Shown in pieces: positions 1 to 64,000 of a DNA stretch of 64,000 nt. Numbering within the stretch: position 1 is the first letter of the stretch; every line of letters begins with the position of its first letter. Made by a program: the position numbers and the translations under genes. The notes under the pieces were generated by a model, which searched no databases, had not been told where the DNA came from, and was given only the letters and a program-made list of their open reading frames with translations. The DNA is from an uncultured Nitrospira sp. Lineage in GTDB: Bacteria; Nitrospirota; Nitrospiria; Nitrospirales; Nitrospiraceae. The stretch spans positions 1 to 64,000 of the forward strand of contig CABVSR010000002.1 in the NCBI GenBank assembly GCA_902500995.1. Reading direction: 5' to 3'.

Positions 1-137
1 GGTTCGTCGTACATGGTTTCAAACATGTCGTCGATGAGTTGCTGAAACGCCGCCTTTTTTATTTCGCTTGGGGATACCGACAGCGCCTGCTGCCGGAGAA
101 TCGGATTCCCCAGTTTACTGATTGCCAATATGGCCAT
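1..137 (-). CDS. def: Peptide deformylase, N-terminal part (cut by window edge)
   Basis: The reverse strand opens at an ATG at 137 and reads MAILAISKLGNPILRQ, then LIDDMFETMYDEP up to the window edge. This is the usual start of peptide deformylase, the metalloenzyme that removes the N-formyl group from nascent proteins. The catalytic motifs (GxGLAAPQ, EGCLS, HExDH) would lie beyond base 1 and cannot be seen. An AAAGGTGG ribosome binding site sits a few bases before the ATG and supports the start. The gene lies 114 bases downstream of a HEAT-repeat gene on the same strand and may be read with it. The identification rests on about 45 residues only. Confidence 0.85.
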   Translation of the reverse strand, partial: MAILAISKLGNPILRQQALSVSPSEIKKAAFQQLIDDMFETMYDE

Positions 138-251
138 GATCCACCTTTGTCTCCACCACTACGCGATCGGCTCGGGCCGCGCCGTTATCACCTGCGTATG
201 TTCCTACCACGGCTTTTTGATGGTGCGCAACCACCTCTTGTCACCCTACTG

Positions 252-1061
252 TCACCCGGCTTGTTTGCGGCTCTTGGGATCAGGAATTTCAAAGGTCTCC
301 TTGGATTGATTCCACCATTCGATCCATTCCTGAGCCCAGTTCTGGCGGTCCTGCTTGTTGGATGCATCCCAATCGTGGAACTCGGTCTCGTGCCGCGTCA
401 GCATCCACAAGGACTGGACGGCCGACATCGCCACGAATTTTTCCTCGTCCCCCAGCAAATCGATGAGCGGTTGAATCACCTCTTTGCGGCGCACGTACCG
501 CGCTTCGAAGGCCGCCGCCTTGCGGATGACTGAATTCGGATCCTTGGCCATGGTTTCGATCGCGGGGGGAGCCAGCTGGGGATCCAGTCGCACGGCCACC
601 CGCAGCGCATGCTCGCGGATACGCGGAATTTCGGTGGCCAATTTGGCCGCTTCCAGGAGGGCGGGCGTCGCGGCCGGCGCCTTGATCATCGACAGGGTCT
701 CAATGGCATTGTACCGCAAGCGGGGACCGGACATCGTGAGCGCCTTGGTCAGCACCGGTATTGCGGGCTCGCCCAGGTGGACAAATTCTCCCATGGCCCA
801 GAACTCCTGCTTTCCTTCTAAGAGCGGCAACAGGGATTCCGCCCGCTGGAGTTCTTCCGGAGTCAGAGCCTTCGTGTTCGGCGCCACCGAGACATCGGGA
901 ACCGGTTCCAGCTTGGGCGGCGCCTCATACGGCATTTGCACCGGCCAGACCGCGCCGGCAGTCCAACCCGCCTCCGGGATCAGACCGATCAAGCCCAGAA
1001 CCATCAGACCCCGCCCCACGATTTGCCGCATCGTTTGCCGCCCCGCTCCCACCATGGTCAT
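252..1061 (-). CDS. Secreted HEAT-repeat protein
   Basis: A 269-residue protein with an N-terminal signal peptide (hydrophobic MVLGLIGLIPEAGWTAGA). Residues about 70-225 form repeated helical pairs with the HEAT/PBS-lyase pattern (GEPAIPVLTKAL, APAATPALLEA, RRKEVIQPLIDLLGDEE). Such repeats normally act as protein-binding scaffolds; no catalytic residues are visible. The C-terminal tail is rich in Trp and charged residues. The gene starts 26 bases after the RND pump gene ends, so it is probably the last or next-to-last gene of the efflux operon. GAGAGGA precedes ATG 1061; a second ATG at 1055 is equally possible. Its specific partner is unknown. Confidence 0.75.
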   Translation of the reverse strand: MTMVGAGRQTMRQIVGRGLMVLGLIGLIPEAGWTAGAVWPVQMPYEAPPKLEPVPDVSVAPNTKALTPEELQRAESLLPLLEGKQEFWAMGEFVHLGEPAIPVLTKALTMSGPRLRYNAIETLSMIKAPAATPALLEAAKLATEIPRIREHALRVAVRLDPQLAPPAIETMAKDPNSVIRKAAAFEARYVRRKEVIQPLIDLLGDEEKFVAMSAVQSLWMLTRHETEFHDWDASNKQDRQNWAQEWIEWWNQSKETFEIPDPKSRKQAG

Positions 1062-1087
1062 ATTCCTCTCACACGCATGATCGTTAA

Positions 1088-4000
1088 TTAATAAGGAGCC
1101 GCCGGATTCTGCCCGGCTTCCGGTGGCCGCTCCGGCGTCGTGCGCCGGTGGACCACCTCGTACAGCACCGGCAGCACAACGAGGATCAGTGCCGCCGCGG
1201 TCAACATCCCGCCCACGACGACCCGCGCCAGGGGCTGCTGCGCCTGGGAACCGATTCCCGTCGCCAATGCGGCCGGCAGCAACCCGATGGCGGCCGCCAG
1301 CGTGGCCATCAGAATGGGACGCATTTGAACATCCGCGCCCTTCAGGATGGCCTCACGCAATTCCAAGCCGTTGCGCCGAAAATCCTCAATACGGGAGATT
1401 AACAGGACTCCGCCGAGAATCGCTACTCCCAGGGTCGAAATCACCCCCACGGCCGCGGAGATGCTGAAATGTGTTCCCGTGAAGACGAGTGAAAAAATCC
1501 CGCCGATCAGCGCGAAGGGCACGGTGACCAGAACGAGCAAAGCGTTGGTAAGTGAATTGAAGGTCGTATAGAGGAGAAAGAGAATGATCATGAGGCTGAC
1601 CGGGACAATCATCGTCAGGCGTTGTTGCTCCGCCTTCAATTGATCATACTGGCCTGCCCACTCGATCCGGTACCGCTCCGGCAGCGAGACGGCCTGGGCC
1701 ATTTTCGCCTGCGCTTCCTTCACGGTGCTTTCCAGATCGCGCTCGCGCACGCTGAACTTGATGGGAATGTACCGCTCATTGTTCTCGCGATAGATGATGA
1801 ACGCCCCCGTCTGCGTCTTGATCGTGGCGACCTGTTTCAGAGGAATCCTCGCGCCATCCGGCGTGTTGACCAGAATGTTGCCGATCGTCTCGGCATCGCG
1901 CCGGAACTCCGGCAGAAACCGGACGACCAGATCGAACAGCCGCTCGCCTTCGAACACCTGCGTCACCGCCTGGCCCCCCACCGCCGCCTGCACGACCGCG
2001 TTGACGTCGGAGACACGCAGCCCATAACGTGCGCTGGCCTCGCGATCGACCTGGATCAACAGATTGGGCTGGCCCACCAGGCGGAAAATGCCCAGATCTT
2101 TGACCCCCTGCACACTCTTCATGACCGATTCGATCTCGCCCGCCTTCGCTTCCATCAACTTCAGGTCGGTGCCGAACAGCTTGATGGAGTTCTCCCCTTT
2201 CACGCCGGACATCGCTTCTTCCACGTTGTCTTGGATCACCTGGGAGAAATTGAAAATAATGCCGGGAATGACCTTGAGCCGTTCTTCGATCTCCTCCACC
2301 AGTCGGTCCTTGGTCAGGCCGGGCCGCCAGTCCTTGTGCGGCTTCAGATTGGCGAGGAATTCCGCGTTGAAAAAACTGGTGGGATCGGTGCCATCATCGG
2401 GCCTCCCGAGCTGCGACACGATCGTCACGACTTCCGGCGATTTCCTGAACATCTGCCGGATCTCGCCGGTCAATCGGGCCGCTTCGTCGAAGGATATATC
2501 CACCGGCATCGTGGCGCGCACCCACAGGTTCCCTTCCTCCAACGCCGGCATGAACTCCCCGCCGATGAATTGCAGGGCGCCGAACGCGCCCACCAACAGC
2601 AGCACCGAGGCCCCGATCACTTTCACATTATGGGCCAGGGCCCACCGCAAGACGGCGAGATAGGTCCGCCGGATCGCGCTGACGAATCGCGTGTCTTGTT
2701 CCGTGACGACCCCGGTCAAGAGCAGCGAGCAGAGCACGGGAGCCAGCGTAAAGGCCATGAGCAACGCCCCGAACAGGGCGAATCCGTAGGTGATCGACAT
2801 GGGCGCGAAGATTTTCCCCGGCACGCCGGTCATCGTGAACAGCGGAATGAAGGCGACGACGATGATGGCGGTGGAAAAGAAAATCGGCTGCCCGACCTGG
2901 CGGGCGGCGCGCACGATCTGCTGCGGCACGGTCAATCCCAGCCGGCGATCATGCCCCAGATGGAAAAAGATGCTCTCGACCATGACCAGCGTCGCATCGA
3001 CGATGATCCCGAAATCGATGGCGCCCAGGGAAATCAGGTTGGCGGACTGGCCGATCATCACCATCATCGTAAAGGTGAACAGGAGCGACATCGGAATGGT
3101 CAGCGCCACGATCAGCGAGGCACGCAGATGGCCGAGAAACACGAACAGGATGACAAACACGAGCACCATGCCGCTGATTAGAATATCCGTGACGGTTTCG
3201 ACCGTCGTATGGATCAGGGCCGTCCGATCGTAGAACGTCTTGATCTTCACCCCTTCCGGCAGCTTCCACTTGTTCAACTCCTCGACCTTGTCCCGCACGC
3301 GCTCCAATACGGAGAGCGCCTTGTACCCGCGCTGGAGCAGGATGACGCCTTCGACCACGTCGTCATTGTCGTCGATGCCCACCTTGCCGAGGCGCACGCG
3401 ATGACCCACCGACACCGTTCCCAGCGTCTTGACGAAAATCGGGGTGCCTTCCTTTTCGGCGACCATCACGTTCTCGATATCCGCCAGGCCGTTGATCAGC
3501 CCGAGGCCGCGGATGTTGTAATTTTGCGCGCCGACCGTGAGGTAATTGCCGCCCACATTGGCATTGCTGTTGGTCAAGGCTTCCATCACCTGGGCGAGGC
3601 TGACCTGGTAGCTGATGAGTTTTCCCGGATCGATATCGACGTGATATTCCTGTGTCGTGCCGCCGAAGGCCGTCACATCGATGATGCCGGGCACCCGCCG
3701 GAATTCCCGCCGCACCTGCCAGTCTTGAATGGTCTTGAGATCGGTCAGGCTGGCTTTCCCGTCACTCTCCAATTGATAGCGGTAAATTTCGGCGATGGCC
3801 CACCAGGGCGACAAGGCGGGTTGCACATTTTGCGGCAGGCTCAGCGTCGAGAGGCGGTTGACGACTTCCTGGCGGTCGAAGAAGTACTGGGTGTTGAAAT
3901 CGAAATAGATTTTGATATCGCTCAATCCGAAAATGGACAGCGAGCGGATATCGGTGAGACCCGGCATCCCGTTGAGCGCGACTTCGATGGGGATCGTGAT

Positions 4001-4192
4001 CTGGCGTTCGATTTCTTCCGCCGACCAGCCGGGAAACTGGGTAATCACCTCGACCATGGGCGGCGAGGGATCGGGATAGGCGACGATGTCCAGTTGCTGG
4101 AAGGCGTACAATCCGCCGAAGAGGAGCGTGAATCCGAGCGCACAGACCAGAAACCGCTGCACGAGGGACAGTTCGACGATTCGGACCATCAT
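1088..4192 (-). CDS. Heavy-metal efflux RND permease, CzcA/CusA type
   Basis: A 1034-residue inner-membrane proton-driven pump of the RND superfamily, heavy-metal efflux branch; length is typical. One membrane helix starts at about residue 10, followed by the periplasmic porter domain, helices TM2-6 (about 335-490), the second porter domain, and TM7-12 at the C-terminus. The TM4 signature reads DFGIIVDATLVMVE at about residue 392, the CzcA-like pattern with the proton-relay acidic residues, but Ala stands where Gly is common. It should work with the adaptor and channel encoded just upstream to export divalent or monovalent cations. The substrate metal cannot be decided from sequence. Its ATG overlaps the stop of an 18-codon leader frame beginning at the adaptor stop codon. 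Confidence 0.9.
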   Translation of the reverse strand: MMVRIVELSLVQRFLVCALGFTLLFGGLYAFQQLDIVAYPDPSPPMVEVITQFPGWSAEEIERQITIPIEVALNGMPGLTDIRSLSIFGLSDIKIYFDFNTQYFFDRQEVVNRLSTLSLPQNVQPALSPWWAIAEIYRYQLESDGKASLTDLKTIQDWQVRREFRRVPGIIDVTAFGGTTQEYHVDIDPGKLISYQVSLAQVMEALTNSNANVGGNYLTVGAQNYNIRGLGLINGLADIENVMVAEKEGTPIFVKTLGTVSVGHRVRLGKVGIDDNDDVVEGVILLQRGYKALSVLERVRDKVEELNKWKLPEGVKIKTFYDRTALIHTTVETVTDILISGMVLVFVILFVFLGHLRASLIVALTIPMSLLFTFTMMVMIGQSANLISLGAIDFGIIVDATLVMVESIFFHLGHDRRLGLTVPQQIVRAARQVGQPIFFSTAIIVVAFIPLFTMTGVPGKIFAPMSITYGFALFGALLMAFTLAPVLCSLLLTGVVTEQDTRFVSAIRRTYLAVLRWALAHNVKVIGASVLLLVGAFGALQFIGGEFMPALEEGNLWVRATMPVDISFDEAARLTGEIRQMFRKSPEVVTIVSQLGRPDDGTDPTSFFNAEFLANLKPHKDWRPGLTKDRLVEEIEERLKVIPGIIFNFSQVIQDNVEEAMSGVKGENSIKLFGTDLKLMEAKAGEIESVMKSVQGVKDLGIFRLVGQPNLLIQVDREASARYGLRVSDVNAVVQAAVGGQAVTQVFEGERLFDLVVRFLPEFRRDAETIGNILVNTPDGARIPLKQVATIKTQTGAFIIYRENNERYIPIKFSVRERDLESTVKEAQAKMAQAVSLPERYRIEWAGQYDQLKAEQQRLTMIVPVSLMIILFLLYTTFNSLTNALLVLVTVPFALIGGIFSLVFTGTHFSISAAVGVISTLGVAILGGVLLISRIEDFRRNGLELREAILKGADVQMRPILMATLAAAIGLLPAALATGIGSQAQQPLARVVVGGMLTAAALILVVLPVLYEVVHRRTTPERPPEAGQNPAAPY

Positions 4193-4241
4193 GCGGCTTC
4201 TGAATGCCCTTGCCGAAAGCCGCGCATGACCACCGGCTTCA

Positions 4242-5390
4242 TCATCCCTTCACCTCCTGCCCCTTGACCAGCACCGCCCCTTTCGTGACGATGCGCTGCC
4301 CCGAGCTCAGACCTTCCAGAACCCGGACCTGCCCGCTCGAGACATTCGAGACCATCACTTCCTGTTTCAGGTAGCGATCAGCCCCCTCCACCACATACAC
4401 GAAATGCTTCCCGTCGATTTCGACCACTGCTTCTTTGGGGATCGTCAAAAACGGCGTGGCATCTCCGATATCTAATCTCAGCCGCGCGAACATCTCGGGT
4501 TTCAGCCGCTGATCCCGGTTGTCGACCCAGGCGCGCACCTTGATGGTGCGGGTGTTCGGATCGACCACATCGCCGATCGACGCGACCACGGACGCAAAAT
4601 CGGTCCCCGGGTAGGCCTCCACATTGATGCGCCCCACCTGGCTGACCTTGACCAGGGCCAGGTCCCGTTCGTACACATCCGCCACGACTTGCAGGCGGTC
4701 CAAATCGGCGACCGTGAACAGCACCTGCCCGACATCACCGCCGACGGATTGCCCCGGCGTCACGGCCCGTTCCACCACCGTACCCGTCAGAGGACTTTTC
4801 ATCTCGAAGCGTGAGGTGATGCGCTGCTGCGCGAGGGGCTTTTCCAGCTCGCCGGCAGGAATGCGCAAGGAGAGCAACCGCTCCTTGGCCCGCCTGAATT
4901 CAGCCCGCGCCTTGATCAGATCGTTTTCGGCCTGTTTGAGATCCTTCAACGCCAAGGCCTTCGTGGCATACAGTTCCTTCGCAAGTTCCTGGGCGCGGGT
5001 GGAATACTCCAACTCGGACGCCTCCTTGACAAACTCCGAGTAGGCCGCGGTGATGTCCGAACTGTCGATCACCAACAGGGTCGCCCCCGCTTCCACCCGG
5101 TCGCCCAATTTGGCGCGCACTTCCACCACGCGGCCCTGCAACGGCGAGGAAATTTTGGAATAGCGGTCTTCGCCGTAGGCCACCTTGCCGACAAGCACCA
5201 GTTCAGGCTGGACCGGCTTGAAGTCCACGACGGCCGTTTCGATTTGGCCGGTGGATGGCGCGGTGGTTGATGCAGTGCCTCGTTCGGTCGAGGCGGCAGG
5301 CGCTGCCGGCGCAGGATCTTGCGTCTGACTACAAGCGCCGGCCAGGAGGGCGGCGGTCAAGCCTAACGCTGGGATGGCGCCGGAGGTCAT
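4242..5390 (-). CDS. RND efflux periplasmic adaptor lipoprotein (HlyD/CusB-like)
   Basis: A 382-residue membrane-fusion protein linking the RND pump to the outer-membrane channel. The N-terminus is a lipoprotein signal with lipobox LAGAC, so the protein is probably lipid-anchored. The barrel/lipoyl half-motif GRVVEVRAKLGDRVEAGATL (about 90-110) is followed by a coiled-coil hairpin (about 115-180), the second lipoyl half (SPLTGTVVERAVTPGQSVGG) and a beta-barrel plus membrane-proximal domain. The ATG overlaps the stop codon of the upstream TolC-like gene by four bases (ATGA), indicating translational coupling. No His-rich metal-binding N-terminal extension of the CusB/CzcB kind is seen. Confidence 0.88.
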   Translation of the reverse strand: MTSGAIPALGLTAALLAGACSQTQDPAPAAPAASTERGTASTTAPSTGQIETAVVDFKPVQPELVLVGKVAYGEDRYSKISSPLQGRVVEVRAKLGDRVEAGATLLVIDSSDITAAYSEFVKEASELEYSTRAQELAKELYATKALALKDLKQAENDLIKARAEFRRAKERLLSLRIPAGELEKPLAQQRITSRFEMKSPLTGTVVERAVTPGQSVGGDVGQVLFTVADLDRLQVVADVYERDLALVKVSQVGRINVEAYPGTDFASVVASIGDVVDPNTRTIKVRAWVDNRDQRLKPEMFARLRLDIGDATPFLTIPKEAVVEIDGKHFVYVVEGADRYLKQEVMVSNVSSGQVRVLEGLSSGQRIVTKGAVLVKGQEVKG

Positions 5391-6757
5391 GAGGCAATCT
5401 CCTGCCCGACGGAACTTTCCAATTGGAACAGGTTGCGCTGATAGGAAAACAGCGCCTCGATAAAATTCTGTTGGATCGTGCGGGAGGTACGCGCGGCATC
5501 GAGGAGATCCAGAATCGTGGCGCCTCCCCGTTCATAGGCGCGCTCCACGATGGTGAACGTCGAACGGGCATCTTCCAACACGCCCGCCAAATAGGCTTCC
5601 ACCAGGCGGCGGCTCTGCAGCAGGTTGCGATACGCCACATCCACCTGATTCTCGACTTGATTGACCGTGCGGTCCAGTTCCGCCTGGGCCGACTGCACAC
5701 CCACTTCAGCTTGCACGATGCCGCCCTGGTTGCGATTGAACAGCGGCAGAGGCACCCCGAGGTTCAAAATGCCCATCTGCTGGTTGTCGGGGCCGCGCGA
5801 GCCTTGTACCGCATACCCCGCGCCGATCGTCACATCCGGGACCCGAAACGCCTTGGCCAGTTTTAAGTCCGCTTCACGCTGCGCCACCACCGCCCGCCGG
5901 CTCCTGATGTCGGGGCGCACATCCAGGGCCAGGGAGCGCAGTTTTCCCATGTCCGGATCCACCCGGCGGTAGTCCATCTCCGTGGTCAGTTCCAGTTTCG
6001 AGGCCGGTGACAGGCGGAGCAGCTGGCGCAAGTCCGCCCGGGCCGACTCCCCTTCCTGAATCGATTCGATCACCTGGGATTGGAAATCGACGACCTGCAA
6101 CCGGATGCGGATCAGGTCCACCTCGGCAATGTAGCCCTTCTTGAAGCGAATCGTATTGACGTCCAGGATACGCGCGAAACGATCCCGGTTCTCCTCCGCC
6201 AGGGCCAGTCGGCGTTGCGCGACCAGCACCCGGTAATAGGCATCCTTAATGGTGAATCCCAACAGACGCACGGCATCTTCGAAGTCCGCCTCCGCCGACT
6301 GCACGCCAAAGCCGGCGCTTTCGATGCGATAGCCGCGTTTGCCGGCCAGCTCGAACAGTTGTTGCACCTGCATCGTGAAGGCGCCGGTTTTCGCCAGCGT
6401 ATTACCTTGAGTAAACGAGGCCACATTCCCGAATTGCGCGACCGGATTGGGGAACAACCGCGCCGTAATCTGCTGCCCCTTGCTGTACTCGATCCCGTAG
6501 CGGGCAATGAGCAAATCCAGGTTCTGCTTGAGGAACAGCGCAATCGCTTCCGTCAGATTCAGGCGCACGACCGGCGGCGCGAAGACGCCGGAAGGAATCG
6601 GAGCGGGGGCGGCCACTGACTCCGCGGCCTCCGCCCATCCGCTGCCGATGAGGATGATCCCCAGCAAGGCCATCATCCACCGGGCGCAAACTTGCCAAAA
6701 CCGTAGGCGGGCACAACCGGCGAATCCGTCTTGGTGATGGGACATGTCGTTACACAT
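5387..6757 (-). CDS. TolC-family outer-membrane efflux channel
   Basis: A channel protein of about 456 residues, the first gene of the efflux operon. After a signal peptide (MMALLGIILIGSGWAEA) come two repeated outer-membrane-efflux-protein domains with long amphipathic helices (for example LTEAIALFLKQNLDLLIARY and a second repeat near residue 280), as expected for the alpha-barrel of CzcC/CusC/TolC proteins. The reading frame extends upstream to 6817, but a near-consensus sigma-70 promoter lies inside that extension, so translation must begin downstream, at ATG 6757 or 6745; neither has a clear ribosome binding site. The adaptor and pump genes follow with a four-base overlap. Confidence 0.85.
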   Translation of the reverse strand: MCNDMSHHQDGFAGCARLRFWQVCARWMMALLGIILIGSGWAEAAESVAAPAPIPSGVFAPPVVRLNLTEAIALFLKQNLDLLIARYGIEYSKGQQITARLFPNPVAQFGNVASFTQGNTLAKTGAFTMQVQQLFELAGKRGYRIESAGFGVQSAEADFEDAVRLLGFTIKDAYYRVLVAQRRLALAEENRDRFARILDVNTIRFKKGYIAEVDLIRIRLQVVDFQSQVIESIQEGESARADLRQLLRLSPASKLELTTEMDYRRVDPDMGKLRSLALDVRPDIRSRRAVVAQREADLKLAKAFRVPDVTIGAGYAVQGSRGPDNQQMGILNLGVPLPLFNRNQGGIVQAEVGVQSAQAELDRTVNQVENQVDVAYRNLLQSRRLVEAYLAGVLEDARSTFTIVERAYERGGATILDLLDAARTSRTIQQNFIEALFSYQRNLFQLESSVGQEIAS

Positions 6758-6794
6758 GGTGCGGGAATATCGACCAACCGAGGACAGGGCAGGC

Positions 6795-6822
6795 ATTATA
6801 CTGATTTTTCGGGGCATATCAA
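6795..6822 (-). promoter_or_regulatory. Sigma-70-like promoter of the efflux operon
   Basis: On the reverse strand TTGATA (6822-6817) and TATAAT (6800-6795) are separated by 16 bases: five of six and six of six matches to the housekeeping consensus. The predicted transcript would start near 6788, about 30 bases before ATG 6757. It lies between the end of the PotD-like gene and the TolC-like gene and argues against a start codon at 6817. Confidence 0.7.
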
Positions 6823-6841
6823 ACAGGGAGACGCGCGCCGT

Positions 6842-7909
6842 TCACTGCATTTTCAACTCTGTCCAGGCCCGGTCATACAACCGGATTCCCTTCCCCACGT
6901 CGCGCATCCATTCCAATCGCGCCAGCTGGTCGAGGGGCGGATAGACGGCCGGGTTATCCCTCGTCGAGGCCGCCACCATTTCCCGGGCGAGCCGGGAAGC
7001 GGAGGCGAAACGCAGGCGCTCAGACGTGCGGGCGGCCACCGCCGGCTCCATCAAGTAATTAATGAACCGCATCGCCAGGCGCTTCTGGGGCGCGGTGCGG
7101 AGCACCACGAGGCAATCCGCCCAGATGGTGGCGCCTTCCTTCGGAACGACATACCGGATCGAAGGGCGATCGGCCATGGCGCGGGCGACCGGCCCTCCCC
7201 ACCCTTGCGCCAGAACCACTTCGCCGGATGCGAGCAGTTGATCGTAATGGTCGCTCGTATACGTTTTCACCAGCGGCTTTTGGCGCAGCAATCGCTCCTT
7301 TGCCGCCTCAATCACCTGGGGGTCCGTGCTGTTCATCGACTGCCCCATCGACCGCAAGACCGCGCCGAATACTTCCCGCTGGTCGTTCAACATGCTGATG
7401 CGGCCCTTGTACCGCGGGTCCCAGAGGATCGACCAACTGTCTGGCGGCGTCTCGATGATGCGGGAGTCGTAACCGATCCCGACCGTCCCCCAGAGATAGG
7501 GCACGGAATAGCGGCGCTCCGGGTCAAACGGCAGGGATTGCAAATGCGGCTCCAACGTTGAAGCGTTGGACAATTCCGTCCGGTCCAGTTCGGTCAGCAG
7601 TCCTTGCTGGATCATGATCGCCACCATGAAATCCGAGGGGACCGCCACATCGTAGCCGGTGGCGCCGCTTTGCAGCTTCGCCAGCAATTCCTCATTGCTG
7701 CTAAACGTATCGATCACGACCTTGACCTGCTCGCGCCGTTCAAATTCCCGGATGATCTCCGGCCCCACATAGTCCGACCAGGTGAAGTAGTGCAGCACAG
7801 GCCTGGTCCCGGTCGCGTCATCGCCCGAGCCTTGCCCGCAGGCCGTGAGCCCTCCGGCCAGCCAGAGCCAGCACAGGCACAGGGCGATGGGTCTGATCAC
7901 CGGCCTCAC
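6842..7909 (-). CDS. potD: Spermidine/putrescine-type ABC transporter substrate-binding lipoprotein
   Basis: A 355-residue extracytoplasmic solute-binding protein of the PotD/PotF family. The signal ends in lipobox LTAC, so the protein is lipid-anchored. The mature start LHYFTWSDYVGPEIIREFER and the block GYDVAVPSDFMVAIMI are family hallmarks, as is WADCLVVLRTAPQK near residue 255. The GTG start at 7909 directly abuts the PotC stop codon, with GAGGTG just before it. It is the last gene of a PotA-B-C-D transport operon and delivers its ligand to the PotB/PotC channel. A polyamine is the default inference; related proteins bind other cations or small organics. Confidence 0.85.
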   Translation of the reverse strand: MRPVIRPIALCLCWLWLAGGLTACGQGSGDDATGTRPVLHYFTWSDYVGPEIIREFERREQVKVVIDTFSSNEELLAKLQSGATGYDVAVPSDFMVAIMIQQGLLTELDRTELSNASTLEPHLQSLPFDPERRYSVPYLWGTVGIGYDSRIIETPPDSWSILWDPRYKGRISMLNDQREVFGAVLRSMGQSMNSTDPQVIEAAKERLLRQKPLVKTYTSDHYDQLLASGEVVLAQGWGGPVARAMADRPSIRYVVPKEGATIWADCLVVLRTAPQKRLAMRFINYLMEPAVAARTSERLRFASASRLAREMVAASTRDNPAVYPPLDQLARLEWMRDVGKGIRLYDRAWTELKMQ

Positions 7910-8683
7910 TTACACCTCGCGGCGTTGCAGATACAGCGAACCGGCGACCCCGATCATGGAGACCACCAGCAGCAAGGCGGACAGCGCATTGATTTCGGGC
8001 GTCACGCCGGATTTGATCATCGAATAGACTTTCAACGGCAGGGTCGTCGCGCCGGGGCCTGCCGTAAAGAATGTCACCAGAAAGTCATCGAGCGACACCG
8101 TGAACGCGACCAGCACCGCCCCCCAGATGGCCGGCCGCAGGAGCGGCAGCGTCACGTATCGGAACACCTGCCAGGCATCGGCTCCCAGATCGGCTGCCGC
8201 TTCGCGCAGCATCGGGTCGAGTTTGCGCAGACGCGTGCGGATCATGATCGTCACGAGCGGGATATTGAACGCAATGTGCCCGAGGATCACCGTCGTGAGA
8301 CCGAGCGGCATGCGGAGCATCACAAACAGCAGCATCAGCGCCACGCCCATCATCACTTCGGGAATCACGAGCGGCAACACCAGCCCGCCTTCGAGAATCT
8401 GTTGCCGGCGGTGCGGCATCTGCTCCATGCCGAGCGCCAGCAGCCCGCCGAGAGCGGTCGCGCCGACCGTCGACACCAGCGCGATCAGCAGACTGTTCCA
8501 GGTGGCGGCGAGCAGGGCCTCGTCCTGCAGAAGCGCCCCGTACCATTTCAACGTTGCTCCTCGCCATGTCATGGACAGATGGGCCGCGTTAAAGGAGTAC
8601 AGCACCAGGACGAGAATCGGCCCGTACAGAAACAGCATCGCCGCAACGCTGACGGCATTGAGTCCTGCCGATCGCCGTTTCAC
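7910..8683 (-). CDS. potC: Polyamine-type ABC transporter permease (PotC-like)
   Basis: A 257-residue inner-membrane permease with about six helices. The permease-ATPase coupling loop reads EAAADLGADAWQVFRYVTLP, the EAA motif that docks onto PotA. The best start is GTG 8683, which overlaps the PotB stop (GTGA) and has GGAGG five bases upstream; a longer open frame to 8956 would run through PotB in another frame and is rejected. The C-terminus (GVAGSLYLQRREV) ends directly before the PotD start. It forms the heterodimeric channel with the PotB-like protein. Confidence 0.85.
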   Translation of the reverse strand: MKRRSAGLNAVSVAAMLFLYGPILVLVLYSFNAAHLSMTWRGATLKWYGALLQDEALLAATWNSLLIALVSTVGATALGGLLALGMEQMPHRRQQILEGGLVLPLVIPEVMMGVALMLLFVMLRMPLGLTTVILGHIAFNIPLVTIMIRTRLRKLDPMLREAAADLGADAWQVFRYVTLPLLRPAIWGAVLVAFTVSLDDFLVTFFTAGPGATTLPLKVYSMIKSGVTPEINALSALLLVVSMIGVAGSLYLQRREV

Positions 8684-9576
8684 CGGCCCTCCGATGAACC
8701 GTCTGCACCACCGGCCTGGCGGTAATACAGCACCACCGCCGCCATGACGATCGCCATCAACACGAAGGAGACGGCCGACCCCAGCGGCCAGTCGCGCACC
8801 ACGAGATATTCGTGTTGAATCAAGTTGCCGATCATCATGCTGCGCGCGCCGCCCAATAGATCCGGGGTGATGAAGGAGCCGATCGACGGAATAAACACCA
8901 GGATGCAGCCGCCGACGATGCCCGGCATCGTGAGCGGCACCACCACTCGCGTCCACACCGCCCAGCGGGAGGCGTAGAGATCCCAGGCCGCTTCAACCAG
9001 GGCAGGATCCAATCGCTCCACCGCCACATAAAGCGGCAACACCATGAACGGGAGATAGCCGTACACCAGGCCGATGACCACCGCTGCCGGGGTATAGAGC
9101 AATTCCAGCGGCTCGCTGATCAATCCGAGTGCCAGCAGCAGATGATTGGCCAGGCCGTCCTGCCGCAAGATGATCATCCAAGCGTAGGTCCGCACGAGAA
9201 AGTTGGTCCAGAAGGGAAGCATGACCAGGAGCAGCCACAGTGGTTGCCAACGGGCCGGGCTGCGCGCAATGACATAGGCCAGAGGGAAACCCACAACAAA
9301 GCAGATGGCGGTCGTGAGCGTGGCGTACCACAGAGACTGGCCGAGGATTTTGCCGTAGAGCGGATGCAGCAGATCGAGATAGTTCGCCCAGGTGAACTCC
9401 CACAGGATGCCGCCATAGGTGCCGCGCGAGGCAAAGCTGATGGCCAACACCAACAGGAGGGGAACGAGAAAGAACAGGGTCATCCAGAGCAGGCCTGGGA
9501 GAGCCAACCAGAAGGGACGGCAGGAAGCTTGCGCCGCGGCGGATGCGCGAGAGGATTCCTCAGACGGCATGGTCAC
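8680..9576 (-). CDS. potB: Polyamine-type ABC transporter permease (PotB-like)
   Basis: A 298-residue inner-membrane permease. A short cytoplasmic N-terminus precedes the first helix (LALPGLLWMTLFFLVPLLLV), with about five more helices. The EAA loop (LVEAAWDLYASRWAVWTRVV) identifies the contact to the ATPase, and IPSIGSFITPDLLGG is a conserved PotB/PotH segment. GTG 9576 overlaps the PotA stop codon; an in-frame ATG lies at 9570. It partners the PotC-like subunit encoded next, with coupled translation throughout the operon. Confidence 0.87.
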   Translation of the reverse strand: MTMPSEESSRASAAAQASCRPFWLALPGLLWMTLFFLVPLLLVLAISFASRGTYGGILWEFTWANYLDLLHPLYGKILGQSLWYATLTTAICFVVGFPLAYVIARSPARWQPLWLLLVMLPFWTNFLVRTYAWMIILRQDGLANHLLLALGLISEPLELLYTPAAVVIGLVYGYLPFMVLPLYVAVERLDPALVEAAWDLYASRWAVWTRVVVPLTMPGIVGGCILVFIPSIGSFITPDLLGGARSMMIGNLIQHEYLVVRDWPLGSAVSFVLMAIVMAAVVLYYRQAGGADGSSEGR

Positions 9577-10709
9577 TCAACAAACACTCGCCCGGCATCC
9601 AGAGCCCAATGGAGAAAGACAGGATCGCCCGGCGCAAACGTTGAGGACCTTGCTCCGGTGGCCCTGGCTTCCCAGCGGCTCTCGCGGCCTACGCGAATCA
9701 GATATTTCGTCTCGCTGCCTGCAAAGAACACCTTCTCGACGACACCGGGCAGCACCGGATCTTCCGTGATCGGCCGGTCGCGCGAGATGCGAAGGTGTTC
9801 CGGCCGGAGCGACCAGGTGGCGGGACGACCCACTGACCCGTCGAGATGGAACGGCACAGGAAATCCCGGCAGCTCGCTATCGGCCGGCTGAAAGAAGTAC
9901 GCATCTCCCTCGGCATCAGCCAATCGCCCCGGTAATTCATTCGACACCCCCAGGAATCGCGACACAAACAGCGTGCGCGGGTTCTCATACACTTCGCGGG
10001 GCGTGCCCACTTGCCACATCCGCCCCTGATGCATGACGGCGATGCGATCGGACATCATCATCGCCTCTTCCTGATGATGGGTGACGCAGACACAGGTCAG
10101 CCCGGCCTGCTCCTGAATCGACTTCAATTCGACCTGCATCGCCTGCCGTAATTGTTGATCGAGCGCTGCCAGCGGTTCATCGAGCAACACCACCGCCGGT
10201 TTGTTGACCAGCGCACGGGCCAAGGCCACGCGCTGCTGCTCGCCGCCGGACAATTGAGCCGGCTTTCGCGCCTCCTTGCCGGTCAGCTTGACCATCGCCA
10301 GGACCTGCCGGACCTGTTCATCGATGAGCGCGGCAGCCACCCGCCGCATTTTGAGGCCGAAGGCGACATTCTCACACACCGTCAAATGGGGAAACAGCGC
10401 GTAGGATTGAAATACCAGGTTGACGGGACGGCGGTTGGGCGGCACACCGAGCATCGAGCATCCGTCGATCAGCACGTCGCCATCGTCCGGCTCTTCGAAG
10501 CCGGCGAGGATGCGCAAGACCGACGTTTTTCCGGCGCCGCTCGGCCCAAGGATGGAAAAAAACTCACCTCGCCGCACCTGAAAGCTGACGTGATCCACGG
10601 CCGCGACGGAGCCGTGGCGCCGCACGATGGCGCGAATGTCGAGCGTGGGAGATGTTGCCGGATGGGAATCGCCGGACGCAATGACAGGAGAGGTGGAAAA
10701 GGTGGCCAT
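9573..10709 (-). CDS. potA: Polyamine-type ABC transporter ATPase (PotA-like)
   Basis: The ATP-hydrolysing subunit of the importer, about 378 residues. Walker A is GPSGAGKT, the Q-loop VFQSYALFPHLTVCENV, the signature LSGGEQQRVALARAL, Walker B VVLLDEPLAALD, and the switch His lies in CVCVTHHQEEAM. A C-terminal TOBE domain (about 280-370) is present, as in PotA and other CUT1-like ATPases, and may be regulatory. I place the start at ATG 10709. An in-frame TTG at 10751 overlaps the stop codon of the upstream coiled-coil gene and would add 14 residues. Neither start has a well-spaced ribosome binding site. Confidence 0.87.
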   Translation of the reverse strand: MATFSTSPVIASGDSHPATSPTLDIRAIVRRHGSVAAVDHVSFQVRRGEFFSILGPSGAGKTSVLRILAGFEEPDDGDVLIDGCSMLGVPPNRRPVNLVFQSYALFPHLTVCENVAFGLKMRRVAAALIDEQVRQVLAMVKLTGKEARKPAQLSGGEQQRVALARALVNKPAVVLLDEPLAALDQQLRQAMQVELKSIQEQAGLTCVCVTHHQEEAMMMSDRIAVMHQGRMWQVGTPREVYENPRTLFVSRFLGVSNELPGRLADAEGDAYFFQPADSELPGFPVPFHLDGSVGRPATWSLRPEHLRISRDRPITEDPVLPGVVEKVFFAGSETKYLIRVGRESRWEARATGARSSTFAPGDPVFLHWALDAGRVFVE

Positions 10710-10747
10710 CGAGGGCTGGGTCAGACCGCCGCGTCGACGGTCACGGC

Positions 10748-11026
10748 TCAATGCTCCAAATCGACTTTGGAACTGACGTCGCGCAGATGCTTCCGCACGC
10801 GCACGCGATGTTCATGTTTCCGCAGCAGCTCGCGGCGGATGACGTCGCGATCTTCCGCCACGATGCGCACGAGCCGGTCGTTATCCTCGGCGTGATTCCG
10901 CACCAGTTCGGACAAGCGCTGCACCTGGCGCTCCAGTCGCTCCAGCCGCCAGACCATTTCCATCATGGGATTGGCCGGCTCGATCACCGGCTTGATGACC
11001 GCCGGACGGGCATTCTGCTTCTTCAT
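10748..11026 (-). CDS. Small coiled-coil protein of unknown function
   Basis: A 92-residue, highly charged, soluble protein with no signal peptide. Residues about 22-85 form a continuous amphipathic helix with heptad-like spacing (MVWRLERLERQVQRLSELVR), so a dimeric coiled coil is likely. AAGGAGCGGAC precedes ATG 11026, a strong ribosome binding site. Its stop codon lies just before the PotA-like gene, so it may be the first gene of the polyamine transporter operon, or merely adjacent. I do not recognise a family. Confidence 0.6.
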   Translation of the reverse strand: MKKQNARPAVIKPVIEPANPMMEMVWRLERLERQVQRLSELVRNHAEDNDRLVRIVAEDRDVIRRELLRKHEHRVRVRKHLRDVSSKVDLEH

Positions 11027-11160
11027 GTCCGCTCCTTCTCTTCAGCCCGACTTGCTGTCGGGATCACGCGTTGAATCGTAGTATCATCCGAGTCGGAGTT
11101 GAAGTCAATCATTCTGCATCCTTTCTATTCACCTGTCGTCCTGCTACAATCGGCGCATCT

Positions 11161-12399
11161 ATGGCGAAGATCTTCACGATGGTGCTGGCCGGCGGAAAAG
11201 GCGAACGCCTGTATCCCCTCACCGACCAGCGCGCCAAACCGGCGGTCCCGTTCGGCGGGAAATATCGCATCATCGATTTCACCTTGAGCAACTGCCTGAA
11301 CTCCGGGCTCCGGCAGATTGCCGTGCTCATTCAATACAAGTCGCATTCCCTCGACCGCCATATCCGGACGGGATGGAACATCCTCAATCCCGAGCTCGGC
11401 GAATACATCGTGTCGGTGCCGCCGCAGCAGCGCATCAGCGAGGAATGGTATCGAGGCACCGCCGATGCGGTGTTCCAAAATCTCTTCCTGCTGGATAACG
11501 ACCATCCCGAATTCCTGCTCGTCTTGGCCGGCGATCACATCTACAAGATGAATTACGCCGACATGTACAACCTCATGATCGAAAAGCAGGCCGATGCGAT
11601 CGTCGGCGCGATTGAAACGCCGCTGGCGGATGCCCACCGGTTCGGTGTGATCGCGGTGGATGAAGACCGGCGTATTTTGAGCTTCGACGAAAAGCCCGAG
11701 AAGCCGATGCACATTCCCGGAGATCCGGCCCAGGCGTTCGTCTCCATGGGCATCTATCTCTTCCGGACCGATGTCGTGCGCGAACAATTGATCCGCGATG
11801 CCAAGGAAGGCACCAAACACGATTTCGGCAAGAACATCATTCCGCGCATGATCAAGGAATGCCGGGTCTATGCCTTCAAATTCCAGGACGAAAACAAGAA
11901 GGCCGTGAAGTACTGGCGAGACATCGGCACCCTCGACGCCTATTGGGAAGCCAACATGGATCTCGTGTCGGTCGATCCGCAGTTCAATCTCTACGACCAG
12001 CATTGGCCGATCCGCACCTACCAGGGACAATTTCCTCCCGCCAAGTTCGTCTTCGCGCAGGATTTTCAGGGCGGGCGCATGGGAGTCGCCTTGGATTCGA
12101 TCGTCTGCGGCGGCTGCATCATCTCCGGCGGGCGCGTACAAAACTCCGTGCTGTCGCCGCACGTGCGCGTGCACGATCATGCCGACGTACGCGAATCCGT
12201 CGTGATGGAAAACGTCGTCATCGGCGAACAGGCCCGCATCCGGCGCGCGATCATCGACAAGGACGTCGTGATCCCGCCGAAAACCGTGATCGGCTTCGAC
12301 CCGGCGGCGGATCGTCAACGGTTCAAAGTCACCGATTCCGGATTGGTGGTCATCTCAAAGGGAATGAAATTGCATGCCGCCGTCGATCCATCCGGTTGA
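11161..12399 (+). CDS. glgC: Glucose-1-phosphate adenylyltransferase
   Basis: A 412-residue ADP-glucose pyrophosphorylase, the committed step of bacterial glycogen synthesis (ATP + glucose 1-phosphate to ADP-glucose + PPi). The N-terminal nucleotidyltransferase signature is MVLAGGKGERLYPLTDQRAK, with FGGKYRIIDFTLSNCLNSG next; WYRGTADAV and the catalytic Asp region VLAGDHIYKMNY follow, then the beta-helix domain (about 300-400). ATG 11161 matches the family start; upstream in-frame codons are ignored. No ribosome binding site is seen; a TACAAT hexamer at 11145-11150 lies only ten bases before the ATG. The 3' end overlaps the next gene by 26 bases. Glycogen debranching enzyme is encoded elsewhere in the window. 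Confidence 0.93.
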   Translation: MAKIFTMVLAGGKGERLYPLTDQRAKPAVPFGGKYRIIDFTLSNCLNSGLRQIAVLIQYKSHSLDRHIRTGWNILNPELGEYIVSVPPQQRISEEWYRGTADAVFQNLFLLDNDHPEFLLVLAGDHIYKMNYADMYNLMIEKQADAIVGAIETPLADAHRFGVIAVDEDRRILSFDEKPEKPMHIPGDPAQAFVSMGIYLFRTDVVREQLIRDAKEGTKHDFGKNIIPRMIKECRVYAFKFQDENKKAVKYWRDIGTLDAYWEANMDLVSVDPQFNLYDQHWPIRTYQGQFPPAKFVFAQDFQGGRMGVALDSIVCGGCIISGGRVQNSVLSPHVRVHDHADVRESVVMENVVIGEQARIRRAIIDKDVVIPPKTVIGFDPAADRQRFKVTDSGLVVISKGMKLHAAVDPSG

Positions 12400-14236
12400 T
12401 CTGGTCGCGACCCTCCGCCAACGACACCTCACTCCTGCGATCATCTTTCTGACCTCGAGACGGGCCTGCGACGAAGCGATGCAATCCTTCGAGCGCAGCC
12501 AGGTCACTCTGCCGACGGCGCAACGCGAGCAGATCGCGCGGGTGCTGGCGCAAGTCACCGAGCAGTTTCCCAGCATTGCGGAACACCCGCTGATGGAGAC
12601 GGTCCAACGCATCGGGGTCGCCGCGCACCATGCCGGGCACCTCCCGTCCTGGAAAATCGCCGTCGAAGAATTGATGCGCACCGGATCGTTGGACGCCGTG
12701 TTTGCCACGACCACACTGGCGGCCGGCGTGGACTTTCCCGCTCGCACGGTGGTGGTCACGCAGTCCAGCATCCGGAAGGCGCGCGATTTCACCGATCTCA
12801 CCGCGAGCGAAATTCAACAGTTGGCCGGCCGCGCCGGTCGCCGCGGCAAAGACCTGGTCGGGTTCGCGGTCATCACCCCGTCTCCCTATATCGACCTCAC
12901 GGTGTTGACCAAAGGCCTCACGGGCCAACCGGAGCCGATCCACAGCCAATTCGTGATTACGTATCCGATGGTCTTGAACCTGCTCAAGGCGCACCCGCGC
13001 GAACAGATTCAATCCATCCTGGCCAAAAGCTTCGCCCAGTTCCAATTGAACCAGCGGACGGCGGTGCTCGAAACCAAACTCGACAGCCTGCGCGCCGAGA
13101 TGGAGCCGTTCGGACCGCGCGTCTGCTCCGACTGGATCACACAGTGGCAGGTCTTCGAACAGGCCCGCAAACGAAAAAAACCCCGCAGCCCCTTCACCCG
13201 GCAGGAATCGCCCGATGTCGCCGCGCGCCTGCACTTCCTGACGCCCGGACGAGTCGTGGGTGTCACCCGTGGACGCGGCATCATCCTGCGCCAGTACCGC
13301 AGCAAGGGCCAACATGCGCCCATGGTCACCCTCCTGCGGGAAGGCGGATCCTTGAACGAATGTCCGGCCTCGATCGTGACCCAGGTCTTCGATCGCACGT
13401 TCGACTGCGAAGAAACCTCCTCCTACCCTTGGTGCACACCGGAGACGGTGGATCAACTGACGCATCACCTGGCAGAACTTCCGCCACGGTTGCCGATCCT
13501 GCCGATTCTCACGCATCAGCACGAGGATGCCCCGATCGACAGTTCCATCGTTCAAACCTTGGGCGACTTTGCCTGCCCGACCTGCCCGTCGCGCCAGGCC
13601 TGCCAGCGCGATTTTCCGCGCGCCTCGCGCGTGCGCCAGGAGATCCAACGCCATATCAAATCGATTCAAGCCCTCCAGACCAGTTTGTGGCACCGGTTTC
13701 AGGAACGGATCGACGTCCTGGAACGCTTCGGCTACCTCAACGCCAACGCGCAACTCACCGCCGACGGCGAATGGGCGCGGCTGATCCGTATCGATCACTC
13801 GCTGCTCATCACCGAACTGATCCGGGCGGAAGCCTTCGGCGCAATCGATCCGCCGCTATTGGCCGCCGTCATGGCCAGCATCGCGCACGACGACGATCGC
13901 CCCGGCTCATTTCCGCGCGGGAGCGCCGGCCTCGTCACACTGCTGTTCCAAGTGCGAAAGCTGGCGGAGAGTCTGGCGCCTCACGAAGCGCCGCCGATGT
14001 TGCGGGCCGACGTCGCGGCGCTCACCGAACGCTGGGTTGCGGACCAGACGCTGACCTGGATCGGCCTGGCCCGTCTGACGACCATGGCGGAAGGCGACAT
14101 GTTCCGGCTCTTCGCGCGCACGATCGAATTCTTGTCTCAGTTGAAGACGCTGAAGGCCACCCATCCCTCGCTGGCGGAATCGGCCGAGAAGGCCATCGCC
14201 GCAATGCGCCGGGGCGTGCTGGAGGAACTGCCGTGA
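12374..14236 (+). CDS. Ski2-like helicase, C-terminal half only
   Basis: A 620-residue protein that begins at the second RecA-like domain of a Ski2/Mtr4-type superfamily 2 helicase. Motif IV (PAIIFLTSRRACDEAM), motif V (ATTTLAAGVDFPARTVV) and motif VI (QQLAGRAGRRGKDLVGFAV) are intact, followed by a winged-helix/arch-like region, a Cys cluster (CPTCPSRQAC) and a helical C-terminus resembling the DSHCT domain. There is no Walker A or DExH box: these are in the next gene, at 14352. The ATG lies within the glgC 3' end and an in-frame TGA lies nine bases before it, so the frame opens abruptly. Alone it cannot hydrolyse ATP; it may assemble with the other half, or both may be remnants. Confidence 0.8.
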   Translation: MPPSIHPVDLVATLRQRHLTPAIIFLTSRRACDEAMQSFERSQVTLPTAQREQIARVLAQVTEQFPSIAEHPLMETVQRIGVAAHHAGHLPSWKIAVEELMRTGSLDAVFATTTLAAGVDFPARTVVVTQSSIRKARDFTDLTASEIQQLAGRAGRRGKDLVGFAVITPSPYIDLTVLTKGLTGQPEPIHSQFVITYPMVLNLLKAHPREQIQSILAKSFAQFQLNQRTAVLETKLDSLRAEMEPFGPRVCSDWITQWQVFEQARKRKKPRSPFTRQESPDVAARLHFLTPGRVVGVTRGRGIILRQYRSKGQHAPMVTLLREGGSLNECPASIVTQVFDRTFDCEETSSYPWCTPETVDQLTHHLAELPPRLPILPILTHQHEDAPIDSSIVQTLGDFACPTCPSRQACQRDFPRASRVRQEIQRHIKSIQALQTSLWHRFQERIDVLERFGYLNANAQLTADGEWARLIRIDHSLLITELIRAEAFGAIDPPLLAAVMASIAHDDDRPGSFPRGSAGLVTLLFQVRKLAESLAPHEAPPMLRADVAALTERWVADQTLTWIGLARLTTMAEGDMFRLFARTIEFLSQLKTLKATHPSLAESAEKAIAAMRRGVLEELP

Positions 14237-14345
14237 GTGCGTCGTTCGTCTTTCGTCGTTCGTCTCTCGTCGGTCGTTTCACGCTTCACGCTTCACGAGA
14301 GACGCTTCACGATTCCCGTTTCACGTTTTACCTTTCACGCTTCGA
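14237..14345 (+). repeat. CGTCGTTCGTC / TTCACGCTTCACG repeat array, left copy
   Basis: The gap between the two helicase halves is filled by short iterated words: CGTTCGTCTCTCGTC-like units followed by TTCACGCTTCACGAGAGACG-like units. The array after the second half (15420-15535) is made of the reverse complements in reverse order, so the N-terminal half gene sits between inverted copies. A third, partial copy lies near 47085-47165. Confidence 0.75.
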
Positions 14346-14351
14346 GGCTCT

Positions 14352-15422
14352 ATGACCACCAATGAACTCGAGCACCTCCTGATGCAACAGCCGGTCTCCC
14401 TGCTCCACCGCCTGGCTCGAGGGCGGATCAGCCGGCATTTCCGCTCGGGGAAACGGAAGTTGGTCGACTTGCTCCTTCAAGCCTCCGCTGAAAACCGCCC
14501 CGGACTGGAATCCGACCTGCAGGCCCTGATTGAACAGCAGGCACAACGACCGCAACCGCAGCCTGCGGTACAGAAGGCAAGACCTGCCCCGGCCGGTTCC
14601 CGGCAGGCCGCTCCGGCCCCATCGCGCCATCACAGGCATGAGGAGCATGGCCATCACGAGCCGCCGGTTTCACTGCACGAATGGCTGTCAGGAATCGGTG
14701 TGCCGCCGCCGCAACCGTTTGTTCCGGATGCCTGGCAGGTGGACGCGCTGGCCAAACTCGCGGAGACCGATGTGGTCGTCAGCGTGCCGACAGGGAGCGG
14801 TAAGACCTATGTGGCGATCGAGGCGACCGCTCGCGCCATGCGCGAAAATCGAACCGTCATTTACACGTCGCCGCTGAAAGCGCTCTCCAACACGAAATTC
14901 ACCGAGTTCTCGCGCGTGTTCGGACCCGGGCAGGTGGGCATTCTGACCGGCGACCGCCGCGAGCATGCCCAAGCCCCGTTGCTGATCATGACGACGGAAA
15001 TCTTGCGCAATCTGCTGTATGACGCAGCCGGCGGTGAGATCGATGTGCGGTTGGACACCTTGGGGCTGGTGATTATGGATGAGTCCCAGTATCTGGCGGA
15101 TCCGGAGCGCGGGGTCGTCTGGGAAGAAACATTGATCTTCTGCCCTTCGCAGGCCCGCCTGCTGCTATTGTCGGCCTCCATCGGCAATCCGCAGGACATT
15201 GCAGACTGGTTGACGGCCATTCGCCCGACCCCCTGCTCCCTGATCCGCCACACCAAACGCTCGGTCCCGCTGAGGGCCGGTTATCTGCATCCGAACGAAA
15301 AGCTCACGCCGCTCTTTCGAACCGCCGGCATTCCCTACGGTCAGCCTCATCTGCTGCACCCGGAAGCCAAACGGCTCTTCATGGAATATGAGGAAGAGAC
15401 CGGGCAGGCACGATCACGGTGA
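14352..15422 (+). CDS. Ski2-like helicase, N-terminal ATPase half only
   Basis: A 356-residue protein carrying the first RecA-like domain of the same helicase family as the upstream gene. A helical N-terminus and a Pro/His-rich linker (about 65-105) precede the Q-motif region, motif I (VPTGSGKTYVAIEA), Ia (TSPLKALSNTKF), Ib (ILTGDRR and MTTEILRNLLYD), motif II (VIMDESQYLADPERG) and motif III (LLLSASIGNP). The frame ends in TGA at the first bases of the repeat array, just where the second RecA domain would begin. The second domain is encoded upstream, at 12374, so the order is reversed. Whether the halves act together is inference. Base composition matches the neighbours. Confidence 0.8.
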   Translation: MTTNELEHLLMQQPVSLLHRLARGRISRHFRSGKRKLVDLLLQASAENRPGLESDLQALIEQQAQRPQPQPAVQKARPAPAGSRQAAPAPSRHHRHEEHGHHEPPVSLHEWLSGIGVPPPQPFVPDAWQVDALAKLAETDVVVSVPTGSGKTYVAIEATARAMRENRTVIYTSPLKALSNTKFTEFSRVFGPGQVGILTGDRREHAQAPLLIMTTEILRNLLYDAAGGEIDVRLDTLGLVIMDESQYLADPERGVVWEETLIFCPSQARLLLLSASIGNPQDIADWLTAIRPTPCSLIRHTKRSVPLRAGYLHPNEKLTPLFRTAGIPYGQPHLLHPEAKRLFMEYEEETGQARSR

Positions 15423-15535
15423 AACGTGAAGCGTCTCTCGGGAAGCGTGAAGCGTTTTCCGTGAAGCGTCTCTCGGGAAGCGTGAAGCGTAAGACGAACG
15501 ACGAGAGACGAACGACGAGAGACGAGAGACGAACG
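15420..15535 (-). repeat. GTGAAGCGTGAAGCG / GACGAACGACG repeat array, right copy
   Basis: Iterated GTGAAGCGTCTCTCGGGAAGC-like units, then GACGAACGACGAGAGAC-like units. The array is an imperfect reverse complement of the one at 14237-14345 and supplies the stop codon of the helicase N-terminal half. It separates that gene from a barrel protein on the other strand. Confidence 0.75.
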
Positions 15536-15548
15536 CTGCCGCCGCTGG

Positions 15549-16580
15549 CTAGAAGGTATAGCTGAGCCCGACTGTGGGTCCGTGCCGCAGGGTTTGGAAC
15601 TCCGTCAAGGGCGCCGTCGCCACAGACCCATCTGCGCCATAGAGTTTCCACTGATCGTTGACGACCACGCGATTCCACCAGATGCGATACCCTCCGGTGA
15701 GGTACAGCCGTTCCCAGAGTCTCACGCGCAGATTAAAATCCGACGTGGTGCCGATGCCGAGACCGGTCATTCGAAAACTGGGGTCTTGCGCGAGATCGGC
15801 ACGGAGGTGATGCACGTCCTCATTGTTCAAATAGGACACCAGCAGCGCCACCTTCGCTTCGAGGCTCACGCGCGGATCAAGCTTATATTCCACCTCCCCG
15901 CCGACACGCCCCGACAACCAGGTCATGGTATTCGAAATCACGGACTGATTGCGGAATCCGACTGTGCCGGCCGGAGAACATCGGAATTCCGAGCTGGGCG
16001 AGGAAGCCGTCGTGCATTCCGCTTGAGTCACCCCGGTAGACACGTGCCGCTCCCGCCAATACTGCAACCCCGCGAATAGGCCCACACTGCCCTTGTTCTC
16101 CTTAAAAGTATGTGCCGTGACGCCGAGATCGCCGTTGATGTACCAAAGGTTGTCACCGCCGATGTCGCTGTAGGTCCGCGAGAACCGGTGCTCCCCGCTG
16201 GCGGTGGCGCCTTGGGCCGCGGCTCCCTGCGCGCTTAAGAAGTCGTCATCCGTGAGACGGCCTCCGCCGATGGCGCCGTAGCCGAAGGCGCCGCGGAAGA
16301 AGATCTTGCTCTTGAGCTGCACCCGGGCGGTGATCTCCGTTACATTCGTGCCGGTATCCTTATATTTCAACTTCGAACTGGGATTTCCCAGATTGGCGTC
16401 CAGGCCGGACGCATTGTGGCTCCATACCGTTTCCCCTTGGCTGAACCATTCCGAAATTTTGAAATCGACCTGCGCGATCGAGGAAGACGGCGCCACGGGA
16501 ACCTCACCCCAGGCCCAACCCGGCAGCGAACAGGCCAGACAGGCGGATACTGCGCAGAGCAAGCATCGCAACTGGTTCAT
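15549..16580 (-). CDS. Predicted outer-membrane beta-barrel protein
   Basis: A 343-residue exported protein. The signal peptide is MNQLRCLLCAVSACLACSLP followed by GWAWGE. The mature part alternates hydrophobic and polar residues and ends in GPTVGLSYTF, a terminal aromatic as in proteins assembled by the BAM complex. Paired strands such as RLYLTGGYRIWWNRVVV are typical of barrels. GGGAGC nine bases before ATG 16580 fixes the start; the frame continues to 16667 without support. Substrate or function is unknown; I recall similar sequences labelled Protochlamydia-type outer-membrane proteins. Confidence 0.7.
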   Translation of the reverse strand: MNQLRCLLCAVSACLACSLPGWAWGEVPVAPSSSIAQVDFKISEWFSQGETVWSHNASGLDANLGNPSSKLKYKDTGTNVTEITARVQLKSKIFFRGAFGYGAIGGGRLTDDDFLSAQGAAAQGATASGEHRFSRTYSDIGGDNLWYINGDLGVTAHTFKENKGSVGLFAGLQYWRERHVSTGVTQAECTTASSPSSEFRCSPAGTVGFRNQSVISNTMTWLSGRVGGEVEYKLDPRVSLEAKVALLVSYLNNEDVHHLRADLAQDPSFRMTGLGIGTTSDFNLRVRLWERLYLTGGYRIWWNRVVVNDQWKLYGADGSVATAPLTEFQTLRHGPTVGLSYTF

Positions 16581-17021
16581 AGGTGGTACGCTCCCTTTGC
16601 CGTCCGGGCCGACGACCTGTCCGCATGACCGCGAGACTACGTATCCAGGCCGGAACAGCGCGCCCACTGATACCGTACCTGCCGTGCATGGTCAACAACT
16701 TTCTCGGCCCGGGCCGATCTAGTGGCCTGCCCCTCCTGATGAGTCCATCCGTGGCTGACGGGAGGGCCTCGTCTTCCGCAAACGGGCGTGTCGATTTGGT
16801 ACAGCTGAGTGCCGCGGCCCTACAGGCGGAAAAAATTTCCTAGAGCATTTCTACGGGAAACGCTCCCCAGCAATTTACGTGAGGCACATGAAATTTTTGC
16901 TTGCCTATTCGCCTGTGTTCCGTTAGGGTCGGCTCTGAAAGAAATCCTGACGGGATTCTCACCGAACTCCGCTGAGCGATTCCCGACAATCAACTAAGAA
17001 GAACGCCGAAGCAATCTGTTG
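16581..17021. other. Long non-coding stretch between divergent genes
   Basis: No supportable gene is seen. The stretch holds a perfect 14-base palindrome TCGGCCCGGGCCGA at 16704-16717 and ends at the sigma-54 promoter that reads to the right. Promoters of the leftward barrel gene must also lie here, but no convincing hexamer pair was found. Confidence 0.5.
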
Positions 17022-17037
17022 TGGCACGCCTGTTGCT
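17022..17037 (+). promoter_or_regulatory. Sigma-54 (-24/-12) promoter
   Basis: TGGCACG, four bases, then TTGCT: a full match to the RpoN consensus TGGCACG-N4-TTGCW with the invariant GG and GC ten bases apart. Transcription would start near 17049, about 45 bases before ATG 17095. Such promoters need an AAA+ activator bound upstream. Confidence 0.8.
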
Positions 17038-17094
17038 CACGAACGATTGTTTCCTTTTTTCATTTCAGGACGATCACCTAAGGGAGAATTGGCT

Positions 17095-18327
17095 ATGACG
17101 GCACAGGTTCGCACAGCAATTCAGCAATCACCACGCCTCATGCGGAGACATGCGGGGGGACATCTTGTTGTCTTGATGCTGATCTTGTGGCTGTGCGACC
17201 TGGTGGGAAGTGGCCATGCGCTGGCGCAAATCGTCAGCACACCCAGCGCACTGTCGCTGACAGTCCCGAGAGGAGGCACGGTTTCCGGAACAGTCAGCCT
17301 GAGGAAATCGAGCAGCGCTCAACATAGCTACCTCATCAGCACGAACCAGGGATGGATCTGGCTCAACCCCGCTTATGGGAGCACGCAGACGATTACTACT
17401 GAAACGGATTCCCTCACCGTCACGGTCAATACTTCGGCCATGGGTCTCGGGGTGGGCACCTATTCCGGAGTCGTGTATATCGGCGAATCGGGGCCCGGCG
17501 TGTCGACGCTCCTGCGTATTCCCGTGACCACCACCGTCACGGCTGCCGGCAGCACGCCGCCGCCACCGCCGCCGCCCGCGTCCACTCCACCTCCGCCCCC
17601 CTCAGCGACACCGCCCCCGCCACCCCCGGCGGCGACTCCGCCGCCACCACCCGCAGCGACTCCTCCGCCACCGCCGCCTACTGGATCGCTGTCGCCCATG
17701 TTGAAAGCGTTCCCCTCTGCGCTTTCTCTCACCGCCGCAAAGGGAGGAACGGCCTCCGCCGTGTTCAATTTGCAGAAATCCAGTGCACAGGCAAGCACCT
17801 ATAGCATCAGCGCAAACCAGGCATGGACCAGTATGAGTCCGCCCTACGGCAGCACTCATACCATCACCACGGAAATCGATCCCGTTACGGTGTCGGTGAA
17901 TACGGGGACCATGAATGTGGGCAGCTACACCGGCGTCGTCTATATCGTGGAGAGTGGTCCCAATGGATCGCAGACCTTGCGCATTCCCGTATCGCTCACC
18001 GTTCTCCCGGCCGGCAGCGCCACGCCGCCACCACCGCCTTCACCGACAGGCGGCGCCACTTCTCCCCCGCCCCCGCCACCGTCCGGCGGCTCCACCGGCA
18101 CGGTCACGATTATGTGGAATGCCAACACGGAGGCGGACCTGCAAGGTTATCGCGTGTATGTCGGGACCAGGTCCGGCGCCCGCACCCAGGCCTTTGATGT
18201 CGGGAACGTGACGTCGACGCGACTCACGCTGCCGTTAGGGTCCACCTATTTCTTTGTCGTGACGGCCTACGACAGAAGCGGCAACGAAAGTTCTCCATCG
18301 GGAGAGCTGAGCCGGAGCCTGTTCTAG
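17095..18327 (+). CDS. Secreted protein with two BACON-like domains, Pro-rich linkers and a fibronectin type III domain
   Basis: A 410-residue exported protein. A signal peptide (residues about 15-45) is followed by two homologous Ig-like repeats with the BACON pattern (PSALSLTVPRGGTVSGTVSL and PSALSLTAAKGGTASAVFNL, each with a W and a TITTE stretch). They are joined by a linker of PPPPP runs; a second Pro-rich linker leads to a C-terminal fibronectin III domain (GTVTIMWNANTEADLQGYRV). GGGAG eight bases before ATG 17095 fixes the start. Such domains mediate carbohydrate or protein contacts outside the cell. A consensus sigma-54 promoter lies directly upstream. No sorting or anchor motif is seen. 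Confidence 0.75.
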   Translation: MTAQVRTAIQQSPRLMRRHAGGHLVVLMLILWLCDLVGSGHALAQIVSTPSALSLTVPRGGTVSGTVSLRKSSSAQHSYLISTNQGWIWLNPAYGSTQTITTETDSLTVTVNTSAMGLGVGTYSGVVYIGESGPGVSTLLRIPVTTTVTAAGSTPPPPPPPASTPPPPPSATPPPPPPAATPPPPPAATPPPPPPTGSLSPMLKAFPSALSLTAAKGGTASAVFNLQKSSAQASTYSISANQAWTSMSPPYGSTHTITTEIDPVTVSVNTGTMNVGSYTGVVYIVESGPNGSQTLRIPVSLTVLPAGSATPPPPPSPTGGATSPPPPPPSGGSTGTVTIMWNANTEADLQGYRVYVGTRSGARTQAFDVGNVTSTRLTLPLGSTYFFVVTAYDRSGNESSPSGELSRSLF

Positions 18328-18389
18328 CAATTATGTCTACATGACAGGCTTGACCGCCCTTCCCTCAAGCCTGTATAACGGGCCCTGTG

Positions 18390-18435
18390 CTTGTGAGCCC
18401 GCTCCGAAGAACCTCTCTTCGAGCGGGCTCACAAG
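18390..18435. terminator. Long hairpin between the fibronectin gene and tRNA-Arg
   Basis: CTTGTGAGCCCGCTCCGAAGA (18390-18410) pairs with 18416-18435 around a five-base loop: 20 base pairs with one bulged G. It lies 62 bases after the stop codon and eight before the tRNA. There is no T-run; the right arm is followed by TGTAAGAAG, as in the hairpin at 48761. Termination or pre-tRNA processing are both possible. Confidence 0.6.
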
Positions 18436-18443
18436 TGTAAGAA

Positions 18444-18519
18444 GCGCCCGTAGCTCAATGGATAGAGCATCTGACTACGGATCAGAAGGTTACAGGTTCA
18501 AGTCCTGTCGGGCGCACCA
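18444..18519 (+). tRNA. tRNA-Arg (anticodon ACG)
   Basis: A complete 76-base cloverleaf. The acceptor stem GCGCCCG pairs with CGGGCGC, the D arm is GCTC...GAGC, the anticodon stem TCTGA/TCAGA encloses the loop CTACGGA (anticodon ACG, read as ICG after deamination), and the T arm ACAGG-TTCAAGT-CCTGT is standard. Discriminator A and an encoded CCA end the gene. It reads all CGU/CGC/CGA Arg codons. The stress island begins to its right. Confidence 0.97.
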
Positions 18520-18797
18520 TAGCCCCAGTCGCTTACGAGACGATTGCGGCTTCAAGATACGCATGTAGACCATAGTGAGGTTTACCATCTTCACCCGCCT
18601 CCCCCACCTGTCTCACAACCCCCTTGCGATCGTGGATCGGGCCGTTCGGTTGATACCAAGCTATGATCTCATCGGAGATACTCGACAGCACGCAAATACA
18701 TCCCGCCCTACGTTGATCCCGTCGCGACGACGCACTCGCTCGAGGATCAGCGAGTGACCTCGCTTGCCAACAGGCGAGAACGCGCTACACTTGAGGC
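18520..18797. other. Non-coding stretch after tRNA-Arg
   Basis: No supportable gene. It holds an 8-bp hairpin, CACTCGCT at 18733-18740 and AGCGAGTG at 18749-18756, about 40 bases before the small gene at 18798. No second copy of the tRNA 3' end (an attachment-site sign) was seen. Confidence 0.45.
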
Positions 18798-18956
18798 ATG
18801 CTTGCGCCTGAATTCATCGTCTTTGCCACCTTGTTCACCATTCCAATTATCTGGACGGTGTTAAAGGTCCTCGTCAACCATCTGCTCGATTCGGACCTTC
18901 CTCCTCCCACGACCGAGGAGGAAGCGGTCAGAGAACACCACCGCAAAGTCGCCTAG
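18798..18956 (+). CDS. Small membrane protein, 52 residues
   Basis: A short open frame reading MLAPEFIVFATLFTIPIIWT followed by a hydrophilic, acidic then basic tail ending HHRKVA. One predicted membrane helix spans residues about 5-28. The start has GAGG only one base away, which is weak. A TACACT hexamer lies eight bases before the ATG, so the message could be nearly leaderless. The composition (hydrophobic helix, charged tail) is unlike random translation of GC-rich DNA. No family recognised. Confidence 0.45.
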   Translation: MLAPEFIVFATLFTIPIIWTVLKVLVNHLLDSDLPPPTTEEEAVREHHRKVA

Positions 18957-19177
18957 AGCCGGCACCCCGGCAATGGGTTCAGCGCACCTTCTGCCGACAT
19001 CCGCCCGCAAGTTTGCACCACGCTCGCTCTGCACCACACTCTTTGGTCGCGTCCGCCCGGCCACCTCGACAGGTGAAGCCGAACTCCCAGAAGTTCCCCC
19101 GAACCGGACAACTTCTTCCTCTACGGCCTTCTTCTTAGACCTGAAAAAATGGCCCGCAAACTTCGGCTCGCCGCTGA
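18957..19177. other. Non-coding stretch
   Basis: Small open frames exist on both strands here but none has a ribosome binding site or protein-like composition. The stretch ends at the palindromic promoter element at 19178. Confidence 0.4.
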
Positions 19178-19222
19178 ACTAGGGCCATGCCTAGTTTGAG
19201 GATCGCCGCATCCTGCTAGGCT
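19178..19222 (+). promoter_or_regulatory. Island palindrome promoter (YtxH-BON-DUF4403 unit)
   Basis: ACTAGG (19178-19183), six bases, CCTAGT (19190-19195), 21 bases, then TAGGCT (19217-19222). Both half-sites are perfect, extended to 7 bp by flanking A and T. The start codon at 19330 lies about 100 bases after the predicted transcript start. Confidence 0.65.
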
Positions 19223-19329
19223 GAACTCACGCGCAGCACAAAGGACGGACAACAGCGGAAACGCTTACGACACACTCAACAACCATTCACAAACAGGCTT
19301 GCAACAGACAGGCTTAAAGGAGGTCGCAC

Positions 19330-19656
19330 ATGCATACGGACGATTCTTCCAACTGGTCGGCATTTATGGCGGGTGCATTCATCGGCGCAGGGATCGCGCT
19401 TCTCCTCGCACCGCAGTCAGGAAACGAACTGCGCTCAACCCTGCGTGATTACGCGTCCAGGGCCAAGGACGAGCTCGATGAGGCAACCGAGCAGGGACGA
19501 GCAGCCTGGGATTCCGCCATGGAGCGAGGTCAGGAATATGTGGAAGGCGGCAAACAAACCTTGCGGAAGGCCGGGCGCGCCGCACGGGAATTCGTGGATG
19601 AAACGATCCAGACGGCTCAGAACAGCGCGGAAGAAGCGGCCTCGCGGCGCGGTTGA
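19330..19656 (+). CDS. YtxH-domain stress protein
   Basis: A 108-residue protein with a hydrophobic N-terminal segment (SAFMAGAFIGAGIALLLAP) and a long charged helical tail (SRAKDELDEATEQGRAAWDS). This is the YtxH/gas-vesicle-like layout found in general-stress proteins: one membrane anchor plus an amphipathic helix. A very strong AAAGGAGGT precedes the ATG. It heads a cluster with BON and DUF4403 lipoproteins behind an island palindrome promoter. Its biochemical role is not known. Confidence 0.8.
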   Translation: MHTDDSSNWSAFMAGAFIGAGIALLLAPQSGNELRSTLRDYASRAKDELDEATEQGRAAWDSAMERGQEYVEGGKQTLRKAGRAAREFVDETIQTAQNSAEEAASRRG

Positions 19657-19718
19657 ACGCGCGCACTGTGTCCAGGGCACGTGTCAGCTAACCCTATCGA
19701 AAGAAGGATACCGACATT

Positions 19719-20027
19719 ATGACCAGACAGCTGACCCATTTCATGTGCGCGCTCGCGATGATCACGCTGGTGGGTTGCCAGTCCACCACGGGTAAGACAG
19801 CGGGACAAACCATCGACGACGCCTCGATCACGACTGCCGTGCAAGCAAAACTGTCCTCTGACCGGCTCTCGAACTTTTCACGCATCGATGTCGATACGGA
19901 ACGGGGCGTCGTGACCCTGAACGGGGTCGTGAAATCGGCCGAGCAAAAAATGCGCGTGGTCGAGCTGGCTCGCGGAGTGGCCGGCGTGCGCACGGTCAAC
20001 AGCAATCTCCAAATTCAAGCGCCATAA
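19719..20027 (+). CDS. BON-domain lipoprotein
   Basis: A 102-residue exported protein. The signal ends with lipobox LVGC, giving a lipid-anchored periplasmic protein. One BON domain fills residues about 35-100 (DASITTAVQAKLSSD, IDVDTERGVVTLNGVVKS, GVRTVNSNLQI), the fold of OsmY and related osmotic-stress proteins thought to bind phospholipid surfaces. AAGAAGGA precedes ATG 19719. It lies between YtxH and DUF4403 genes on the same strand. Confidence 0.87.
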   Translation: MTRQLTHFMCALAMITLVGCQSTTGKTAGQTIDDASITTAVQAKLSSDRLSNFSRIDVDTERGVVTLNGVVKSAEQKMRVVELARGVAGVRTVNSNLQIQAP

Positions 20028-20047
20028 CCAGGAGTCACACCAAGCGG

Positions 20048-20076
20048 GGGCGGTGGCGACGGAGAAGCCACCGCCC
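20048..20076 (+). terminator. 10-bp perfect hairpin between BON and DUF4403 genes
   Basis: GGGCGGTGGC (20048-20057) pairs perfectly with GCCACCGCCC (20067-20076) across a nine-base loop. No T-run follows. It lies 20 bases after the BON stop and 24 before the DUF4403 ATG, so it may limit read-through or protect the upstream message. Confidence 0.5.
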
Positions 20077-20100
20077 GGTGTCAGGTTGAGGAGGCTTATC

Positions 20101-21570
20101 ATGACGCGTCATGTCTCACATTCATTCCGTATTCTTTTGCCGGCTTTGCTGCTCGCCGGCTGCAGTCATTCCATACCGACATCGACCTCCAAACCGGTGC
20201 CGCCTCCTCTCACGAGCGCCGTGCCCACATTTCCCGCGCAGACCAAAGACGACTCACGGGCGCCCATGTCGCATATACCGGTACAGATCAAGACTGATCT
20301 CACGCCCATTCAGGCAGCAATCCGAAATGCCATTCCAGAGAAAATTACCGAAGCCGGACATCCGCTGGGGCAAGAGTTTCGTTGGACCTTCGTTCGGAAC
20401 GGGCCCCCGGATGTCCACATTCAAGATGGACTGGTGGCCATCCACGCGGAGTACAAGGGCGACATTGAGTCTCGCGGAAGCGCGCGGGCCTGTCGGCTCG
20501 ATCCGCTCTACGCCACGATCGACGCATCGGGAAAGTTGACGCTGATTCAAAACGGTGACGCGCTGGCCTTCGGGTTCGAGCCGACCCAGACCTCTGTGCG
20601 GACGAAGCCCGATAGTGATGCCCGCTGCAATATGTTTAATGCCCCGGTGTCGGAACAGATCCCCGATTTGTTCGGCCTGCCGGAGATCAAGACGGCTCTG
20701 GCGGAAGCGGTGCACCCGCAGGGCTTCGGAATCCCGCTGCAGCGGATCTGGGATGATCTGGGAGGCCCGATGTCCATGCCGGTTGCGTCCTTGAACACCC
20801 GTGCCTGCATGTACGGCAATCCCCGGGAAATGATTCTGGGAGGACAGAAAGGGACAGCCCAGGAAACGGTGATATCCGGCACGGCCAAAGAGATGCCCTT
20901 TATCACCTACGAAGCGACCTGCACGGAAGCCGCTCCTACCGTCGCTCTGGTCAATTCTGGCTCGTTCCCGGCCGACAATAAACCGTACACGCTAGTGGCG
21001 AGGATCCCGCTCTCTTATCAGCAGATCTCGCATCAATTGCAGAGCAAACTGTTTCATCAGTCACTCCCCCTCGACAACGTTTCGGAAACGGCGGTCATCG
21101 AGCGCGTCTCGGCCTCAGATGCGAATGGCCGCGCGCTGGTGACGATCGAGATGGCGGGAGATCTCAAAGGCACGATCTACTACTGGGGCACTCCTCATCT
21201 GGAAGAAGGCGGTCGCACCATCTCGGTTCCCGACCTCCAGATGGCCAACGAATCCAAATCTGCCATCGATTCCATCCGGATCGGCTACTGGCAGCTCGTG
21301 GACCGAGAGCTGAACAACAAACTGCGGCAGGCCATGGCGGTGGACATTTCTCCGCAAGTGGATCGGCTCAAACAGACGGTCACAGGAACGCACCGATCGG
21401 GCGGCACCACGATGGACATCCTGATCACCCGCCAGCAGCCCGATCATGTGCGATCCACCCCGCAGGGGCTGACCGCCACCATCATGCTGGAGGGAACGGC
21501 CAACGCCACGGGCCAGATTACTCTTGAGGAACAGAGCCCGCGTGCTCAGCTCCGGGAGCAGGGCCGGTAG
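20101..21570 (+). CDS. DUF4403-family lipoprotein
   Basis: A 489-residue exported protein with lipobox LLAGC. The body matches the DUF4403 layout: a repeated beta-rich unit with segments such as VQIKTDLTPIQAAIRNAIPE near the N-terminus, KPYTLVARIPLSYQQISHQL in the middle and IGYWQLVDRELNNKLRQAM near the C-terminus. The two long repeats suggest a tubular, lipid-binding-like fold, but the function is unknown. GAGGAGG six bases before ATG 20101 decides the start; 16 upstream in-frame codons are ignored. The neighbours point to envelope stress. Confidence 0.82.
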   Translation: MTRHVSHSFRILLPALLLAGCSHSIPTSTSKPVPPPLTSAVPTFPAQTKDDSRAPMSHIPVQIKTDLTPIQAAIRNAIPEKITEAGHPLGQEFRWTFVRNGPPDVHIQDGLVAIHAEYKGDIESRGSARACRLDPLYATIDASGKLTLIQNGDALAFGFEPTQTSVRTKPDSDARCNMFNAPVSEQIPDLFGLPEIKTALAEAVHPQGFGIPLQRIWDDLGGPMSMPVASLNTRACMYGNPREMILGGQKGTAQETVISGTAKEMPFITYEATCTEAAPTVALVNSGSFPADNKPYTLVARIPLSYQQISHQLQSKLFHQSLPLDNVSETAVIERVSASDANGRALVTIEMAGDLKGTIYYWGTPHLEEGGRTISVPDLQMANESKSAIDSIRIGYWQLVDRELNNKLRQAMAVDISPQVDRLKQTVTGTHRSGGTTMDILITRQQPDHVRSTPQGLTATIMLEGTANATGQITLEEQSPRAQLREQGR

Positions 21571-21610
21571 AGCGGCCGACACTCCCGACAGGTCGCGCGG
21601 AGGCGGATCT

Positions 21611-22027
21611 ATGGAACAGAGACCGACCCTGCAAGAGTCCGCGGACATCATCAAAGTGATGAAGACTGAGCATCGCCACATTCTCGCCTTGTTCCACCTC
21701 TACCTCGCGACGGAGGAAGATTCCCGCCGGCCGATCGTCGATCAGATCCTCGATCGGCTGGGGGAACATTTCGACTGGGAGGAACGGCTGTTCCGCGATG
21801 ACAGCCGTATGAAAGACCGCGGCAGGCCTGTGATCCAGAGCATCCTGCTCGACCATGAGGAAGTGAAGGCGATGATGCATGAGATGCGCCATGCGGAAAG
21901 CGACGACGACGAATCAATGGATCAGTTTTTTGAGGATATGATGCAGACCGTCCGCGTCCATTTTCATACTGAAGAACGCGATCTCATACCCATGCTCGAT
22001 GCGATGACCACAGCACCTGGCGGATAA
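21611..22027 (+). CDS. Hemerythrin HHE-domain protein
   Basis: A 138-residue four-helix protein of the hemerythrin family, which binds a di-iron centre for oxygen, NO or iron handling. Ligand-pattern residues are visible: HRHILALFHL, GEHFDWEERLF, LLDHEEVKAMMHEM and VRVHFHTEERDLIPML. GGAGG before ATG 21611 fixes the start; the frame overlaps the end of DUF4403 only if started earlier. It is soluble, with no signal peptide. It is probably read with the genes before it. Confidence 0.87.
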   Translation: MEQRPTLQESADIIKVMKTEHRHILALFHLYLATEEDSRRPIVDQILDRLGEHFDWEERLFRDDSRMKDRGRPVIQSILLDHEEVKAMMHEMRHAESDDDESMDQFFEDMMQTVRVHFHTEERDLIPMLDAMTTAPGG

Positions 22028-22061
22028 GTATCCTTTCCAACCCTCAATGGAGCCACGGCAC

Positions 22062-23165
22062 GTGAACCGCTCAACCTTGCGTTTGGCCGTCGTCGGTCTC
22101 GGACATATCGCGCAAATGGCTGTCTTGCCCGCCTTTGCCCATGCGGCACCCGCCGCCACACTCACAGCGCTGGTCTCCGACGACCCGGTGAAACGCCGCC
22201 TCCTGGGCAAGCGGTATGGCGTGGCGCATACCTATGCCTATAAAGACTACGACGCCTGTCTGCGGAGCGGAGAAATCGATGCCGTGTACATCGCGCTCCC
22301 CAATAACCTCCACTGCGACTACGCGGTCCGCGCGGCGCAAGCCGGCATCCATGTTCTCTGTGAAAAACCCATGGCCGTGACCGCGGCCGAATGCCGGCGG
22401 ATGGCGCGCGCCGCCGAGCAGCATCGGGTAAAATTGATGATCGCCTATCGCCTGCATTTCGACCCCTGCAACCTGTTCACGATCAATCTGGTGCATTCAG
22501 GAAAACTGGGCGAGCCGCGGCTCTTTCACTCCCTCTTTACCCAGCAGGTTCGGGCGGGCGATATCCGATTGAGAGAACGACTGGGGGGCGGCCCCTTATA
22601 CGACATCGGCGTCTATTGCATCAACGCCGCCCGCTACCTCTTCCGGGATGAGCCGACCGAAGTCACCGCCCTCATGGGTCACGGCCCGGATCGCCGCTTT
22701 CAATCCGTCGAAGAGTCTGCCGGTGCCATCATGCGGTTTTCCCGCGATCGTTTGGCCACCTTCACCTGCAGCTTCGGCGCAGCGGATGCCGCGACCTATG
22801 AAATTGTGGGTACCAAAGGCAAAGTGCGCGTCGAGCCGGCCTATGAATATGTGGGCGGCCTGAAAGCGTCAATTACCATCGGGGGGCGAACGAGCGTGCG
22901 CGCCTTCAAGCCCGGCGATCAATTCGCGCCGCAGTTGATCTACTTCGCTCGCTGCGTGAAGCAAGATCGCCAGCCGGAGCCGAACGGAACAGAAGGGCTG
23001 CTCGATGTGCAGATAATAGAAGCCCTGTATCGGTCCGCTCAGCGCCGGCGTCCCCTCACTCTCCGGTTGCCGGCTAAACGTGTCCGGCCCGATCTCAGTC
23101 TCAAGATGCATCGGCCCCCGGTCTCCAAACCTCAAGGGGTGCGTACGGAGTCCCCGACACTGTGA
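22062..23165 (+). CDS. Gfo/Idh/MocA-family NAD(P)-dependent oxidoreductase
   Basis: About 367 residues. The N-terminal Rossmann fold begins LRLAVVGLGHIAQMAVLPAF, followed by IDAVYIALPNNLHCDYAVRA and the catalytic Lys in HVLCEKPMAVTAAEC. The C-terminal substrate domain includes GGGPLYDIGVYCINAARYLF, typical of sugar or inositol dehydrogenases and glucose-fructose-oxidoreductase-like proteins. I favour GTG 22062, which has GGAG nine bases before it; ATG 22047 in the same frame adds five residues but has no ribosome binding site. The substrate cannot be assigned. A C-terminal tail of about 30 residues looks disordered. Confidence 0.85.
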   Translation: MNRSTLRLAVVGLGHIAQMAVLPAFAHAAPAATLTALVSDDPVKRRLLGKRYGVAHTYAYKDYDACLRSGEIDAVYIALPNNLHCDYAVRAAQAGIHVLCEKPMAVTAAECRRMARAAEQHRVKLMIAYRLHFDPCNLFTINLVHSGKLGEPRLFHSLFTQQVRAGDIRLRERLGGGPLYDIGVYCINAARYLFRDEPTEVTALMGHGPDRRFQSVEESAGAIMRFSRDRLATFTCSFGAADAATYEIVGTKGKVRVEPAYEYVGGLKASITIGGRTSVRAFKPGDQFAPQLIYFARCVKQDRQPEPNGTEGLLDVQIIEALYRSAQRRRPLTLRLPAKRVRPDLSLKMHRPPVSKPQGVRTESPTL

Positions 23166-23201
23166 CTCCGCCGTTTCCGCTCGGGTGACAGGCCGGGCCT
23201 G

Positions 23202-23248
23202 ACTAGGGCTCTGCCCAGTTCAAAGCCCATCGTCGCCACGTTTAGTCT
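23202..23248 (+). promoter_or_regulatory. Island palindrome promoter (DUF883-holin-YihY unit)
   Basis: ACTAGG (23202-23207), six bases, CCCAGT (23214-23219), then overlapping -10-like hexamers TTTAGT at 23241 (spacing 21) and TAGTCT at 23243 (spacing 23). ATG 23306 lies about 50 bases after the predicted start. Confidence 0.6.
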
Positions 23249-23305
23249 GGAGCACATGCAGGTGATGCAGCACCGCAGATTTCTTTTGATGACGAAGGAG
23301 GGACG

Positions 23306-23656
23306 ATGGAACAGGATCTGAGGAATATGGAAGATCGGGCCAAACATGCCGCCTCCGCGGTGCAGGATTCCCTCCACGACGCCGCCGCCTCCGCAGAACA
23401 GATGGCCAAGCGCGCCGGAGACGCAGTGGAATCAGCCGCCGACCGTGTACGCGAATACCTGCCGGAAGAGGGCTCGGCCGCGGAGGCGGCGGATGCCGTC
23501 GCCCGTAAGGTGAAGGACGCCTCCCTGTACTTCCAAGAACAGGGGTTCAGCGGGGTCGTCGAAGACCTTGAAGTGTTGATCAGGCGGTACCCCATCCAGG
23601 CGCTGCTATTTGGATTGGGCTGCGGCTATCTGCTTTCCCGCGTGAGGACTGATTAA
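23306..23656 (+). CDS. DUF883/YqjD-like membrane-anchored stress protein
   Basis: A 116-residue protein: a long charged, Ala-rich helix (ASAVQDSLHDAAASAEQMAK) and a short hydrophobic C-terminal anchor (ALLFGLGCGYLLSRVRTD). This matches the ElaB/YqjD/DUF883 pattern of stationary-phase inner-membrane proteins, some of which bind ribosomes. GGAGGG precedes ATG 23306. It starts a compact run with the holin-like and following genes. Confidence 0.7.
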   Translation: MEQDLRNMEDRAKHAASAVQDSLHDAAASAEQMAKRAGDAVESAADRVREYLPEEGSAAEAADAVARKVKDASLYFQEQGFSGVVEDLEVLIRRYPIQALLFGLGCGYLLSRVRTD

Positions 23657-23673
23657 CCTGAGAGGATACCGGC

Positions 23674-24081
23674 ATGGAAAATCCCCATCCCATTTCAATC
23701 GCGTCTCTCGTGACCGGGCTGGTTGAAGATCTCCGACGTCTGTTCGCGCAGGAGGTCCAGCTGGCCCGGCACGAGATGCAGCAGGAGTTCGGCAAGATCG
23801 CAAAAGGAGCCGTTCACGCCGGTCTCGCGATCGTGCTGGCGATGATCGCCGCGCTATTCCTCCTGATGATGCTGGTCCATTTGCTCCATTTTTACAGCGG
23901 CCTACCCCTGTGGGCCTGCTACGGCATCATCGGGTTGCTCTCCGCCGCAGGAGGGGCCGTATTCATCGCCCGTCTGGTTTCGATCGGGTCATCCCTCCGG
24001 CTGTGGCCGTTCCGTACCGTTCACTCAATAAAGGAAGATGCCAAATGGATCAAAGAACAGCTGCTATCGACCAGGACGTAA
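23674..24081 (+). CDS. Phage-holin-like (DUF1469) membrane protein
   Basis: A 135-residue inner-membrane protein. An N-terminal amphipathic helix (LVEDLRRLFAQEVQLARHEM) leads into two hydrophobic helices (AIVLAMIAALFLLMMLVHLL and WACYGIIGLLSAAGGAVFIA). This is the putative actinobacteriophage holin III / DUF1469 family, common in bacterial chromosomes next to YqjD-type genes and not evidence for a prophage. GAGAGGA precedes the ATG. The 3' end overlaps the next gene by 37 bases. Confidence 0.8.
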   Translation: MENPHPISIASLVTGLVEDLRRLFAQEVQLARHEMQQEFGKIAKGAVHAGLAIVLAMIAALFLLMMLVHLLHFYSGLPLWACYGIIGLLSAAGGAVFIARLVSIGSSLRLWPFRTVHSIKEDAKWIKEQLLSTRT

Positions 24082-24758
24082 AAGATATTCTGGAAACTCG
24101 GTTGGATATCGCGGAGAAGCTCGAGTTGCTGGAGCAACGGATCAAGGACACGGCGGAGGGAGCCACGATGAAATTTTCGCGCTTGATCGATGAAGGATCC
24201 CGGAGTGTCACGCAGTCGGTGGATAAACTCAAAACCGCGCTGGATCCTGTGCATAAAGTCGATGCCTATCCCTGGCTCATGCTCGGCGGCGCCATCTGCG
24301 CAGGCTTCGCGATCGGGCTCATCGAAGCGCGCACGCGGCAACGGAGCGGCGTCTATCCCTATTATCCGCCTGGCGCTCGCGCATCCCGGATCATGCCGCA
24401 ATCCGAGGGGCAGGCCAAACGGGAGTCGCGCCGCGCCGACGGGATCTATGATTATTATCCCGATCCATCTCACAGGGCTCGTCAGACAGACACACGAAGC
24501 GGGCCGAGCATCTGGGAGACGATGAGTCGCGAATTAGGCGCGGAGACCGACCAGGCCAAGGCCGCCTTGATCCAGGCGGGCCGCTCTCTGATGGTGGAAT
24601 TCGCCAACAAGCTGATCCCCGAACTCGCGCGATCGCTGGGTGTGCAGCTGCCCTCCCAAGGAACGCGGGCCAGGGACAGCGGTGAGAGGGCGTCGTATAC
24701 AGAATCGGCCACGGGCGGCTCCCGGTCCTCCGCCGGCACGGCGTCACGCTACCGGTAA
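24045..24758 (+). CDS. Membrane-anchored protein with coiled coil, unknown function
   Basis: A 237-residue protein. Residues about 8-75 are a charged helix (ILETRLDIAEKLELLEQRIK), then one hydrophobic segment (YPWLMLGGAICAGFAIGLIE), a Tyr/Pro-rich linker (YPYYPPG, YDYYPDP) and a C-terminal amphipathic helix (TDQAKAALIQAGRSLMVEFA). The layout recalls DUF3618/YqjD-like proteins. AAAGGAAG eight bases before ATG 24045 fixes the start, inside the preceding holin-like gene, implying coupled translation. Confidence 0.7.
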   Translation: MDQRTAAIDQDVKDILETRLDIAEKLELLEQRIKDTAEGATMKFSRLIDEGSRSVTQSVDKLKTALDPVHKVDAYPWLMLGGAICAGFAIGLIEARTRQRSGVYPYYPPGARASRIMPQSEGQAKRESRRADGIYDYYPDPSHRARQTDTRSGPSIWETMSRELGAETDQAKAALIQAGRSLMVEFANKLIPELARSLGVQLPSQGTRARDSGERASYTESATGGSRSSAGTASRYR

Positions 24759-24773
24759 GGCAGAGGAGTCCGC

Positions 24774-25679
24774 GTGTCGGCATCGCTGACCAGCACATCA
24801 CCGCGATGGAATCCCTGGAAGCTCGGAGGCTTGGGATGGAAAGAGCTCGGGCATCGGCTGTGGATCGACAGTCAGAAGGATGAAATTCTCGGCCGTGCCG
24901 CTCAATTGGCCTATTATTTCCTCCTGGCTCTCTTCCCCGCCCTGCTATTTCTCACCGCGCTGCTGGGTCTCTTTCCGCTTGAACGGGTGCTGCCGGAGCT
25001 GATGGCCTACTTGCGGACGGTCTTGCCCGCGGATGCCTTGTCATTGCTGCAAAAATATCTCGATAACGTGGTGACCGGCACCGGCAGCGACATCCTGTCG
25101 CTGGGCCTCCTCGGAGCACTGTGGGCGTCATCAAGCGGCGTGACGGCAATTATGGAATCGCTGAATGTGGTGTACGGCGCCGAAGAGAGCCGCCCCTTTT
25201 GGAAAGTTCGTCTCGTCGCCGCCCTGCTGACGATCGGGCTCGCGGCGTTCATCATCGTCTCCATTACGCTGATCCTCTATGGCGAACGCATCGGCGAGTG
25301 GATTGCCGATATCGTGGGACTGGGATGGTTATTCCTGCTGGCGTGGAACGTCCTGCAATGGCCTGTCGCATTTGCGCTGATGCTGTTGGCACTCGCGATC
25401 GTCTATGCCGTCTGTCCCGACGTCGAGCATGATTGGCGGTGGGTGACACCGGGATCTGTCGTGGCCGTCGTGTTGTGGATGGGTCTATCCCTGGGGTTTA
25501 AAGCCTACGTCGATCATTTCGGCAATTACAATGCGGCCTACGGGTCTATCGCCGGAGTCATCGTGCTGATGTTGTGGCTGTATCTGACGGGCGTGGTGAT
25601 CTTGCTCGGCGGCGAAATTAACGCGCAGATCGAACGTGCGGCTATGGCCTTGCGATCGTCTCCCGCACGGTCTGCCTAG
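24774..25679 (+). CDS. YihY/BrkB-family membrane protein (first copy)
   Basis: A 301-residue inner-membrane protein with about six helices. Family blocks are RAAQLAYYFLLALFPALLFL, LGLLGALWASSSGVTAIMES, WRWVTPGSVVAVVLWMGLS and YGSIAGVIVLMLWLYLTGV. The family was once called ribonuclease BN; the membrane members are now thought to be transport or envelope proteins. GTG 24774 has GAGGAG seven bases before it. A second YihY protein is encoded at 51029. Confidence 0.88.
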   Translation: MSASLTSTSPRWNPWKLGGLGWKELGHRLWIDSQKDEILGRAAQLAYYFLLALFPALLFLTALLGLFPLERVLPELMAYLRTVLPADALSLLQKYLDNVVTGTGSDILSLGLLGALWASSSGVTAIMESLNVVYGAEESRPFWKVRLVAALLTIGLAAFIIVSITLILYGERIGEWIADIVGLGWLFLLAWNVLQWPVAFALMLLALAIVYAVCPDVEHDWRWVTPGSVVAVVLWMGLSLGFKAYVDHFGNYNAAYGSIAGVIVLMLWLYLTGVVILLGGEINAQIERAAMALRSSPARSA

Positions 25680-25738
25680 AAGCTCGTGCCGGTCCTCGTC
25701 CGGTCCCATGCTGAGAGACAATAAGGAGCGAGCGTGCC

Positions 25739-26938
25739 ATGACCCCGGGATACGGCGAGACCCTCAAAGAAGCACCACCGCACGTGGCGGTTCCCGATGA
25801 ACCTGCTGCCTCGCCGGCCGATCGCCATTTGTGGGAAATCACTCCGATACGCGACCTGCTCTGGTTGGGCGGCATCCTGTTTGTGCTGTGGTTCGGGTAT
25901 TATCTGCGCGGCGTCTTTACGCCTGTCCTGATTGCACTGCTCCTGGCCTATCTGGTCAATCCACTCGTCAGACGCGCGGAGACAAGCTGGCATGTTCCAC
26001 GGCCCGTGACGGTTTCCGTCATCTTGCTCGTTTCGGCGCTGGTGTTCGGCGGGCTCGTCACCTGGCTGGGCCCCTTGCTTGCCGAACAGGTGCAATCCTT
26101 CGCCGAGCGTGTGCCGGGATATCTTCAGAGCATCGCCAAACAATATCATGTGACCCTGGGAGACTTCTCCGGCCCCCTGTCATCGATCGCCACTAATCTG
26201 CGCGACGATCCCCTGGCCATGCTGAAACCGATTTTCTCCGGCACCGGGCAAGCCTTCGGTGTCCTGGGCGCCGTGATCGGCACCACGGCCGACGTGACAC
26301 TGGCGCTGGTCTTGGTCCCGATTTATTTCTTTTTCTTCGCCTGGCAGTTCGATCGCTCACTCACACAGCTCCGGCGATATATCCCGGCGGACTACCGCCC
26401 GCGCGCGCGCCATATCGTGCGCAGGATGGATCAGGCCGTCAGCGGGTTCTTCCGGGGAAGGTTGACGATTGCCCTCGCCTGTGTCGTGCTGTACTCGGCG
26501 GGATGGGCGCTGACCGGAGTCCGGTACTGGTTCATCCTCGGTCTTATCACCGGCGTCCTTACCATCATTCCCTACGCCTCCTTGGTCGGCTGGCCGCTCG
26601 CGATTCTGCTGAAATATCTCGACGGATTTACGTCCGGGGCAGGCGCTTTCGACATGATGACGGTCGTCGTCTGGCCCTCCGTCGCGTACCTCGTGGTGCA
26701 ATTCATCGAGAGCTGGTTGCTCACCCCCTGGGTGCAAAGCCAGTCCATGGAAATGAGCGCCGTGACCGTCTTGATCGTGGTGTTCATCGGCGGTGCGTTG
26801 GGCGGGTTTTATGGCCTGCTCCTGGCGATTCCGGTCGCCGCCTGTCTCAATATCCTGCTGCAGGAGCTGGTGCTGCCCCGGCTCGAACGGAAAGCGGCGC
26901 TTTCTTCTCGCCCCATCCCTGAAAGGACGTATGAATGA
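25739..26938 (+). CDS. AI-2E-family transporter (PerM/TqsA-like)
   Basis: A 399-residue membrane protein with about eight helices. The hallmark segments GVFTPVLIALLLAYLVNPLV, PIYFFFFAWQFD and LGLITGVLTIIPYASLVGWP are present, and FIGGALGGFYGLLLAIPVAA near the C-terminus is typical. Members export small molecules; some act as Na+/H+ exchangers. AAGGAGCG precedes ATG 25739. The stop overlaps the start of the next gene (ATGA). Confidence 0.88.
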   Translation: MTPGYGETLKEAPPHVAVPDEPAASPADRHLWEITPIRDLLWLGGILFVLWFGYYLRGVFTPVLIALLLAYLVNPLVRRAETSWHVPRPVTVSVILLVSALVFGGLVTWLGPLLAEQVQSFAERVPGYLQSIAKQYHVTLGDFSGPLSSIATNLRDDPLAMLKPIFSGTGQAFGVLGAVIGTTADVTLALVLVPIYFFFFAWQFDRSLTQLRRYIPADYRPRARHIVRRMDQAVSGFFRGRLTIALACVVLYSAGWALTGVRYWFILGLITGVLTIIPYASLVGWPLAILLKYLDGFTSGAGAFDMMTVVVWPSVAYLVVQFIESWLLTPWVQSQSMEMSAVTVLIVVFIGGALGGFYGLLLAIPVAACLNILLQELVLPRLERKAALSSRPIPERTYE

Positions 26939-28686
26939 CGACCACGGTGGCGGATCTTCTGGTTCAGCGGCTGATCGACTGGGGTGTCGATACTATTTTC
27001 AGTTTGCCGGGCGACGGCATCAACGGGATCTACGAAGCGTTGAGAACCAGGCAGGATCGGATCGCCCTGATCCTGGTCCGGCACGAAGAATCGGCCGCGC
27101 TCGCCGCCTGCGGCTATGCCAAATTCACCAGACGGTTAGGCGTCTGCCTGGCGACATCCGGTCCGGGGGGCATCCACCTCCTCAACGGCTTGTACGATGC
27201 GAAATGCGACGGGCAGCCCGTGCTCGCCATCACCGGGCATACGTACCACGATTTGATCGGCACCCACTATCAACAGGATGTGGACCTGGACCGGCTCTGT
27301 GGAGATGTCGCCGCCTATAGCCAGAGAGTCATGAGTCCGACTCATGTCGGTAACGTCGTAGATGAAGCGATCAAGACGGCCATTTCACGGCGGACGGTGG
27401 CCCATATCACCATTCCAAAAGACATTCAGGATTGGAGCGTCGAACAGCAGGCCTCTAAGGCCAACGTTCCCGGTCATAGCGGCGATCTGTACAGCGATCC
27501 GCTACCCCTCCCCTCGCGATCGCTGATCGAAAAGGCCGCGGCGGTCATCAACGCCGGGACAAAAATCGCCATCCTGGCAGGCCGGGGTTGTTTGGGCGCG
27601 AAAGCCGAAGTGTTGCAGCTGGCCGATTTGCTCGGCGCGCCGATCGTCAAGCCACTCCTCGGTAAGGCTGTCGTCCCGGACGATCACCCCTTGACCACCG
27701 GCGGCATCGGCCTCCTCGGCACGGCTCCTTCGCAGGAAGTGCTCGAAACCTGCGACACCCTCATTATCGCCGGCACGAGCTTTCCGTATTTGGAGTTTTA
27801 TCCTAAACCGGGCCAGGCGCGTGCCGTGCAAATCGATTTGGATGCGGCGCGGATCGGCTTGCGGTATCCCGTCGAGGTGGGGCTCGTCGGACATTGCTGG
27901 GATGTCCTCCGCGCTTTGTTGCCGCTCCTGGAGAAGAAAGCTGATCGGACGTTCCTCGGCGCCGCGCAAGCCAGGATGCGACAGTGGAATGACCTCATGG
28001 AGGAACGTGGCACGCGGATGGACGCCCCGCTCAAGCCCCAGGTCGTCGTCCGCACGGTCAATGAGTTCCTCGCGGATGACGCCATCATCTGCTGCGACAC
28101 AGGCACGGTCACCACCTGGGCGGCCCGGCATATCACCATCAAAGGCAACATGGAGTTTTCGGCCTCCGGCACCCTGGCTTCGATGGGAAACGGACTTCCC
28201 TACAGTCTCGGCGCAGGCATCGCCTATCCCGGGCGTCAGATCGTCTGTCTCGCGGGAGACGGAGGGTACACCATGCTGATGGGAGAAATGGCTACACTCG
28301 TGCGCTATGGCCTGCGCGTGAAAATCATCGTGCTGAAGAATAATCTTCTCGGCATGATCAAGTGGGAGCAGCTTGCGTTCGAAGGCAACCCGCAATACGG
28401 CGTGGACCTCCACCCGATCGACTTTGCGCTGTTTGCCAAGGCCTGCGGCGCCGCGGGCTTCACTGTGGATGATCCGCGCCAGGTCCGCGACGTCCTGCGG
28501 GAAGCCTTCGCGATCCCGGGCCCGGCGCTGGTTGAAGCCGTGATCGATCCGCTGGAACCTCCGCTGCCCGGCAAAATCACCACGGAACAGGCCTGGCAAT
28601 TTGCGAAGGCGCTGGCCAGGGGCCAGGAGGACCGGTGGAGCATTCTCAAAACGTTGGTCGAGAGTAAAATCCGGCAGGTAGTGTGA
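26935..28686 (+). CDS. Thiamine-diphosphate enzyme, pyruvate oxidase/dehydrogenase (PoxB) like
   Basis: A 583-residue enzyme with the three-domain ThDP fold. The N-terminal Pyr domain holds the catalytic Glu in LVRHEESAALAACGYA; the middle domain resembles FAD-binding PoxB/acetolactate-synthase types; the C-terminal PP domain has the diphosphate motif CLAGDGGYTMLMGEMATLV through VLKNN (about 438-470). Length and the short basic-amphipathic C-terminus resemble PoxB, which oxidises pyruvate to acetate and CO2 and feeds quinones, but acetolactate synthase or another decarboxylase cannot be excluded. The gene overlaps the AI-2E gene by four bases. Confidence 0.82.
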   Translation: MTTTVADLLVQRLIDWGVDTIFSLPGDGINGIYEALRTRQDRIALILVRHEESAALAACGYAKFTRRLGVCLATSGPGGIHLLNGLYDAKCDGQPVLAITGHTYHDLIGTHYQQDVDLDRLCGDVAAYSQRVMSPTHVGNVVDEAIKTAISRRTVAHITIPKDIQDWSVEQQASKANVPGHSGDLYSDPLPLPSRSLIEKAAAVINAGTKIAILAGRGCLGAKAEVLQLADLLGAPIVKPLLGKAVVPDDHPLTTGGIGLLGTAPSQEVLETCDTLIIAGTSFPYLEFYPKPGQARAVQIDLDAARIGLRYPVEVGLVGHCWDVLRALLPLLEKKADRTFLGAAQARMRQWNDLMEERGTRMDAPLKPQVVVRTVNEFLADDAIICCDTGTVTTWAARHITIKGNMEFSASGTLASMGNGLPYSLGAGIAYPGRQIVCLAGDGGYTMLMGEMATLVRYGLRVKIIVLKNNLLGMIKWEQLAFEGNPQYGVDLHPIDFALFAKACGAAGFTVDDPRQVRDVLREAFAIPGPALVEAVIDPLEPPLPGKITTEQAWQFAKALARGQEDRWSILKTLVESKIRQVV

Positions 28687-28730
28687 GGGGAAGCACCGCG
28701 ATTACTGTTCACCTAACAGAAGGAACTTCT

Positions 28731-29102
28731 ATGGAACCGATCGGCCGCCGAAGGTGGGTGATAGCGGAGGGATATATTCCGTCTCAAAGCCATGGGCCGG
28801 AGCCGCAGATGACGAGCCACGAGACTGTCTGCATTCTCAACTCATCCGATCAAGATGCGACCGTCCATATCACCATCTTCTATGCGGACCGCGAACCGGT
28901 AGGGCCCTATATCGTTCAGGTTCCCGCCCGTCGAACCAGGCATGTCCGATTCAATGATCTGAGCGACCCCGCTCCCATACCCCGGGATACGGACTATGCC
29001 AGCCTCATCGACTCAAACGTGCGCATCGTCGTGCAACATACCAGGCTCGACTCGCGCCAGGCTGAAAACGCCCTCTTCAGCACCATGGCTTTCCCCGTCT
29101 AA
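28731..29102 (+). CDS. Sensory rhodopsin transducer (ASRT) family protein
   Basis: A 123-residue soluble beta-rich protein matching the Anabaena sensory rhodopsin transducer family nearly end to end: RRRWVIAEGYIPSQSHGPEP, SHETVCILNSSDQDATVHIT, FYADREPVGPYIVQVPARRT, FNDLSDP and VVQHTRLDSRQAENALFST. AAGGA precedes ATG 28731; the frame continues upstream without support. In Anabaena the family forms tetramers that bind the photoreceptor or DNA. No microbial rhodopsin is encoded in this window, so its partner here is unknown; many members occur without rhodopsin. Confidence 0.87.
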   Translation: MEPIGRRRWVIAEGYIPSQSHGPEPQMTSHETVCILNSSDQDATVHITIFYADREPVGPYIVQVPARRTRHVRFNDLSDPAPIPRDTDYASLIDSNVRIVVQHTRLDSRQAENALFSTMAFPV

Positions 29103-29109
29103 TCGCATC

Positions 29110-29310
29110 TAGCAGGATGTTGAAAAAGTCCGCCAGCTTTGTTCTCGCGTCGTTCAGAGGCTCAACGTACTCGGAGTACGCTTCGCCGCTTCACTTGCTG
29201 CGGCCGCGCTGGACGGCCATTTTGAACATCCTGTGCGCGGACGGTGCGTGTTCTCAGACGGTGGAGACTTGCTCTCTAGCGACCTTCCAAGTAGTTTTTC
29301 AACAGCCTGG
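29110..29310. repeat. CAGGATGTTGAAAAA interspersed element, copy 1
   Basis: About 200 bases: left end TAGCAGGATGTTGAAAAAGT at 29110, a middle unit ending AACATCCTG near 29232, and a right end TTTTTCAACAGCCTG at 29295-29309 whose reverse complement CAGGCTGTTGAAAAA matches the left end. There is no coding content. A diverged copy lies at 47034-47270. Confidence 0.7.
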
Positions 29311-29394
29311 TGGTCGGGCTTCCAATCATACGACGCTTCTCGCTGCGAGCCGGAACTTCACATGCCGCAAGACGCGCGGCAGGCGATCACACAA

Positions 29395-29658
29395 TTACGC
29401 CGCCCGCACGACCTCGTTCTGAACCGGCGCCGTCTGCGCGGCACGATTCCGGAGAATCACTTCGTCCGTGATGTCGCCACACTGCACGCACCGCATGGCC
29501 ATGAACCAATATCCGCCCAAACTTTCACCGATATCCATGCAGCGTTCATCGACCAGGAATCCTCCACAGCGGAGGCAATGGCACTGGTCGCTCTGCAGTG
29601 GAGCGGGAATGTGTCTGGTTCGTCCATTGAGAGGCAGGGTTCTCGTCGTGGCGTTCAT
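29395..29658 (-). CDS. Small zinc-ribbon-like protein, 87 residues
   Basis: A short soluble protein with two CxxC pairs: CHCLRCGGFLVDERC and MAMRCVQCGDITDEVI. The 28-residue spacing suggests a single treble-clef or zinc-ribbon site. AAAGGAGCACC precedes ATG 29658. An island palindrome promoter lies about 60 bases upstream on the same strand. No enzymatic motif; a regulatory or nucleic-acid-binding role is a guess. Confidence 0.7.
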   Translation of the reverse strand: MNATTRTLPLNGRTRHIPAPLQSDQCHCLRCGGFLVDERCMDIGESLGGYWFMAMRCVQCGDITDEVILRNRAAQTAPVQNEVVRAA

Positions 29659-29719
29659 ACGGTGCTCCTTTCATGTGATCCGTTTTGTTCGGCGGACGGT
29701 CCACCGATTGTTATGATCA

Positions 29720-29765
29720 CTGATAACAGTCCCGTACGATTCACTCTACTAGCACTCCCCCCAGG
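29720..29765 (-). promoter_or_regulatory. Island palindrome promoter (zinc-ribbon gene)
   Basis: On the reverse strand: CCTGGG (29765-29760), six bases, GCTAGT (29753-29748), 22 bases, TATCAG (29725-29720). The start codon is about 55 bases further on. The left half-site is degenerate. Confidence 0.5.
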
Positions 29766-29793
29766 TGGCCTAGCAAAGCACCCTGGCGAATAA

Positions 29794-32421
29794 TTATCGC
29801 TCCGCAATGAGTTTGCGCAGCATCAGCTTTGTGATGCGTTGCCGCCTCGTGAAATATTGTTTCCACGGATCCTGCCGCAAGTGCTCTAGCCTCTCCGAAA
29901 TATTCTCGACGGTAAAATAATCGGAGCGCCTGTCGTTCGACAATTCGTCCCACGCCAGCGGCACCGATACAGGCGCTCCAGACCTGGCCCTCGTCGAATA
30001 GGCCGCCACCGCCGTGGCCCCTCTGCCATTGCGCAGGTAATCGATGAAGATCTTGCCCTTGCGTTTCTGTTTGGACATGGTGGCGAGGAATCGCTCCGGG
30101 ATGGCGCGGGAGAGATGATCCGCCACGGCCTTGGAGAAGGTCTTGACCTCGTCCCACGTATGTGCGCGCTGCAGCGGCACCACGACGTGCAGTCCCTTGC
30201 CGCCGGTCGTCTTGACGAACGAGACCAGCTCCAACTCCTCGAGCAGAGTGCGTGTCAGCTGCGCGCCTTCGATGACCAAGGGCCATTCCACCGCCGGATC
30301 GGGATCGAGGTCCAGAATCATGCGGTCCGGCTTTTCGAGTTGGTCGCGCTTCGCCCCCCACGTATGCAACTCCAAGACGCCCATTTGCACCAAGCCCACC
30401 AGCGCCGGAAGGGAATCGGCAACCATGTACCAGGACGAGGACCCGTTCTCCTCAGGAATCTCCACCCGCCCGACGACTTTGGGAATATGATCCCCGGCAT
30501 GCTTCTGGTAAAAACACTCTTTCTTATATCCCTCCGGGCAGCGGACGAGCGTCAGAGGCCGATCCTCGAGATGCGGCAGAATCCACTCGCTCACGGCCTC
30601 GTAATAACGCGCGAGCGCGAGCTTGGTGAGGCCTTGTTCCGGAAACAGCACCCGATCCGGATGGCTCAACGTGACGCCGCTGACGACGGCCTCGCCGTCG
30701 GATGACTGCACGCGGGCCTTGTATGCTTTCTGCTTGGCTTTCTTGCGGCCGACATGAGACGTCCGGCCCTGTGCCTCAGCCTCTGTGGCGGCGGAAGCCG
30801 GCAAGGCCCGTTCATGCACGATCGTCCGGGGATCCTTATCTTCACGCAAACCTTGAAACGACGCCTGGCGCAGCTGCCCCTCCTGAGTCCACTCGGCGAA
30901 GGCCACTTCGGCAACCAGCGCAGGCTTGACCCAGTGCACCCCCCGCGCCTCGCTCCCCCTGGGCGGATTGACGAAGGCAGGCTGCTTCTGCTCGAGCTTC
31001 TTCAATCGCGCGTGTAGCTCCTTAAGAGAGCGGTCGGTAAATCCGGTTCCCGTGCGCCCAGCAAATTGGAGCCGCCCCTGATGGTCATAGACGCCGAGCA
31101 GCAGGGCCCCGAACGCGCTGCGTGAGCCGGATGGGTCGGTAAATCCGCCGATCACGAATTCCTGCCGGCGCCCGCACTTCACTTTCACCCAATTTCGATT
31201 TCTGCCGGCGAGATAGGGCGCCTCGGCCCGTTTCGCGATCAATCCTTCCATGCCGCTCCGGCAGGCTTCGGCAAAGGCCACGTCTCCTCGGCCGGAAATG
31301 TGATCGCTGTACTGAATCACGGATGACGCAGGGCGATCCTTCAGCAGCGCGGCAAGCAGGCGTTTGCGTTCGCGCAAAGCAACTTCCCGCAAATCGAATC
31401 CGTCCAGATACAAAAGATCGAAGACGTAATACATCAAATTGCTGTCTGAACGCGCGTCGAACGCGTTTTGCAATCGCTGGAAGCTGATGCGGCCGTCCGG
31501 CAACAGCGCCACCACCTCGCCGTCCAGCCAGGCGGTACGGCAAGGCAGCTCCGCAGTCGCCGCCGCAATGTGCGGCAACTTGGCCGTCCAATCGTGGCCG
31601 TTTCTGGTGAGGAGTCTGGTCTGGCCGTCCTGCAGGCGGCACAAGATCCGGTACCCGTCATACTTCAATTCATGGACCCAGTCGTCGCCCTCTGGAGAAG
31701 CCGTCACCAGGGTAGCCAGTTGCGGGGCGATCCAGTCCTCCTGGGACGCTTTGCGGGCACCGGCGGCGGGGGATCTCGCCGCAGGGCGAGACGCGCGCGG
31801 CTTGAGCTTGGAGGTCGTCGTCGTGGTTCGATTGGAATGCCAAACGGCAGGATCATCGGATGCGATTTGTTCGAGGTTCTTGCCACTTGCGACACTGGCC
31901 GTCAAACGGTCGGTCACGTCGCTTTGCCTGCCCTTTCGCGCCTCTCCGTCCTGTTCCTTGATCAGCAGCCAGTTTTCCTTCCCCGCCTCCTGGCGGCCGC
32001 CCATCCGAACCAGGTTCCAAACCCCATGGAGCTTTTCGCCGTGCAGAGTAAATTTCAGACGCCCGCGGCGATACTCCTTTTCCGCATCGCCGATCGGCTC
32101 CCAGTAGCCACGATCCCAGAGCAGGACCGTGCCGGCGCCATATTGTTTGGGAGGAATGATGCCTTCGAACGAGGCGTAATCGAGCGGATGGTCCTCGACA
32201 TGGACCGCCAGCCGTTTCTGCGCAGGATCCAAACTCGGGCCTTTCGGAACCGCCCAGCTCTTCAACGTGCCGCCCAATTCGAGGCGAAAGTCGTAATGCA
32301 ACCGGCTCGCGGCGTGTTTTTGAATCACAAAACGCAAGCGGGGCCCGGCAGGTATCTCCTTGCCCCGTGGTTCAGGGGTCTGTCGGAAGTTTCGTTTCTT
32401 CCAATACTGGCTGAGTCCCAT
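29794..32421 (-). CDS. ligD: ATP-dependent DNA ligase D (PE-ligase-polymerase)
   Basis: An 875-residue multifunctional non-homologous end-joining enzyme. In order: an N-terminal 3'-phosphoesterase domain (FVIQKHAASRLHYDFRLELG, residues about 30-160), a central ligase with the nucleotidyl-acceptor Lys in VHELKYDGYRILCR (about residue 250) and downstream motifs DGEVVALLPDG and EGLIAKR, and a C-terminal primase-like polymerase (SHPDRVLFPEQGLTKLALAR from about 585, with DLDPDP and TTGGKGLHVVVPL). It processes and seals double-strand breaks with Ku, encoded at 40229. It lies 30 bases after an Slp lipoprotein gene on the same strand, an unusual partner. Confidence 0.95.
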   Translation of the reverse strand: MGLSQYWKKRNFRQTPEPRGKEIPAGPRLRFVIQKHAASRLHYDFRLELGGTLKSWAVPKGPSLDPAQKRLAVHVEDHPLDYASFEGIIPPKQYGAGTVLLWDRGYWEPIGDAEKEYRRGRLKFTLHGEKLHGVWNLVRMGGRQEAGKENWLLIKEQDGEARKGRQSDVTDRLTASVASGKNLEQIASDDPAVWHSNRTTTTTSKLKPRASRPAARSPAAGARKASQEDWIAPQLATLVTASPEGDDWVHELKYDGYRILCRLQDGQTRLLTRNGHDWTAKLPHIAAATAELPCRTAWLDGEVVALLPDGRISFQRLQNAFDARSDSNLMYYVFDLLYLDGFDLREVALRERKRLLAALLKDRPASSVIQYSDHISGRGDVAFAEACRSGMEGLIAKRAEAPYLAGRNRNWVKVKCGRRQEFVIGGFTDPSGSRSAFGALLLGVYDHQGRLQFAGRTGTGFTDRSLKELHARLKKLEQKQPAFVNPPRGSEARGVHWVKPALVAEVAFAEWTQEGQLRQASFQGLREDKDPRTIVHERALPASAATEAEAQGRTSHVGRKKAKQKAYKARVQSSDGEAVVSGVTLSHPDRVLFPEQGLTKLALARYYEAVSEWILPHLEDRPLTLVRCPEGYKKECFYQKHAGDHIPKVVGRVEIPEENGSSSWYMVADSLPALVGLVQMGVLELHTWGAKRDQLEKPDRMILDLDPDPAVEWPLVIEGAQLTRTLLEELELVSFVKTTGGKGLHVVVPLQRAHTWDEVKTFSKAVADHLSRAIPERFLATMSKQKRKGKIFIDYLRNGRGATAVAAYSTRARSGAPVSVPLAWDELSNDRRSDYFTVENISERLEHLRQDPWKQYFTRRQRITKLMLRKLIAER

Positions 32422-32451
32422 GCTGTCCCCGCTCCGGCGTCAGAGACGCAG

Positions 32452-33201
32452 TTACTTTTGGAATTGAGGCGGGACGCCGGCAGGCGGCGCTCCACCCGAA
32501 CCGGCTCCTCCTCCACCTCCCCCGTAATAAAATGGACCGTAGAAGGGATAGCCGTAATAGGGATAGCCCCCGTACCATCCGCCTAATCCTCCATAGGGTC
32601 CCCAATAGGAATAGGGGTACGCGTACATTGAACGACCATAGGGGTAGGCAAAGGGGGCGGCGCTGATCGGCGGATCGACTTCATCCCAATCAACGATGTG
32701 CTTCGCCTGGATCACGGGAAAGGTATAGTCCCCGTCGTCCACCCTACGCGTGACCGGCTCGGTGACTTCACCGACGATCGTTAGGGGCGTTCCCGCATCG
32801 ACCACGGCGGGATCCAGAAATTCCCCTCGCTTCACCGCCAGGAATCGGCCCTGGGATTTGCTGCGGTCGCCGGTCGGCGCCGCGCCCGATCCGGTCGGGA
32901 TTTGCAGCACTTCAATTTCCGTTCGATCTTTCGCCCGCTTGCTCTTCAGAACAATTCCGCTGAGCATGACCACCTTGCCTTGGAAGCCCGCCGGATTCGC
33001 CTTCAGTTCACGGAAGCTAATGCTGGGATCAATCTGCTGTTGAACGTGGTCGGGCAAAATTTTATCCAGCAAGTCGCGCCCGGATTGATGCGCGCTTTGC
33101 GCGCAGCCGGACAGCTGGCCGCATAACAGGGCTGCAAAGAGCCATCGCTGTACCAGTCGCTTAGAAATGGTACGACACTCCGAGCATGAGGTGTTGCGCA
33201 T
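32452..33201 (-). CDS. Slp-family outer-membrane lipoprotein (first of three)
   Basis: About 249 residues with lipobox LSGC. The Slp domain reads ISFRELKANPAGFQGKVVML, KDRTEIEVLQIP, SQGRFLAVKRGEFLDPAVV and PLTIVGEVTEPV. A long Gly/Tyr/Pro-rich tail (YPYSYWGPYGGLGGWYGGYP) follows. Slp proteins are starvation- or acid-induced outer-membrane lipoproteins of unknown biochemistry. The start is uncertain: ATG 33201 gives a basic N-region and overlaps the upstream barrel gene by 41 bases, but lacks a ribosome binding site. LigD follows on the same strand. Confidence 0.8.
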   Translation of the reverse strand: MRNTSCSECRTISKRLVQRWLFAALLCGQLSGCAQSAHQSGRDLLDKILPDHVQQQIDPSISFRELKANPAGFQGKVVMLSGIVLKSKRAKDRTEIEVLQIPTGSGAAPTGDRSKSQGRFLAVKRGEFLDPAVVDAGTPLTIVGEVTEPVTRRVDDGDYTFPVIQAKHIVDWDEVDPPISAAPFAYPYGRSMYAYPYSYWGPYGGLGGWYGGYPYYGYPFYGPFYYGGGGGGAGSGGAPPAGVPPQFQK

Positions 33202-33829
33202 TGTAGTCGCCGTTGAATCCTTGTCCCTGGGGGAACGCGCCGGTGAACTCGAATGTCGCCTGGGAATATTTGTATTCAGTAAACACCGCCACATAGGGCG
33301 TCACGAAGGCCCTGATCCCCGCAAGCAGGTTCAAGCCCGAGGCGACATCCGTATCTCCCCTCGTGGTGGCCGAATCTCCGATCCGGCCGATCATCGCCGC
33401 CGCTCCAATGCCGGCGTAGGGCTGAAACGTGACCCCAGGATATCGCACGAGAAGATTCACGCCGACATTCGTCACCCGCATGTGGACACCGGGCACATTC
33501 GGCCTGGTAGCGGTCGGGGGCAACTCCTTGATGTGGGGTGAACTGTGAAACACATCCAACTCGATACCGAACCACCCGTTTCCTGGATACCTTCCCAGCT
33601 TCAGGCCATAGGCCAGGCTGTTTTTGAGGTCAAAGTCTATCGCCCGGGACCCTTCTAAGCTGCCCGTACCACGAATATCGCTGAGCTGATCGGCAAAGTT
33701 CGGGCCGAATTGCCCCGCCACATACCATTCGGCTGCGACCGGCACCGCCCAAAGCCAGCTTGCGAGAAACAGACAATTCGCAACGATCATGCGCCGCAGA
33801 AACTCAGCCAGGCCCGGCAACTCCGCCAT
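33161..33829 (-). CDS. Small outer-membrane beta-barrel protein (OmpA/OmpW-like fold)
   Basis: A 222-residue exported protein. Signal peptide in MIVANCLFLASWLWAVPVAA; the mature chain starts EWYVAGQFGPNFAD and ends QHLMLGVSYHF with a terminal Phe, as in eight-stranded barrels. Internal strands (YGLKLGRYPGNGWFGIELDV, FQPYAGIGAAAMIG) fit the outer-membrane beta-barrel domain. GAAGGA eight bases before ATG 33829 supports the start. It heads a unit with an Slp lipoprotein and LigD, preceded by a well-formed island palindrome promoter. Confidence 0.77.
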   Translation of the reverse strand: MAELPGLAEFLRRMIVANCLFLASWLWAVPVAAEWYVAGQFGPNFADQLSDIRGTGSLEGSRAIDFDLKNSLAYGLKLGRYPGNGWFGIELDVFHSSPHIKELPPTATRPNVPGVHMRVTNVGVNLLVRYPGVTFQPYAGIGAAAMIGRIGDSATTRGDTDVASGLNLLAGIRAFVTPYVAVFTEYKYSQATFEFTGAFPQGQGFNGDYNAQHLMLGVSYHF

Positions 33830-33863
33830 GCTCCTTATCCTTCACAAAAGTAGATCGGCCTCC

Positions 33864-33909
33864 ACTCTACAAGACCGCCTACATCGGAGTACCTGGCTGA
33901 AACCCTAGT
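33864..33909 (-). promoter_or_regulatory. Island palindrome promoter (barrel-Slp-ligD unit)
   Basis: Reverse strand: ACTAGG (33909-33904), six bases, GCCAGG (33897-33892), 22 bases, TAGAGT (33869-33864). ATG 33829 lies about 28 bases after the predicted start. It would place ligD under this control. Confidence 0.6.
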
Positions 33910-33935
33910 CACGCGTCACGATGTTCAGAGTGATT

Positions 33936-33968
33936 CCTAGTGGCGCTTTGTTCGAAAGCCGGTACGTT
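33936..33968 (+). promoter_or_regulatory. Island half-site promoter (DUF2254 gene)
   Basis: CCTAGT (33936-33941), 21 bases, TACGTT (33963-33968). The left half-site is poor (TTCAGA). ATG 34029 lies about 55 bases after the predicted start. Confidence 0.45.
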
Positions 33969-34028
33969 CTCACCAAAGGAGTGCAGCCACCAGATCGAGG
34001 GTTCGCGACCGAGCAACGAGAAGTGCCC

Positions 34029-35429
34029 ATGGCTTTACAACCTGAGCATCAGCGCCTGGAATCGCTCCACCCGACTCTTGCGCGAACGTGGCGCCGGATC
34101 AGCACCAACTTTTGGTTCCTTCCGTCGATGCTGACCGTCGCGGCGCTGGTGATCGCTCCCACCTTGGTGCAACTGGACGAACACCTGCAAGCGACCGGAC
34201 AATCCACGGACTGGTTGGATTGGGTCTATGGGGGAGGGCTACCGGGGGCGCGGCGGCTCCTTTCTGCCATTGCGACGGCCATGATGGCCATTGCGACGGT
34301 GATGTTTTCTGGCCAAACCACCGCGCTGACCTTCATCGGCCAGGAGTACGGCTCCTGGCTCCTACGCAACTTTCTCGCGGACCGGCGCAACCAACTCGCG
34401 TTCGGCTCGTACATTTCCACCTTTGTCTATGCGTTGATGGTCTTACGCACGATCCACAAGGACCCGGACGGCGCTCCTGTTCCACACCTGGCCCTGTCAT
34501 TTGCGATTGTTCTGGCGATGGCGGGTTTGGGCCTGCTGATCTATTCCATGTATCACATATCGCGCTTCCTGCAATCCTCCACCATCATCAACTATGCCGC
34601 GAAAGACCTTGCGGACACGATCCGCAGGCTCACCCTCCCGGCGGGCAGCAAAACCTCGCATGTTCCTGCTTGGCCTGCTCCGGACTGCAGGGGGCTGCCG
34701 GTGCCGGCGCCCGCCGATGGCTATACTCAATACGTGAACGAAAGCCGGCTTGTGGACCTGTGCCGGAAGGGCGAGGGACGCGTCATTCTAGAGAGGCAAG
34801 TCGGTGAGTTCGTCATCGTCGGAGCGCCGCTTGCGGTCCTATTCGTGCAGACTGCTCCCGATCCCTCGCTCGTGGCCGAGATCGCGGCGGCCATCGTGCT
34901 CGGGGAGCAACCCAGTATCGAACAGGATCTTCGATATGCCTTTAACCAACTCGTCCAAGTCGCCCTTCGCGCCTCTTCCACAGACCGTAATGATGTCTTG
35001 ACGGCCACCATGTGCGTGGATCGCATGGGAGCAGCCTTGTGCATGCTGGCCCGGCGCGATCCTGCTCACGACGTGCGGTGCGATGCAGCCGGGGCTCCGC
35101 GGGTGTTGACTAGGGGCATGAATTTCTCCGACGCGGTGGACTGGTGCATCAGCCCGTTCCGGGAATCGCGCGAGCCGAGCATCCCCTTGCTCATTCATAT
35201 CCTGGAGAGCCTGCCGGTCGTCGGAGCGTGCGTGCGGCGTGAAGAGGATCGCCAGGCTCTGCGGCGGGAAGCGCAATCTGTCGCGGAAACGGCGGCCGCA
35301 GAGGCGACGACCGAGTCATCATGTGAGCGCATCAACCAGGCGTATCAAAACGTATCCCGGGCTCTGGGAGGTTCACCGAGCGACCTTTCGCCGCGCCGGC
35401 TCAAAGAAGATCGTGCAGCCAGGCGGTGA
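34029..35429 (+). CDS. DUF2254 membrane protein
   Basis: A 466-residue protein with four predicted helices in the first 190 residues (FWFLPSMLTVAALVIAPTLV; LSAIATAMMAIATVMFSGQT; ISTFVYALMVLRTI; LSFAIVLAMAGLGLLIYSMY) and a large soluble C-terminal domain (GYTQYVNESRLVDLCRKGEG and IEQDLRYAFNQLVQVALRA). These blocks identify DUF2254, a family of unknown function frequent in stress-gene clusters. GAGAAG precedes ATG 34029; the open frame to 33921 would start before the predicted promoter -10 and is rejected. It converges with the DUF72 gene, ending 25 bases from it. Confidence 0.82.
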   Translation: MALQPEHQRLESLHPTLARTWRRISTNFWFLPSMLTVAALVIAPTLVQLDEHLQATGQSTDWLDWVYGGGLPGARRLLSAIATAMMAIATVMFSGQTTALTFIGQEYGSWLLRNFLADRRNQLAFGSYISTFVYALMVLRTIHKDPDGAPVPHLALSFAIVLAMAGLGLLIYSMYHISRFLQSSTIINYAAKDLADTIRRLTLPAGSKTSHVPAWPAPDCRGLPVPAPADGYTQYVNESRLVDLCRKGEGRVILERQVGEFVIVGAPLAVLFVQTAPDPSLVAEIAAAIVLGEQPSIEQDLRYAFNQLVQVALRASSTDRNDVLTATMCVDRMGAALCMLARRDPAHDVRCDAAGAPRVLTRGMNFSDAVDWCISPFRESREPSIPLLIHILESLPVVGACVRREEDRQALRREAQSVAETAAAEATTESSCERINQAYQNVSRALGGSPSDLSPRRLKEDRAARR

Positions 35430-35454
35430 CGTGGCTACGCATAGGAAACGGCCA

Positions 35455-36183
35455 TCATGGAGCAGCGACCATCCCCCGCAACATCTTTGCATTCTTGATC
35501 GCATAACCGGCCTGATCGTTATCGAAATACAGGTAGACGTCCTTGCCGCAACCGGTCCACTGCCGGATCCGCCGGCACCAGGTCTTCAGCGTAGAGGCCG
35601 GGTAATCGCCCTGATACTTGCTGCCGGGTCCATGGAGCCGCACATACACGAAATCGGCCGTCACTTCGATGGGCGTGACAGAGCCGCCCAACTCAAACAG
35701 GCAGAAGGCGACGTTATGCTGCCGCAGCAGCCGGTAGACCTCGGTCCTGTGCCAGGTCACGTCACGGCATTCGATCGCATACCGGTGCTTGGGCGGGAGC
35801 GCCTCAAGGAAGAGGCTCAGCCGTTCGGGGTTGCACCGCCAGTGAGGCGGCAATTGAAAAAGAATCGGACCCAGCTTCCGGCCGAGGCGGCCGGCAGCGC
35901 TCAACAATCGTTCCAGCGGCGGACCGGCATCGAGGAGTTTTTTTTGATGGGTGAGGTAGCGGCTGGCCTTGACGGCAAAACAAAAACCTTTCGGCGTCGA
36001 CTGTGCCCAAGACTCGAACGTCGTCGATGCGGGCAGGCGATAAAAACTGTTGTTGATCTCGACCGTGTTCAAATCACGCGCATAGTAGTCCAGCATCGCG
36101 CGCGGCGGCACGCTGGGCGGATAATAGGGCCCGCGCCAATGTGCATAGTGCCATCCCGACGTGCCGATACGCGCCTCCGCCAC
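35455..36183 (-). CDS. DUF72 (YecE-like) TIM-barrel protein
   Basis: A 242-residue protein of the DUF72 family. Hallmarks are IGTSGWHYAHWRGPYYP at the start, LNTVEINNSFYRLP, FCFAVKASRYLTH, GPILFQLPPHW, YAIECRDVTW, FVYVRLHGPG and DVYLYFDNDQAGYAIKNA. A TIM-barrel of unknown activity; an Fe-S-related role has been suggested for relatives but nothing here shows it. It is the last gene of the Ku-TreZ-debranching run, six bases after the debranching enzyme gene. Confidence 0.9.
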   Translation of the reverse strand: MAEARIGTSGWHYAHWRGPYYPPSVPPRAMLDYYARDLNTVEINNSFYRLPASTTFESWAQSTPKGFCFAVKASRYLTHQKKLLDAGPPLERLLSAAGRLGRKLGPILFQLPPHWRCNPERLSLFLEALPPKHRYAIECRDVTWHRTEVYRLLRQHNVAFCLFELGGSVTPIEVTADFVYVRLHGPGSKYQGDYPASTLKTWCRRIRQWTGCGKDVYLYFDNDQAGYAIKNAKMLRGMVAAP

Positions 36184-36189
36184 GATTCG

Positions 36190-38235
36190 TCACGCCCCCT
36201 CCTTGATGGCTCGCGTGTTCCGATAGGCCCGTAAGACTTCGCCCACGCTCCAGGCTTGCGCAATGCAGCCCCGCGGATGATACGGCGGTTCCGCATCGAA
36301 AATTTCGCTCACCGTCCCGATGCCGTCATCGAGCAGGTGGGAACGGAATCCGTCCAACATGCTCCGCGCCTCGGACCGGTCTTTGTAAACCTTGAGCCAG
36401 GCGTCGATGAAGGGTCCGATCAGCCAGGCCCAGACGGTGCCTTGATGGTAGGCCGCATCCCGCGCGCGCAGATCGCCGAAATACATCGGCTTGTAGTCGG
36501 GATGCTCGCGAGACAAGCTCCGCAGGCCCACCGGAGTCAGCAGACGATCCTTCACCAGGTCCACCACGCTTCGCCACCGGGCTTCCCGGAGGACGGGATG
36601 CGGCAGCGCGATGGAAAAAATCTGATTCGGCCGGAACGCGGAATCATCGCCTCGTTCCCCGTCGATCACGTCAGACAAACATCCTTCAGCGTCCATCCAA
36701 AACCGTTTGTTAAACGACTCCTCCGCCTGATCCGCCAACTCGCTCCAGCGGGACGGCGACCGGCCGACAAGGCTGGCCCATTCCTCCATACAGCGGAGAG
36801 CGTTGTACCAGAGCGCCTGAATCTCCACTGGTTTTCCCCGGCGCGGTGTCACGACCCAGCCGTCCACCAAGGCATCCATCCAGGTGAGCTGATATCCCTC
36901 CGCCGCCGCCCTCAGAAGACCGTCTTTCGGATCGACACCGATGCCGAAGTGTGTGCCCCGGATATGATGCTCCAGGATGGACGTGAGCACCGGCAGCAAG
37001 GCCAGCAGCGTCTCCCGATCGCCTGTCACCCGTTCGTACCGATGGAGCGCGTGAACAAACCAGAGCGTGGCATCCGCCGTGTGGTAGAGCGCCATCCGCT
37101 CCCCTTCCGGAAAGAGGTTCGGGATCAGGCCATCCTTCACGTAATTGGCAAAGGTGCGGAGAATCGAGCGGGCCTCCCGATGCCGGCCGGTGCAAAGAGT
37201 GAGACCTTCCAAACTGATCATCGTGTCCCGGCCCCAATCCGTAAACCAATGGTATCCGGCAATGATCGTGCGCGCCTCACTGCCTGACGCCCTGGCCAGT
37301 GCCTGTTCTTCCAAGCGGGATCCGGGGGCCACGACAAACTGATCCGCCGCCAAGGTCAACCAGCGTTCGATCTCCTCGTCCTGATCGCCCCCGGTGAGAG
37401 ACAGCAAGGTGTCGAGCCGTTTCGCCTCGGCTTCGAAGATGGCTGCAGGCTCAAACTCGAGCAGCTCCCAGGGCTCGGTACTGGCCACGAAGGCGACGGG
37501 CCGGCCTTGCGCCAGGTCCGCAGTGAAGCAGCCAGGGCTTGCGAGACTCTCGATATGCTCCGATCCTCGATCGCGATCCACGCGATAGGACATGCCGGTG
37601 CTCAATTCATAATCCGCGACAAACAAGCCGCCCTGGGGCCGCAGGCACAGTCTCAACGGCGGTGCCCCTTCGCAGAGATGCATATCGTACCGGCCGTTGA
37701 CGACCGTCAGTGGAAACGGAGGGCGCTTGGCGTCATGCAATCGCGCATCCAACATCCGGAACGTCACAAACGGACGGAGACGGAGGCCGACCGCGTCGCC
37801 TTCCACCAGACGATATTCGACGTAGACCGAATTGTGTCCATAAGGCATGATCACGCGTTTTTCCAGCCGGCGACCCTTCAGGCGAAAACGCCACACCGGT
37901 GTCTGCCGTTCGCGTCTGAATCCATCGAAGACCGGAAGGAAGTCGCCCTCAAGACGCCCATCCGAAAACTCCACGCCGCTCAACCGCAAGGCTTCTCCGT
38001 CGACCAGCACGTCATCGTCCAGGCGAGGCATCATGACGGTGCGTCCCCAGGGAGCAGGCAGATCCGGGACGAACAGACCATGGTATCGCCTGGTGGGCGC
38101 GCACAGCAGGCTCTGCGAGGCGTAGCCGCCGAGCCCGTTCGTCACCAACCATTCCCTGGCGAGCAAGGCGTTACGATCGCGCAGGCGCTCGGGCGGCACC
38201 GTGAGCACCATGGCGTCGGTCTGTGCCGTACTCAT
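36190..38235 (-). CDS. Glycogen debranching enzyme, amylo-alpha-1,6-glucosidase type (GH133-like)
   Basis: A 681-residue enzyme. The N-terminal beta-rich domain (REWLVTNGLGGYASQSLLCA, PTRRYHGLFVP) is followed by an (alpha/alpha)6 barrel with IAGYHWFTDWGRDTMISLEG, PNLFPEGERMALYHTADATL and AYHQGTVWAWLIGPFIDAWL, all typical of archaeal/bacterial GDE proteins that release glucose from alpha-1,6 branch points. ATG 38235 overlaps the treZ stop by four bases and has AGGAGCAG before it. With glgC and treZ in the same window it points to coordinated glycogen breakdown and trehalose formation under stress. Confidence 0.9.
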   Translation of the reverse strand: MSTAQTDAMVLTVPPERLRDRNALLAREWLVTNGLGGYASQSLLCAPTRRYHGLFVPDLPAPWGRTVMMPRLDDDVLVDGEALRLSGVEFSDGRLEGDFLPVFDGFRRERQTPVWRFRLKGRRLEKRVIMPYGHNSVYVEYRLVEGDAVGLRLRPFVTFRMLDARLHDAKRPPFPLTVVNGRYDMHLCEGAPPLRLCLRPQGGLFVADYELSTGMSYRVDRDRGSEHIESLASPGCFTADLAQGRPVAFVASTEPWELLEFEPAAIFEAEAKRLDTLLSLTGGDQDEEIERWLTLAADQFVVAPGSRLEEQALARASGSEARTIIAGYHWFTDWGRDTMISLEGLTLCTGRHREARSILRTFANYVKDGLIPNLFPEGERMALYHTADATLWFVHALHRYERVTGDRETLLALLPVLTSILEHHIRGTHFGIGVDPKDGLLRAAAEGYQLTWMDALVDGWVVTPRRGKPVEIQALWYNALRCMEEWASLVGRSPSRWSELADQAEESFNKRFWMDAEGCLSDVIDGERGDDSAFRPNQIFSIALPHPVLREARWRSVVDLVKDRLLTPVGLRSLSREHPDYKPMYFGDLRARDAAYHQGTVWAWLIGPFIDAWLKVYKDRSEARSMLDGFRSHLLDDGIGTVSEIFDAEPPYHPRGCIAQAWSVGEVLRAYRNTRAIKEGA

Positions 38236-40196
38236 CGCTGCTCCTGCCGGTTCGGGCTCGCCTTTACCGTTGTCTCCGGGCTCTCCACAGGAGTTTCCTC
38301 GCGGGCGGCGTACAGGAAGGCAGCACCGCCGGGGATCCGCCATCCGCTGTCCGTCAGGGGTTCGATCACGCCCGGCCCGCCGTAGAGCGGGTCGTCGCTC
38401 GACCAGCGAAACGACCAGGCATGCCCGGCCGGCGGCGCGAGCAACGGTTCCGGAGCCGGACGAAAATCCAGGTCCGGACCGAGGTTCACGATCAACAATC
38501 GATCACGTCTCTGAGCTCCGGCATAGCGCAGGACAAACGCCGAGGGTCCGATGACGGCGCCATCCACCAGATCGCGCCGCTGTTGCGTGATCACCTCGTC
38601 CTCCCGGCGCAGTCGCAGCAGATCTCGATGGAAGGCCACCGTGCCGGCATGGCGGTCCCGTTCCGCCCAGTCCAGCTTCGATCGCTCGAACACGGACGGC
38701 GCACAAGGATCAGCCATCGCATCCTGCGCGGCAGGCGCGGCATAACTGGGAAATTGGGCGAGAAATTGTTTCCGGCCCTGTTGAATGTCCGTGGCCAATT
38801 GGCCCGGCGGAAAATCGGTAAAGAAGAGAAATGGAGAGGAAGCCCCGAATTCCTGCCCCATGAACAAGAGCGGAGTTTCCGGGGCCAGGAGGAGCAGCGC
38901 CGTCAAGGCCCGGTACACAGAAGGGCCCACCTTGTGGTGCAAGCGATCGCCCCACAATTGGTTCGCAATTTGGTCATGATTCTGGAGAAAAAAGACAAAC
39001 CCTTCGGCGGCTTCGTCCGAGACTACCGTACCCCGCGGTTTCCCCTGCCATTGATACCGCTGGCCCTGATAAAGGAACCCTCGTTTCACGCAGGAAACAA
39101 ACTCCTGCGCGCTCCCGCGATAATCGGTGTAGTAGCCTTCACTGCGCCCGGTGGCCGCGACGCGCACCGCATGATGAAAGTCTTCGCTCCACACACCATC
39201 CAATCCCCAACCGCCCTGCGCGACCGGCCGAATGGTTTGCACCCATTGCGCTTCACATTCGGCGATCAGGATGATGGGTCGGCTACCGGCTGTGCGCCTG
39301 GCTGCTTGAGACAGTTCCGCCACGACATGGAGCGGGCCGGCATCATGAAAGGCATGCACCGCATCCAATCGCAATCCATCGACGTGGTATTCATCGATCC
39401 AGTAGCAGGCGTTTTGAATAAAAAACTCCCGCACGGGCCCGGAACCAGGCCCATCGAAATTGATGGCCTGCCCCCACTCATTCGGATACCGGTCGGTGAA
39501 ATACTCCTCACTGAAAAGCGGCAGATAGTTTCCGTCAGGACCCAGATGGTTATAGACCACATCCAGAATCACGCCGAGCCCGCGCCGGTGCGCTTCATCC
39601 ACAAAACGTTTGAAGCTGTCCGCGCTGCCGTACACATGCGCCGGCGCGTAGAGACCGACTCCGTCGTAGCCCCAGTTCCAGCGGCCGGGAAATTCGGCTA
39701 CCGGCATGACTTCCACCACGGTGATCCCGAGGTCTTTCAGAGCATCCAGTTTTGTGACCGCAGCGTCGAAGGTGCCTTCAGGCGTGAACGTGCCGATGTG
39801 CAATTCATAGATGACCTGGCCATGCATCCTGATGCCGGGCCAGTGCCGGTCCTGCCAATGATAGGCGCCGGGGTCGACGATGAGTGACGGGCCGTGCGGT
39901 CCTTCAGGCTGAAAACGCGAACAGGGGTCGGGATAGGCCTGCCCGCCGTCCAGCCGGTAGCGATAGTGCATGCCGGCGGACGCCTGCGGTATCAATCCGG
40001 TCCAATAACCTTCCGCCTGCCTGGTTAATGCATGCTCGGTCCTTTCTGGCTCAAGCACGACATCGACCAGGGCCGCCCGCGGCGCCCAACAACGGAATTG
40101 AACGCCGCCCTGTGTGAGCTGTGCTCCCAGCCTTAGACCCTGCTCGCGACCCGTCTCCGTCTCGGCTTCCAACGCCACCTTCCCACTGCCGCTCAT
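38232..40196 (-). CDS. treZ: Malto-oligosyltrehalose trehalohydrolase
   Basis: A 654-residue GH13 enzyme. After an N-terminal carbohydrate-binding fold (GVQFRCWAPRAALVDVVLEP) the catalytic barrel shows VIYELHIGTFTPEGTF, NWGYDGVGLYAPAHVYG, the nucleophile Asp in VDGLRLDAVHAFHD, the acid Glu in ILIAECE, and the transition-state Asp in FFLQNHDQIANQ. GVWSEDFHHAVRVAATG is characteristic of TreZ rather than GlgB or GlgX. It releases trehalose from maltooligosyl-trehalose made by TreY, which is not encoded in the window. ATG 40196 has GGGGGA before it; the frame extends to a TTG at 40217. Confidence 0.9.
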   Translation of the reverse strand: MSGSGKVALEAETETGREQGLRLGAQLTQGGVQFRCWAPRAALVDVVLEPERTEHALTRQAEGYWTGLIPQASAGMHYRYRLDGGQAYPDPCSRFQPEGPHGPSLIVDPGAYHWQDRHWPGIRMHGQVIYELHIGTFTPEGTFDAAVTKLDALKDLGITVVEVMPVAEFPGRWNWGYDGVGLYAPAHVYGSADSFKRFVDEAHRRGLGVILDVVYNHLGPDGNYLPLFSEEYFTDRYPNEWGQAINFDGPGSGPVREFFIQNACYWIDEYHVDGLRLDAVHAFHDAGPLHVVAELSQAARRTAGSRPIILIAECEAQWVQTIRPVAQGGWGLDGVWSEDFHHAVRVAATGRSEGYYTDYRGSAQEFVSCVKRGFLYQGQRYQWQGKPRGTVVSDEAAEGFVFFLQNHDQIANQLWGDRLHHKVGPSVYRALTALLLLAPETPLLFMGQEFGASSPFLFFTDFPPGQLATDIQQGRKQFLAQFPSYAAPAAQDAMADPCAPSVFERSKLDWAERDRHAGTVAFHRDLLRLRREDEVITQQRRDLVDGAVIGPSAFVLRYAGAQRRDRLLIVNLGPDLDFRPAPEPLLAPPAGHAWSFRWSSDDPLYGGPGVIEPLTDSGWRIPGGAAFLYAAREETPVESPETTVKASPNRQEQR

Positions 40197-40228
40197 TGCG
40201 TCCCCCAATGGTCTCAAGCAGTATGCAG

Positions 40229-41089
40229 TCAGGCACTTTTGCGCCGAGGCGATCGTTCCTTGTCGCGAGCGGCATGTTTGGAGTGGCCGGACCGCTGGAC
40301 GCTGCGCTTGAGGAGCGCCATCAGATCCACCACCTTGGCGCGACCGGATGGTTCCTTCTCTTCGTCTTTGCCGGGCGCGGACACCACTTCGGTTTTCCCG
40401 GCCTTGATCCGTTTCTCAATGAGCCGCATCAAATCTTCATGGTAGGTATCCTTGTAACGCTCGGGTTTCCAGGGCTCGGACATCTCCTCGACCAGCTTCA
40501 TCGCCATGTCGACTTCGCGAGGTGTCACCTGCGCGGACTTATGATGTTTGGCTGGCAGGTCGAGTTCCTTGCTGGAACGGAGTTCGTTGGCATACCGCAG
40601 TGTGTTGAGCACAATCATCTCGCTCCAGGGAATCAGGGCGGCAATATATTGCCTGGTGCGGATCACCACGGTGGCGATGGCGGCCTTGCCGGTCTTTTTC
40701 AACGTCTCGCGCAAGAGCGCATACCCCTTCTCCCCATGTTTGTCCGGCGCCAGATAATAAGGCGTCTCAAATGACGTCGGGGCGATATCCTCCGCCCGCA
40801 CGAAATTCACGATGTCGATCGTCTGCGTGGCCTCCACATTGGCTCGTTTGAAATCTTCATCGGTGAGCACGACATAGCGGTGTTTGTCGTACTCGTATCC
40901 TTTCACGATCTGATCCCAGGTGACTTCCTTGCCCGTCTCTTTGTTGTAGCGCTTGAACCCGACCGGTTTCATATCGCGGCGGTCCAAGAGGGTGAGGTCG
41001 AAACTGTTCCGGTTTTCGGCTGAATACAACACTACCGGAATATTGACGAGGCCGAAGCTGATGGATCCCTTCCATAACGAGCGTGCCAT
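40229..41089 (-). CDS. ku: Ku protein (non-homologous end joining)
   Basis: A 286-residue bacterial Ku homodimer subunit, which binds DNA ends and recruits LigD. The start MARSLWKGSISFGLVNIPVV is diagnostic; DLTLLDRRDMKPVGFKRYNK, GYEYDKHRYVVLTDEDF, YYLAPDKHGEKGYALLRETL and the DNA-encircling core region follow. The C-terminal tail is Lys/Arg-rich (RDKERSPRRKSA), as in Ku proteins that bind DNA or LigD. GAAGGTGA precedes the ATG. It sits in a run with a Cys-rich small protein upstream and treZ, debranching enzyme and DUF72 downstream; ligD is in a separate unit 8 kb away. Confidence 0.96.
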   Translation of the reverse strand: MARSLWKGSISFGLVNIPVVLYSAENRNSFDLTLLDRRDMKPVGFKRYNKETGKEVTWDQIVKGYEYDKHRYVVLTDEDFKRANVEATQTIDIVNFVRAEDIAPTSFETPYYLAPDKHGEKGYALLRETLKKTGKAAIATVVIRTRQYIAALIPWSEMIVLNTLRYANELRSSKELDLPAKHHKSAQVTPREVDMAMKLVEEMSEPWKPERYKDTYHEDLMRLIEKRIKAGKTEVVSAPGKDEEKEPSGRAKVVDLMALLKRSVQRSGHSKHAARDKERSPRRKSA

Positions 41090-41093
41090 GCGG

Positions 41094-41294
41094 TCACCTT
41101 CCGGATCTGAAACTATCGTGAGGGATTTCTATCGGAGCGTGGACACAAGCGACGCAGAGGCGAGCGCAATTGAGGCAGGCCACCGGTTCTCCACAGTGAT
41201 CGCACACAAGCAACATCGCCGCCCCTATTTTGTGACACCCATCCACCCGGCAGGTCGGATCGGCGCAGAAGCTGCAATCGTAAGGACAAACCAT
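41094..41294 (-). CDS. Cys-rich small protein upstream of ku
   Basis: A 66-residue protein with 11 Cys: CPYDCSFCADPTC, CHKIG, CDHCGEPVACLNCARLCVAC. The spacing suggests two zinc-binding knuckles, similar to B-box or FYVE-like folds. Its stop is four bases from the Ku ATG, so co-transcription is likely. It is the first gene after the divergent palindrome at 41368. Whether it takes part in DNA repair is inference from position only. Confidence 0.7.
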   Translation of the reverse strand: MVCPYDCSFCADPTCRVDGCHKIGAAMLLVCDHCGEPVACLNCARLCVACVHAPIEIPHDSFRSGR

Positions 41295-41339
41295 TGAGTG
41301 GATTTCAGCTTGTCGTCCCGGAGAACTGTGTCAAGCCGG

Positions 41340-41413
41340 ATCATCCTCCGACTCCCACAAGGGGACAACTAGGCCCCTCCCTAGCTCTCATTTCGTTCGC
41401 ACCCCGGTAGGCT
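41340..41413. promoter_or_regulatory. Bidirectional island palindrome promoter (ku unit / Rieske oxidoreductase)
   Basis: ACTAGG (41368-41373), six bases, CCTAGC (41380-41385). Rightward, 22 bases then TAGGCT (41408-41413) precedes ATG 41470. Leftward, the same palindrome reads GCTAGG-N6-CCTAGT, 22 bases, then GATGAT (41345-41340), before ATG 41294. One site may drive both units. Confidence 0.6.
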
Positions 41414-41469
41414 TTGCAGGTGCATCATATGGACACCTCCGTGACAACGCTGCCGTAAGGAGCCCGCTC

Positions 41470-43002
41470 ATGAACAAAGAACCTGGACAAACCGTGTCTC
41501 CCTGGATGTCGCAAGAGGTCCCCCCGTTACCGAGCATGTCCACGGGGGCGCATGCCGATGTCTGCGTCGTCGGCGCGGGGATCGCCGGCGTCACGACGGC
41601 CTATTGCCTGATGAAGGAAGGCCGATCCGTGATCCTGCTGGATGACAGCCAGCCGGGGCGCGGCATGACGGAACGCACGACGGCGCATCTCTCCAATGCG
41701 ATCGACGCGGGGTATACAGAAATCGAGCGATTGCACGGGCTGCAAGGCGCGCGTCTGGCGGCGAACAGTCACACGGCGGCCATCGATTGGATTGAAAAGA
41801 CCGCCCACGAAGCCGGCATTGACTGCGACTTTCTCCGCCTGGACGGCTACCTCTGCGCGGCGTCTCCGGATGATGCCCAACGGATCAAGGATGAATGGGC
41901 GGCGGCTTTGAGGGCAGGGCTTGCCGATGTCGAACCGGTTGACCGACTTCCCGGTCCCCTCACCCAGAACGGTCCCTGCTTGAGATTTCCCCGCCAGGCG
42001 CAATTTCACCCGATGAAGTATCTGGCCGGCCTGGTGAAAGCCATTGCGCAAGGTAAATGCCGCGCCTTCAGTGGATCACATGTCACCAAGGTGGAAAGCG
42101 GCAAACAAGTCCGCGTGGAAACGAGTCAGGGATGCGTCGTCACGGCGGACGCCGTCGTCGTGGCCACCAATACGCCCATCAACAACATGGTGACCATCCA
42201 CACCAAACAGGCCGCCTACATCACCTATGTCATCAGCGCGACCATCCCGGCCGGCGCGGTGGAACAGGCCTTGTGGTGGGACACGCAGGACCCCTATCAC
42301 TATGTGCGAACCCAACGCCGGTCGTTGCCCGGTGGCGGCGAGGAATTACTCCTCATTGTCGGCGGGGAAGACCATAAGGCCGGCCAGGCCGACGATGCCG
42401 AATTCCGTTACGGCCGGCTTGAAGCCTGGGCGCGCGCGCAATTTCCCGCCATGGGCGGCGTAACCCACCGCTGGTCGGGGCAAGTGATGGAGTCGGTCGA
42501 TGGCTTGGCGTTTATCGGCAAGAATCCCGGCGATGAGAATGTTTACATTGCGACGGGTGACTGCGGCATGGGCATGACGCACGGAACCATTGCCGGCCTG
42601 CTTCTGACCGATCTCATCAAGGGCCGCGACTCACCCTGGTCGTCGCTGTATAACCCTTCGCGCCATCCGGTGAAGGCCATGGGAGAATTCGTGCGCGAAT
42701 CCCTGAACGTGGTCGCGCAATATACCGACTGGGTCACCAAAGGCGATGTCGCACGCGCGGAAGATATTCCCAACGGAGAAGGCGCGGTGCTGAGAGACGG
42801 CCTCACCAAAATCGCCGCCTATCGCGACGCCGACGGCGTGCTGCATACCTGTTCCGCGGTCTGTCCGCATCTCAACTGCATTGTATCCTGGAACCATTCC
42901 GAGCACACGTGGGATTGCCCCTGCCATGGATCACGTTTCGATAAATTCGGTCAGGTCCTCAACGGGCCCGCGATTACCGACCTCACCCGACTGAATACGT
43001 AA
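41470..43002 (+). CDS. FAD-dependent oxidoreductase with C-terminal Rieske domain
   Basis: A 510-residue fusion. The N-terminal DAO-type flavin domain starts DVCVVGAGIAGVTTAYCLMK (dinucleotide fold near residue 30) and ends with VYIATGDCGMGMTHGTIAGL. The C-terminal 90 residues form a Rieske [2Fe-2S] domain with ligand motifs CPHLNC and CPCHGSRFD. The architecture matches proteins annotated as gamma-glutamylputrescine-oxidase-like/Rieske oxidoreductases of stress clusters; the substrate is unknown. It has no signal peptide. Only the palindromic promoter at 41368 lies upstream. Confidence 0.88.
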   Translation: MNKEPGQTVSPWMSQEVPPLPSMSTGAHADVCVVGAGIAGVTTAYCLMKEGRSVILLDDSQPGRGMTERTTAHLSNAIDAGYTEIERLHGLQGARLAANSHTAAIDWIEKTAHEAGIDCDFLRLDGYLCAASPDDAQRIKDEWAAALRAGLADVEPVDRLPGPLTQNGPCLRFPRQAQFHPMKYLAGLVKAIAQGKCRAFSGSHVTKVESGKQVRVETSQGCVVTADAVVVATNTPINNMVTIHTKQAAYITYVISATIPAGAVEQALWWDTQDPYHYVRTQRRSLPGGGEELLLIVGGEDHKAGQADDAEFRYGRLEAWARAQFPAMGGVTHRWSGQVMESVDGLAFIGKNPGDENVYIATGDCGMGMTHGTIAGLLLTDLIKGRDSPWSSLYNPSRHPVKAMGEFVRESLNVVAQYTDWVTKGDVARAEDIPNGEGAVLRDGLTKIAAYRDADGVLHTCSAVCPHLNCIVSWNHSEHTWDCPCHGSRFDKFGQVLNGPAITDLTRLNT

Positions 43003-43054
43003 ACGATCAGAACCGCACCTGTGCCGTACGAAGTAGTACGAAATACATTCAGGA

Positions 43055-43101
43055 ACTAGGACTCTTGCTAGCGGCGCCGTCTGCGCGAGCCTCTCCATAA
43101 T
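43055..43101 (+). promoter_or_regulatory. Island palindrome promoter (cupredoxin-Slp-Slp-HAD unit)
   Basis: ACTAGG (43055-43060), six bases, GCTAGC (43067-43072), 23 bases, CATAAT (43096-43101). ATG 43144 lies about 36 bases after the predicted start. Confidence 0.55.
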
Positions 43102-43143
43102 GACCTCATACTTACATCCATGTTTAACGATGGGGAGGTGACT

Positions 43144-43572
43144 ATGCGAAGGACGATGATGCTGGCGGCCGGTCTCATGCTGATGGTGACGGGATGCTCG
43201 AACTTGCCCGCGGTGACCCGGACGGGAGACGTGAAGGACATTTTTATCAGGACTAATTTGGAGCCGGTCGAGCAGACCGCCGCGGCAGGAGACGAAGTGC
43301 GTTGGATCAATAAGAGAAACGGTCCGGTCCGTATCGTCTTCCTTCAACCTGTGGATGAAGCCATGAGTTGCAATAACGGATTCAGCCGCGGCTTCATGAG
43401 TCTCTTCCGCCGGGCCGGCACCGCTTCGCTCGATCCCAACGAAACGGCCAGCGTGTGCATGAAAGAGCCCGGCTTCTACCGTTATACCGTACGCATGGAA
43501 TCGGCCACTCCGAGCGGTGAGATCAACTCCTCGGGTGTGCTGCGGATCGGAAACGTGGGCGCGCGGCAATAG
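43144..43572 (+). CDS. Cupredoxin-like lipoprotein (first copy)
   Basis: A 142-residue exported protein, lipobox MVTGC. The mature domain resembles a plastocyanin-like beta sandwich (AAAGDEVRWINKRNGPVRIV, PNETASVCMKEPGFYRYTVR), but it contains no His, so a type-1 copper site is not possible. Two Cys are shared with the paralogue at 48302 (SCNNGFS and VCM), perhaps a disulfide. GGGGAGGTGACT before ATG 43144 fixes the start. Two Slp genes and the HAD-ATPase follow on the same strand. Confidence 0.72.
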   Translation: MRRTMMLAAGLMLMVTGCSNLPAVTRTGDVKDIFIRTNLEPVEQTAAAGDEVRWINKRNGPVRIVFLQPVDEAMSCNNGFSRGFMSLFRRAGTASLDPNETASVCMKEPGFYRYTVRMESATPSGEINSSGVLRIGNVGARQ

Positions 43573-43623
43573 GCGCGCCCTCACAATCGGTACAGCACAT
43601 ATTTCTCGCACGAGAGGTGCAGC

Positions 43624-44199
43624 ATGAAACCGTGGAAACCATTGCTGATCGCCGGCGTAATCCTTCCTCTGTTCGCGGTCGCTGGCTGTAACCAGTACCG
43701 TGTCATTCCGGCGCAATATGAAAGTCAGGTGAACAAGGATTTGACCTTGGCGGACGCGAAGAAGCATACGACCAATGCGCAAGGACAAATGGTGGTGTGG
43801 GGTGGAGAAATTCTGAAATCGACGCGCCATCCAAAGGAAACCCGGATCGAAGTGTTGCAACTTCCGCTGAATGACGATTTGATTCCGGCCGGGGAACGTG
43901 TCGAATCCTCCGGCCGGTTCGTGGCGGTCGACAACCAGGGTGAAATTATCGACCCAGCCGTAGTGCCCGAAGGAACACGCGTCACGATCGTCGGCCAACT
44001 TCGACCGTCCGGCGCCGTTTCCAGTGATCCGCTTGTCCAGGACGCTCCGGTCATTGCCATCAGAGACATGACCGTGTGGAACAAGGAGATGACCCGTGCC
44101 TGGCCCTATTATCCGTATCATGGTCCTTACTACGGCGGGTACTACTACGGCTATCGACCCTATGTGTTCTGGGACGGGGCCCGCGTGCCGGGTAGTTGA
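43624..44199 (+). CDS. Slp-family outer-membrane lipoprotein (second of three)
   Basis: A 191-residue protein with lipobox VAGC. Slp blocks: YRVIPAQYESQVNKDLTLAD, GQMVVWGGEILKSTRHPKET, RIEVLQLPLNDDLIPAGE, SSGRFVAVDNQGEIIDPAVV and TRVTIVGQLRP. The tail is Tyr/Pro/Gly-rich (YYPYHGPYYGGYYYGYRPYV). GAGAGGTGCAGC precedes the ATG. It shares a transcription unit with a cupredoxin-like lipoprotein and the third Slp protein. Confidence 0.87.
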   Translation: MKPWKPLLIAGVILPLFAVAGCNQYRVIPAQYESQVNKDLTLADAKKHTTNAQGQMVVWGGEILKSTRHPKETRIEVLQLPLNDDLIPAGERVESSGRFVAVDNQGEIIDPAVVPEGTRVTIVGQLRPSGAVSSDPLVQDAPVIAIRDMTVWNKEMTRAWPYYPYHGPYYGGYYYGYRPYVFWDGARVPGS

Positions 44200-44261
44200 G
44201 AGGCAACAGCCGGAGCAAGAGGGAGCGGCAAAAGTGACCACACAGAGGTGAGGACCGGACG

Positions 44262-44816
44262 ATGAGACAGAGGCTGCGTGCGTTCGCCATGGGAGCAACT
44301 TTATTGACGGCCACCGCCTGCGGGACATATGAGGTGATCCCTTCTCATCTGGAAGACAAGGTCCGCATGGACCTCTCATTCGACCAAGTCGCGCAGAACC
44401 CCGGCGCCCACGAAGGCGACCTGGTCATGTGGGGAGGGAAAGTCCTGGCGGTCAACCGGATCGAGGGCAAGACGAGAATCGAGATGCTGCATCTTCCCTT
44501 GGACGGCGTGCACTGCCCGATCGACGCGCCGACCGCCTCCCGGGGCCGATACATAGCCGTGGACACAGGGCACGAAATCGAATCCCCGGCGTCCTTGCCC
44601 AAGGACACGCTGGTGACCGTTATCGGGGAGGTGCGTGGTGTGATCAACGCCCCTCTCGACCAGGGGCAATACGCTTATCCGCGCATCGCCATCAGGGACA
44701 TGACGGCTTGGGAGAGACAGACCGGCATTCGGCATTCTCCGCCGGGAGCGCAAATGCACGGGTACCGGCCCTTTGTCTTTTGGGATAGCCGGCGAGTCGT
44801 CGGCCGGGACAAATGA
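44262..44816 (+). CDS. Slp-family outer-membrane lipoprotein (third of three)
   Basis: A 184-residue paralogue of the preceding gene. The signal ends in TATAC, a less standard lipobox, with Cys as the first mature residue. Slp blocks: YEVIPSHLEDKVRMDLSFDQ, GDLVMWGGKVLAVNRIEGKT, RIEMLHLPLDG and LVTVIGEVRGV. It ends with MHGYRPFVFWDSRRVVG, matching the end of the second copy (YRPYVFWDGARVPG). It is followed 16 bases later by the HAD-ATPase gene. Confidence 0.85.
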   Translation: MRQRLRAFAMGATLLTATACGTYEVIPSHLEDKVRMDLSFDQVAQNPGAHEGDLVMWGGKVLAVNRIEGKTRIEMLHLPLDGVHCPIDAPTASRGRYIAVDTGHEIESPASLPKDTLVTVIGEVRGVINAPLDQGQYAYPRIAIRDMTAWERQTGIRHSPPGAQMHGYRPFVFWDSRRVVGRDK

Positions 44817-44832
44817 CCGGGCAGGTGGGAAC

Positions 44833-46572
44833 ATGATGCGCTACTTGGCGTTGGCCGCGGATTATGACGGCACATTGGCGTCGGATGGAGCCGTCTATCC
44901 GGAGACCGTCGCCGCGTTGGAGCGGCTGGTGGCGTCCGGACGGAAGCTCATCCTGGTCACAGGCCGGATTCTCCCGGAGTTGTTGGAGATTTTCCCGCAC
45001 ATTTCGCTGTGCGAATTGGTCGTCGCGGAAAACGGGGGACTCCTCTACCGGCCGGCGACCAAAGAGATCACCCTGCTGGCCGCCGCACCGCGGCCGGCGT
45101 TTCTGGAAGAGGTGCAACGCCGGGGGGTACAGCATCTCAGTCTCGGGCACATCATCGTCGCCACGCGAGTGCCCTACGAAACCGTCATCCTCGACATCAT
45201 TCGCGATCTGGGCCTTGAGCTCCGCATTATTTTCAACAAGGGCGCCGTCATGGTGCTCCCGCACGGCATCAACAAGGCCACGGGGCTGACCGCCGCGCTG
45301 GCCCGTCTGGAACTCTCCCCTCACAACTGCGTCGCGGTCGGAGACGGAGAAAACGACCATGCCATGCTGGCCCTATCAGAATTTGCCGTGGCGGTCAGCA
45401 ATGCCGTCCCGATGTTGAAAGAAACCGCGGATCGCACGACCATCGCCGATCACGGGCGCGGTGTCATCGAACTCATCGACGATCTCCTCGCGGACGACCT
45501 GGCGGCGGCGGAACAGAAGATTTCGAGACACGGACTGCTGCTGGGCCGGCGATCCAACGGCGAGGAGGTCACGCTCCCCTTCGGGCGGCGGAATCTGCTG
45601 GTGGCCGGCACGTCCGGAAGCGGTAAGTCCACGCTTGCCACCGGGCTGCTTGAGCGGCTGGGCGAACAGGGGTATCAACTCTGCGTCATCGACCCGGAGG
45701 GAGACTACGACAATGTGCCGCAGGCCGTGATCCTCGGCACCGCGCAGAACGGTCCCAGCCTGAACGAAATCCTGACGGCCCTGGCTAACCCGCAAACCCA
45801 CGTCGTGGTCAATCTGGTCGGTCTGCCGCTACACGATCGTCCGGCGTTTTTTCTGGGACTGCTCCACAAGATCCTCGAACTCCGCGCCGCCGGCGGGCGG
45901 CCTCACTGGATTCTGATCGATGAAACGCATCATTTGCTGCCGCGAGACGGCAACCCCACGGCACCCGGTCTGGCGCAAGATTCATCCGGTCTGATCTACG
46001 TCACCGTGCATCCCGATCAAATCGACCCGCCGATTTTGAAGACCGTGGATCTGGTCTTTGCGCTCGGCCAGTCGCCGGGAGAAACCATCGCAAACTTTTG
46101 CCGCGCGGTCGGCCGGGACATTCCTCCCCTGCCGTCCGCCGATCTTGAACGCGGCCAGACCCTTATGTGGGAGACCAATTCGGGGAGTGGTCCCGAGGTG
46201 CTGGAGATCGCCGCCAGCACGAGCGAACGCCGACGGCACAAACGGAAGTATGCGGAAGGCGAGCTGCCTCCCGATCGCAGTTTCTACTTTAAAGGCCCGG
46301 CAGGGCAATTAAACCTGCGGGCTCAAAACCTGCTCCTCTTCATGCAACTCGGAGAAGGGGTCGATGAAAAAACCTGGCAGCACCACCTGGAAGCCCATGA
46401 TTACTCCGCTTGGATCAGCGAGATGATCAAGGACGAATCGCTGGCGCAGATCGTCAGGGAGATCGAGTCTCGGCCGGGGCTCCCCGCCGCTGAGAGCCGG
46501 AGACTCATCCGCTCCGCCATTGAAGAACAGTACACGGTGCCCGCCGGGGGCATCGAACCCTCTTCCACCTAG
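44833..46572 (+). CDS. HAD-IIB phosphatase fused to a HerA/VirB4-like P-loop ATPase
   Basis: A 579-residue two-domain protein. Residues 1-225 form a Cof/sucrose-phosphatase-type HAD hydrolase: nucleophile Asp10 and Asp12 in ADYDGT, Thr43 in LVTGR, Lys148, and GDGEND at 170-175. Residues about 230-540 form an ATPase with Walker A GTSGSGKST (259-267), the HerA/VirB4-type DPEGDY (287-292) and Walker B ILIDE (360-364). No membrane segment is seen. ATG 44833 (with 44836 in frame) follows GGTGGGA; the frame continues to 44773 inside the Slp gene. Substrates of both domains are unknown. The stop codon lies at the end of an inserted repeat element. Confidence 0.82.
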   Translation: MMRYLALAADYDGTLASDGAVYPETVAALERLVASGRKLILVTGRILPELLEIFPHISLCELVVAENGGLLYRPATKEITLLAAAPRPAFLEEVQRRGVQHLSLGHIIVATRVPYETVILDIIRDLGLELRIIFNKGAVMVLPHGINKATGLTAALARLELSPHNCVAVGDGENDHAMLALSEFAVAVSNAVPMLKETADRTTIADHGRGVIELIDDLLADDLAAAEQKISRHGLLLGRRSNGEEVTLPFGRRNLLVAGTSGSGKSTLATGLLERLGEQGYQLCVIDPEGDYDNVPQAVILGTAQNGPSLNEILTALANPQTHVVVNLVGLPLHDRPAFFLGLLHKILELRAAGGRPHWILIDETHHLLPRDGNPTAPGLAQDSSGLIYVTVHPDQIDPPILKTVDLVFALGQSPGETIANFCRAVGRDIPPLPSADLERGQTLMWETNSGSGPEVLEIAASTSERRRHKRKYAEGELPPDRSFYFKGPAGQLNLRAQNLLLFMQLGEGVDEKTWQHHLEAHDYSAWISEMIKDESLAQIVREIESRPGLPAAESRRLIRSAIEEQYTVPAGGIEPSST

Positions 46573-46748
46573 CCCGGACTATTCATGAACACCTGCTGCG
46601 TCGTCCGATCCTCTCGCCCGGCGGGGCTTTTCTCGTTCGGCCTCCTCAACGGACTGAAAGTACGCCTGCGTCGGCCTCACCTGCGAGAAGCCCCGGCGGG
46701 CTTCGGTCTCGAACGCCTCGCGGAGGCATTCATAAATAATCCGGGCTA
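46570..46748. mobile_element. MITE-like element with 20-bp terminal inverted repeats
   Basis: The left end TAGCCCGGACTATTCATGAA (46570-46589) matches the reverse complement of the right end (46729-46748) at 18 of 20 positions. The 179-base interior has inner hairpin arms (GCGGGGCTTTTCTCG near 46621 and CGAGAAGCCCCGGCGGG near 46684) and no gene. The element's TAG is the stop codon of the HAD-ATPase gene. Confidence 0.75.
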
Positions 46749-46781
46749 GAGACTACGTACCTGCCGGCTGAAGAGGTCGCC

Positions 46782-46827
46782 TCAAGGGCTTCTCCTAGTG
46801 GCGCGAGCCGACATTCCACTGCATCGT
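46782..46827 (+). promoter_or_regulatory. Possible island palindrome promoter (26-residue peptide)
   Basis: TCAAGG (46782-46787), six bases, CCTAGT (46794-46799), 22 bases, CATCGT (46822-46827). The weakest of the set; the -10 match is poor. Confidence 0.35.
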
Positions 46828-46955
46828 GAAATCAGCAGCGCACATTTCCTTCCGTCCGGGAATGTCCGCTCTGTCGGAAGGCGGGAGGCGTCGAATCTGT
46901 TCGGCGCTTCTGCCTTCCGATTAACTCCACATCGATCACACGAAGGAGAGTCACC

Positions 46956-47036
46956 ATGCCGATCATACTTTGGTTGTTGGGCGTGCCGATGAGTCTGGTT
47001 TTGCTGCTGTGGCTGTTCGGGGTCGTGCACTTCTAG
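46956..47036 (+). CDS. 26-residue hydrophobic peptide
   Basis: An open frame reading MPIILWLLGVPMSLVLLLWL then FGVVHF and TAG. It is almost entirely hydrophobic, enough for one membrane helix. GAAGGAGAG six to eight bases before the ATG is a strong ribosome binding site, which is why I call it. The stop codon is the first triplet of the interspersed element at 47034. Comparable tiny membrane peptides occur in stress clusters, but I cannot assign a family. Confidence 0.6.
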   Translation: MPIILWLLGVPMSLVLLLWLFGVVHF

Positions 47037-47270
47037 CAGGATGTCGGAAAAAGTCCGCCAGCGGCGTTTTCGACACCCGTGAAGCGTGAATCGTGAAGCG
47101 TGTCTCGTCAGAAGCCGCAACCCGACTGTCACGAGAGACGAACGACGTTTCACGAACAACGGGTATGAGGACGGCCTTTTTACGCATCCTGCCAGCTATT
47201 CTTACGCGAGACGGCCCCTGTGTGACACGCGACGTATGACGCAATTACCGAGTTTTTCCGCAGCCTGCTG
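47034..47270. repeat. CAGGATG...GGAAAAA interspersed element, copy 2
   Basis: Left end TAGCAGGATGTCGGAAAAAG at 47034, a middle unit GGACGGCCTTTTTACGCATC near 47173, and a right end TTTTTCCGCAGCCTG at 47253-47267. The same three-part structure as 29110-29310. It also carries a partial copy of the GTGAAGCGTGAA / GAGAGACGAACGACG array (about 47085-47165) inside. Confidence 0.7.
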
Positions 47271-47272
47271 AG

Positions 47273-48148
47273 TCAGGAGCGCGCCAGTGCGTGCAGATCG
47301 TCGATCACTTTTTGGATCGACCGCAGGGCATAACGTCGCTGAACCGGGGTCAGCATGCGATCCAGCTCGAGAACCAGGCGAGTGAGAGCGGCGCGCATGT
47401 CTGCCGTCATACTGAGATAGGCGGCAGGCGTCGACTGATCGGGGTGCACGAAGATCTTCCTGAGCGTGCCTACCATCTGATCCGGCGGCAGGGGGCTGCG
47501 GAGCAGCGCGAGAAGTTCTTCGTGGCGCTGGCGTCGATAACCCCACCAGACCGGCTGACTGTCCGGAAGGGCGAGAATCAACTCGCGCAGCCGGCTCGAT
47601 TGTTCCCTGCTGAGAGAGCCCAGCCAATCTTCCGCGAGCGATAGTCCTTTTTTTGTGCGTTCCTCGAGGCGCAAGGCTGCCGGCCCCTGGATCTGGCGCT
47701 CCGCCTGCGCTTCTTCGGTGCGGAACACCCGCTCAAGATAGCGAATCTGCTTATCCTTCAAGAGGGCGATCAACTGGCTCCCTTCCGGGATCGCCCGCTC
47801 GAACAGATCCGCGCGAAAGTGGTCGTAGGAGGCAAACGTCCATTCCACATCGGCCGGCGTCAAACCCCGGCCGACACGAGACTGAACATCTATCAAAAAC
47901 TGTTCGTACTGCGGGAGCGCTTCGAGCCGATGCCGTAACAGCAAGGGCTGCAGCCTGGCATTCACGATCCCGCGCTGGTTCGACGTGAGATCGAGATAGT
48001 GATCCAACTGCCTGCTGATAAGCCAGTCGGCATGGCGATATCCAAATGAGAGCGCGCAGCCGCTGACTATCATGGCGAGCGCGACCATCAAGCCTGTGAG
48101 CCGGCGTGGAACCGGCTCGCGCGTCTTCATCCTCTGCCATCCATTCAT
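47273..48148 (-). CDS. DUF6279-family lipoprotein
   Basis: A 291-residue exported lipoprotein with lipobox IVSGC. The body is helical: YRHADWLISRQLDHYLDLTS, NQRGIVNARLQPLLLRHRLE and ALPQYEQFLIDVQ match the DUF6279 pattern as I remember it. GGTGACCGGGG precedes ATG 48148; in-frame ATG codons at 48130 and 48088 are alternatives. It is transcribed toward the interspersed element and away from the cupredoxin-like gene. The function is unknown. Confidence 0.75.
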   Translation of the reverse strand: MNGWQRMKTREPVPRRLTGLMVALAMIVSGCALSFGYRHADWLISRQLDHYLDLTSNQRGIVNARLQPLLLRHRLEALPQYEQFLIDVQSRVGRGLTPADVEWTFASYDHFRADLFERAIPEGSQLIALLKDKQIRYLERVFRTEEAQAERQIQGPAALRLEERTKKGLSLAEDWLGSLSREQSSRLRELILALPDSQPVWWGYRRQRHEELLALLRSPLPPDQMVGTLRKIFVHPDQSTPAAYLSMTADMRAALTRLVLELDRMLTPVQRRYALRSIQKVIDDLHALARS

Positions 48149-48199
48149 CCCCGGTCACCTTCCTGTCTTTATCAATAACTAGCCGCGGGCTGCGCGCAT

Positions 48200-48245
48200 A
48201 CTGGGGCTTTCCCGAGTACGGAGATCGGGCTGCGCTCAGTACTGT
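48200..48245 (+). promoter_or_regulatory. Island palindrome promoter (second cupredoxin-like gene)
   Basis: ACTGGG (48200-48205), six bases, CCGAGT (48212-48217), 22 bases, TACTGT (48240-48245). ATG 48302 lies about 50 bases after the predicted start. The half-sites deviate at one position each. Confidence 0.5.
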
Positions 48246-48301
48246 TGCCATGACAGGCCCTGCACGACGACACCGTTTCATCATATCAAAGGAGGACTCC
48301 G

Positions 48302-48739
48302 ATGAAGACCTTGATGCACTCACTGTTGGCCCTCGCGATGCTTTCGCTGGCAGCCTGCTCGAGTTCACCGACCGCGACGAAGACACGATCCGAAATGGAG
48401 GCGGGGACAAAGACGGGCATGGTGAAGAACATCGTCATCAACGAGCGAATCACTCCCGATGCCCTGACGGTGAGGGCGGGAGACGAAGTCCGCTGGATCA
48501 ATCAACGGCAGGATTCCATCACCGTCACGATCGACGGCCCGCTGGAACACAATGTGTCCTGCCGGAACGGTTTCTCCAAGGCCATGGGAATGGGCGTGGA
48601 TAATTCGACCACGCTGGCGAGCAATGAAACCGCCGGCCTCTGCTTCAGCCGCGTCGGCACTGTGAAGTATTCGGTGAGGCCGTCGGGCGATGTGAGGACC
48701 ACCATGGCGGATACCCATGGCTCCATCACTGTGCAGTAG
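48302..48739 (+). CDS. Cupredoxin-like lipoprotein (second copy)
   Basis: A 145-residue lipoprotein, lipobox LAAC. It is a paralogue of the gene at 43144: VRAGDEVRWINQRQDSITVT, SCRNGFSKAMG, NETAGLCFSRVGTVKYSVRP align with the first copy including both Cys. It has a His (LEHNVSC) but not the two-His/Cys/Met set of type-1 copper proteins. AAAGGAGGAC is a strong ribosome binding site. It stands alone between the DUF6279 gene and a long hairpin shared with the convergent catalase gene. Confidence 0.72.
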   Translation: MKTLMHSLLALAMLSLAACSSSPTATKTRSEMEAGTKTGMVKNIVINERITPDALTVRAGDEVRWINQRQDSITVTIDGPLEHNVSCRNGFSKAMGMGVDNSTTLASNETAGLCFSRVGTVKYSVRPSGDVRTTMADTHGSITVQ

Positions 48740-48760
48740 TTTGAGAGGTTGACCTGTGAC

Positions 48761-48803
48761 GTGGGGTGCGATCTCCGATGAAGACCCGGAGATCGCACCC
48801 CAC
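48761..48803. terminator. 17-bp perfect hairpin between convergent genes
   Basis: GTGGGGTGCGATCTCCG (48761-48777) pairs perfectly with CGGAGATCGCACCCCAC (48787-48803) around a nine-base loop. It lies 21 bases after the cupredoxin-like stop and 19 from the catalase stop, a position fitting a bidirectional terminator. There is no T-run; TGTAAGAAG follows two bases later, as at 18436. Confidence 0.65.
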
Positions 48804-48822
48804 AGTGTAAGAAGAGGCCCGC

Positions 48823-50907
48823 CTAGGCCAGCGTCCGGACCGACGGTTCCCGCGCAAAAAACCGTTTCGCCGCCGCCTCCACAAACGCACTGCTGAGATC
48901 CGTCACTCCTTCGTCGGGCACCACTCCTGCTTTATCCAGCAAGGCTTGTGCTGCCTCGGAGTGGCCGATCGCCTTCAAATGGCCGAAGGCGTCCATCACG
49001 AACTGTACCGCCGCCCCCTCTTTGAGCAACATCTCCGTACCGGCAGCCGACAGGATCACAGCCACCGCATCGAACAATTGCGACGGTGACGCGGCCAGTT
49101 GGCCGTCGGCCTTTAGCTCTTTGCCGTTATCTAATTTCGTTCCGCGCAGCTTGGGCGCCACGAGGAAGACCGTGCCACCCGCCTTTTCGACCTGCTTAAT
49201 CATCCGCTCGATGGCGACCGCATTCGATCCTTGAGCAAAGAGCAGACCGACTTTGCGTCCCTTCAACGTGGCCAGCATGTTTTTCTGAATCGAGAGCGCG
49301 GGGCTCGGCTTCATGTCGATCGGTTCTTTGGCCGCGCGGAGCTTTTCCGGTAGCGCGATGCCGAGACCGCCGGCGACTCGTTTGGCCAGCCCTTCATCCA
49401 CGTTTCGCAGCCGGCCGACCATACGAGCCTGCACGTCGTCCAGGCTCACCTTGGCAAGTTCAAAGACAAAGGCCGACGCCAGATGGGCCTGTTCATTGTC
49501 CGTGAGAGATTTCCAGAACATGCGGGCCTGGCTGTAGTGGTCCGCAAACAGTTCGGGGCGAACGCGCAGTTTGTCGCCCTGTTCATCCCGGTCGCTTCGC
49601 CCGGGTGCGGTGGCGAATCCGGCAGGGGTTTCGCGCGGCCCGCCTTCCTCTCCCTGGGACGCAAGGCTATTGGGCTCATAATTGGCGCGGCCCGTCGGCA
49701 CCCGCATCTGCATCTGCCCGTCGCGCTGAAAGTTGGCCATGGGACACTTCGGCGCATTGATCGGGAGTTGATGGAAATTGGCGGTCCCCAAACGCGACTT
49801 TTGCGTATCGAGATAGGAAAACAACCGGCCTTGCAGCAACGGATCGTTCGAGAAATCGATGCCGGGCACGATGTTGGCCGGACAAAAGGCCACCTGTTCA
49901 TTTTCCGCAAAATGATTGTCCGGATTCCTGTCCAGCACCAATCGGCCGATGCGGCGCACCGGGACCTGCTCTTCCGGAATGAGCTTCGTGGCATCGAGGA
50001 CGTCATAGGGCTGTTTGTCCGCGAAGGCCTGGTCGAACGTCTGGATGCCGAGTTCCCATTCAGGAAAATTCCCGGCGTCGATGGCCTCCCGTAAATCGCG
50101 CCGGTGGTAATCGTTGTCGGCCGCCTGCAGCTTCAGCGTTTCTTCCCAGACGGTCGATTGCAGACCGAGTTTGGGTTTCCAGTGAAACTTGACGAAAGTC
50201 TCTTTCCCCTTCTCGTTGACCAGCTTAAACGTGTGGACGCCGAAGCCCTCCATCATGCGGAACGAGCGCGGGAGCGTGCGATCGGACATGGCCCACATGA
50301 GCATATGCGTGCTTTCCGGCATGAGCGACGCCCAGTCCCAGAAGGTATCGTGCGCGCTCGCCGCTTGTGGAAAGCCGCTGTCCGCCTCCATCTTTACGGC
50401 ATGGACGAGATCGGGGAATTTCATGGCGTCTTGAATGAAGAAGACGGGAATATTGTTGCCGACCAAGTCCCAGTTGCCGGTCTTCGTGTAGAACTTGACG
50501 GCAAACCCGCGCACATCGCGGGGCGTGTCCACTGATCCGGCGCCGCCGACCACCGTGGAAAAGCGCACGAAGACGGGCGTCCGTTCCCCCTTGCGTTGGA
50601 ACAGATCGGCCTTGGTCAACGAGGCGAGAGATTCGTAGACTTCAAAAAATCCATGCGCGGCCGACCCCCGGGCGTGCACAATACGCTCGGGAATGCGCTC
50701 GTGATCGAAGTGAAAGATCTTCTCGCGCAGCACGAAGTCTTCCAGCAGCGTCGGCCCTCGCGCACCGCTCTTGAGGCTGTTCTGATTGTCTGAGATCGGA
50801 ATGCCCTGGTCGGTCGTCAGCAAGGCGTCTTTGCTGCCGCCCCCGGCCTGCTGGTGTGTTTCTCCGCCCGCCCCTTGCAACGTTTTGCCCTTCTGCTTGT
50901 CAGCCAT
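48823..50907 (-). CDS. katE: Large-subunit catalase (HPII/KatE type)
   Basis: A 694-residue monofunctional haem catalase that disproportionates hydrogen peroxide. The catalytic His lies in [19 protein letters not shown], Asn in [18 protein letters not shown], and the haem-ligand Tyr in [16 protein letters not shown] flavodoxin/GATase-like C-terminal domain (about 540-690; [20 protein letters not shown]) marks the large-subunit clade. The start [20 protein letters not shown] is typical. GGGAGGA before ATG 50907 decides it against upstream codons to 51000. It follows the YihY gene on the same strand and is probably read from the palindrome promoter at 52189-52235. Confidence 0.94.
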
Positions 50908-51028
50908 GTGGTCTGTTCCTCCCGTGATGAAAATTCCTGCGATGCTTCTCTTGACGATGGCGCCGGTGCGCCTGCGCGCGTCCTCGACGCCCTTGCGCAT
51001 GCCGAAGCGCTCGGGCAGGCACGACGCG

Positions 51029-52099
51029 TCATTCCGAGCGCCGGGGGAAGCGGGTCACTGCCACCCACAGCAGCAGCACCGTTCCCCACCAGGGCAGAGC
51101 CTGATCCGGCGGTTGGCGGGATGGAGGCAGCGCGGGGCGAGCGGCGGCAGGCTGAGGTCGGGCACGGGCCGGTGCCGGCTCTGTGCCTGCGGCTTTCGAT
51201 GCATCGGCCACGACGGCCTTTTCCGTAGGGACGATCCGGGTCCCCAACTTGTTGGCGTAAACCTGGGTAAACTCTGCGCCGAACAGGAGAATCTGTGCGG
51301 AGTAATAGATCCACACCAGCATGATGACAAGCGAGCCCGCCGACCCGTAGGCCGAACCGACGTCGCTTTTTCCCAGATACAAGCCGATGGCAAACTTCCC
51401 GATCGTGAACAGCAAGGCGGTCAGCAGCGCGCCGATCCACACATCGCTCCACGCAATCCTGGCATCCGGAAGCACCTTGAACATCAAGGCAAACAGCCCT
51501 GCGATCACGAGCAACGAAATGACCAGTTCCAATCCCTGCAGAACCACCTCGGGCGCCGGCAGCCACCCGCCGTACCACTTGCCGAATGCGGCCAGGGCCG
51601 CGCTCAGGACCAGGGACACGAGAAGCAGGAAGCCGGTCCCCAGTACCGCGCTGACCGAAATGAATCGATCGCGAATCACGCCCCAAATACCGCGTCCTTC
51701 TTTCGGTTCCACTCCCCACACGGTATTGAGCGAGTCCTGCAACTGGGCGAAGACCCCTGACGCGCCGAGCAGCAGGGTCGCCGCACCCAAGAGCATGGCC
51801 ACGGTCCCGGTGGTCGGCTGACCGGCATGCTCGATCATTTGCCGGATCGCATCCGCGCTTTGGGGTCCCATCAAATTCGTGGTCTGCTCAAGGATGTGCT
51901 TCTGGGTTGCCTCGCGGCCGAATATCACCCCGATGAGCGAGATCAAGACGATCAGCAGAGGCACGAGGGACAGCACGGTGTAGTAGGCCAGTGCCGCCCC
52001 GTGGCGCGGGATCTTGTCACGGCTCCATGCCGCGAAGGCTTCCTGCAGCAGGGACCACAAGGTCCGAGGTTGAAGTAACATTTTCCACGTGCGAGTCAT
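51029..52099 (-). CDS. YihY/BrkB-family membrane protein (second copy)
   Basis: A 356-residue inner-membrane protein with about six helices, longer than the copy at 24774. Blocks: [60 protein letters not shown] and [21 protein letters not shown] Pro/Ala-rich cytoplasmic stretch follows, ending with another hydrophobic segment ([16 protein letters not shown]). GGGAGGCGAC precedes ATG 52099, deciding against the upstream frame to 52198. The catalase gene follows. Confidence 0.88.
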
Positions 52100-52188
52100 G
52101 TCGCCTCCCTCATGTTCCCCTGTGCCGGACGTCTGTTCCAGATAATCTCTCAGCGCGACCGGTTCATTTTGACCCAACTCGGTGTGTA

Positions 52189-52235
52189 AGACTGCCACTG
52201 CCGATCATCGTGGCAACACTCGGAATCTCCCTAGG
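52189..52235 (-). promoter_or_regulatory. Possible island palindrome promoter (YihY-katE unit)
   Basis: Reverse strand: CCTAGG (52235-52230), six bases, CCGAGT (52223-52218), 23 bases, CAGTCT (52194-52189). ATG 52099 lies about 80 bases after the predicted start. Confidence 0.45.
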
Positions 52236-52268
52236 GCCCCCGAAGCCCGGGAGCAATGTTTCGCCAAA

Positions 52269-52314
52269 ACTAGGGAATCGCCTAGTGGCCACCGCGCAGA
52301 TGCTCTTCTACAGT
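52269..52314 (+). promoter_or_regulatory. Island palindrome promoter (152-residue CxxC protein)
   Basis: Perfect ACTAGG (52269-52274), six bases, CCTAGT (52281-52286), 22 bases, TACAGT (52309-52314). ATG 52364 lies about 43 bases after the predicted start. Confidence 0.65.
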
Positions 52315-52363
52315 GCAGATCTAGCCAGTCTACATTTCACCCCGATTGCCAGAGAGGTGTGTC

Positions 52364-52822
52364 ATGAAGTCAGACATGAACAAGCTGATCCCTATCTGCT
52401 GCGTGTGTGAAAACGTGCGAGGAGAGTCGCTGTCGCCGGGGGCGGAGCCGGAGTGGGGGCCCCTAAAGGACTATCTCGACAGACACCACCTGACGATCGG
52501 GGGCTATCGTCTCACCCACACCTACTGCCCCGCTTGCGCCGGACAGTTCACAAAGCTTGGAAGAACCGCGCGCCCTGCCGTCACCGAGGACTATCCCGAA
52601 ACCGTCAATAGTGTGACGCCGACGATTCTCGACGCGTTCGATCACATGCAGCAGTGCGATCTGGATATGCTGGTGGAAGCCTGCCCCACCCTCACCTGGA
52701 ACCAGGTCTTTTCGGAAGTCGACCGTCTCAGCCGCATGGGGCATTTGCGCTTGAGCCACCTCGGTCAAGGCCGCTACAACATCGAACGGCCCCAACCGGT
52801 TGCAGTGGGCGTCGGCTCGTAG
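52364..52822 (+). CDS. CxxC protein resembling the Cys-rich tail of sensor kinases
   Basis: A 152-residue soluble protein. The first 65 residues (IPICCVCENVRGESLSPG, then WGPLKDYLDRH and THTYCPACAG) carry two CxxC pairs in the arrangement often seen as a short metal-binding tail on PAS-containing regulators and kinases. The remainder (LDMLVEACPTLTWNQVFSEV, DRLSRMGHLRLSHLGQGRYN) reads like a winged-helix unit, so a stand-alone DNA-binding regulator is possible. AGAGGTG precedes ATG 52364. Its 3' end overlaps the convergent phosphatase gene by 49 bases. Confidence 0.65.
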   Translation: MKSDMNKLIPICCVCENVRGESLSPGAEPEWGPLKDYLDRHHLTIGGYRLTHTYCPACAGQFTKLGRTARPAVTEDYPETVNSVTPTILDAFDHMQQCDLDMLVEACPTLTWNQVFSEVDRLSRMGHLRLSHLGQGRYNIERPQPVAVGVGS

Positions 52823-53544
52823 CCGTCACGCCGCCGCGCGCCGGTGCGGCCCATGGCTTGAAACCGGATCTCTGCCTTCACCGGTAGATGGTCGGAGGCA
52901 GTCCGGCTCTCCGCTGTCCGATGGACATGTATCCCGCGGAGAGCCTCCGGAGGAGAGACCCAGATCCGGTCTAAGGCCAACACCGGCCAGACGGCGGGAA
53001 AGGTCGGTGGAGAGGCGGGAGAGCCGAAGACATTCCGTAGCACGCGCAGCGATTTTCCCCACACCTGCCACTCATTCAAATCGCCCATGAGAATCGTCAA
53101 CGTCTCCTTGTCGATCGGGAGACGTTTCAGCAGTCGTGCCGTCTGGAGCGGCCGCTCTTTCGGCCAGAGCCCCAGATGCGTCGCCGCCACTTGGATGGTC
53201 GCTCCCTGCCAGTAGATGTCGGCGGCGAGGGCGCCCCGCGGCTCATAGCGCCCGACGGACAGGTCCCACTGCTGCACCTGTTTCACCGGGTAACGCGTCA
53301 AGAGGCCGTTGCCGTAGCGACCGGTTTCCGAGGTGCGCACCGGCCCCCCGACCGCGGTCATCCCTAATTTTGCGGCGAGCCAACTCAATAACTGATCGGG
53401 ATGCCGACCGGGAAAATCCACCTCCTGGAGCGCCACGATGTCCGCGTCCATTTCCTTGATCACCCGGAGGATGCGGTCGGGGTCGTAGCGACCGTCCCGC
53501 CCGTATCCGCGATGAATATTGTAGGAGGCCACCCGGAGGCGCAT
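52774..53544 (-). CDS. Endonuclease/exonuclease/phosphatase (EEP) family protein
   Basis: A 256-residue enzyme of the EEP superfamily, metal-dependent phosphodiesterases. Motifs: RVASYNIHRGYG, VALQEVDFPG (metal-binding Glu), AATHLGL, LMGDLNEW (Asp/Asn) and SDHLPVKAEI (Asp-His). ATG 53544 has AGAGGA eight bases before it and is preferred over TTG 53562 and ATG 53553. It follows the phospholipase D/VTT gene by 24 bases, the usual pairing of these families; substrates may be phospholipid head groups or nucleic acids. Confidence 0.87.
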   Translation of the reverse strand: MRLRVASYNIHRGYGRDGRYDPDRILRVIKEMDADIVALQEVDFPGRHPDQLLSWLAAKLGMTAVGGPVRTSETGRYGNGLLTRYPVKQVQQWDLSVGRYEPRGALAADIYWQGATIQVAATHLGLWPKERPLQTARLLKRLPIDKETLTILMGDLNEWQVWGKSLRVLRNVFGSPASPPTFPAVWPVLALDRIWVSPPEALRGIHVHRTAESRTASDHLPVKAEIRFQAMGRTGARRRDGYEPTPTATGWGRSML

Positions 53545-53568
53545 CGGCTGCATCCTCTGCAAGGGAGT

Positions 53569-55815
53569 TCATGGTTGTGACTTCGCTGAGACCGCGCGGA
53601 CGGGAGCCGCTGCAGGCTGGCGTGACTGCAATCGCCCCGACACATACCACATTCCCATCCAGGCCGCGGCGACGACGAGTCCGACGGCTGTGAAGGCCTG
53701 CCAGCTTGGTTCCCGGATCGCTTCCTCCACGCGGCCGACGAAGGTCGCCATGATGGCGATGCCGGGCAACATTCCCAGCGAGGTCCCCAGGACAAAATTC
53801 CTCAGCGAAACAGGCGACGCCCCGGCCACCAGATTGATGATGGAAAATGGGGCGATCGGGAGCAGCCTCACCAAGACCACAGCCCAAAACCCTCGCTCGG
53901 CCAGGCGCCGGCTCAGCAGTTCCACTCGGGAGCCCGCCCATCTCCGGATACGGTACGAGCCTAGGGTTCGACCGAGGACGAACAGCGTGGTCGCGCTCAT
54001 CAGTGACCCGGCCAGCGCGGACAAGGCGCCCAGCCAAGGGCCGAACGCGATGATCGTGGCCGCGAGAAGTACGGTAATCGGCAGGACGAGCAGGCCGCCC
54101 ACGGTGTATCCCGCCATAACCGCGAGGATCGCCAGCGGACTTTGGCCGAGGGCCTGCGCATGAGTCACCAGGGCTTCGAGATCCAGCAACTGGCCCAGAT
54201 CCGTCCAGCGCCAGGCAGCGGCGAGCAGCCCCATGGCTGCCAGGACCGACAATCCCACCAGCGCGCGCCGCACGATCTGTGCCCGCTCCCGTTTAAACTC
54301 CAACCCGGCGAGGAGATGATCCGGAGCGAGGGGCCGTTCCGGATCCAGCAGCGCATGGTCCGGCATCATCACCTCCGAAGCGCAGGCCGCTTCGAAGCAG
54401 CCCTCGGCGAGCGTGCGCTCACCCCCTCGTAACGACTCGATGGCTCCAATAAGCGAACCGCATCGCGTGAGACAGTCCTCGACCCGCTCCGGCGCGACAC
54501 CGAGATGTTCGGCGAGCAATCCATTGCGGAAGGCCGCAATGGCGGCCTTCACCGGCGCTTGTCCGGAGGCCTCGATGGCGAGGTTGCATTCCGTGTCGAG
54601 CCCCATTGAACGATTGGAGACATTCGCCGACCCGATACAGACGAATTCATCATCGACAATCAACAGCTTGCTGTGTACGGCGACGGTCACCGGTCCCTCT
54701 TCTCCGGGAACGACCGGAGCATACACACGCAACCGGTGATAATGGTCGGCCACCTCCATTTCGTGCAGCAGCCGGGCCCGCAACCCATCCATCGTCCGGC
54801 GTTCCAGCCAGCCGTCGCATTGAAGACGAAGCACCAAGACGACATCCGGTCCCTCGTGCTCCGAGAGCCGTTGCGCCAGAACCCGGCTGATGGCCTGGGC
54901 GGTGAAATATTGCGACTCGATGTAGATACAACGGCGCGCCCGTTTGATCGCATGCAGATAGGCCTGTTCGATCTCGCGTCTTTCCTCCAACTCTTCGTAC
55001 AGAGGCTGGGTGCGCAAAATCCCCACCGGCCATTCCGTCACATCGGGACTGACCGCCGGCGGCCACAGCTCTTCCACGGCACGTTTGGGCGGCGGGGTGA
55101 GCCGACGGCCGGTGGCTCGTAACCAGCGGTTCCGCGCGAGTTCTCCCAGCGCCGAGGCGGCCTCTCCGCCGACCATCATCTGCACGTCGTGGAACGGAGG
55201 ATAGGCTGTGCCGCCCGCATCGACTCGATGGGGATCCTGGGCCAGATGCGCTCTGGTATCCCAGCGCGACTTACTTAGATCCAGCCCGCCGGCGAAGGCG
55301 ACGGCATCGTCGATCACGACCAATTTTTGATGATGGGACGCGCCGACCGGATGGTGGTCGTCCATGACATAGGACAGGCGGCGATGGTGGCGCCAGCCCG
55401 GTTCGGCGGTCGGCATCCACTGCCGCTCCAGCGCATAAATGAGGGCATAGTCCCAGTTGAGCACGTAGACCCGCAGCTTGCGCTTCCGGCGCAACAAGGC
55501 CGCGAGAAACGAACCGAGTTTGGCCGGCATCTCCGCCGACGGGCCTTCGCCCCGCACCAACTCAAGCTGAGTATCGATATCCCACCCGACGATCATGATT
55601 GTATGTTTCGCGCGCAGGGCCGCGTCGCGAAACGCCTTGAAGTAGGCCTCCCCATCCACCAGGAACGCCGCCCGTTCAGCTCGCTCGACCCGCCAGCAAG
55701 TTTGTCCCGGTACCAGAAACGGCGATAGCTGCTCCGTCTGCGGCTGAGGGCCGGCGGGATGCTCAACATCCTTCGCTCGGCTGGGTTCTACTATGGCGCT
55801 CTGGCCCGTCTGCAT
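53569..55815 (-). CDS. Phospholipase D-like protein with C-terminal VTT (DedA-like) membrane domain
   Basis: A 748-residue fusion. The N-terminal half has two HKD active-site motifs, HHQKLVVIDD with AFAGGLD, and HSKLLIVDDEFVCIGSAN, as in cardiolipin synthase/phospholipase D. The C-terminal 230 residues are a VTT/SNARE-associated domain with several helices (GGLLVLPITVLLAATIIAFG, FWAVVLVRLLPIAPFSIINL). It probably acts on membrane phospholipids. AAGGA eight bases before ATG 55815 and the promoter -10 at 55842-55847 fix the start. The EEP gene follows. Confidence 0.88.
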   Translation of the reverse strand: MQTGQSAIVEPSRAKDVEHPAGPQPQTEQLSPFLVPGQTCWRVERAERAAFLVDGEAYFKAFRDAALRAKHTIMIVGWDIDTQLELVRGEGPSAEMPAKLGSFLAALLRRKRKLRVYVLNWDYALIYALERQWMPTAEPGWRHHRRLSYVMDDHHPVGASHHQKLVVIDDAVAFAGGLDLSKSRWDTRAHLAQDPHRVDAGGTAYPPFHDVQMMVGGEAASALGELARNRWLRATGRRLTPPPKRAVEELWPPAVSPDVTEWPVGILRTQPLYEELEERREIEQAYLHAIKRARRCIYIESQYFTAQAISRVLAQRLSEHEGPDVVLVLRLQCDGWLERRTMDGLRARLLHEMEVADHYHRLRVYAPVVPGEEGPVTVAVHSKLLIVDDEFVCIGSANVSNRSMGLDTECNLAIEASGQAPVKAAIAAFRNGLLAEHLGVAPERVEDCLTRCGSLIGAIESLRGGERTLAEGCFEAACASEVMMPDHALLDPERPLAPDHLLAGLEFKRERAQIVRRALVGLSVLAAMGLLAAAWRWTDLGQLLDLEALVTHAQALGQSPLAILAVMAGYTVGGLLVLPITVLLAATIIAFGPWLGALSALAGSLMSATTLFVLGRTLGSYRIRRWAGSRVELLSRRLAERGFWAVVLVRLLPIAPFSIINLVAGASPVSLRNFVLGTSLGMLPGIAIMATFVGRVEEAIREPSWQAFTAVGLVVAAAWMGMWYVSGRLQSRQPAAAPVRAVSAKSQP

Positions 55816-55841
55816 GTGCTCCGTCCTTTCCCTGTGATGCA

Positions 55842-55889
55842 AACCTACCGAATTTCGGCGTGAGGAACCCAGCTAGTCAGATCCCTAGC
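55842..55889 (-). promoter_or_regulatory. Island palindrome promoter (PLD/VTT-EEP unit)
   Basis: Reverse strand: GCTAGG (55889-55884), six bases, ACTAGC (55877-55872), 24 bases, TAGGTT (55847-55842). ATG 55815 lies about 20 bases after the predicted start. Confidence 0.55.
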
Positions 55890-55920
55890 TGAACGATCGG
55901 CGGCCGTTTCGAGAGGTTTC

Positions 55921-55954
55921 CCTAGTACGTACCTGCAGGCGGGCACGTTAGTCT
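55921..55954 (+). promoter_or_regulatory. Island half-site promoter (four-helix Cys protein)
   Basis: CCTAGT (55921-55926), 22 bases, TAGTCT (55949-55954). The left half-site is degenerate (TCGAGA). ATG 55983 lies about 22 bases after the predicted start. Confidence 0.5.
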
Positions 55955-55982
55955 ACGGATAGGCATTCACAAGGGGGCAACC

Positions 55983-56393
55983 ATGAAAATGTCTACGTCT
56001 GTACAGTCGGTCGATCAACACCGCCTGGATTGCATCCAGGCCTGTCTGGATTGCGCGCGGATCTGCAATACCTGCGGCGACGACATGATCGGGATGGAGA
56101 TGTCGCATGATCAGGAGGCACAGGATCTCATGACGCGCTGCATCCGGCTCTGCCGTGACTGCTCGGATATCTGCATTCTCGCGGCGCAGTGGATGGGACG
56201 GAATTCGGCGTTTGCGGTTCGCCTCTGCGCCTTTTGCGCTGAAATGTGCGAACTCTGCGCCGGCGTCTGCGAGCAACATGCCCCGCACCATCCCATGTGC
56301 GGAGAATGCGCCAAAGAATGCCGCCGCTGCGCCGAACTCTGTCATAAGATGGTGGTAGAAACGGTGCCGAGTTCGACCGGGGGCACGGCGTAG
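55983..56393 (+). CDS. Four-helix-bundle copper-binding protein (DUF326, Csp-like)
   Basis: A 136-residue soluble protein with repeated Cys pairs along helices: CIQACLDCARICNTCG, CIRLCRDCSDIC, CAFCAEMCELCAGVC and CGECAKECRRCAELCH. This is the DUF326/copper-storage-protein pattern in which Cys lining a four-helix bundle bind many Cu(I) ions. No Tat or Sec signal is seen, so it is cytosolic. AAGGGGGCAACC precedes the ATG. It may buffer copper for this metal-handling organism; an efflux pump operon lies at the other end of the window. Confidence 0.9.
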   Translation: MKMSTSVQSVDQHRLDCIQACLDCARICNTCGDDMIGMEMSHDQEAQDLMTRCIRLCRDCSDICILAAQWMGRNSAFAVRLCAFCAEMCELCAGVCEQHAPHHPMCGECAKECRRCAELCHKMVVETVPSSTGGTA

Positions 56394-56425
56394 TTGCTGC
56401 CGGTGGTACAGCACTGAAAGGAGCC

Positions 56426-56890
56426 ATGATGATCACATCAATCATCGGAACCGGCATATTGGCTTTCGTCTTGTTCACGCGATGGTCTCCGCTTCAGGTG
56501 GACGTTCCTGCACCGGTCCCCAACCCCGGTCCCGGACCGACGGTCCCGCCCAAACCAAGCGATCCTATTCCTGTGCCTCCGACGACGCCCAAATTATCTT
56601 CCTCGGCCCTCTGGGCGCATGAAAGGTCATCACCGGTGCCCGTGGCGGACAGGCCATCGATGCAGGAGCCCGTATCTGGGAAACTGCTGTCACTCGATCT
56701 GGACAAACGAGAAGGCCGGCTCGGCACGGATCTCGGCCGGGAAGTCCTCTTCCACATCCCCAAGCCTGAATTGTTTGCTCACCTTTCCGTCGGCCAGCGG
56801 GTCACCATCAAGCTGGATGCAAGCCAACAGGCCATCGGCGTGATGGAGGCCACGGCGCCGGAACTTCCTCCACCGTCCCAGCCTCAGTAA
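56426..56890 (+). CDS. Membrane-anchored Pro-rich protein, unknown function
   Basis: A 154-residue protein. One N-terminal helix (IIGTGILAFVLFTRW), a Pro-rich spacer (PAPVPNPGPGPTVPPKPSDP) and a small beta-rich C-terminal domain (SGKLLSLDLDKREGRLGTDL, VLFHIPKPELFAHLSVGQRV) that resembles an OB-like or cold-shock-like fold. GAAAGGAG precedes two adjacent ATG codons, 56426 and 56429. It follows the Csp-like gene by 32 bases and may be read with it. Confidence 0.65.
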   Translation: MMITSIIGTGILAFVLFTRWSPLQVDVPAPVPNPGPGPTVPPKPSDPIPVPPTTPKLSSSALWAHERSSPVPVADRPSMQEPVSGKLLSLDLDKREGRLGTDLGREVLFHIPKPELFAHLSVGQRVTIKLDASQQAIGVMEATAPELPPPSQPQ

Positions 56891-56912
56891 CCTCGGCCTT
56901 TCTCTTCGACCG

Positions 56913-56959
56913 ACTAGGGGTTTCACCAGTGGGGCCTCGCCTGCCATTCATGCTACACA
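56913..56959 (+). promoter_or_regulatory. Island palindrome promoter (double sensor kinase)
   Basis: ACTAGG (56913-56918), six bases, ACCAGT (56925-56930), 23 bases, TACACA (56954-56959). ATG 57114 lies about 150 bases further on. If real, the kinase belongs to the same regulon. Confidence 0.45.
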
Positions 56960-57113
56960 TGTGGCGCGCCACAGAGGGGCCTGACTTCCCCTGCGCAGTG
57001 AATCCTGCTCTTCTCGACGGCCCCAGGACTCCATAGGAGCTTTTCCAGGGGGAGCCTTTTCCCCCCATGATCGGCCGGCCCTCATCGAGCAACACACAAC
57101 CTGGGACGGGGCA

Positions 57114-60100
57114 ATGAAGGCGACCGACATCTTCAGCTGGCTGACCGGCAGCGAGATGGGGGAGCGAATCCGGGAGTTCGACTGGAGCCAGACCGCGTTA
57201 GGGCCGCTCGAACGATGGCCGACCACCCTTTTGTCCACCCTCGGCATTTGTCTCACTGCGCGGTTTCCCCTCGCCACCTATTGGGGACCTCAAGGACGGC
57301 TGCTCTACAATGATGCGTGGCGTCCGATTTTGGGAGACAAACATCCCTGGGCGCTCGGTCGTCCGGCCGAAGAAGTGTGGCCGGAAATCTGGGACCGGCT
57401 TCAGCCCCTGTTTCACACCGTATTGAACGAAGGGCAGGCGACGTGGAGAAGCGACGAGCTGTTGCCGATGCAGCGGTTCGGCTACACCGAAGAATGTTAC
57501 TTCGACTATAGCTTCAATCCCATTCGAGGAGAAAGCGGGCAGGTCGAAGGCATCCTGAACATCGTCCAGGAAACCACCTATCGCGTGCTCAACGACCGGC
57601 GAGCCACTCTGTTGCGCGAGTTGGCCGCCCTGTCCGGGTCGGCGCAGAACGAAGAGGAAGCCTGCGCCCGCATCCTGCAAGCCCTCGCCACCGACCCGGC
57701 AGATGTGCCCTTCGCCCTGCTCTACCAGATTGATCGGGATCAGAGACAAGCGCGGCTGGCCGGTTGCATCGGGCTGGACGAGCCAAGTTGCGCAAGGCGA
57801 GACGTTGTGAATCTGTCGGAGGACCATGCGGCAGAAGGTTGGCCGCTTGCCGCCGCCGTTCGTCAGGGCGGTCCCTCCGTGCTGGACGATCTGGCCGATC
57901 GTTTCGGGCTCTTGCCGGGCGGCGCCTGGCCCGAACCAGCAAGACAAGGCCTCCTGCTCCCTATCGACACCACCGTCCAAGAAGGCGGAGTCATATTGGT
58001 GGCAGGCATCAGCCCCCGCCGCCCGCTCGATGACCACTACCACCATTTCTTCCGGATGCTGGGCTCCCATATGGCCGTCGCCATCAACAACGCCAGGGCC
58101 TATCAATCAGAACAACGCCGGGCCGAGGCGCTGGCCGAACTGGACCGGGCCAAGACGACGTTTTTCAGCAACATCAGCCACGAACTTCGCACGCCGTTGA
58201 CGCTCATGCTCGGGCCGCTGGAGGAGGAACTGCGCCAACGGCCGGACAGTCCCTCGCTCGAAGTCGCCCATCGCAACAGCATGCGCCTCCTCAAACTGGT
58301 CAATACCCTGTTGGATTTCTCGCGCATCGAAGCCGGCCGTGCCGAGGCCTGTTATCAACCGACCGATCTCGCCGGCTATAGCGCGGACCTGGCAAGTAGC
58401 TTCCGCTCGGCGATTGAAACAGCCGGAGTGACGTTTGTGGTGGATTGTCCCTCCCTGCCGGACGCGGTCTATGTCGATCGCAGCATGTGGGAAAAGATCG
58501 TCCTCAACCTGCTCAGCAATGCGTTCAAACACACTTTCCAGGGACAGATCCGGTTGTCCATGCGGCACGACGCCGCGGGAGTGGCACTCATGGTCAGCGA
58601 CACGGGGGTGGGTATTCCCGAAGAGGCGCTGCCGCTCCTCTTCGAGCGCTTCTATCGCGTAGACAACCGTCGCAGCCGGACGCACGAAGGCAGCGGCATC
58701 GGTTTGGCACTGGTCCAGGAAGTCGTGCATCTGCATGGAGGCACGGTCGAGGTCACGAGCCGCCTCTATGAAGGCAGCACATTTACCGTGAGGCTCCCGT
58801 GGGGAAAGGGCCACCTGCCTGCCGACCGGATCGATGAAGTCGAGGAGCAGGCCACGCGATCAACGAGTACTGCTGCCTATGTTCAGGAAGCGCTGCATTG
58901 GCTTCCTGATCATGCCCGGCTCAAGCCTGCGGCATCCGGCCTATCGGCCGCGTCTCCCCCGTCCGCTCGCGCGAGGGTCCTGATCGCCGACGACAATGCC
59001 GACATGCGCCGCTATATCGAGCGCCTGTTGAGCAGCCGGTATGACATCGTCGCGGCGTGCGACGGGCAGGCGGCGCTGGAGGAGATTCGCCGGCACCCGC
59101 CGGATCTCGTATTAAGCGACATCATGATGCCGCAGCTCGACGGCATCGGGCTGCTCAACGCGGTGCGGGCCGATCCGGCCCTGCGTAGCCTTCCGGTGAT
59201 TCTGCTCTCCGCCCGGGCGGGCGAAGAGTCCCGCATCGAAGGGCTGCGGGAAGGCGCCGACGACTATCTCGTCAAACCGTTCAGCGCGCAGGAGTTGACG
59301 GCGCGCGTGGCGACCCATCTGGAGCTTTCGCGCATTCGCCGCCAAGCTCAAGCGGACATCACCCGCAGCAAACTCTTCCTGGAGCGGATCGCCGATTCCA
59401 CGCCCGATCTGCTCTTCGTATTCGACCTGCTCGAGAGACGCGCCCTGTACCTCAATCACGGCGTGAAATCTCTTCTCGGCTACGACCGCGAACATCTCCC
59501 GGCAATGCAGGACAACCCGGTTGCCCGCCTCGTACACCCTGAAGACGTGCCGCGCGTCGAGCAGTGGCTGGCCCGGTTTCAATCGGCCGCCGACGGCGAG
59601 GTGCTGGAACACCGGCACCGGCTCCGGCATGCCGATGGCACCTATCGCTGGTTTGCGGTCCGCGCCTCCGTCTTCGATCGTACGCCGGAACGCCGGGCAA
59701 AAGAGATCATCGGTATCGCCGGAGACACCACCGATCAGATGCGGGCGGAACAACAGATCGCCGCCAGCGAGGCCCGGTTCCGCGCCCTCGTCAGCCAGGC
59801 GACCGCCGCAGTCTCGCAGACCGATCTGAGCGGGCGATTTCTCTTCGTCAACCGCCGCTTCTGCGACATTCTGGGTTATGAAGAATCCGAGCTGCTCGGC
59901 CTGCGCATGCAGCAGATCACCGAGCCGGAGGACCTGCCCCGTAATCTCACCCTGTTTAACCGCCTCGTGCAAGGCGGCCCCGATTTCGTCATCGAGAAAC
60001 GCTACCGTCGGAAAGACGGCACTCCCGTCTGGATGAGTGTGAGCGTGGGCGGCGTCCGGGAGGGAGCGGAGCTGCGGCACATTGTCGCCGTCGGCCTCGA

Positions 60101-62240
60101 CATCACGGACCGCAAACGCCAGGAAACCCGATTGCTTGCGCTCACCCGTCGCCAGCAGTTGCTGTACGAGCTGGCGGATGCGGTCAATCGAGCCGAGCCG
60201 GTATCGAGCCTATACGAAACGGCCTTGGATGCCATGATCGAAGCGGTGTCTGCCGACCGCGCCTCCGTGCTGCTCTTCGACCAGGATGGCGTCATGCAAT
60301 TCAAAGCCTGGCGAGGCCTGTCGGACGAATACCGGAAGGCCGTCGAAGGCCATTCACCCTGGTCGGCCGACCAGCGGAATCCTCCTCCGCTGTTTGTTCC
60401 GGATCTCGCCGCCTCGGATCTCGAACCCTCGCTGCAGGCGACGATTCACAAGGAAGGCGTCCGGGCATTGGCCTTCATTCCCCTCACCTACGGAGGGCGG
60501 CTGCTGGGCAAGTTTATGTTGTATTTCGATCGGCCCCACCGCATGAGCGAGGAGGAAGTCGGGTGGACTCAAGCCCTGGCCGGAACGTTGGCCCTTGGCA
60601 TCGAACGAGCCAAAGCCGACCGGTTGCTCCGGTCCAGTGAAGAACGGTTGAGACTCGCCATGACCGCCGGCCGGATGGGCGCCTGGGACCTGAATCTGCT
60701 CACCGGCGACGCGACCTGGGACGCGCGGCAATCCGAACTGTTCAGCCGGCCCCCCGACCATCCCATACGCCATCTCTCGGAGTTTTACCGCTTGCTCCAT
60801 CCGGACGACGTGGCACGCGTCCAGGAGGCGGCAGGCCTGGCTCAACAGACCGGTGAATTCACGGCCGAATTCCGCATCCTCACTCCGGATGGCGGCCTGC
60901 GCTGGCTTTACGGCCACGGCGCGACCATCACCGATGAACAGGGCCAGGCAGTGCGCATGGTCGGCGTCAACTACGACATCACGGAACGCAAACGCGTCGA
61001 AGAAGACCTGCAGCGGTCGGCCGCCGAGCTGGAGCGGCGAGTGATCGAACGCACCGTGGAACTCACCGAGTCGCGCGAACAATTGCGCGCCCTGGCAACC
61101 GAACTGAATCTGGCCGGGCAGCGCGAGCGGCAACGATTGGCAACCGAACTGCATGACTACTTGGCCCAGCTCCTCGCGCTCAGCCGTATTCGGCTGACGC
61201 AGGCCATGCAACAGCCGCTGCCGCCCGAGCTGGCAAAAACCTTACATGAACTGCAGGACGTGACCACCCAGGCCTTGACCTACACGAGAACGCTGGTCGC
61301 CCAATTGAGCCCGCCGGTCCTGAAAGAGTTCGGCTTGCCGGTGGCCTTGGGCTGGTTGGCCGAGCAAATGCTGCAGCGGGATCTCCGGGTCACCCTCCAT
61401 CTGGGACCGGAACGGCTTCCCCTGCCGGAAGACCAGGCCATGCTGCTGTTTCAATCCGTCCGCGAATTGCTCATGAACGTCGTCAAACATGCCTCGGTGA
61501 ACGAGGCCGTCATGACCGTGCGCGTCGAGGAAGGATGCCTGAACATCACCGTGGCGGATGAAGGTGTCGGCTTCGCGCAATCGGACCATGCGTCTCTTCG
61601 CAAGGACGGGCGCGTGCCGGGATTCGGATTGTTCAGCATCCGTGAGCGTATGCTGGCCATCGGCGGGAGATTTGAATTACACTCACTCCCCGGCAGGGGA
61701 ACGGAAGCGACGCTGAGAGTGCCGCTCGCCTCCCGGCCCGAGCAGGACCGGATATCTTCGACCTCGCAGGGCGCCGCCATCGAACCAGCGATGTCTTCGT
61801 TGGCACGGTCGGCCGGCGATCAGGCCGGGATAAACGGGCATGCTCCCGGCGCCACGAAGCAGATACGGGTGTTGATTGCCGATGACCATGCCATGGTGCG
61901 CCAGGGCCTCTGCGGATTGCTTGCCGGCTATGCGGACATCCAGGTCGTGGCGGAAGCGGCCAACGGCAGCGAGGCGCTCGCGCAAGCGCGGCAATGGCGC
62001 CCCGACGTCGTGCTCATGGACGTCAACATGCCGGTGATGGACGGGATTCAGGCGACCAGATTGATCAAGGAGATCCTTCCCGCCACCATCGTCATCGGCC
62101 TGTCCGTGCAAACGATCGCCCACGTCGGCCATGAAATGAAAGAAGCCGGCGCCGCAGCCTTCTTGAACAAAGAAGCCGCCGTCGAAGATCTCTATCAGAC
62201 GATCCAGACGGCCAGAAAGGAACTCTTTAACCGCTTATGA
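57114..62240 (+). CDS. Hybrid sensor kinase with two kinase modules and two receivers
   Basis: A 1708-residue cytosolic protein. Order, with rough residues: PAS (20-165), GAF (170-335), HisKA with phospho-His in NISHELRTPL (about 353), HATPase (460-560; NLLSNAFKHT and SGIGLALVQEVV), receiver 1 (621-735; LIADDNADMR, LSDIMMPQLD), PAS (755-870), PAS (882-1002), GAF (1009-1168), PAS (1169-1296), a NarX-type HisKA_3 (about 1333-1395; RQRLATELHDYLAQLLALSR), a second HATPase (1440-1535), and a NarL-type receiver 2 (1582-1707; LIADDHAMVRQGL, VLMDVNMPVMDG) without a DNA-binding domain. Both modules look intact. No membrane segment is seen. The signal is unknown. Confidence 0.88.
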   Translation: MKATDIFSWLTGSEMGERIREFDWSQTALGPLERWPTTLLSTLGICLTARFPLATYWGPQGRLLYNDAWRPILGDKHPWALGRPAEEVWPEIWDRLQPLFHTVLNEGQATWRSDELLPMQRFGYTEECYFDYSFNPIRGESGQVEGILNIVQETTYRVLNDRRATLLRELAALSGSAQNEEEACARILQALATDPADVPFALLYQIDRDQRQARLAGCIGLDEPSCARRDVVNLSEDHAAEGWPLAAAVRQGGPSVLDDLADRFGLLPGGAWPEPARQGLLLPIDTTVQEGGVILVAGISPRRPLDDHYHHFFRMLGSHMAVAINNARAYQSEQRRAEALAELDRAKTTFFSNISHELRTPLTLMLGPLEEELRQRPDSPSLEVAHRNSMRLLKLVNTLLDFSRIEAGRAEACYQPTDLAGYSADLASSFRSAIETAGVTFVVDCPSLPDAVYVDRSMWEKIVLNLLSNAFKHTFQGQIRLSMRHDAAGVALMVSDTGVGIPEEALPLLFERFYRVDNRRSRTHEGSGIGLALVQEVVHLHGGTVEVTSRLYEGSTFTVRLPWGKGHLPADRIDEVEEQATRSTSTAAYVQEALHWLPDHARLKPAASGLSAASPPSARARVLIADDNADMRRYIERLLSSRYDIVAACDGQAALEEIRRHPPDLVLSDIMMPQLDGIGLLNAVRADPALRSLPVILLSARAGEESRIEGLREGADDYLVKPFSAQELTARVATHLELSRIRRQAQADITRSKLFLERIADSTPDLLFVFDLLERRALYLNHGVKSLLGYDREHLPAMQDNPVARLVHPEDVPRVEQWLARFQSAADGEVLEHRHRLRHADGTYRWFAVRASVFDRTPERRAKEIIGIAGDTTDQMRAEQQIAASEARFRALVSQATAAVSQTDLSGRFLFVNRRFCDILGYEESELLGLRMQQITEPEDLPRNLTLFNRLVQGGPDFVIEKRYRRKDGTPVWMSVSVGGVREGAELRHIVAVGLDITDRKRQETRLLALTRRQQLLYELADAVNRAEPVSSLYETALDAMIEAVSADRASVLLFDQDGVMQFKAWRGLSDEYRKAVEGHSPWSADQRNPPPLFVPDLAASDLEPSLQATIHKEGVRALAFIPLTYGGRLLGKFMLYFDRPHRMSEEEVGWTQALAGTLALGIERAKADRLLRSSEERLRLAMTAGRMGAWDLNLLTGDATWDARQSELFSRPPDHPIRHLSEFYRLLHPDDVARVQEAAGLAQQTGEFTAEFRILTPDGGLRWLYGHGATITDEQGQAVRMVGVNYDITERKRVEEDLQRSAAELERRVIERTVELTESREQLRALATELNLAGQRERQRLATELHDYLAQLLALSRIRLTQAMQQPLPPELAKTLHELQDVTTQALTYTRTLVAQLSPPVLKEFGLPVALGWLAEQMLQRDLRVTLHLGPERLPLPEDQAMLLFQSVRELLMNVVKHASVNEAVMTVRVEEGCLNITVADEGVGFAQSDHASLRKDGRVPGFGLFSIRERMLAIGGRFELHSLPGRGTEATLRVPLASRPEQDRISSTSQGAAIEPAMSSLARSAGDQAGINGHAPGATKQIRVLIADDHAMVRQGLCGLLAGYADIQVVAEAANGSEALAQARQWRPDVVLMDVNMPVMDGIQATRLIKEILPATIVIGLSVQTIAHVGHEMKEAGAAAFLNKEAAVEDLYQTIQTARKELFNRL

Positions 62241-64000
62241 CGCGATTCCAACAGAAGCCCAATCCGGCCGTGTCCATCGGCATCGGCCTATCGATGGCCG
62301 CGCTGCTGCTGGCGGATGTGTATACTCCGCTGGGTATCGCCGTTTGGGTCTTGTACCTCGTGCCGCTGGTGTTGTCGTACCTCACCTGGGGCCCTATGGT
62401 GCCGGTAACAATCGGCGCCACGGTTTCGTTCTTCATGTTTTTGGGTTGGTTGATCAGCCCTCCGGGGGTGGACCCGACCCTGTCGTTGGTCAATCGTGGC
62501 ATGGGCCTGGCCACGGTCTGCGCACTCGCCGTATTCGGATATCAATTCATCACCAGCCGGCTGGCGCTCCGCAAAGAAGAATGGATCCGCGTGGGGCAGA
62601 CCACGCTCAGCGAACGCATGATGGGCGAACAGGGGCTTTTTGCTCTGGCAGACAACGTGCTGCAGGGACTCGCCCAATACCTGGACGCGCAGGGCGGCGC
62701 GATTTTCGTCGCCGAAGGTTCCCGATTTCATCGTCTGGCGGCCTATGGCGTTCCGGAAGGCACCTCCCTCCCCGACCGGTTTCAGACCGGCGAGGGCTTA
62801 TTGGGCCAGGCGCTTCACACCAAACGGCCCATCGTCGTGCAGGATTTGCCGGAAGGCTATTTCACCGTCGGCTCCGCGCTGGGACGCAGCGCCCCGCGGC
62901 ACCTGCTGATCGCCCCCATCGGCGTCGACGGCATGATCAACACGGTCCTCGAGCTGGCATTTTTCCATCCGGTACACGATTCGGATCGGGAGCTGATCGA
63001 TCGGATGGCGGAATCGATCGCGGTGGCAGTGCGATCGGCTCAGTACCGGACCCGTTTGCAGGAGCTGCTCGAAGAAACCCAGCGGCAGGCCGAAGAACTG
63101 CAGGTTCAAAGCGAAGAACTGCGGGTCGCCAATGAGGAATTGGAAGAGCAAAGCCGCGCCCTCAAGGAATCGCACGGCCGGCTGGAACAGCAACAGGCCG
63201 AGTTGGAACAGACGAATGCGCAATTGGAGGAACAGGCGCAAATCCTGGAAATGCAAAAAGAAGAACTCGGCCAAGCCGCCGTCGTCTCCGAAGAGCAGAA
63301 GCGGCAATTGGAGCGGGTCAGCCGTTACAAGTCGGAATTCCTCGCCAACATGTCCCATGAAATGCGGACACCGCTCAATTCCACGCTGATTTTGGCCAAA
63401 CTGCTGGCCGATAATCCTCGGGGCAACCTGACCGCCGATCAGGTGAAATCGGCGCTCACGATCGAATCGGCCGGCCACGACCTCCTGACCTTGATCGACG
63501 ATGTGCTGGACCTGGCCAAAGTCGAAGCGGGCCGCATCGAGATCACCCCGGGAGAAATCTCGCTGCAACGCCTGCTCGATAGTCTGCAGGCGCTGTTCCA
63601 GCCGCTGGCCGCGCAGAAACAGTTGCACCTTCGTACGAGGCGCGCTCCCGGCACGCCGGCCACTATTCAATCCGACTGGCAGCGGCTCGAGCAGGTGTTG
63701 AAGAATCTCCTGTCCAACGCCATCAAATTCACCGAGACGGGCGAGGTGTCGCTGGAGATCTCGATGCGTCCCGACGGCCGTGTCGCCTTTGCCGTGCAGG
63801 ACACGGGAGTCGGCATCCCCCAGGCCCAGCAAGACTTGATCTTTGAACCCTTCTGCCAAGGGGACGGCACCACCAGCCGGAAATACGGCGGCACCGGTCT
63901 GGGATTGTCCATCTCCCGCGAATTCGTCCGCTTGCTGGGAGGAGAGATTCACCTCGCCAGCGCTCCGGGACAAGGCAGCACCTTCACGCTCATCTTGCCG
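62237..64000 (+). CDS. Membrane-bound sensor histidine kinase (cut by window edge)
   Basis: The frame is open from ATG 62237, which overlaps the stop of the preceding kinase (ATGA), to the window end: 588 codons without a stop. Residues about 12-115 contain four hydrophobic helices (ISIHQ-like loops absent; LSMAALLLADVYTPLGIAVW, VPVTIGATVSFFMFLGWLIS). A GAF domain (about 130-270), a long coiled coil (275-360; LEEQSRALKESHGRLEQQQA), HisKA (SEFLANMSHEMRTPLNS, about 372) and HATPase (NLLSNAIKFTETG, DTGVGIPQAQQDLIFEPF, GGTGLGLSISREFVRLLGG) follow. Receivers probably lie beyond 64000, as hybrid kinases of this layout often have them. Confidence 0.88.
   Translation, partial: MTRFQQKPNPAVSIGIGLSMAALLLADVYTPLGIAVWVLYLVPLVLSYLTWGPMVPVTIGATVSFFMFLGWLISPPGVDPTLSLVNRGMGLATVCALAVFGYQFITSRLALRKEEWIRVGQTTLSERMMGEQGLFALADNVLQGLAQYLDAQGGAIFVAEGSRFHRLAAYGVPEGTSLPDRFQTGEGLLGQALHTKRPIVVQDLPEGYFTVGSALGRSAPRHLLIAPIGVDGMINTVLELAFFHPVHDSDRELIDRMAESIAVAVRSAQYRTRLQELLEETQRQAEELQVQSEELRVANEELEEQSRALKESHGRLEQQQAELEQTNAQLEEQAQILEMQKEELGQAAVVSEEQKRQLERVSRYKSEFLANMSHEMRTPLNSTLILAKLLADNPRGNLTADQVKSALTIESAGHDLLTLIDDVLDLAKVEAGRIEITPGEISLQRLLDSLQALFQPLAAQKQLHLRTRRAPGTPATIQSDWQRLEQVLKNLLSNAIKFTETGEVSLEISMRPDGRVAFAVQDTGVGIPQAQQDLIFEPFCQGDGTTSRKYGGTGLGLSISREFVRLLGGEIHLASAPGQGSTFTLILP

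Follow-up and report, generated by a model that had tools for sequence, protein, structure and literature searches.

What switches on the gene for a repeated-domain, secreted protein in an uncultured Nitrospira, and does the same switch reach other parts of the cell exterior? Among the nitrite oxidisers of wastewater treatment, canonical Nitrospira hold a major place; they grow as dense aggregates, and to our knowledge the regulation of their surface has been little explored. The gene lies in a stretch of 64,000 nucleotides of one contig (the window), from a genome of a group that we take to be Nitrospira lineage I. The initial annotation of this DNA proposed that the gene is transcribed from a sigma-54 (RpoN) promoter, that its product is a BACON-like/fibronectin protein of the surface or matrix, and that the arrangement resembles PEP-CTERM type systems. 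Here we ask which of these proposals the locus, its orthologues and the rest of the genome support. The features of the locus are collected in Table 1.

Table 1. Features at and around the exoprotein gene, numbered from the first base of the window.
Feature	Position	Strand	Basis
Divergent gene, outer-membrane-type protein	15549..16580	-	ORF, ATG near 16580; Pom match weak (21 bits, cut-off 22.4)
Sigma-70-like element TTGCCT-N17-TAGGGT	16901..16929	+	Conserved in the orthologue alignment
Imperfect palindrome, 41 bp	16948..16988	+	Candidate activator site or leader hairpin; model R1
Hairpin enclosing the -24/-12 element	17008..17053 (left arm 17008-17016, right arm 17045-17053)	+	Fold z -2.8, arm shuffles, covariation
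Sigma-54 -24/-12 promoter (predicted)	17022..17037	+	Exact consensus; core identical across orthologues and paralogues
T6 run immediately 3' of the hairpin; candidate tail of an intrinsic terminator	17055..17060	+	Sequence
Ribosome-binding site AAGGGAG	17080..17086	+	Inside the conserved CACCTAAGGGAG block; sequence and orthologue alignment
Gene for the 410-aa secreted protein	17095..18327	+	Pfam, AlphaFold2 model, orthologue alignment
tRNA-Arg(ACG)	18444..18519	+	Conserved downstream neighbour; ARAGORN

The sequence TGGCACGCCTGTTGCT on the forward strand reads TGGCACG-N4-TTGCT, which is an exact sigma-54 -24/-12 consensus. The full pattern TGGCAC-N5-TTGCW, with GG at -24, GC at -12 and the fixed spacing, is present, and the ATG lies 58 bases past the last base of the motif, as the initial annotation had it. 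TTGCT sets the GC at about -12, from which a transcription start at about 17048 is predicted. Exact matches to TGGCACGNNNNTTGCW number three in the 3.97-Mb genome, against none for a reversed-pattern control. With one mismatch allowed there is no enrichment (23 matches in the genome versus 38 in the control), and thus only near-perfect sigma-54 sites are informative. Summed over 29 genomes of the same genus, TGGCAYRNNNNTTGCT gives 247 matches, versus 32 in the control.

The gene encodes a 410-aa protein laid out as a hydrophobic signal region, a first BACON-like domain (residues 45-150, all bounds being approximate), a Pro-rich linker, a second BACON-like domain (203-304), another Pro-rich linker and an Fn3-like domain (333-409). 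BACON_2 (PF19190) matches with 34.5 bits, over the gathering cut-off of 25, so the BACON part of the first description holds. The fibronectin part is weaker: fn3 (PF00041) reaches 22.2 bits, below its cut-off of 25 (30.9 bits in the paralogue described below), and for this reason we name the C-terminal domain Fn3-like only. The AlphaFold2 model (20 orthologues) has three beta domains with a mean pLDDT of 64.5. A Foldseek search with this model returns many Ig-like beta-sandwich proteins at a whole-chain TM of about 0.2; given the modest model confidence and this TM, the search indicates beta-sandwich domains and no more. The protein is presumably exported through the Sec pathway and may serve in the matrix. 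Orthologues (L005-L030) range from about 390 aa to about 710 aa, which reflects how many near-identical modules, each a BACON domain with a proline linker, they contain.

The -24/-12 core is present upstream of all 26 orthologues whose upstream DNA was read, in 25 genomes of the same genus and one of another genus (G014). Twenty-four of these are orthologue loci with upstream DNA (L005-L026, L029 and L030), and two more (L192 and L193) were reached via the upstream palindrome; L027, L028, L033 and L034, in which the upstream DNA is missing, fall outside the count. The site of L030 ends in TTGCG in place of TTGCT. The loci are syntenic, as the tRNA-Arg(ACG) gene is kept on the 3' side of the orthologue in 22 of the 24 loci scanned (four of these loci are from named records). 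Loss of the motif upstream of orthologues had been put forward as the observation that would tell against a promoter here; what we find is the core in every one of the 26.

A paralogue on another contig (C6, locus L163) carries its site at C6:25865-25880. It encodes three BACON-like modules, and both BACON_2 and fn3 score over their cut-offs. The core is present at 26 of 26 paralogue promoters, one in each of 26 genomes; a script criterion (TGGCA[CT]-N5-TTGCT shortly before GGAG and ATG) identified 25, and G014, for which another stretch was read, is the 26th. All nine positions of the core show 100% identity, across 24 orthologue rows as well as across 25 paralogue rows. Identity in the 20-nt flanks on either side of the core is 79% and 76% among orthologues, and 57% and 79% among paralogues. 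Apart from the core, the upstream DNA of the paralogue differs from that of the main gene, so the common core is not simple hitch-hiking. Sites were also identified before two distant homologues with a single BACON domain, at no more than about 130 nt from an ATG: TGGCATGACCATTGCT in L231 (G098) and TGGCATGCATGCTGCT in L230 (G016, another genus). The site is strictly conserved at several independent promoters.

The paralogue has, in addition, a strictly conserved block of its own (GCAAAATGGCTCGTGACGCGGCTTTCTGG), located 25-50 bp before its -24 element. This block is absent from the other sigma-54 sites of the genome, including that of the main gene. A stretch at C1:42964 was considered as a second copy and rejected, being a weak partial match (E 0.0135) located where an unrelated gene begins, with no sigma-54 site in the stretch read.

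The genome encodes a single rpoN (one Sigma54_AID match), along with 26 strong Sigma54_activat matches that represent candidate activators. At C14:96438 a near-consensus site heads a row of genes (C14:96439-100414; L134:8439-12414) that encodes, in order, a secreted-looking protein of 163 aa, an AlgE-like exporter and, at C14:98861-100414, a GAF/AAA+ activator. The outer-membrane protein belongs to the Alginate_exp family (7.5e-37), and the activator downstream of it combines GAF, Sigma54_activat and HTH_8 domains. GGCAY-N5-TTGCT was found upstream in all 25 orthologous loci of this AlgE operon. The T before the GG is kept in only 6 of these 25 sites, and the AlgE-operon site is for that reason weaker than those of the BACON genes. 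The C14 genes that precede the site are GlgE-, maltokinase- and branching-enzyme-like, so that alginate itself is not implied. The initial annotation had recommended a search for the same promoter and an AAA+ activator near exopolysaccharide genes, and this operon, with a site in every locus and its activator adjoining, is what that search brought up.

Of the two further exact sites, one (C24:56167) lies 138 nt before a RoxA-like cytochrome gene and the other (C24:31542) 280 nt before a small ORF. The RoxA-like gene (C24:54254-56182; L036:14254-16182) is followed by a sensor-kinase-like ORF. Near C24:31542 (L035:8476-17416) stands a row of ORFs which, judged by eye, resemble a transporter of two-partner secretion, a TPR/CHAT protein, a pair of similar small secreted proteins and a TonB-type receptor. 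One-mismatch sites precede lpxC-like, flgF-like and FliK-like genes, the ORFs again read by eye.

We consider it very probable that the element at 17022-17037 is a working sigma-54 promoter and its gene a member of a sigma-54 regulon for the cell exterior, which the sequences support well. RpoN-polymerase would bind the -24/-12 element and wait there for opening by an AAA+ activator. The BACON/Fn3 exoprotein would then be made only under the activator's signal, and an abundant protein of repeated domains would stay off until needed. In Nitrospira lineage I the regulon would comprise the BACON/Fn3 gene, the paralogue with three BACON modules, and the AlgE-like polysaccharide-export operon beside its own activator gene. 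That a BACON exoprotein, its sister genes and a polymer-export operon appear to share one sigma-54 switch suggests that parts of the cell surface are controlled in this way. We infer dependence on RpoN in the cell, an activator with its signal, export of the protein and a role in the matrix or at the surface. In the proposal of sigma-54-regulated surface or matrix production, it is the promoter that stands, with its core in all orthologues and paralogues; the surface or matrix part is circumstantial and leans on the AlgE operon. The sigma-54 sites form a small set, strictly conserved, that covers exoproteins of repeated domains and an operon for polysaccharide export; they offer concrete genes, and a concrete switch, to examine in connection with aggregation.

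Several observations count against sigma-54 control. The one-mismatch pattern is unenriched, and most AlgE-operon sites lack the T before GG. The palindrome occurs only at the BACON-gene locus, and the conserved block of the paralogue is not shared with the main gene. Upstream, the conserved sigma-70-like element could be what drives the gene, in place of the sigma-54 promoter or together with it.

The sigma-54 element lies inside a hairpin, and this raises an alternative in which the motif is conserved as the apex of an RNA structure and the gene is driven by sigma-70. The hairpin is supported (see below), and the GCA and TGC of the motif pair with each other. However, the paralogue promoters have the same core and no hairpin, the core is invariant whereas the stem varies, and the AlgE operon and the distant homologues place the core in otherwise unrelated surroundings. 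Because the paralogues keep the core without the hairpin, we reject the idea that the motif is an RNA apex only, and regard it as very improbable.

Another possibility is a leader with two promoters, which would refine the sigma-54 explanation rather than replace it. An RNA of about 125 nt, begun at the sigma-70-like element, would stop at the hairpin and T6 run (17008-17060), and the sigma-54 promoter would sit within that hairpin, so that RNAs begun there, without the left arm, would escape. When the arms are shuffled around a fixed motif, z averages -1.9 for 24 orthologues versus -0.08 for 25 paralogue promoters; the hairpin thus beats arm shuffles in the former and not in the latter. In an alignment of 23 rows, 85.1% of cells are paired, the covariation score is reached in none of 500 shuffles, and 19 cells have changes on both sides versus 12.2 expected (6 of the 500 shuffles reach 19). 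The T6 run past the right arm and the conserved TTGCCT-N17-TAGGGT upstream also fit. Against this, the number of covarying pairs (those with double changes) and the number of pair types in the same 23 rows do not exceed those of the shuffles, and swapping arms among 11 cluster representatives gives just p = 0.037. Among the orthologues, L011-L013 have a weak hairpin, and L010 and L021 have one of a different form with a poor T run. Neither element was picked up by the scans: the hairpin with its T6 run is missing from the terminator list, and the sigma-70-like element stayed below the promoter threshold. T-rich DNA also precedes the start codon of the paralogue, where there is no hairpin. An Rfam search of the leader gave no relevant match; only chance snoRNA matches at 16646-16781 were returned, and a known RNA family for the leader was rejected. 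On balance we hold the two-promoter leader to be possible, and somewhat unlikely.

A nested terminator is possible because a transcript begun at the sigma-54 start, inside the right arm, would be without the left arm and unable to form the hairpin. A constitutive sigma-70 leader would be cut off by the hairpin and T6 run, with the sigma-54 promoter at the apex, and the gene would be silent unless a sigma-54 activator fires or the leader palindrome lets the sigma-70 transcript through. We judge this arrangement unlikely, since the hairpin is not listed by the terminator scan and termination itself is a prediction only. If true, strict dependence of the gene on an activator would be achieved by compact means.

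The palindrome is centred about 80 bp before the predicted start. Its model, R1, has one strong match in the genome. At the BACON-gene locus it recurs in 25 of the 29 genomes of the genus and in G014, nearly invariant within the genus and as a single copy per genome. None of its 14 pairs has double changes, and as there is no covariation we do not call it an RNA. It could be either an activator site or a leader hairpin. Further copies marking a regulon were sought and the idea was rejected; the genome holds none, and where the model matched weakly elsewhere, in G082 and G122, no sigma-54 site lies close by.

The sigma-54 promoter before a secreted protein also invites comparison with PEP-CTERM systems. 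In the part of the literature drawn on here, PEP-CTERM genes of Proteobacteria are preceded by sigma-54 promoters and by an upstream motif whose last bases are TTTACA, with PrsK and PrsR as regulators (Haft 2006, PMC1569441), and for pepA of Aquincola tertiaricarbonis both RpoN dependence and the start site were mapped (PMC9850573). The gene might accordingly belong to a PEP-CTERM/EpsH system under PrsK, PrsR and RpoN. The promoter-to-start distance of 58 nt fits the mean of 71 nt published for PEP-CTERM genes (PMC1569441, from the sections consulted). Two exosortase genes are encoded in the genome (contigs C7 and C11), and two proteins adjoining the one on C7 end in PEP-type tails, with a response-regulator-like ORF upstream (L166:3721-11051). 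Lacking at the BACON gene are the features that define membership. The protein ends in SPSGELSRSLF, with no PEP motif, transmembrane segment and basic tail at the C-terminus (no sorting signal had been seen initially, and this is borne out), and TTTACA (motif 1) is absent from both strands of 16581-17094. No PrsR over the curated cut-off was identified in the genome; the best candidate scores 480.2 bits against 502.6 and lies about 195 kb from the gene. Contigs C7 and C11 have zero Sigma54_activat matches, and in L166 there is no near-consensus sigma-54 site upstream of the C7 PEP-CTERM genes. Thus, membership is rejected and we regard it as exceedingly unlikely; the likeness to PEP-CTERM systems drawn in the initial annotation is one of similar logic.

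What is already known, as far as the published passages used here go, is sigma-54 control of exterior functions in general, together with a proposal of flagellar control in Nitrospira. Predicted sigma-54 promoters precede genes for the cell exterior, exopolysaccharide and flagella (Francke 2011, PMC3162934, in the passages searched). Control of flagellar genes by FleQ/FleSR and sigma-54 has been proposed for Nitrospira ND1 and N. defluvii (PMC5767232, in the text available). In the searched text of PMC12516955, "sigma54" occurs once, in the title of a reference. In the part of the literature searched, which lies outside subscription journals, we found no link between BACON proteins and sigma-54, and searches on Nitrospira with sigma-54, BACON, rpoN and fibronectin, or alginate and RpoN gave nothing on this gene among the papers listed.

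Compared with these systems and with its own domain family, the locus shows likenesses and differences. The 410-aa protein matches BACON_2 ("Viral BACON domain") over the cut-off; here, however, two to four repeats stand between Pro-rich linkers, an Fn3-like domain closes the chain, and the protein is a bacterial exoprotein. With Proteobacteria PEP-CTERM genes such as pepA, as described in the passages cited above, it shares a secreted product, a lengthy intergenic region upstream, and a -24/-12 element some tens of bases before the start, but it differs in having no sorting signal, no TTTACA, no PrsR over cut-off and no exosortase nearby, and in its phylum (Nitrospirota). Neither BACON proteins nor a regulon of Nitrospira is mentioned in the searched passages of Francke 2011, although their picture of sigma-54 as a controller of the bacterial exterior is one that our genes resemble. 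The FleQ/FleSR scheme, in the text cited, deals with flagellar genes where the present case deals with an exoprotein, but both involve sigma-54 control in the same bacteria, and in this genome a near-consensus site precedes a flgF-like gene.

Follow-up and report, generated by a model that had tools for sequence, protein, structure and literature searches.

In the window, the whole 64,000-nucleotide stretch of DNA analyzed here, an open frame of 579 codons (44833-46572) encodes an HAD-IIB phosphatase, a HerA-like ATPase and a half copy of DUF5752 in a single chain. We tentatively propose, from its sequence features and gene associations, that this protein may be an ATP-controlled sugar-phosphate phosphatase in the trehalose/compatible-solute branch of the stress response. 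This proposal draws on the three domains with their folds and intact active-site residues, the absence of both finger motif and HAS-barrel from the HerA-like part, the conservation of the fusion across phyla and the linkage of DUF5752 to the trehalose synthase TreT. DUF5752 is the best functional clue among the three domains. The folds are all known, and their combination is widespread and apparently undescribed.

The gene and its domains

The frame is open over exactly the coordinates given by the sequence-only reading, an earlier interpretation of this DNA, and translation starts at ATG 44833 or at ATG 44836, the latter being a possible start because homologues open with MRYxA. The features of the gene are given below, with the evidence in brackets.

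44833..46572, + strand: whole fusion gene, 579 aa (ORF, Pfam/NCBIfam profiles, alignment, AlphaFold2 model)
44823..44829, + strand: Shine-Dalgarno-like AGGTGGG (spotted by eye)
44833..45498, + strand: HAD-IIB phosphatase domain with small C2 cap, residues 1-222 (profiles, alignment, fold with Z 27.3 to 1wr8)
45523..46233, + strand: HerA-like RecA-fold ATPase domain, residues 231-467 (Z 20.7 to 9x1m, 20.6 to 4d2i)
45607..45630, + strand: Walker A GTSGSGKS, residues 259-266 (sequence, alignment)
45691..45708, + strand: DPEGDY, residues 287-292, at the site of the HerA DPHGxY motif (alignment)
45913..45924, + strand: Walker B LIDE, residues 361-364, with the expected downstream HerA EGRK-type finger motif absent (alignment)
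46234..46536, + strand: C-terminal DUF5752 half-domain, residues 468-568 (Pfam, hhalign, fold match)
46612..46626, + strand: terminator-like stem-loop 3' of the gene (such sites are no more frequent in the region than expected by chance)

The AlphaFold2 model of the protein has a mean pLDDT of 89. The residues cited earlier are all present (Asp10/Asp12 in DYDGT, Lys148, GDGEND at 170-175, Walker A and DPEGDY), together with the Walker B-like LIDE that was missing from that list, and the impression of two intact active sites within one chain agrees with the invariance of the motif residues in 62 diverse homologues. The HAD phosphatase and HerA-type ATPase of the supposed two-domain fusion are real, and the third domain at the C-terminus had been overlooked. 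The suggestion that the gene lies under an island promoter found no support, as promoter-like sites of the region were at chance level in a consensus scan (2 found, 2.1 expected).

Distribution and descent of the fusion

The search for the same fusion and its neighbours that had been recommended was done by a genome scan, which gave 80 near-full-length homologues of 45-89% identity in about a dozen phyla and a gene neighbourhood that is thematic, with no fixed operon partner. The phyla include Nitrospirota, Planctomycetota, Cyanobacteriota with Melainabacteria, Acidobacteriota, Chloroflexota, Actinomycetota, Pseudomonadota, Myxococcota, Bacteroidota, Fibrobacterota and Elusimicrobiota. Finished chromosomes and plasmids are among the sources, and the records name the protein just 'HAD hydrolase'. 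The alignment holds 67 sequences, all of them stop-free with both active sites kept, and residue invariance was scored over the 62 diverse homologues. Full-length homologues in many unrelated genomes, finished chromosomes and plasmids rule out a chance match or an assembly error, so the earlier proviso that homologues might carry the domains as separate genes, with the fusion a misassembly, is set aside.

Distances in the HAD part track those in the ATPase part (Mantel r 0.52, a value reached in none of 1000 permutations), the pattern expected if the two have long descended together. The tree of the fusion needs 20 phylum changes against a minimum of 11, and some transfer between phyla is therefore likely, though short of proof. 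A second subfamily with 31-35% identity occurs in the same bacterial family as the window.

The HAD phosphatase domain

The domain matches Hydrolase_3 at E 6e-27 in the Pfam/NCBIfam profile search and reaches 86.1 bits with the HAD-IIB profile TIGR01484 (cut-off 41.8), which places it in subclass IIB of the HAD superfamily; the 1wr8 structure matched by its model is PH1421. The catalytic set comprises D10/D12, T43, K148 and GDGEND 170-175, of which D10, D12, K148, G170, D171, E173, N174 and D175 are invariant in the 62 homologues. The domain varies less than the rest of the protein, with a mean pairwise difference of 42% compared with 47% in the C-terminus and 60% in the ATPase, and this strongest constraint on the HAD catalytic residues suggests that turnover matters.

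The fold, the small C2 cap and all catalytic motifs are shared with the HAD-IIB small-cap phosphatases (PH1421/archaeal phosphoglycolate phosphatase, Cof-type, SPP/TPP/MPGP), from which the fusion protein differs by the added ATPase and DUF5752 and by scoring below every substrate-specific cut-off. In the profile search the domain stayed under the TPP, SPP and PGP equivalog cut-offs, and TIGR00685 (OtsB) was absent from the matches of the protein at E 1e-5; the sole TIGR00685 match in the host genome is a gene on contig C1. Among the NCBIfam profiles, those of archaeal phosphoglycolate phosphatases score best (E 2e-27 to 3e-27), at 95.7 of the required 122.75 bits and 95.9 of 198 bits (TIGR01487/PRK01158), and the nearest fold relative is likewise an archaeal phosphoglycolate-phosphatase-like HAD. 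An HAD of Sulfolobus acidocaldarius is non-homologous to known TPPs yet frees trehalose from trehalose-6-phosphate (T6P) (PMC7688234), so the failure of the TPP profiles on the fusion leaves activity on T6P possible.

The HerA-derived ATPase domain

The DUF87/HerA profile is matched at E 1e-6, and the fold matches HerA of Thermococcus, Sulfolobus and anti-phage systems with Z 20-21 over about 225 residues, so that the HerA core of a RecA-like fold with Walker A and B is present. The residues G259, G264, K265, D287, P288, E289, G290 and E364 are invariant in the 62 homologues. The label HerA/VirB4-like given previously holds for its HerA half, on the fold score of 20.7, and the VirB4 half was dropped, the VirB4/TraE ATPase profile reaching 20.6 bits against a cut-off of 590.

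The RecA-like core, Walker A, the DPxGxY-type motif and the D/E-E-A-H Walker B are common to the fusion and the hexameric DNA translocase HerA (4d2i, 9x1m, 8xau), but the core of the fusion is short, the large insertions are absent and no NurA or other nuclease partner was seen. The HAS-barrel, which is the characteristic N-terminal domain of HerA (PMC11291478, PMC9960219), is absent from the model in fold comparison and the HAD occupies its place. The Arg/Lys finger motif is missing too. In the DUF4297-HerA structure R455/K456 from the neighbouring subunit form the finger on ATP (PMC11291478), and Thermococcus HerA has 'regrkfgvglglvsqrp' behind Walker B, the regrkfg part of which is the probable counterpart, judging by its adjacent Arg-Lys pair. 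This finger segment falls in a gap when aligned with subfamily 2. Across columns 371-386 of the subfamily-1 alignment, R or K occurs at any one position in at most 11 of the 67 sequences. A replacement finger is possible, for example the invariant or nearly invariant R336, R351, R356 or R468.

With both the HAS-barrel and the trans finger motif missing, a role of the fusion as a DNA pump is unlikely. The domain is a derived HerA and no ordinary pump, and it may be an ATP-binding, perhaps ATP-hydrolysing, ring or switch rather than a DNA translocase. It is acidic, with a family median pI of 5.6. A PDB sequence search with the second half of the ATPase alone gave no match, and the 'Pizza'/NHL matches at residues 364-395 were discarded as summed tiny matches to repeat proteins.

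The DUF5752 half-domain and its linkage to trehalose synthesis

Residues 468-568 are a half copy of DUF5752 (PF19027), with one repeat of about 100 residues where the full family has two in about 208. The Pfam profile is matched by the C-terminus of 24 of 34 fusion members (best E 5e-7) and its cut-off is exceeded by two members of subfamily 2 (25.9 and 23.7 bits); the window protein itself scores 11.4 bits against the cut-off of 23. The hhalign comparison of the fusion C-terminus with stand-alone DUF5752 gave E 4e-10. In fold the half-domain matches OrfY of Thermoproteus tenax (4cso) with Z 10.9 over 94 residues and rmsd 2.2, the next structure being at 5.2, and a motif is common to both; the fusion differs in having one repeat of the two and in its joining to enzyme domains. 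OrfY, the only solved DUF5752 relative found, was deposited as a 'transcription factor', and the literature searched gave no paper on DUF5752 or on OrfY with T. tenax. The second-best fold match of the DUF5752 half (46228-46569), a weak one with Z 5.2, is the helical domain of GlgE, an enzyme of trehalose-derived glucan synthesis.

A total of 25 stand-alone DUF5752 loci were fetched, of which 24 could be judged (L139-L150, L177-L185, L187-L189), and in all 24 TreT is either the adjacent gene or a few genes away. Frequent extra partners are MscS, TreS, OtsA/B and TreY/Z, and DUF5752 often stands behind MscS. The order is DUF5752-TreS-TreT in the genome of the window itself (L139) and DUF5752-TreT-TreZ-TreY in a genome of Pseudomonadota (L182). 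At two more distant Nitrospirota loci (L146:6981-8357 and L150:6974-8368) a single ORF apparently encodes both DUF5752 and an MscS-like membrane segment, adjoining TreT and a trehalose-phosphatase.

A regulated complex encoded by the msc-gt-tpsp operon makes trehalose in T. tenax (PMC3634074). For this TPSP-GT-MSC complex a single operon couples trehalose synthesis to a mechanosensitive channel and a GT partner, and the DUF5752 operons have a similar parts list; the T. tenax TPSP is a GT20-HAD fusion, whereas the present protein has no glycosyltransferase.

Trehalose genes are near the fusion itself in a minority of loci. At L177 and L178 roughly 4 kb separates the fusion from a DUF5752-TreT pair, Slp immediately precedes the fusion, and LigD and GT4 belong to the same island; in Phenylobacterium (L061) a TreT-like GT is divergently adjacent; an Aminobacter plasmid carries the fusion with GT4, amylo-1,6-glucosidase and OtsA and has no recognisable OtsB; and in three Burkholderiales loci (L033, L071, L097) GT4 genes are directly upstream. 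Within the family of the window the subfamily-1 fusion co-occurs with stand-alone DUF5752 (19/26 against 38/121 genomes, p = 1e-4, with relatedness uncontrolled). The host carries a canonical OtsA/OtsB pair, and the OtsB homologue on contig C1 excludes the fusion as its sole T6P phosphatase.

Gene neighbourhood

The fusion ends a same-strand run, and the genes upstream of it in the window are as follows.

36190..38343, - strand: amylo-alpha-1,6-glucosidase
38232..40217, - strand: TreZ-like alpha-amylase-family gene (CBM48, alpha-amylase, DUF3459), the name resting on its resemblance to genes that neighbour TreY and TreT
41470..43002, + strand: FAD-dependent oxidoreductase with Rieske domain, first of the same-strand run
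43120..43572, + strand: small lipoprotein-like ORF, cupredoxin-like by eye, without Pfam match (ORF list)
43624..44199, + strand: second Slp-family lipoprotein gene (window annotation)
44262..44816, + strand: Slp-family lipoprotein gene directly upstream of the fusion with a 16 nt gap, an adjacency also seen in L167, L168, L177 and L178

The amylo-1,6-glucosidase, the TreZ-like gene and Ku are on the opposite strand, and LigD is also within the window. Across 84 loci the stress-island neighbours were stress SDR (19) and, within 10 kb, LigD (9) and Ku (8), counted with no matched control, and Dps, catalase and GT4 also recur across phyla. A fixed operon partner across phyla was rejected, the neighbourhood being thematic with changing content.

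The small ORF at 43120-43572 is related to another at 48302-48739, also lipoprotein-like, cupredoxin-like by eye and without Pfam match, and within the bacterial family of the window relatives of both are again found close to the fusion and to OtsA (L169, L173, L177). Two subfamily-2 fusions (L154:7505-9235 and L160:7270-9000) lie between hypF-like and hypC/hypD-like NiFe-hydrogenase maturation genes, assigned by eye, a setting suggestive of low oxygen or dormancy.

Proposed function and its alternatives

In the proposed mechanism the protein would be soluble, and its HAD-IIB domain would dephosphorylate a small sugar phosphate, with T6P or some related glycosyl phosphate as the likeliest substrate. 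ATP would be bound by the HerA-derived domain, which would probably gather the chains into a ring and serve as a switch or scaffold that depends on ATP rather than pump DNA, and the DUF5752 half may dock the enzyme to, or co-regulate it with, the trehalose-synthesis proteins TreT/OtsA. Several observations stand against this: the HAD is under the TPP, SPP and PGP cut-offs and nearest in fold to phosphoglycolate-phosphatase-like enzymes, trehalose genes are close to the fusion at few loci, the host already has OtsA/OtsB, the DUF5752 score of the window protein is below the cut-off and subfamily 2 sits among hydrogenase genes. A bolder version is rather unlikely: a motor of the HerA lineage would have been turned into an ATP-dependent ring or switch governing a metabolic phosphatase, as a conserved, horizontally mobile tri-domain machine that ties trehalose metabolism to the energy state of the cell in a dozen phyla, and DUF5752 would be the first docking module common to trehalose synthesis.

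Phosphoglycolate arises from oxidative DNA damage. The protein might be a phosphoglycolate or general house-cleaning phosphatase that shields stressed cells by clearing phosphorylated metabolites that are toxic; its ATPase would then regulate through oligomerisation, and nothing would bind the protein to trehalose in particular. The top profile scores, the PH1421 fold and the general stress neighbours (Ku/LigD, catalase, Dps, stress SDR) fit it, but those scores are below the equivalog cut-offs and the DUF5752 domain with its 24/24 TreT link would be left unexplained. We regard it as unlikely. Somewhat less probable again is a protein that is mainly a regulator, whose DUF5752 would bind TreT or a promoter while the ATPase senses energy and the phosphatase hits a signalling sugar phosphate, tuning trehalose flux. 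The deposition of OrfY as a transcription factor speaks for this, as does the occurrence of DUF5752 alone, apparently fused to MscS and here, the stand-alone and MscS-fused copies being always in a trehalose context; the constraint on the HAD catalytic residues argues against it.

A sugar-phosphate or stress role had been preferred to DNA processing at the outset, and the DUF5752-TreT linkage agrees with that preference, as do the missing finger motif and HAS-barrel. DNA-end processing, in which a HerA-type motor would feed ends to an HAD 3'-phosphatase alongside Ku/LigD end joining, could be argued from the HerA fold and from Ku and LigD near the fusion, in the window as elsewhere; it is improbable with an acidic ATPase stripped of finger motif and HAS-barrel, a capped HAD that suits small molecules, a DUF5752 tied to trehalose and most loci without Ku or LigD. 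An envelope role beside the Slp lipoproteins had also been suggested. At least five genomes from the family have Slp directly upstream of the fusion, namely that of the window and four of another genus (L167, L168, L177, L178), so this pairing is no mere accident of the window, but no Slp gene adjoins the fusion in the annotated loci of other phyla, where the protein is conserved. The envelope role is thus at most a feature of Nitrospiraceae, and an envelope-stress protein partnered with Slp is very improbable as the general explanation.

Significance of the data

A widespread 'HAD hydrolase' is found to be a conserved three-domain machine, which has apparently never been studied before. The literature searched gave no paper on an HAD-HerA fusion, the 2004 HerA survey being outside its coverage so that an earlier mention is possible, and no description of the spread of the fusion, the loss of the HerA finger or the DUF5752-TreT linkage. 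Through this linkage a family of unknown function may merit its own annotation. If the proposal of an ATP-controlled phosphatase is right, a metabolic enzyme is controlled by a protein of the HerA/FtsK motor lineage that does not move DNA, DUF5752 can be assigned to trehalose synthesis, and a point at which soil, plant-associated and nitrifying bacteria control their protective sugars is open to test.

Minor observations

A phage or virus origin was rejected, the viral scan having given just three weak HAD-only matches (25-33%). Fusion genes in two frames were seen twice (G119:C36 in L170, and G244:C1:531152-532881), by decay or sequencing error. In one genome (G147) the protein is encoded by two adjacent genes that are split exactly at the HAD/ATPase border. 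A Nostoc plasmid (L174:8004-8669) carries the HAD domain alone with 57% identity, adjoining an LssY-domain gene and zwf.
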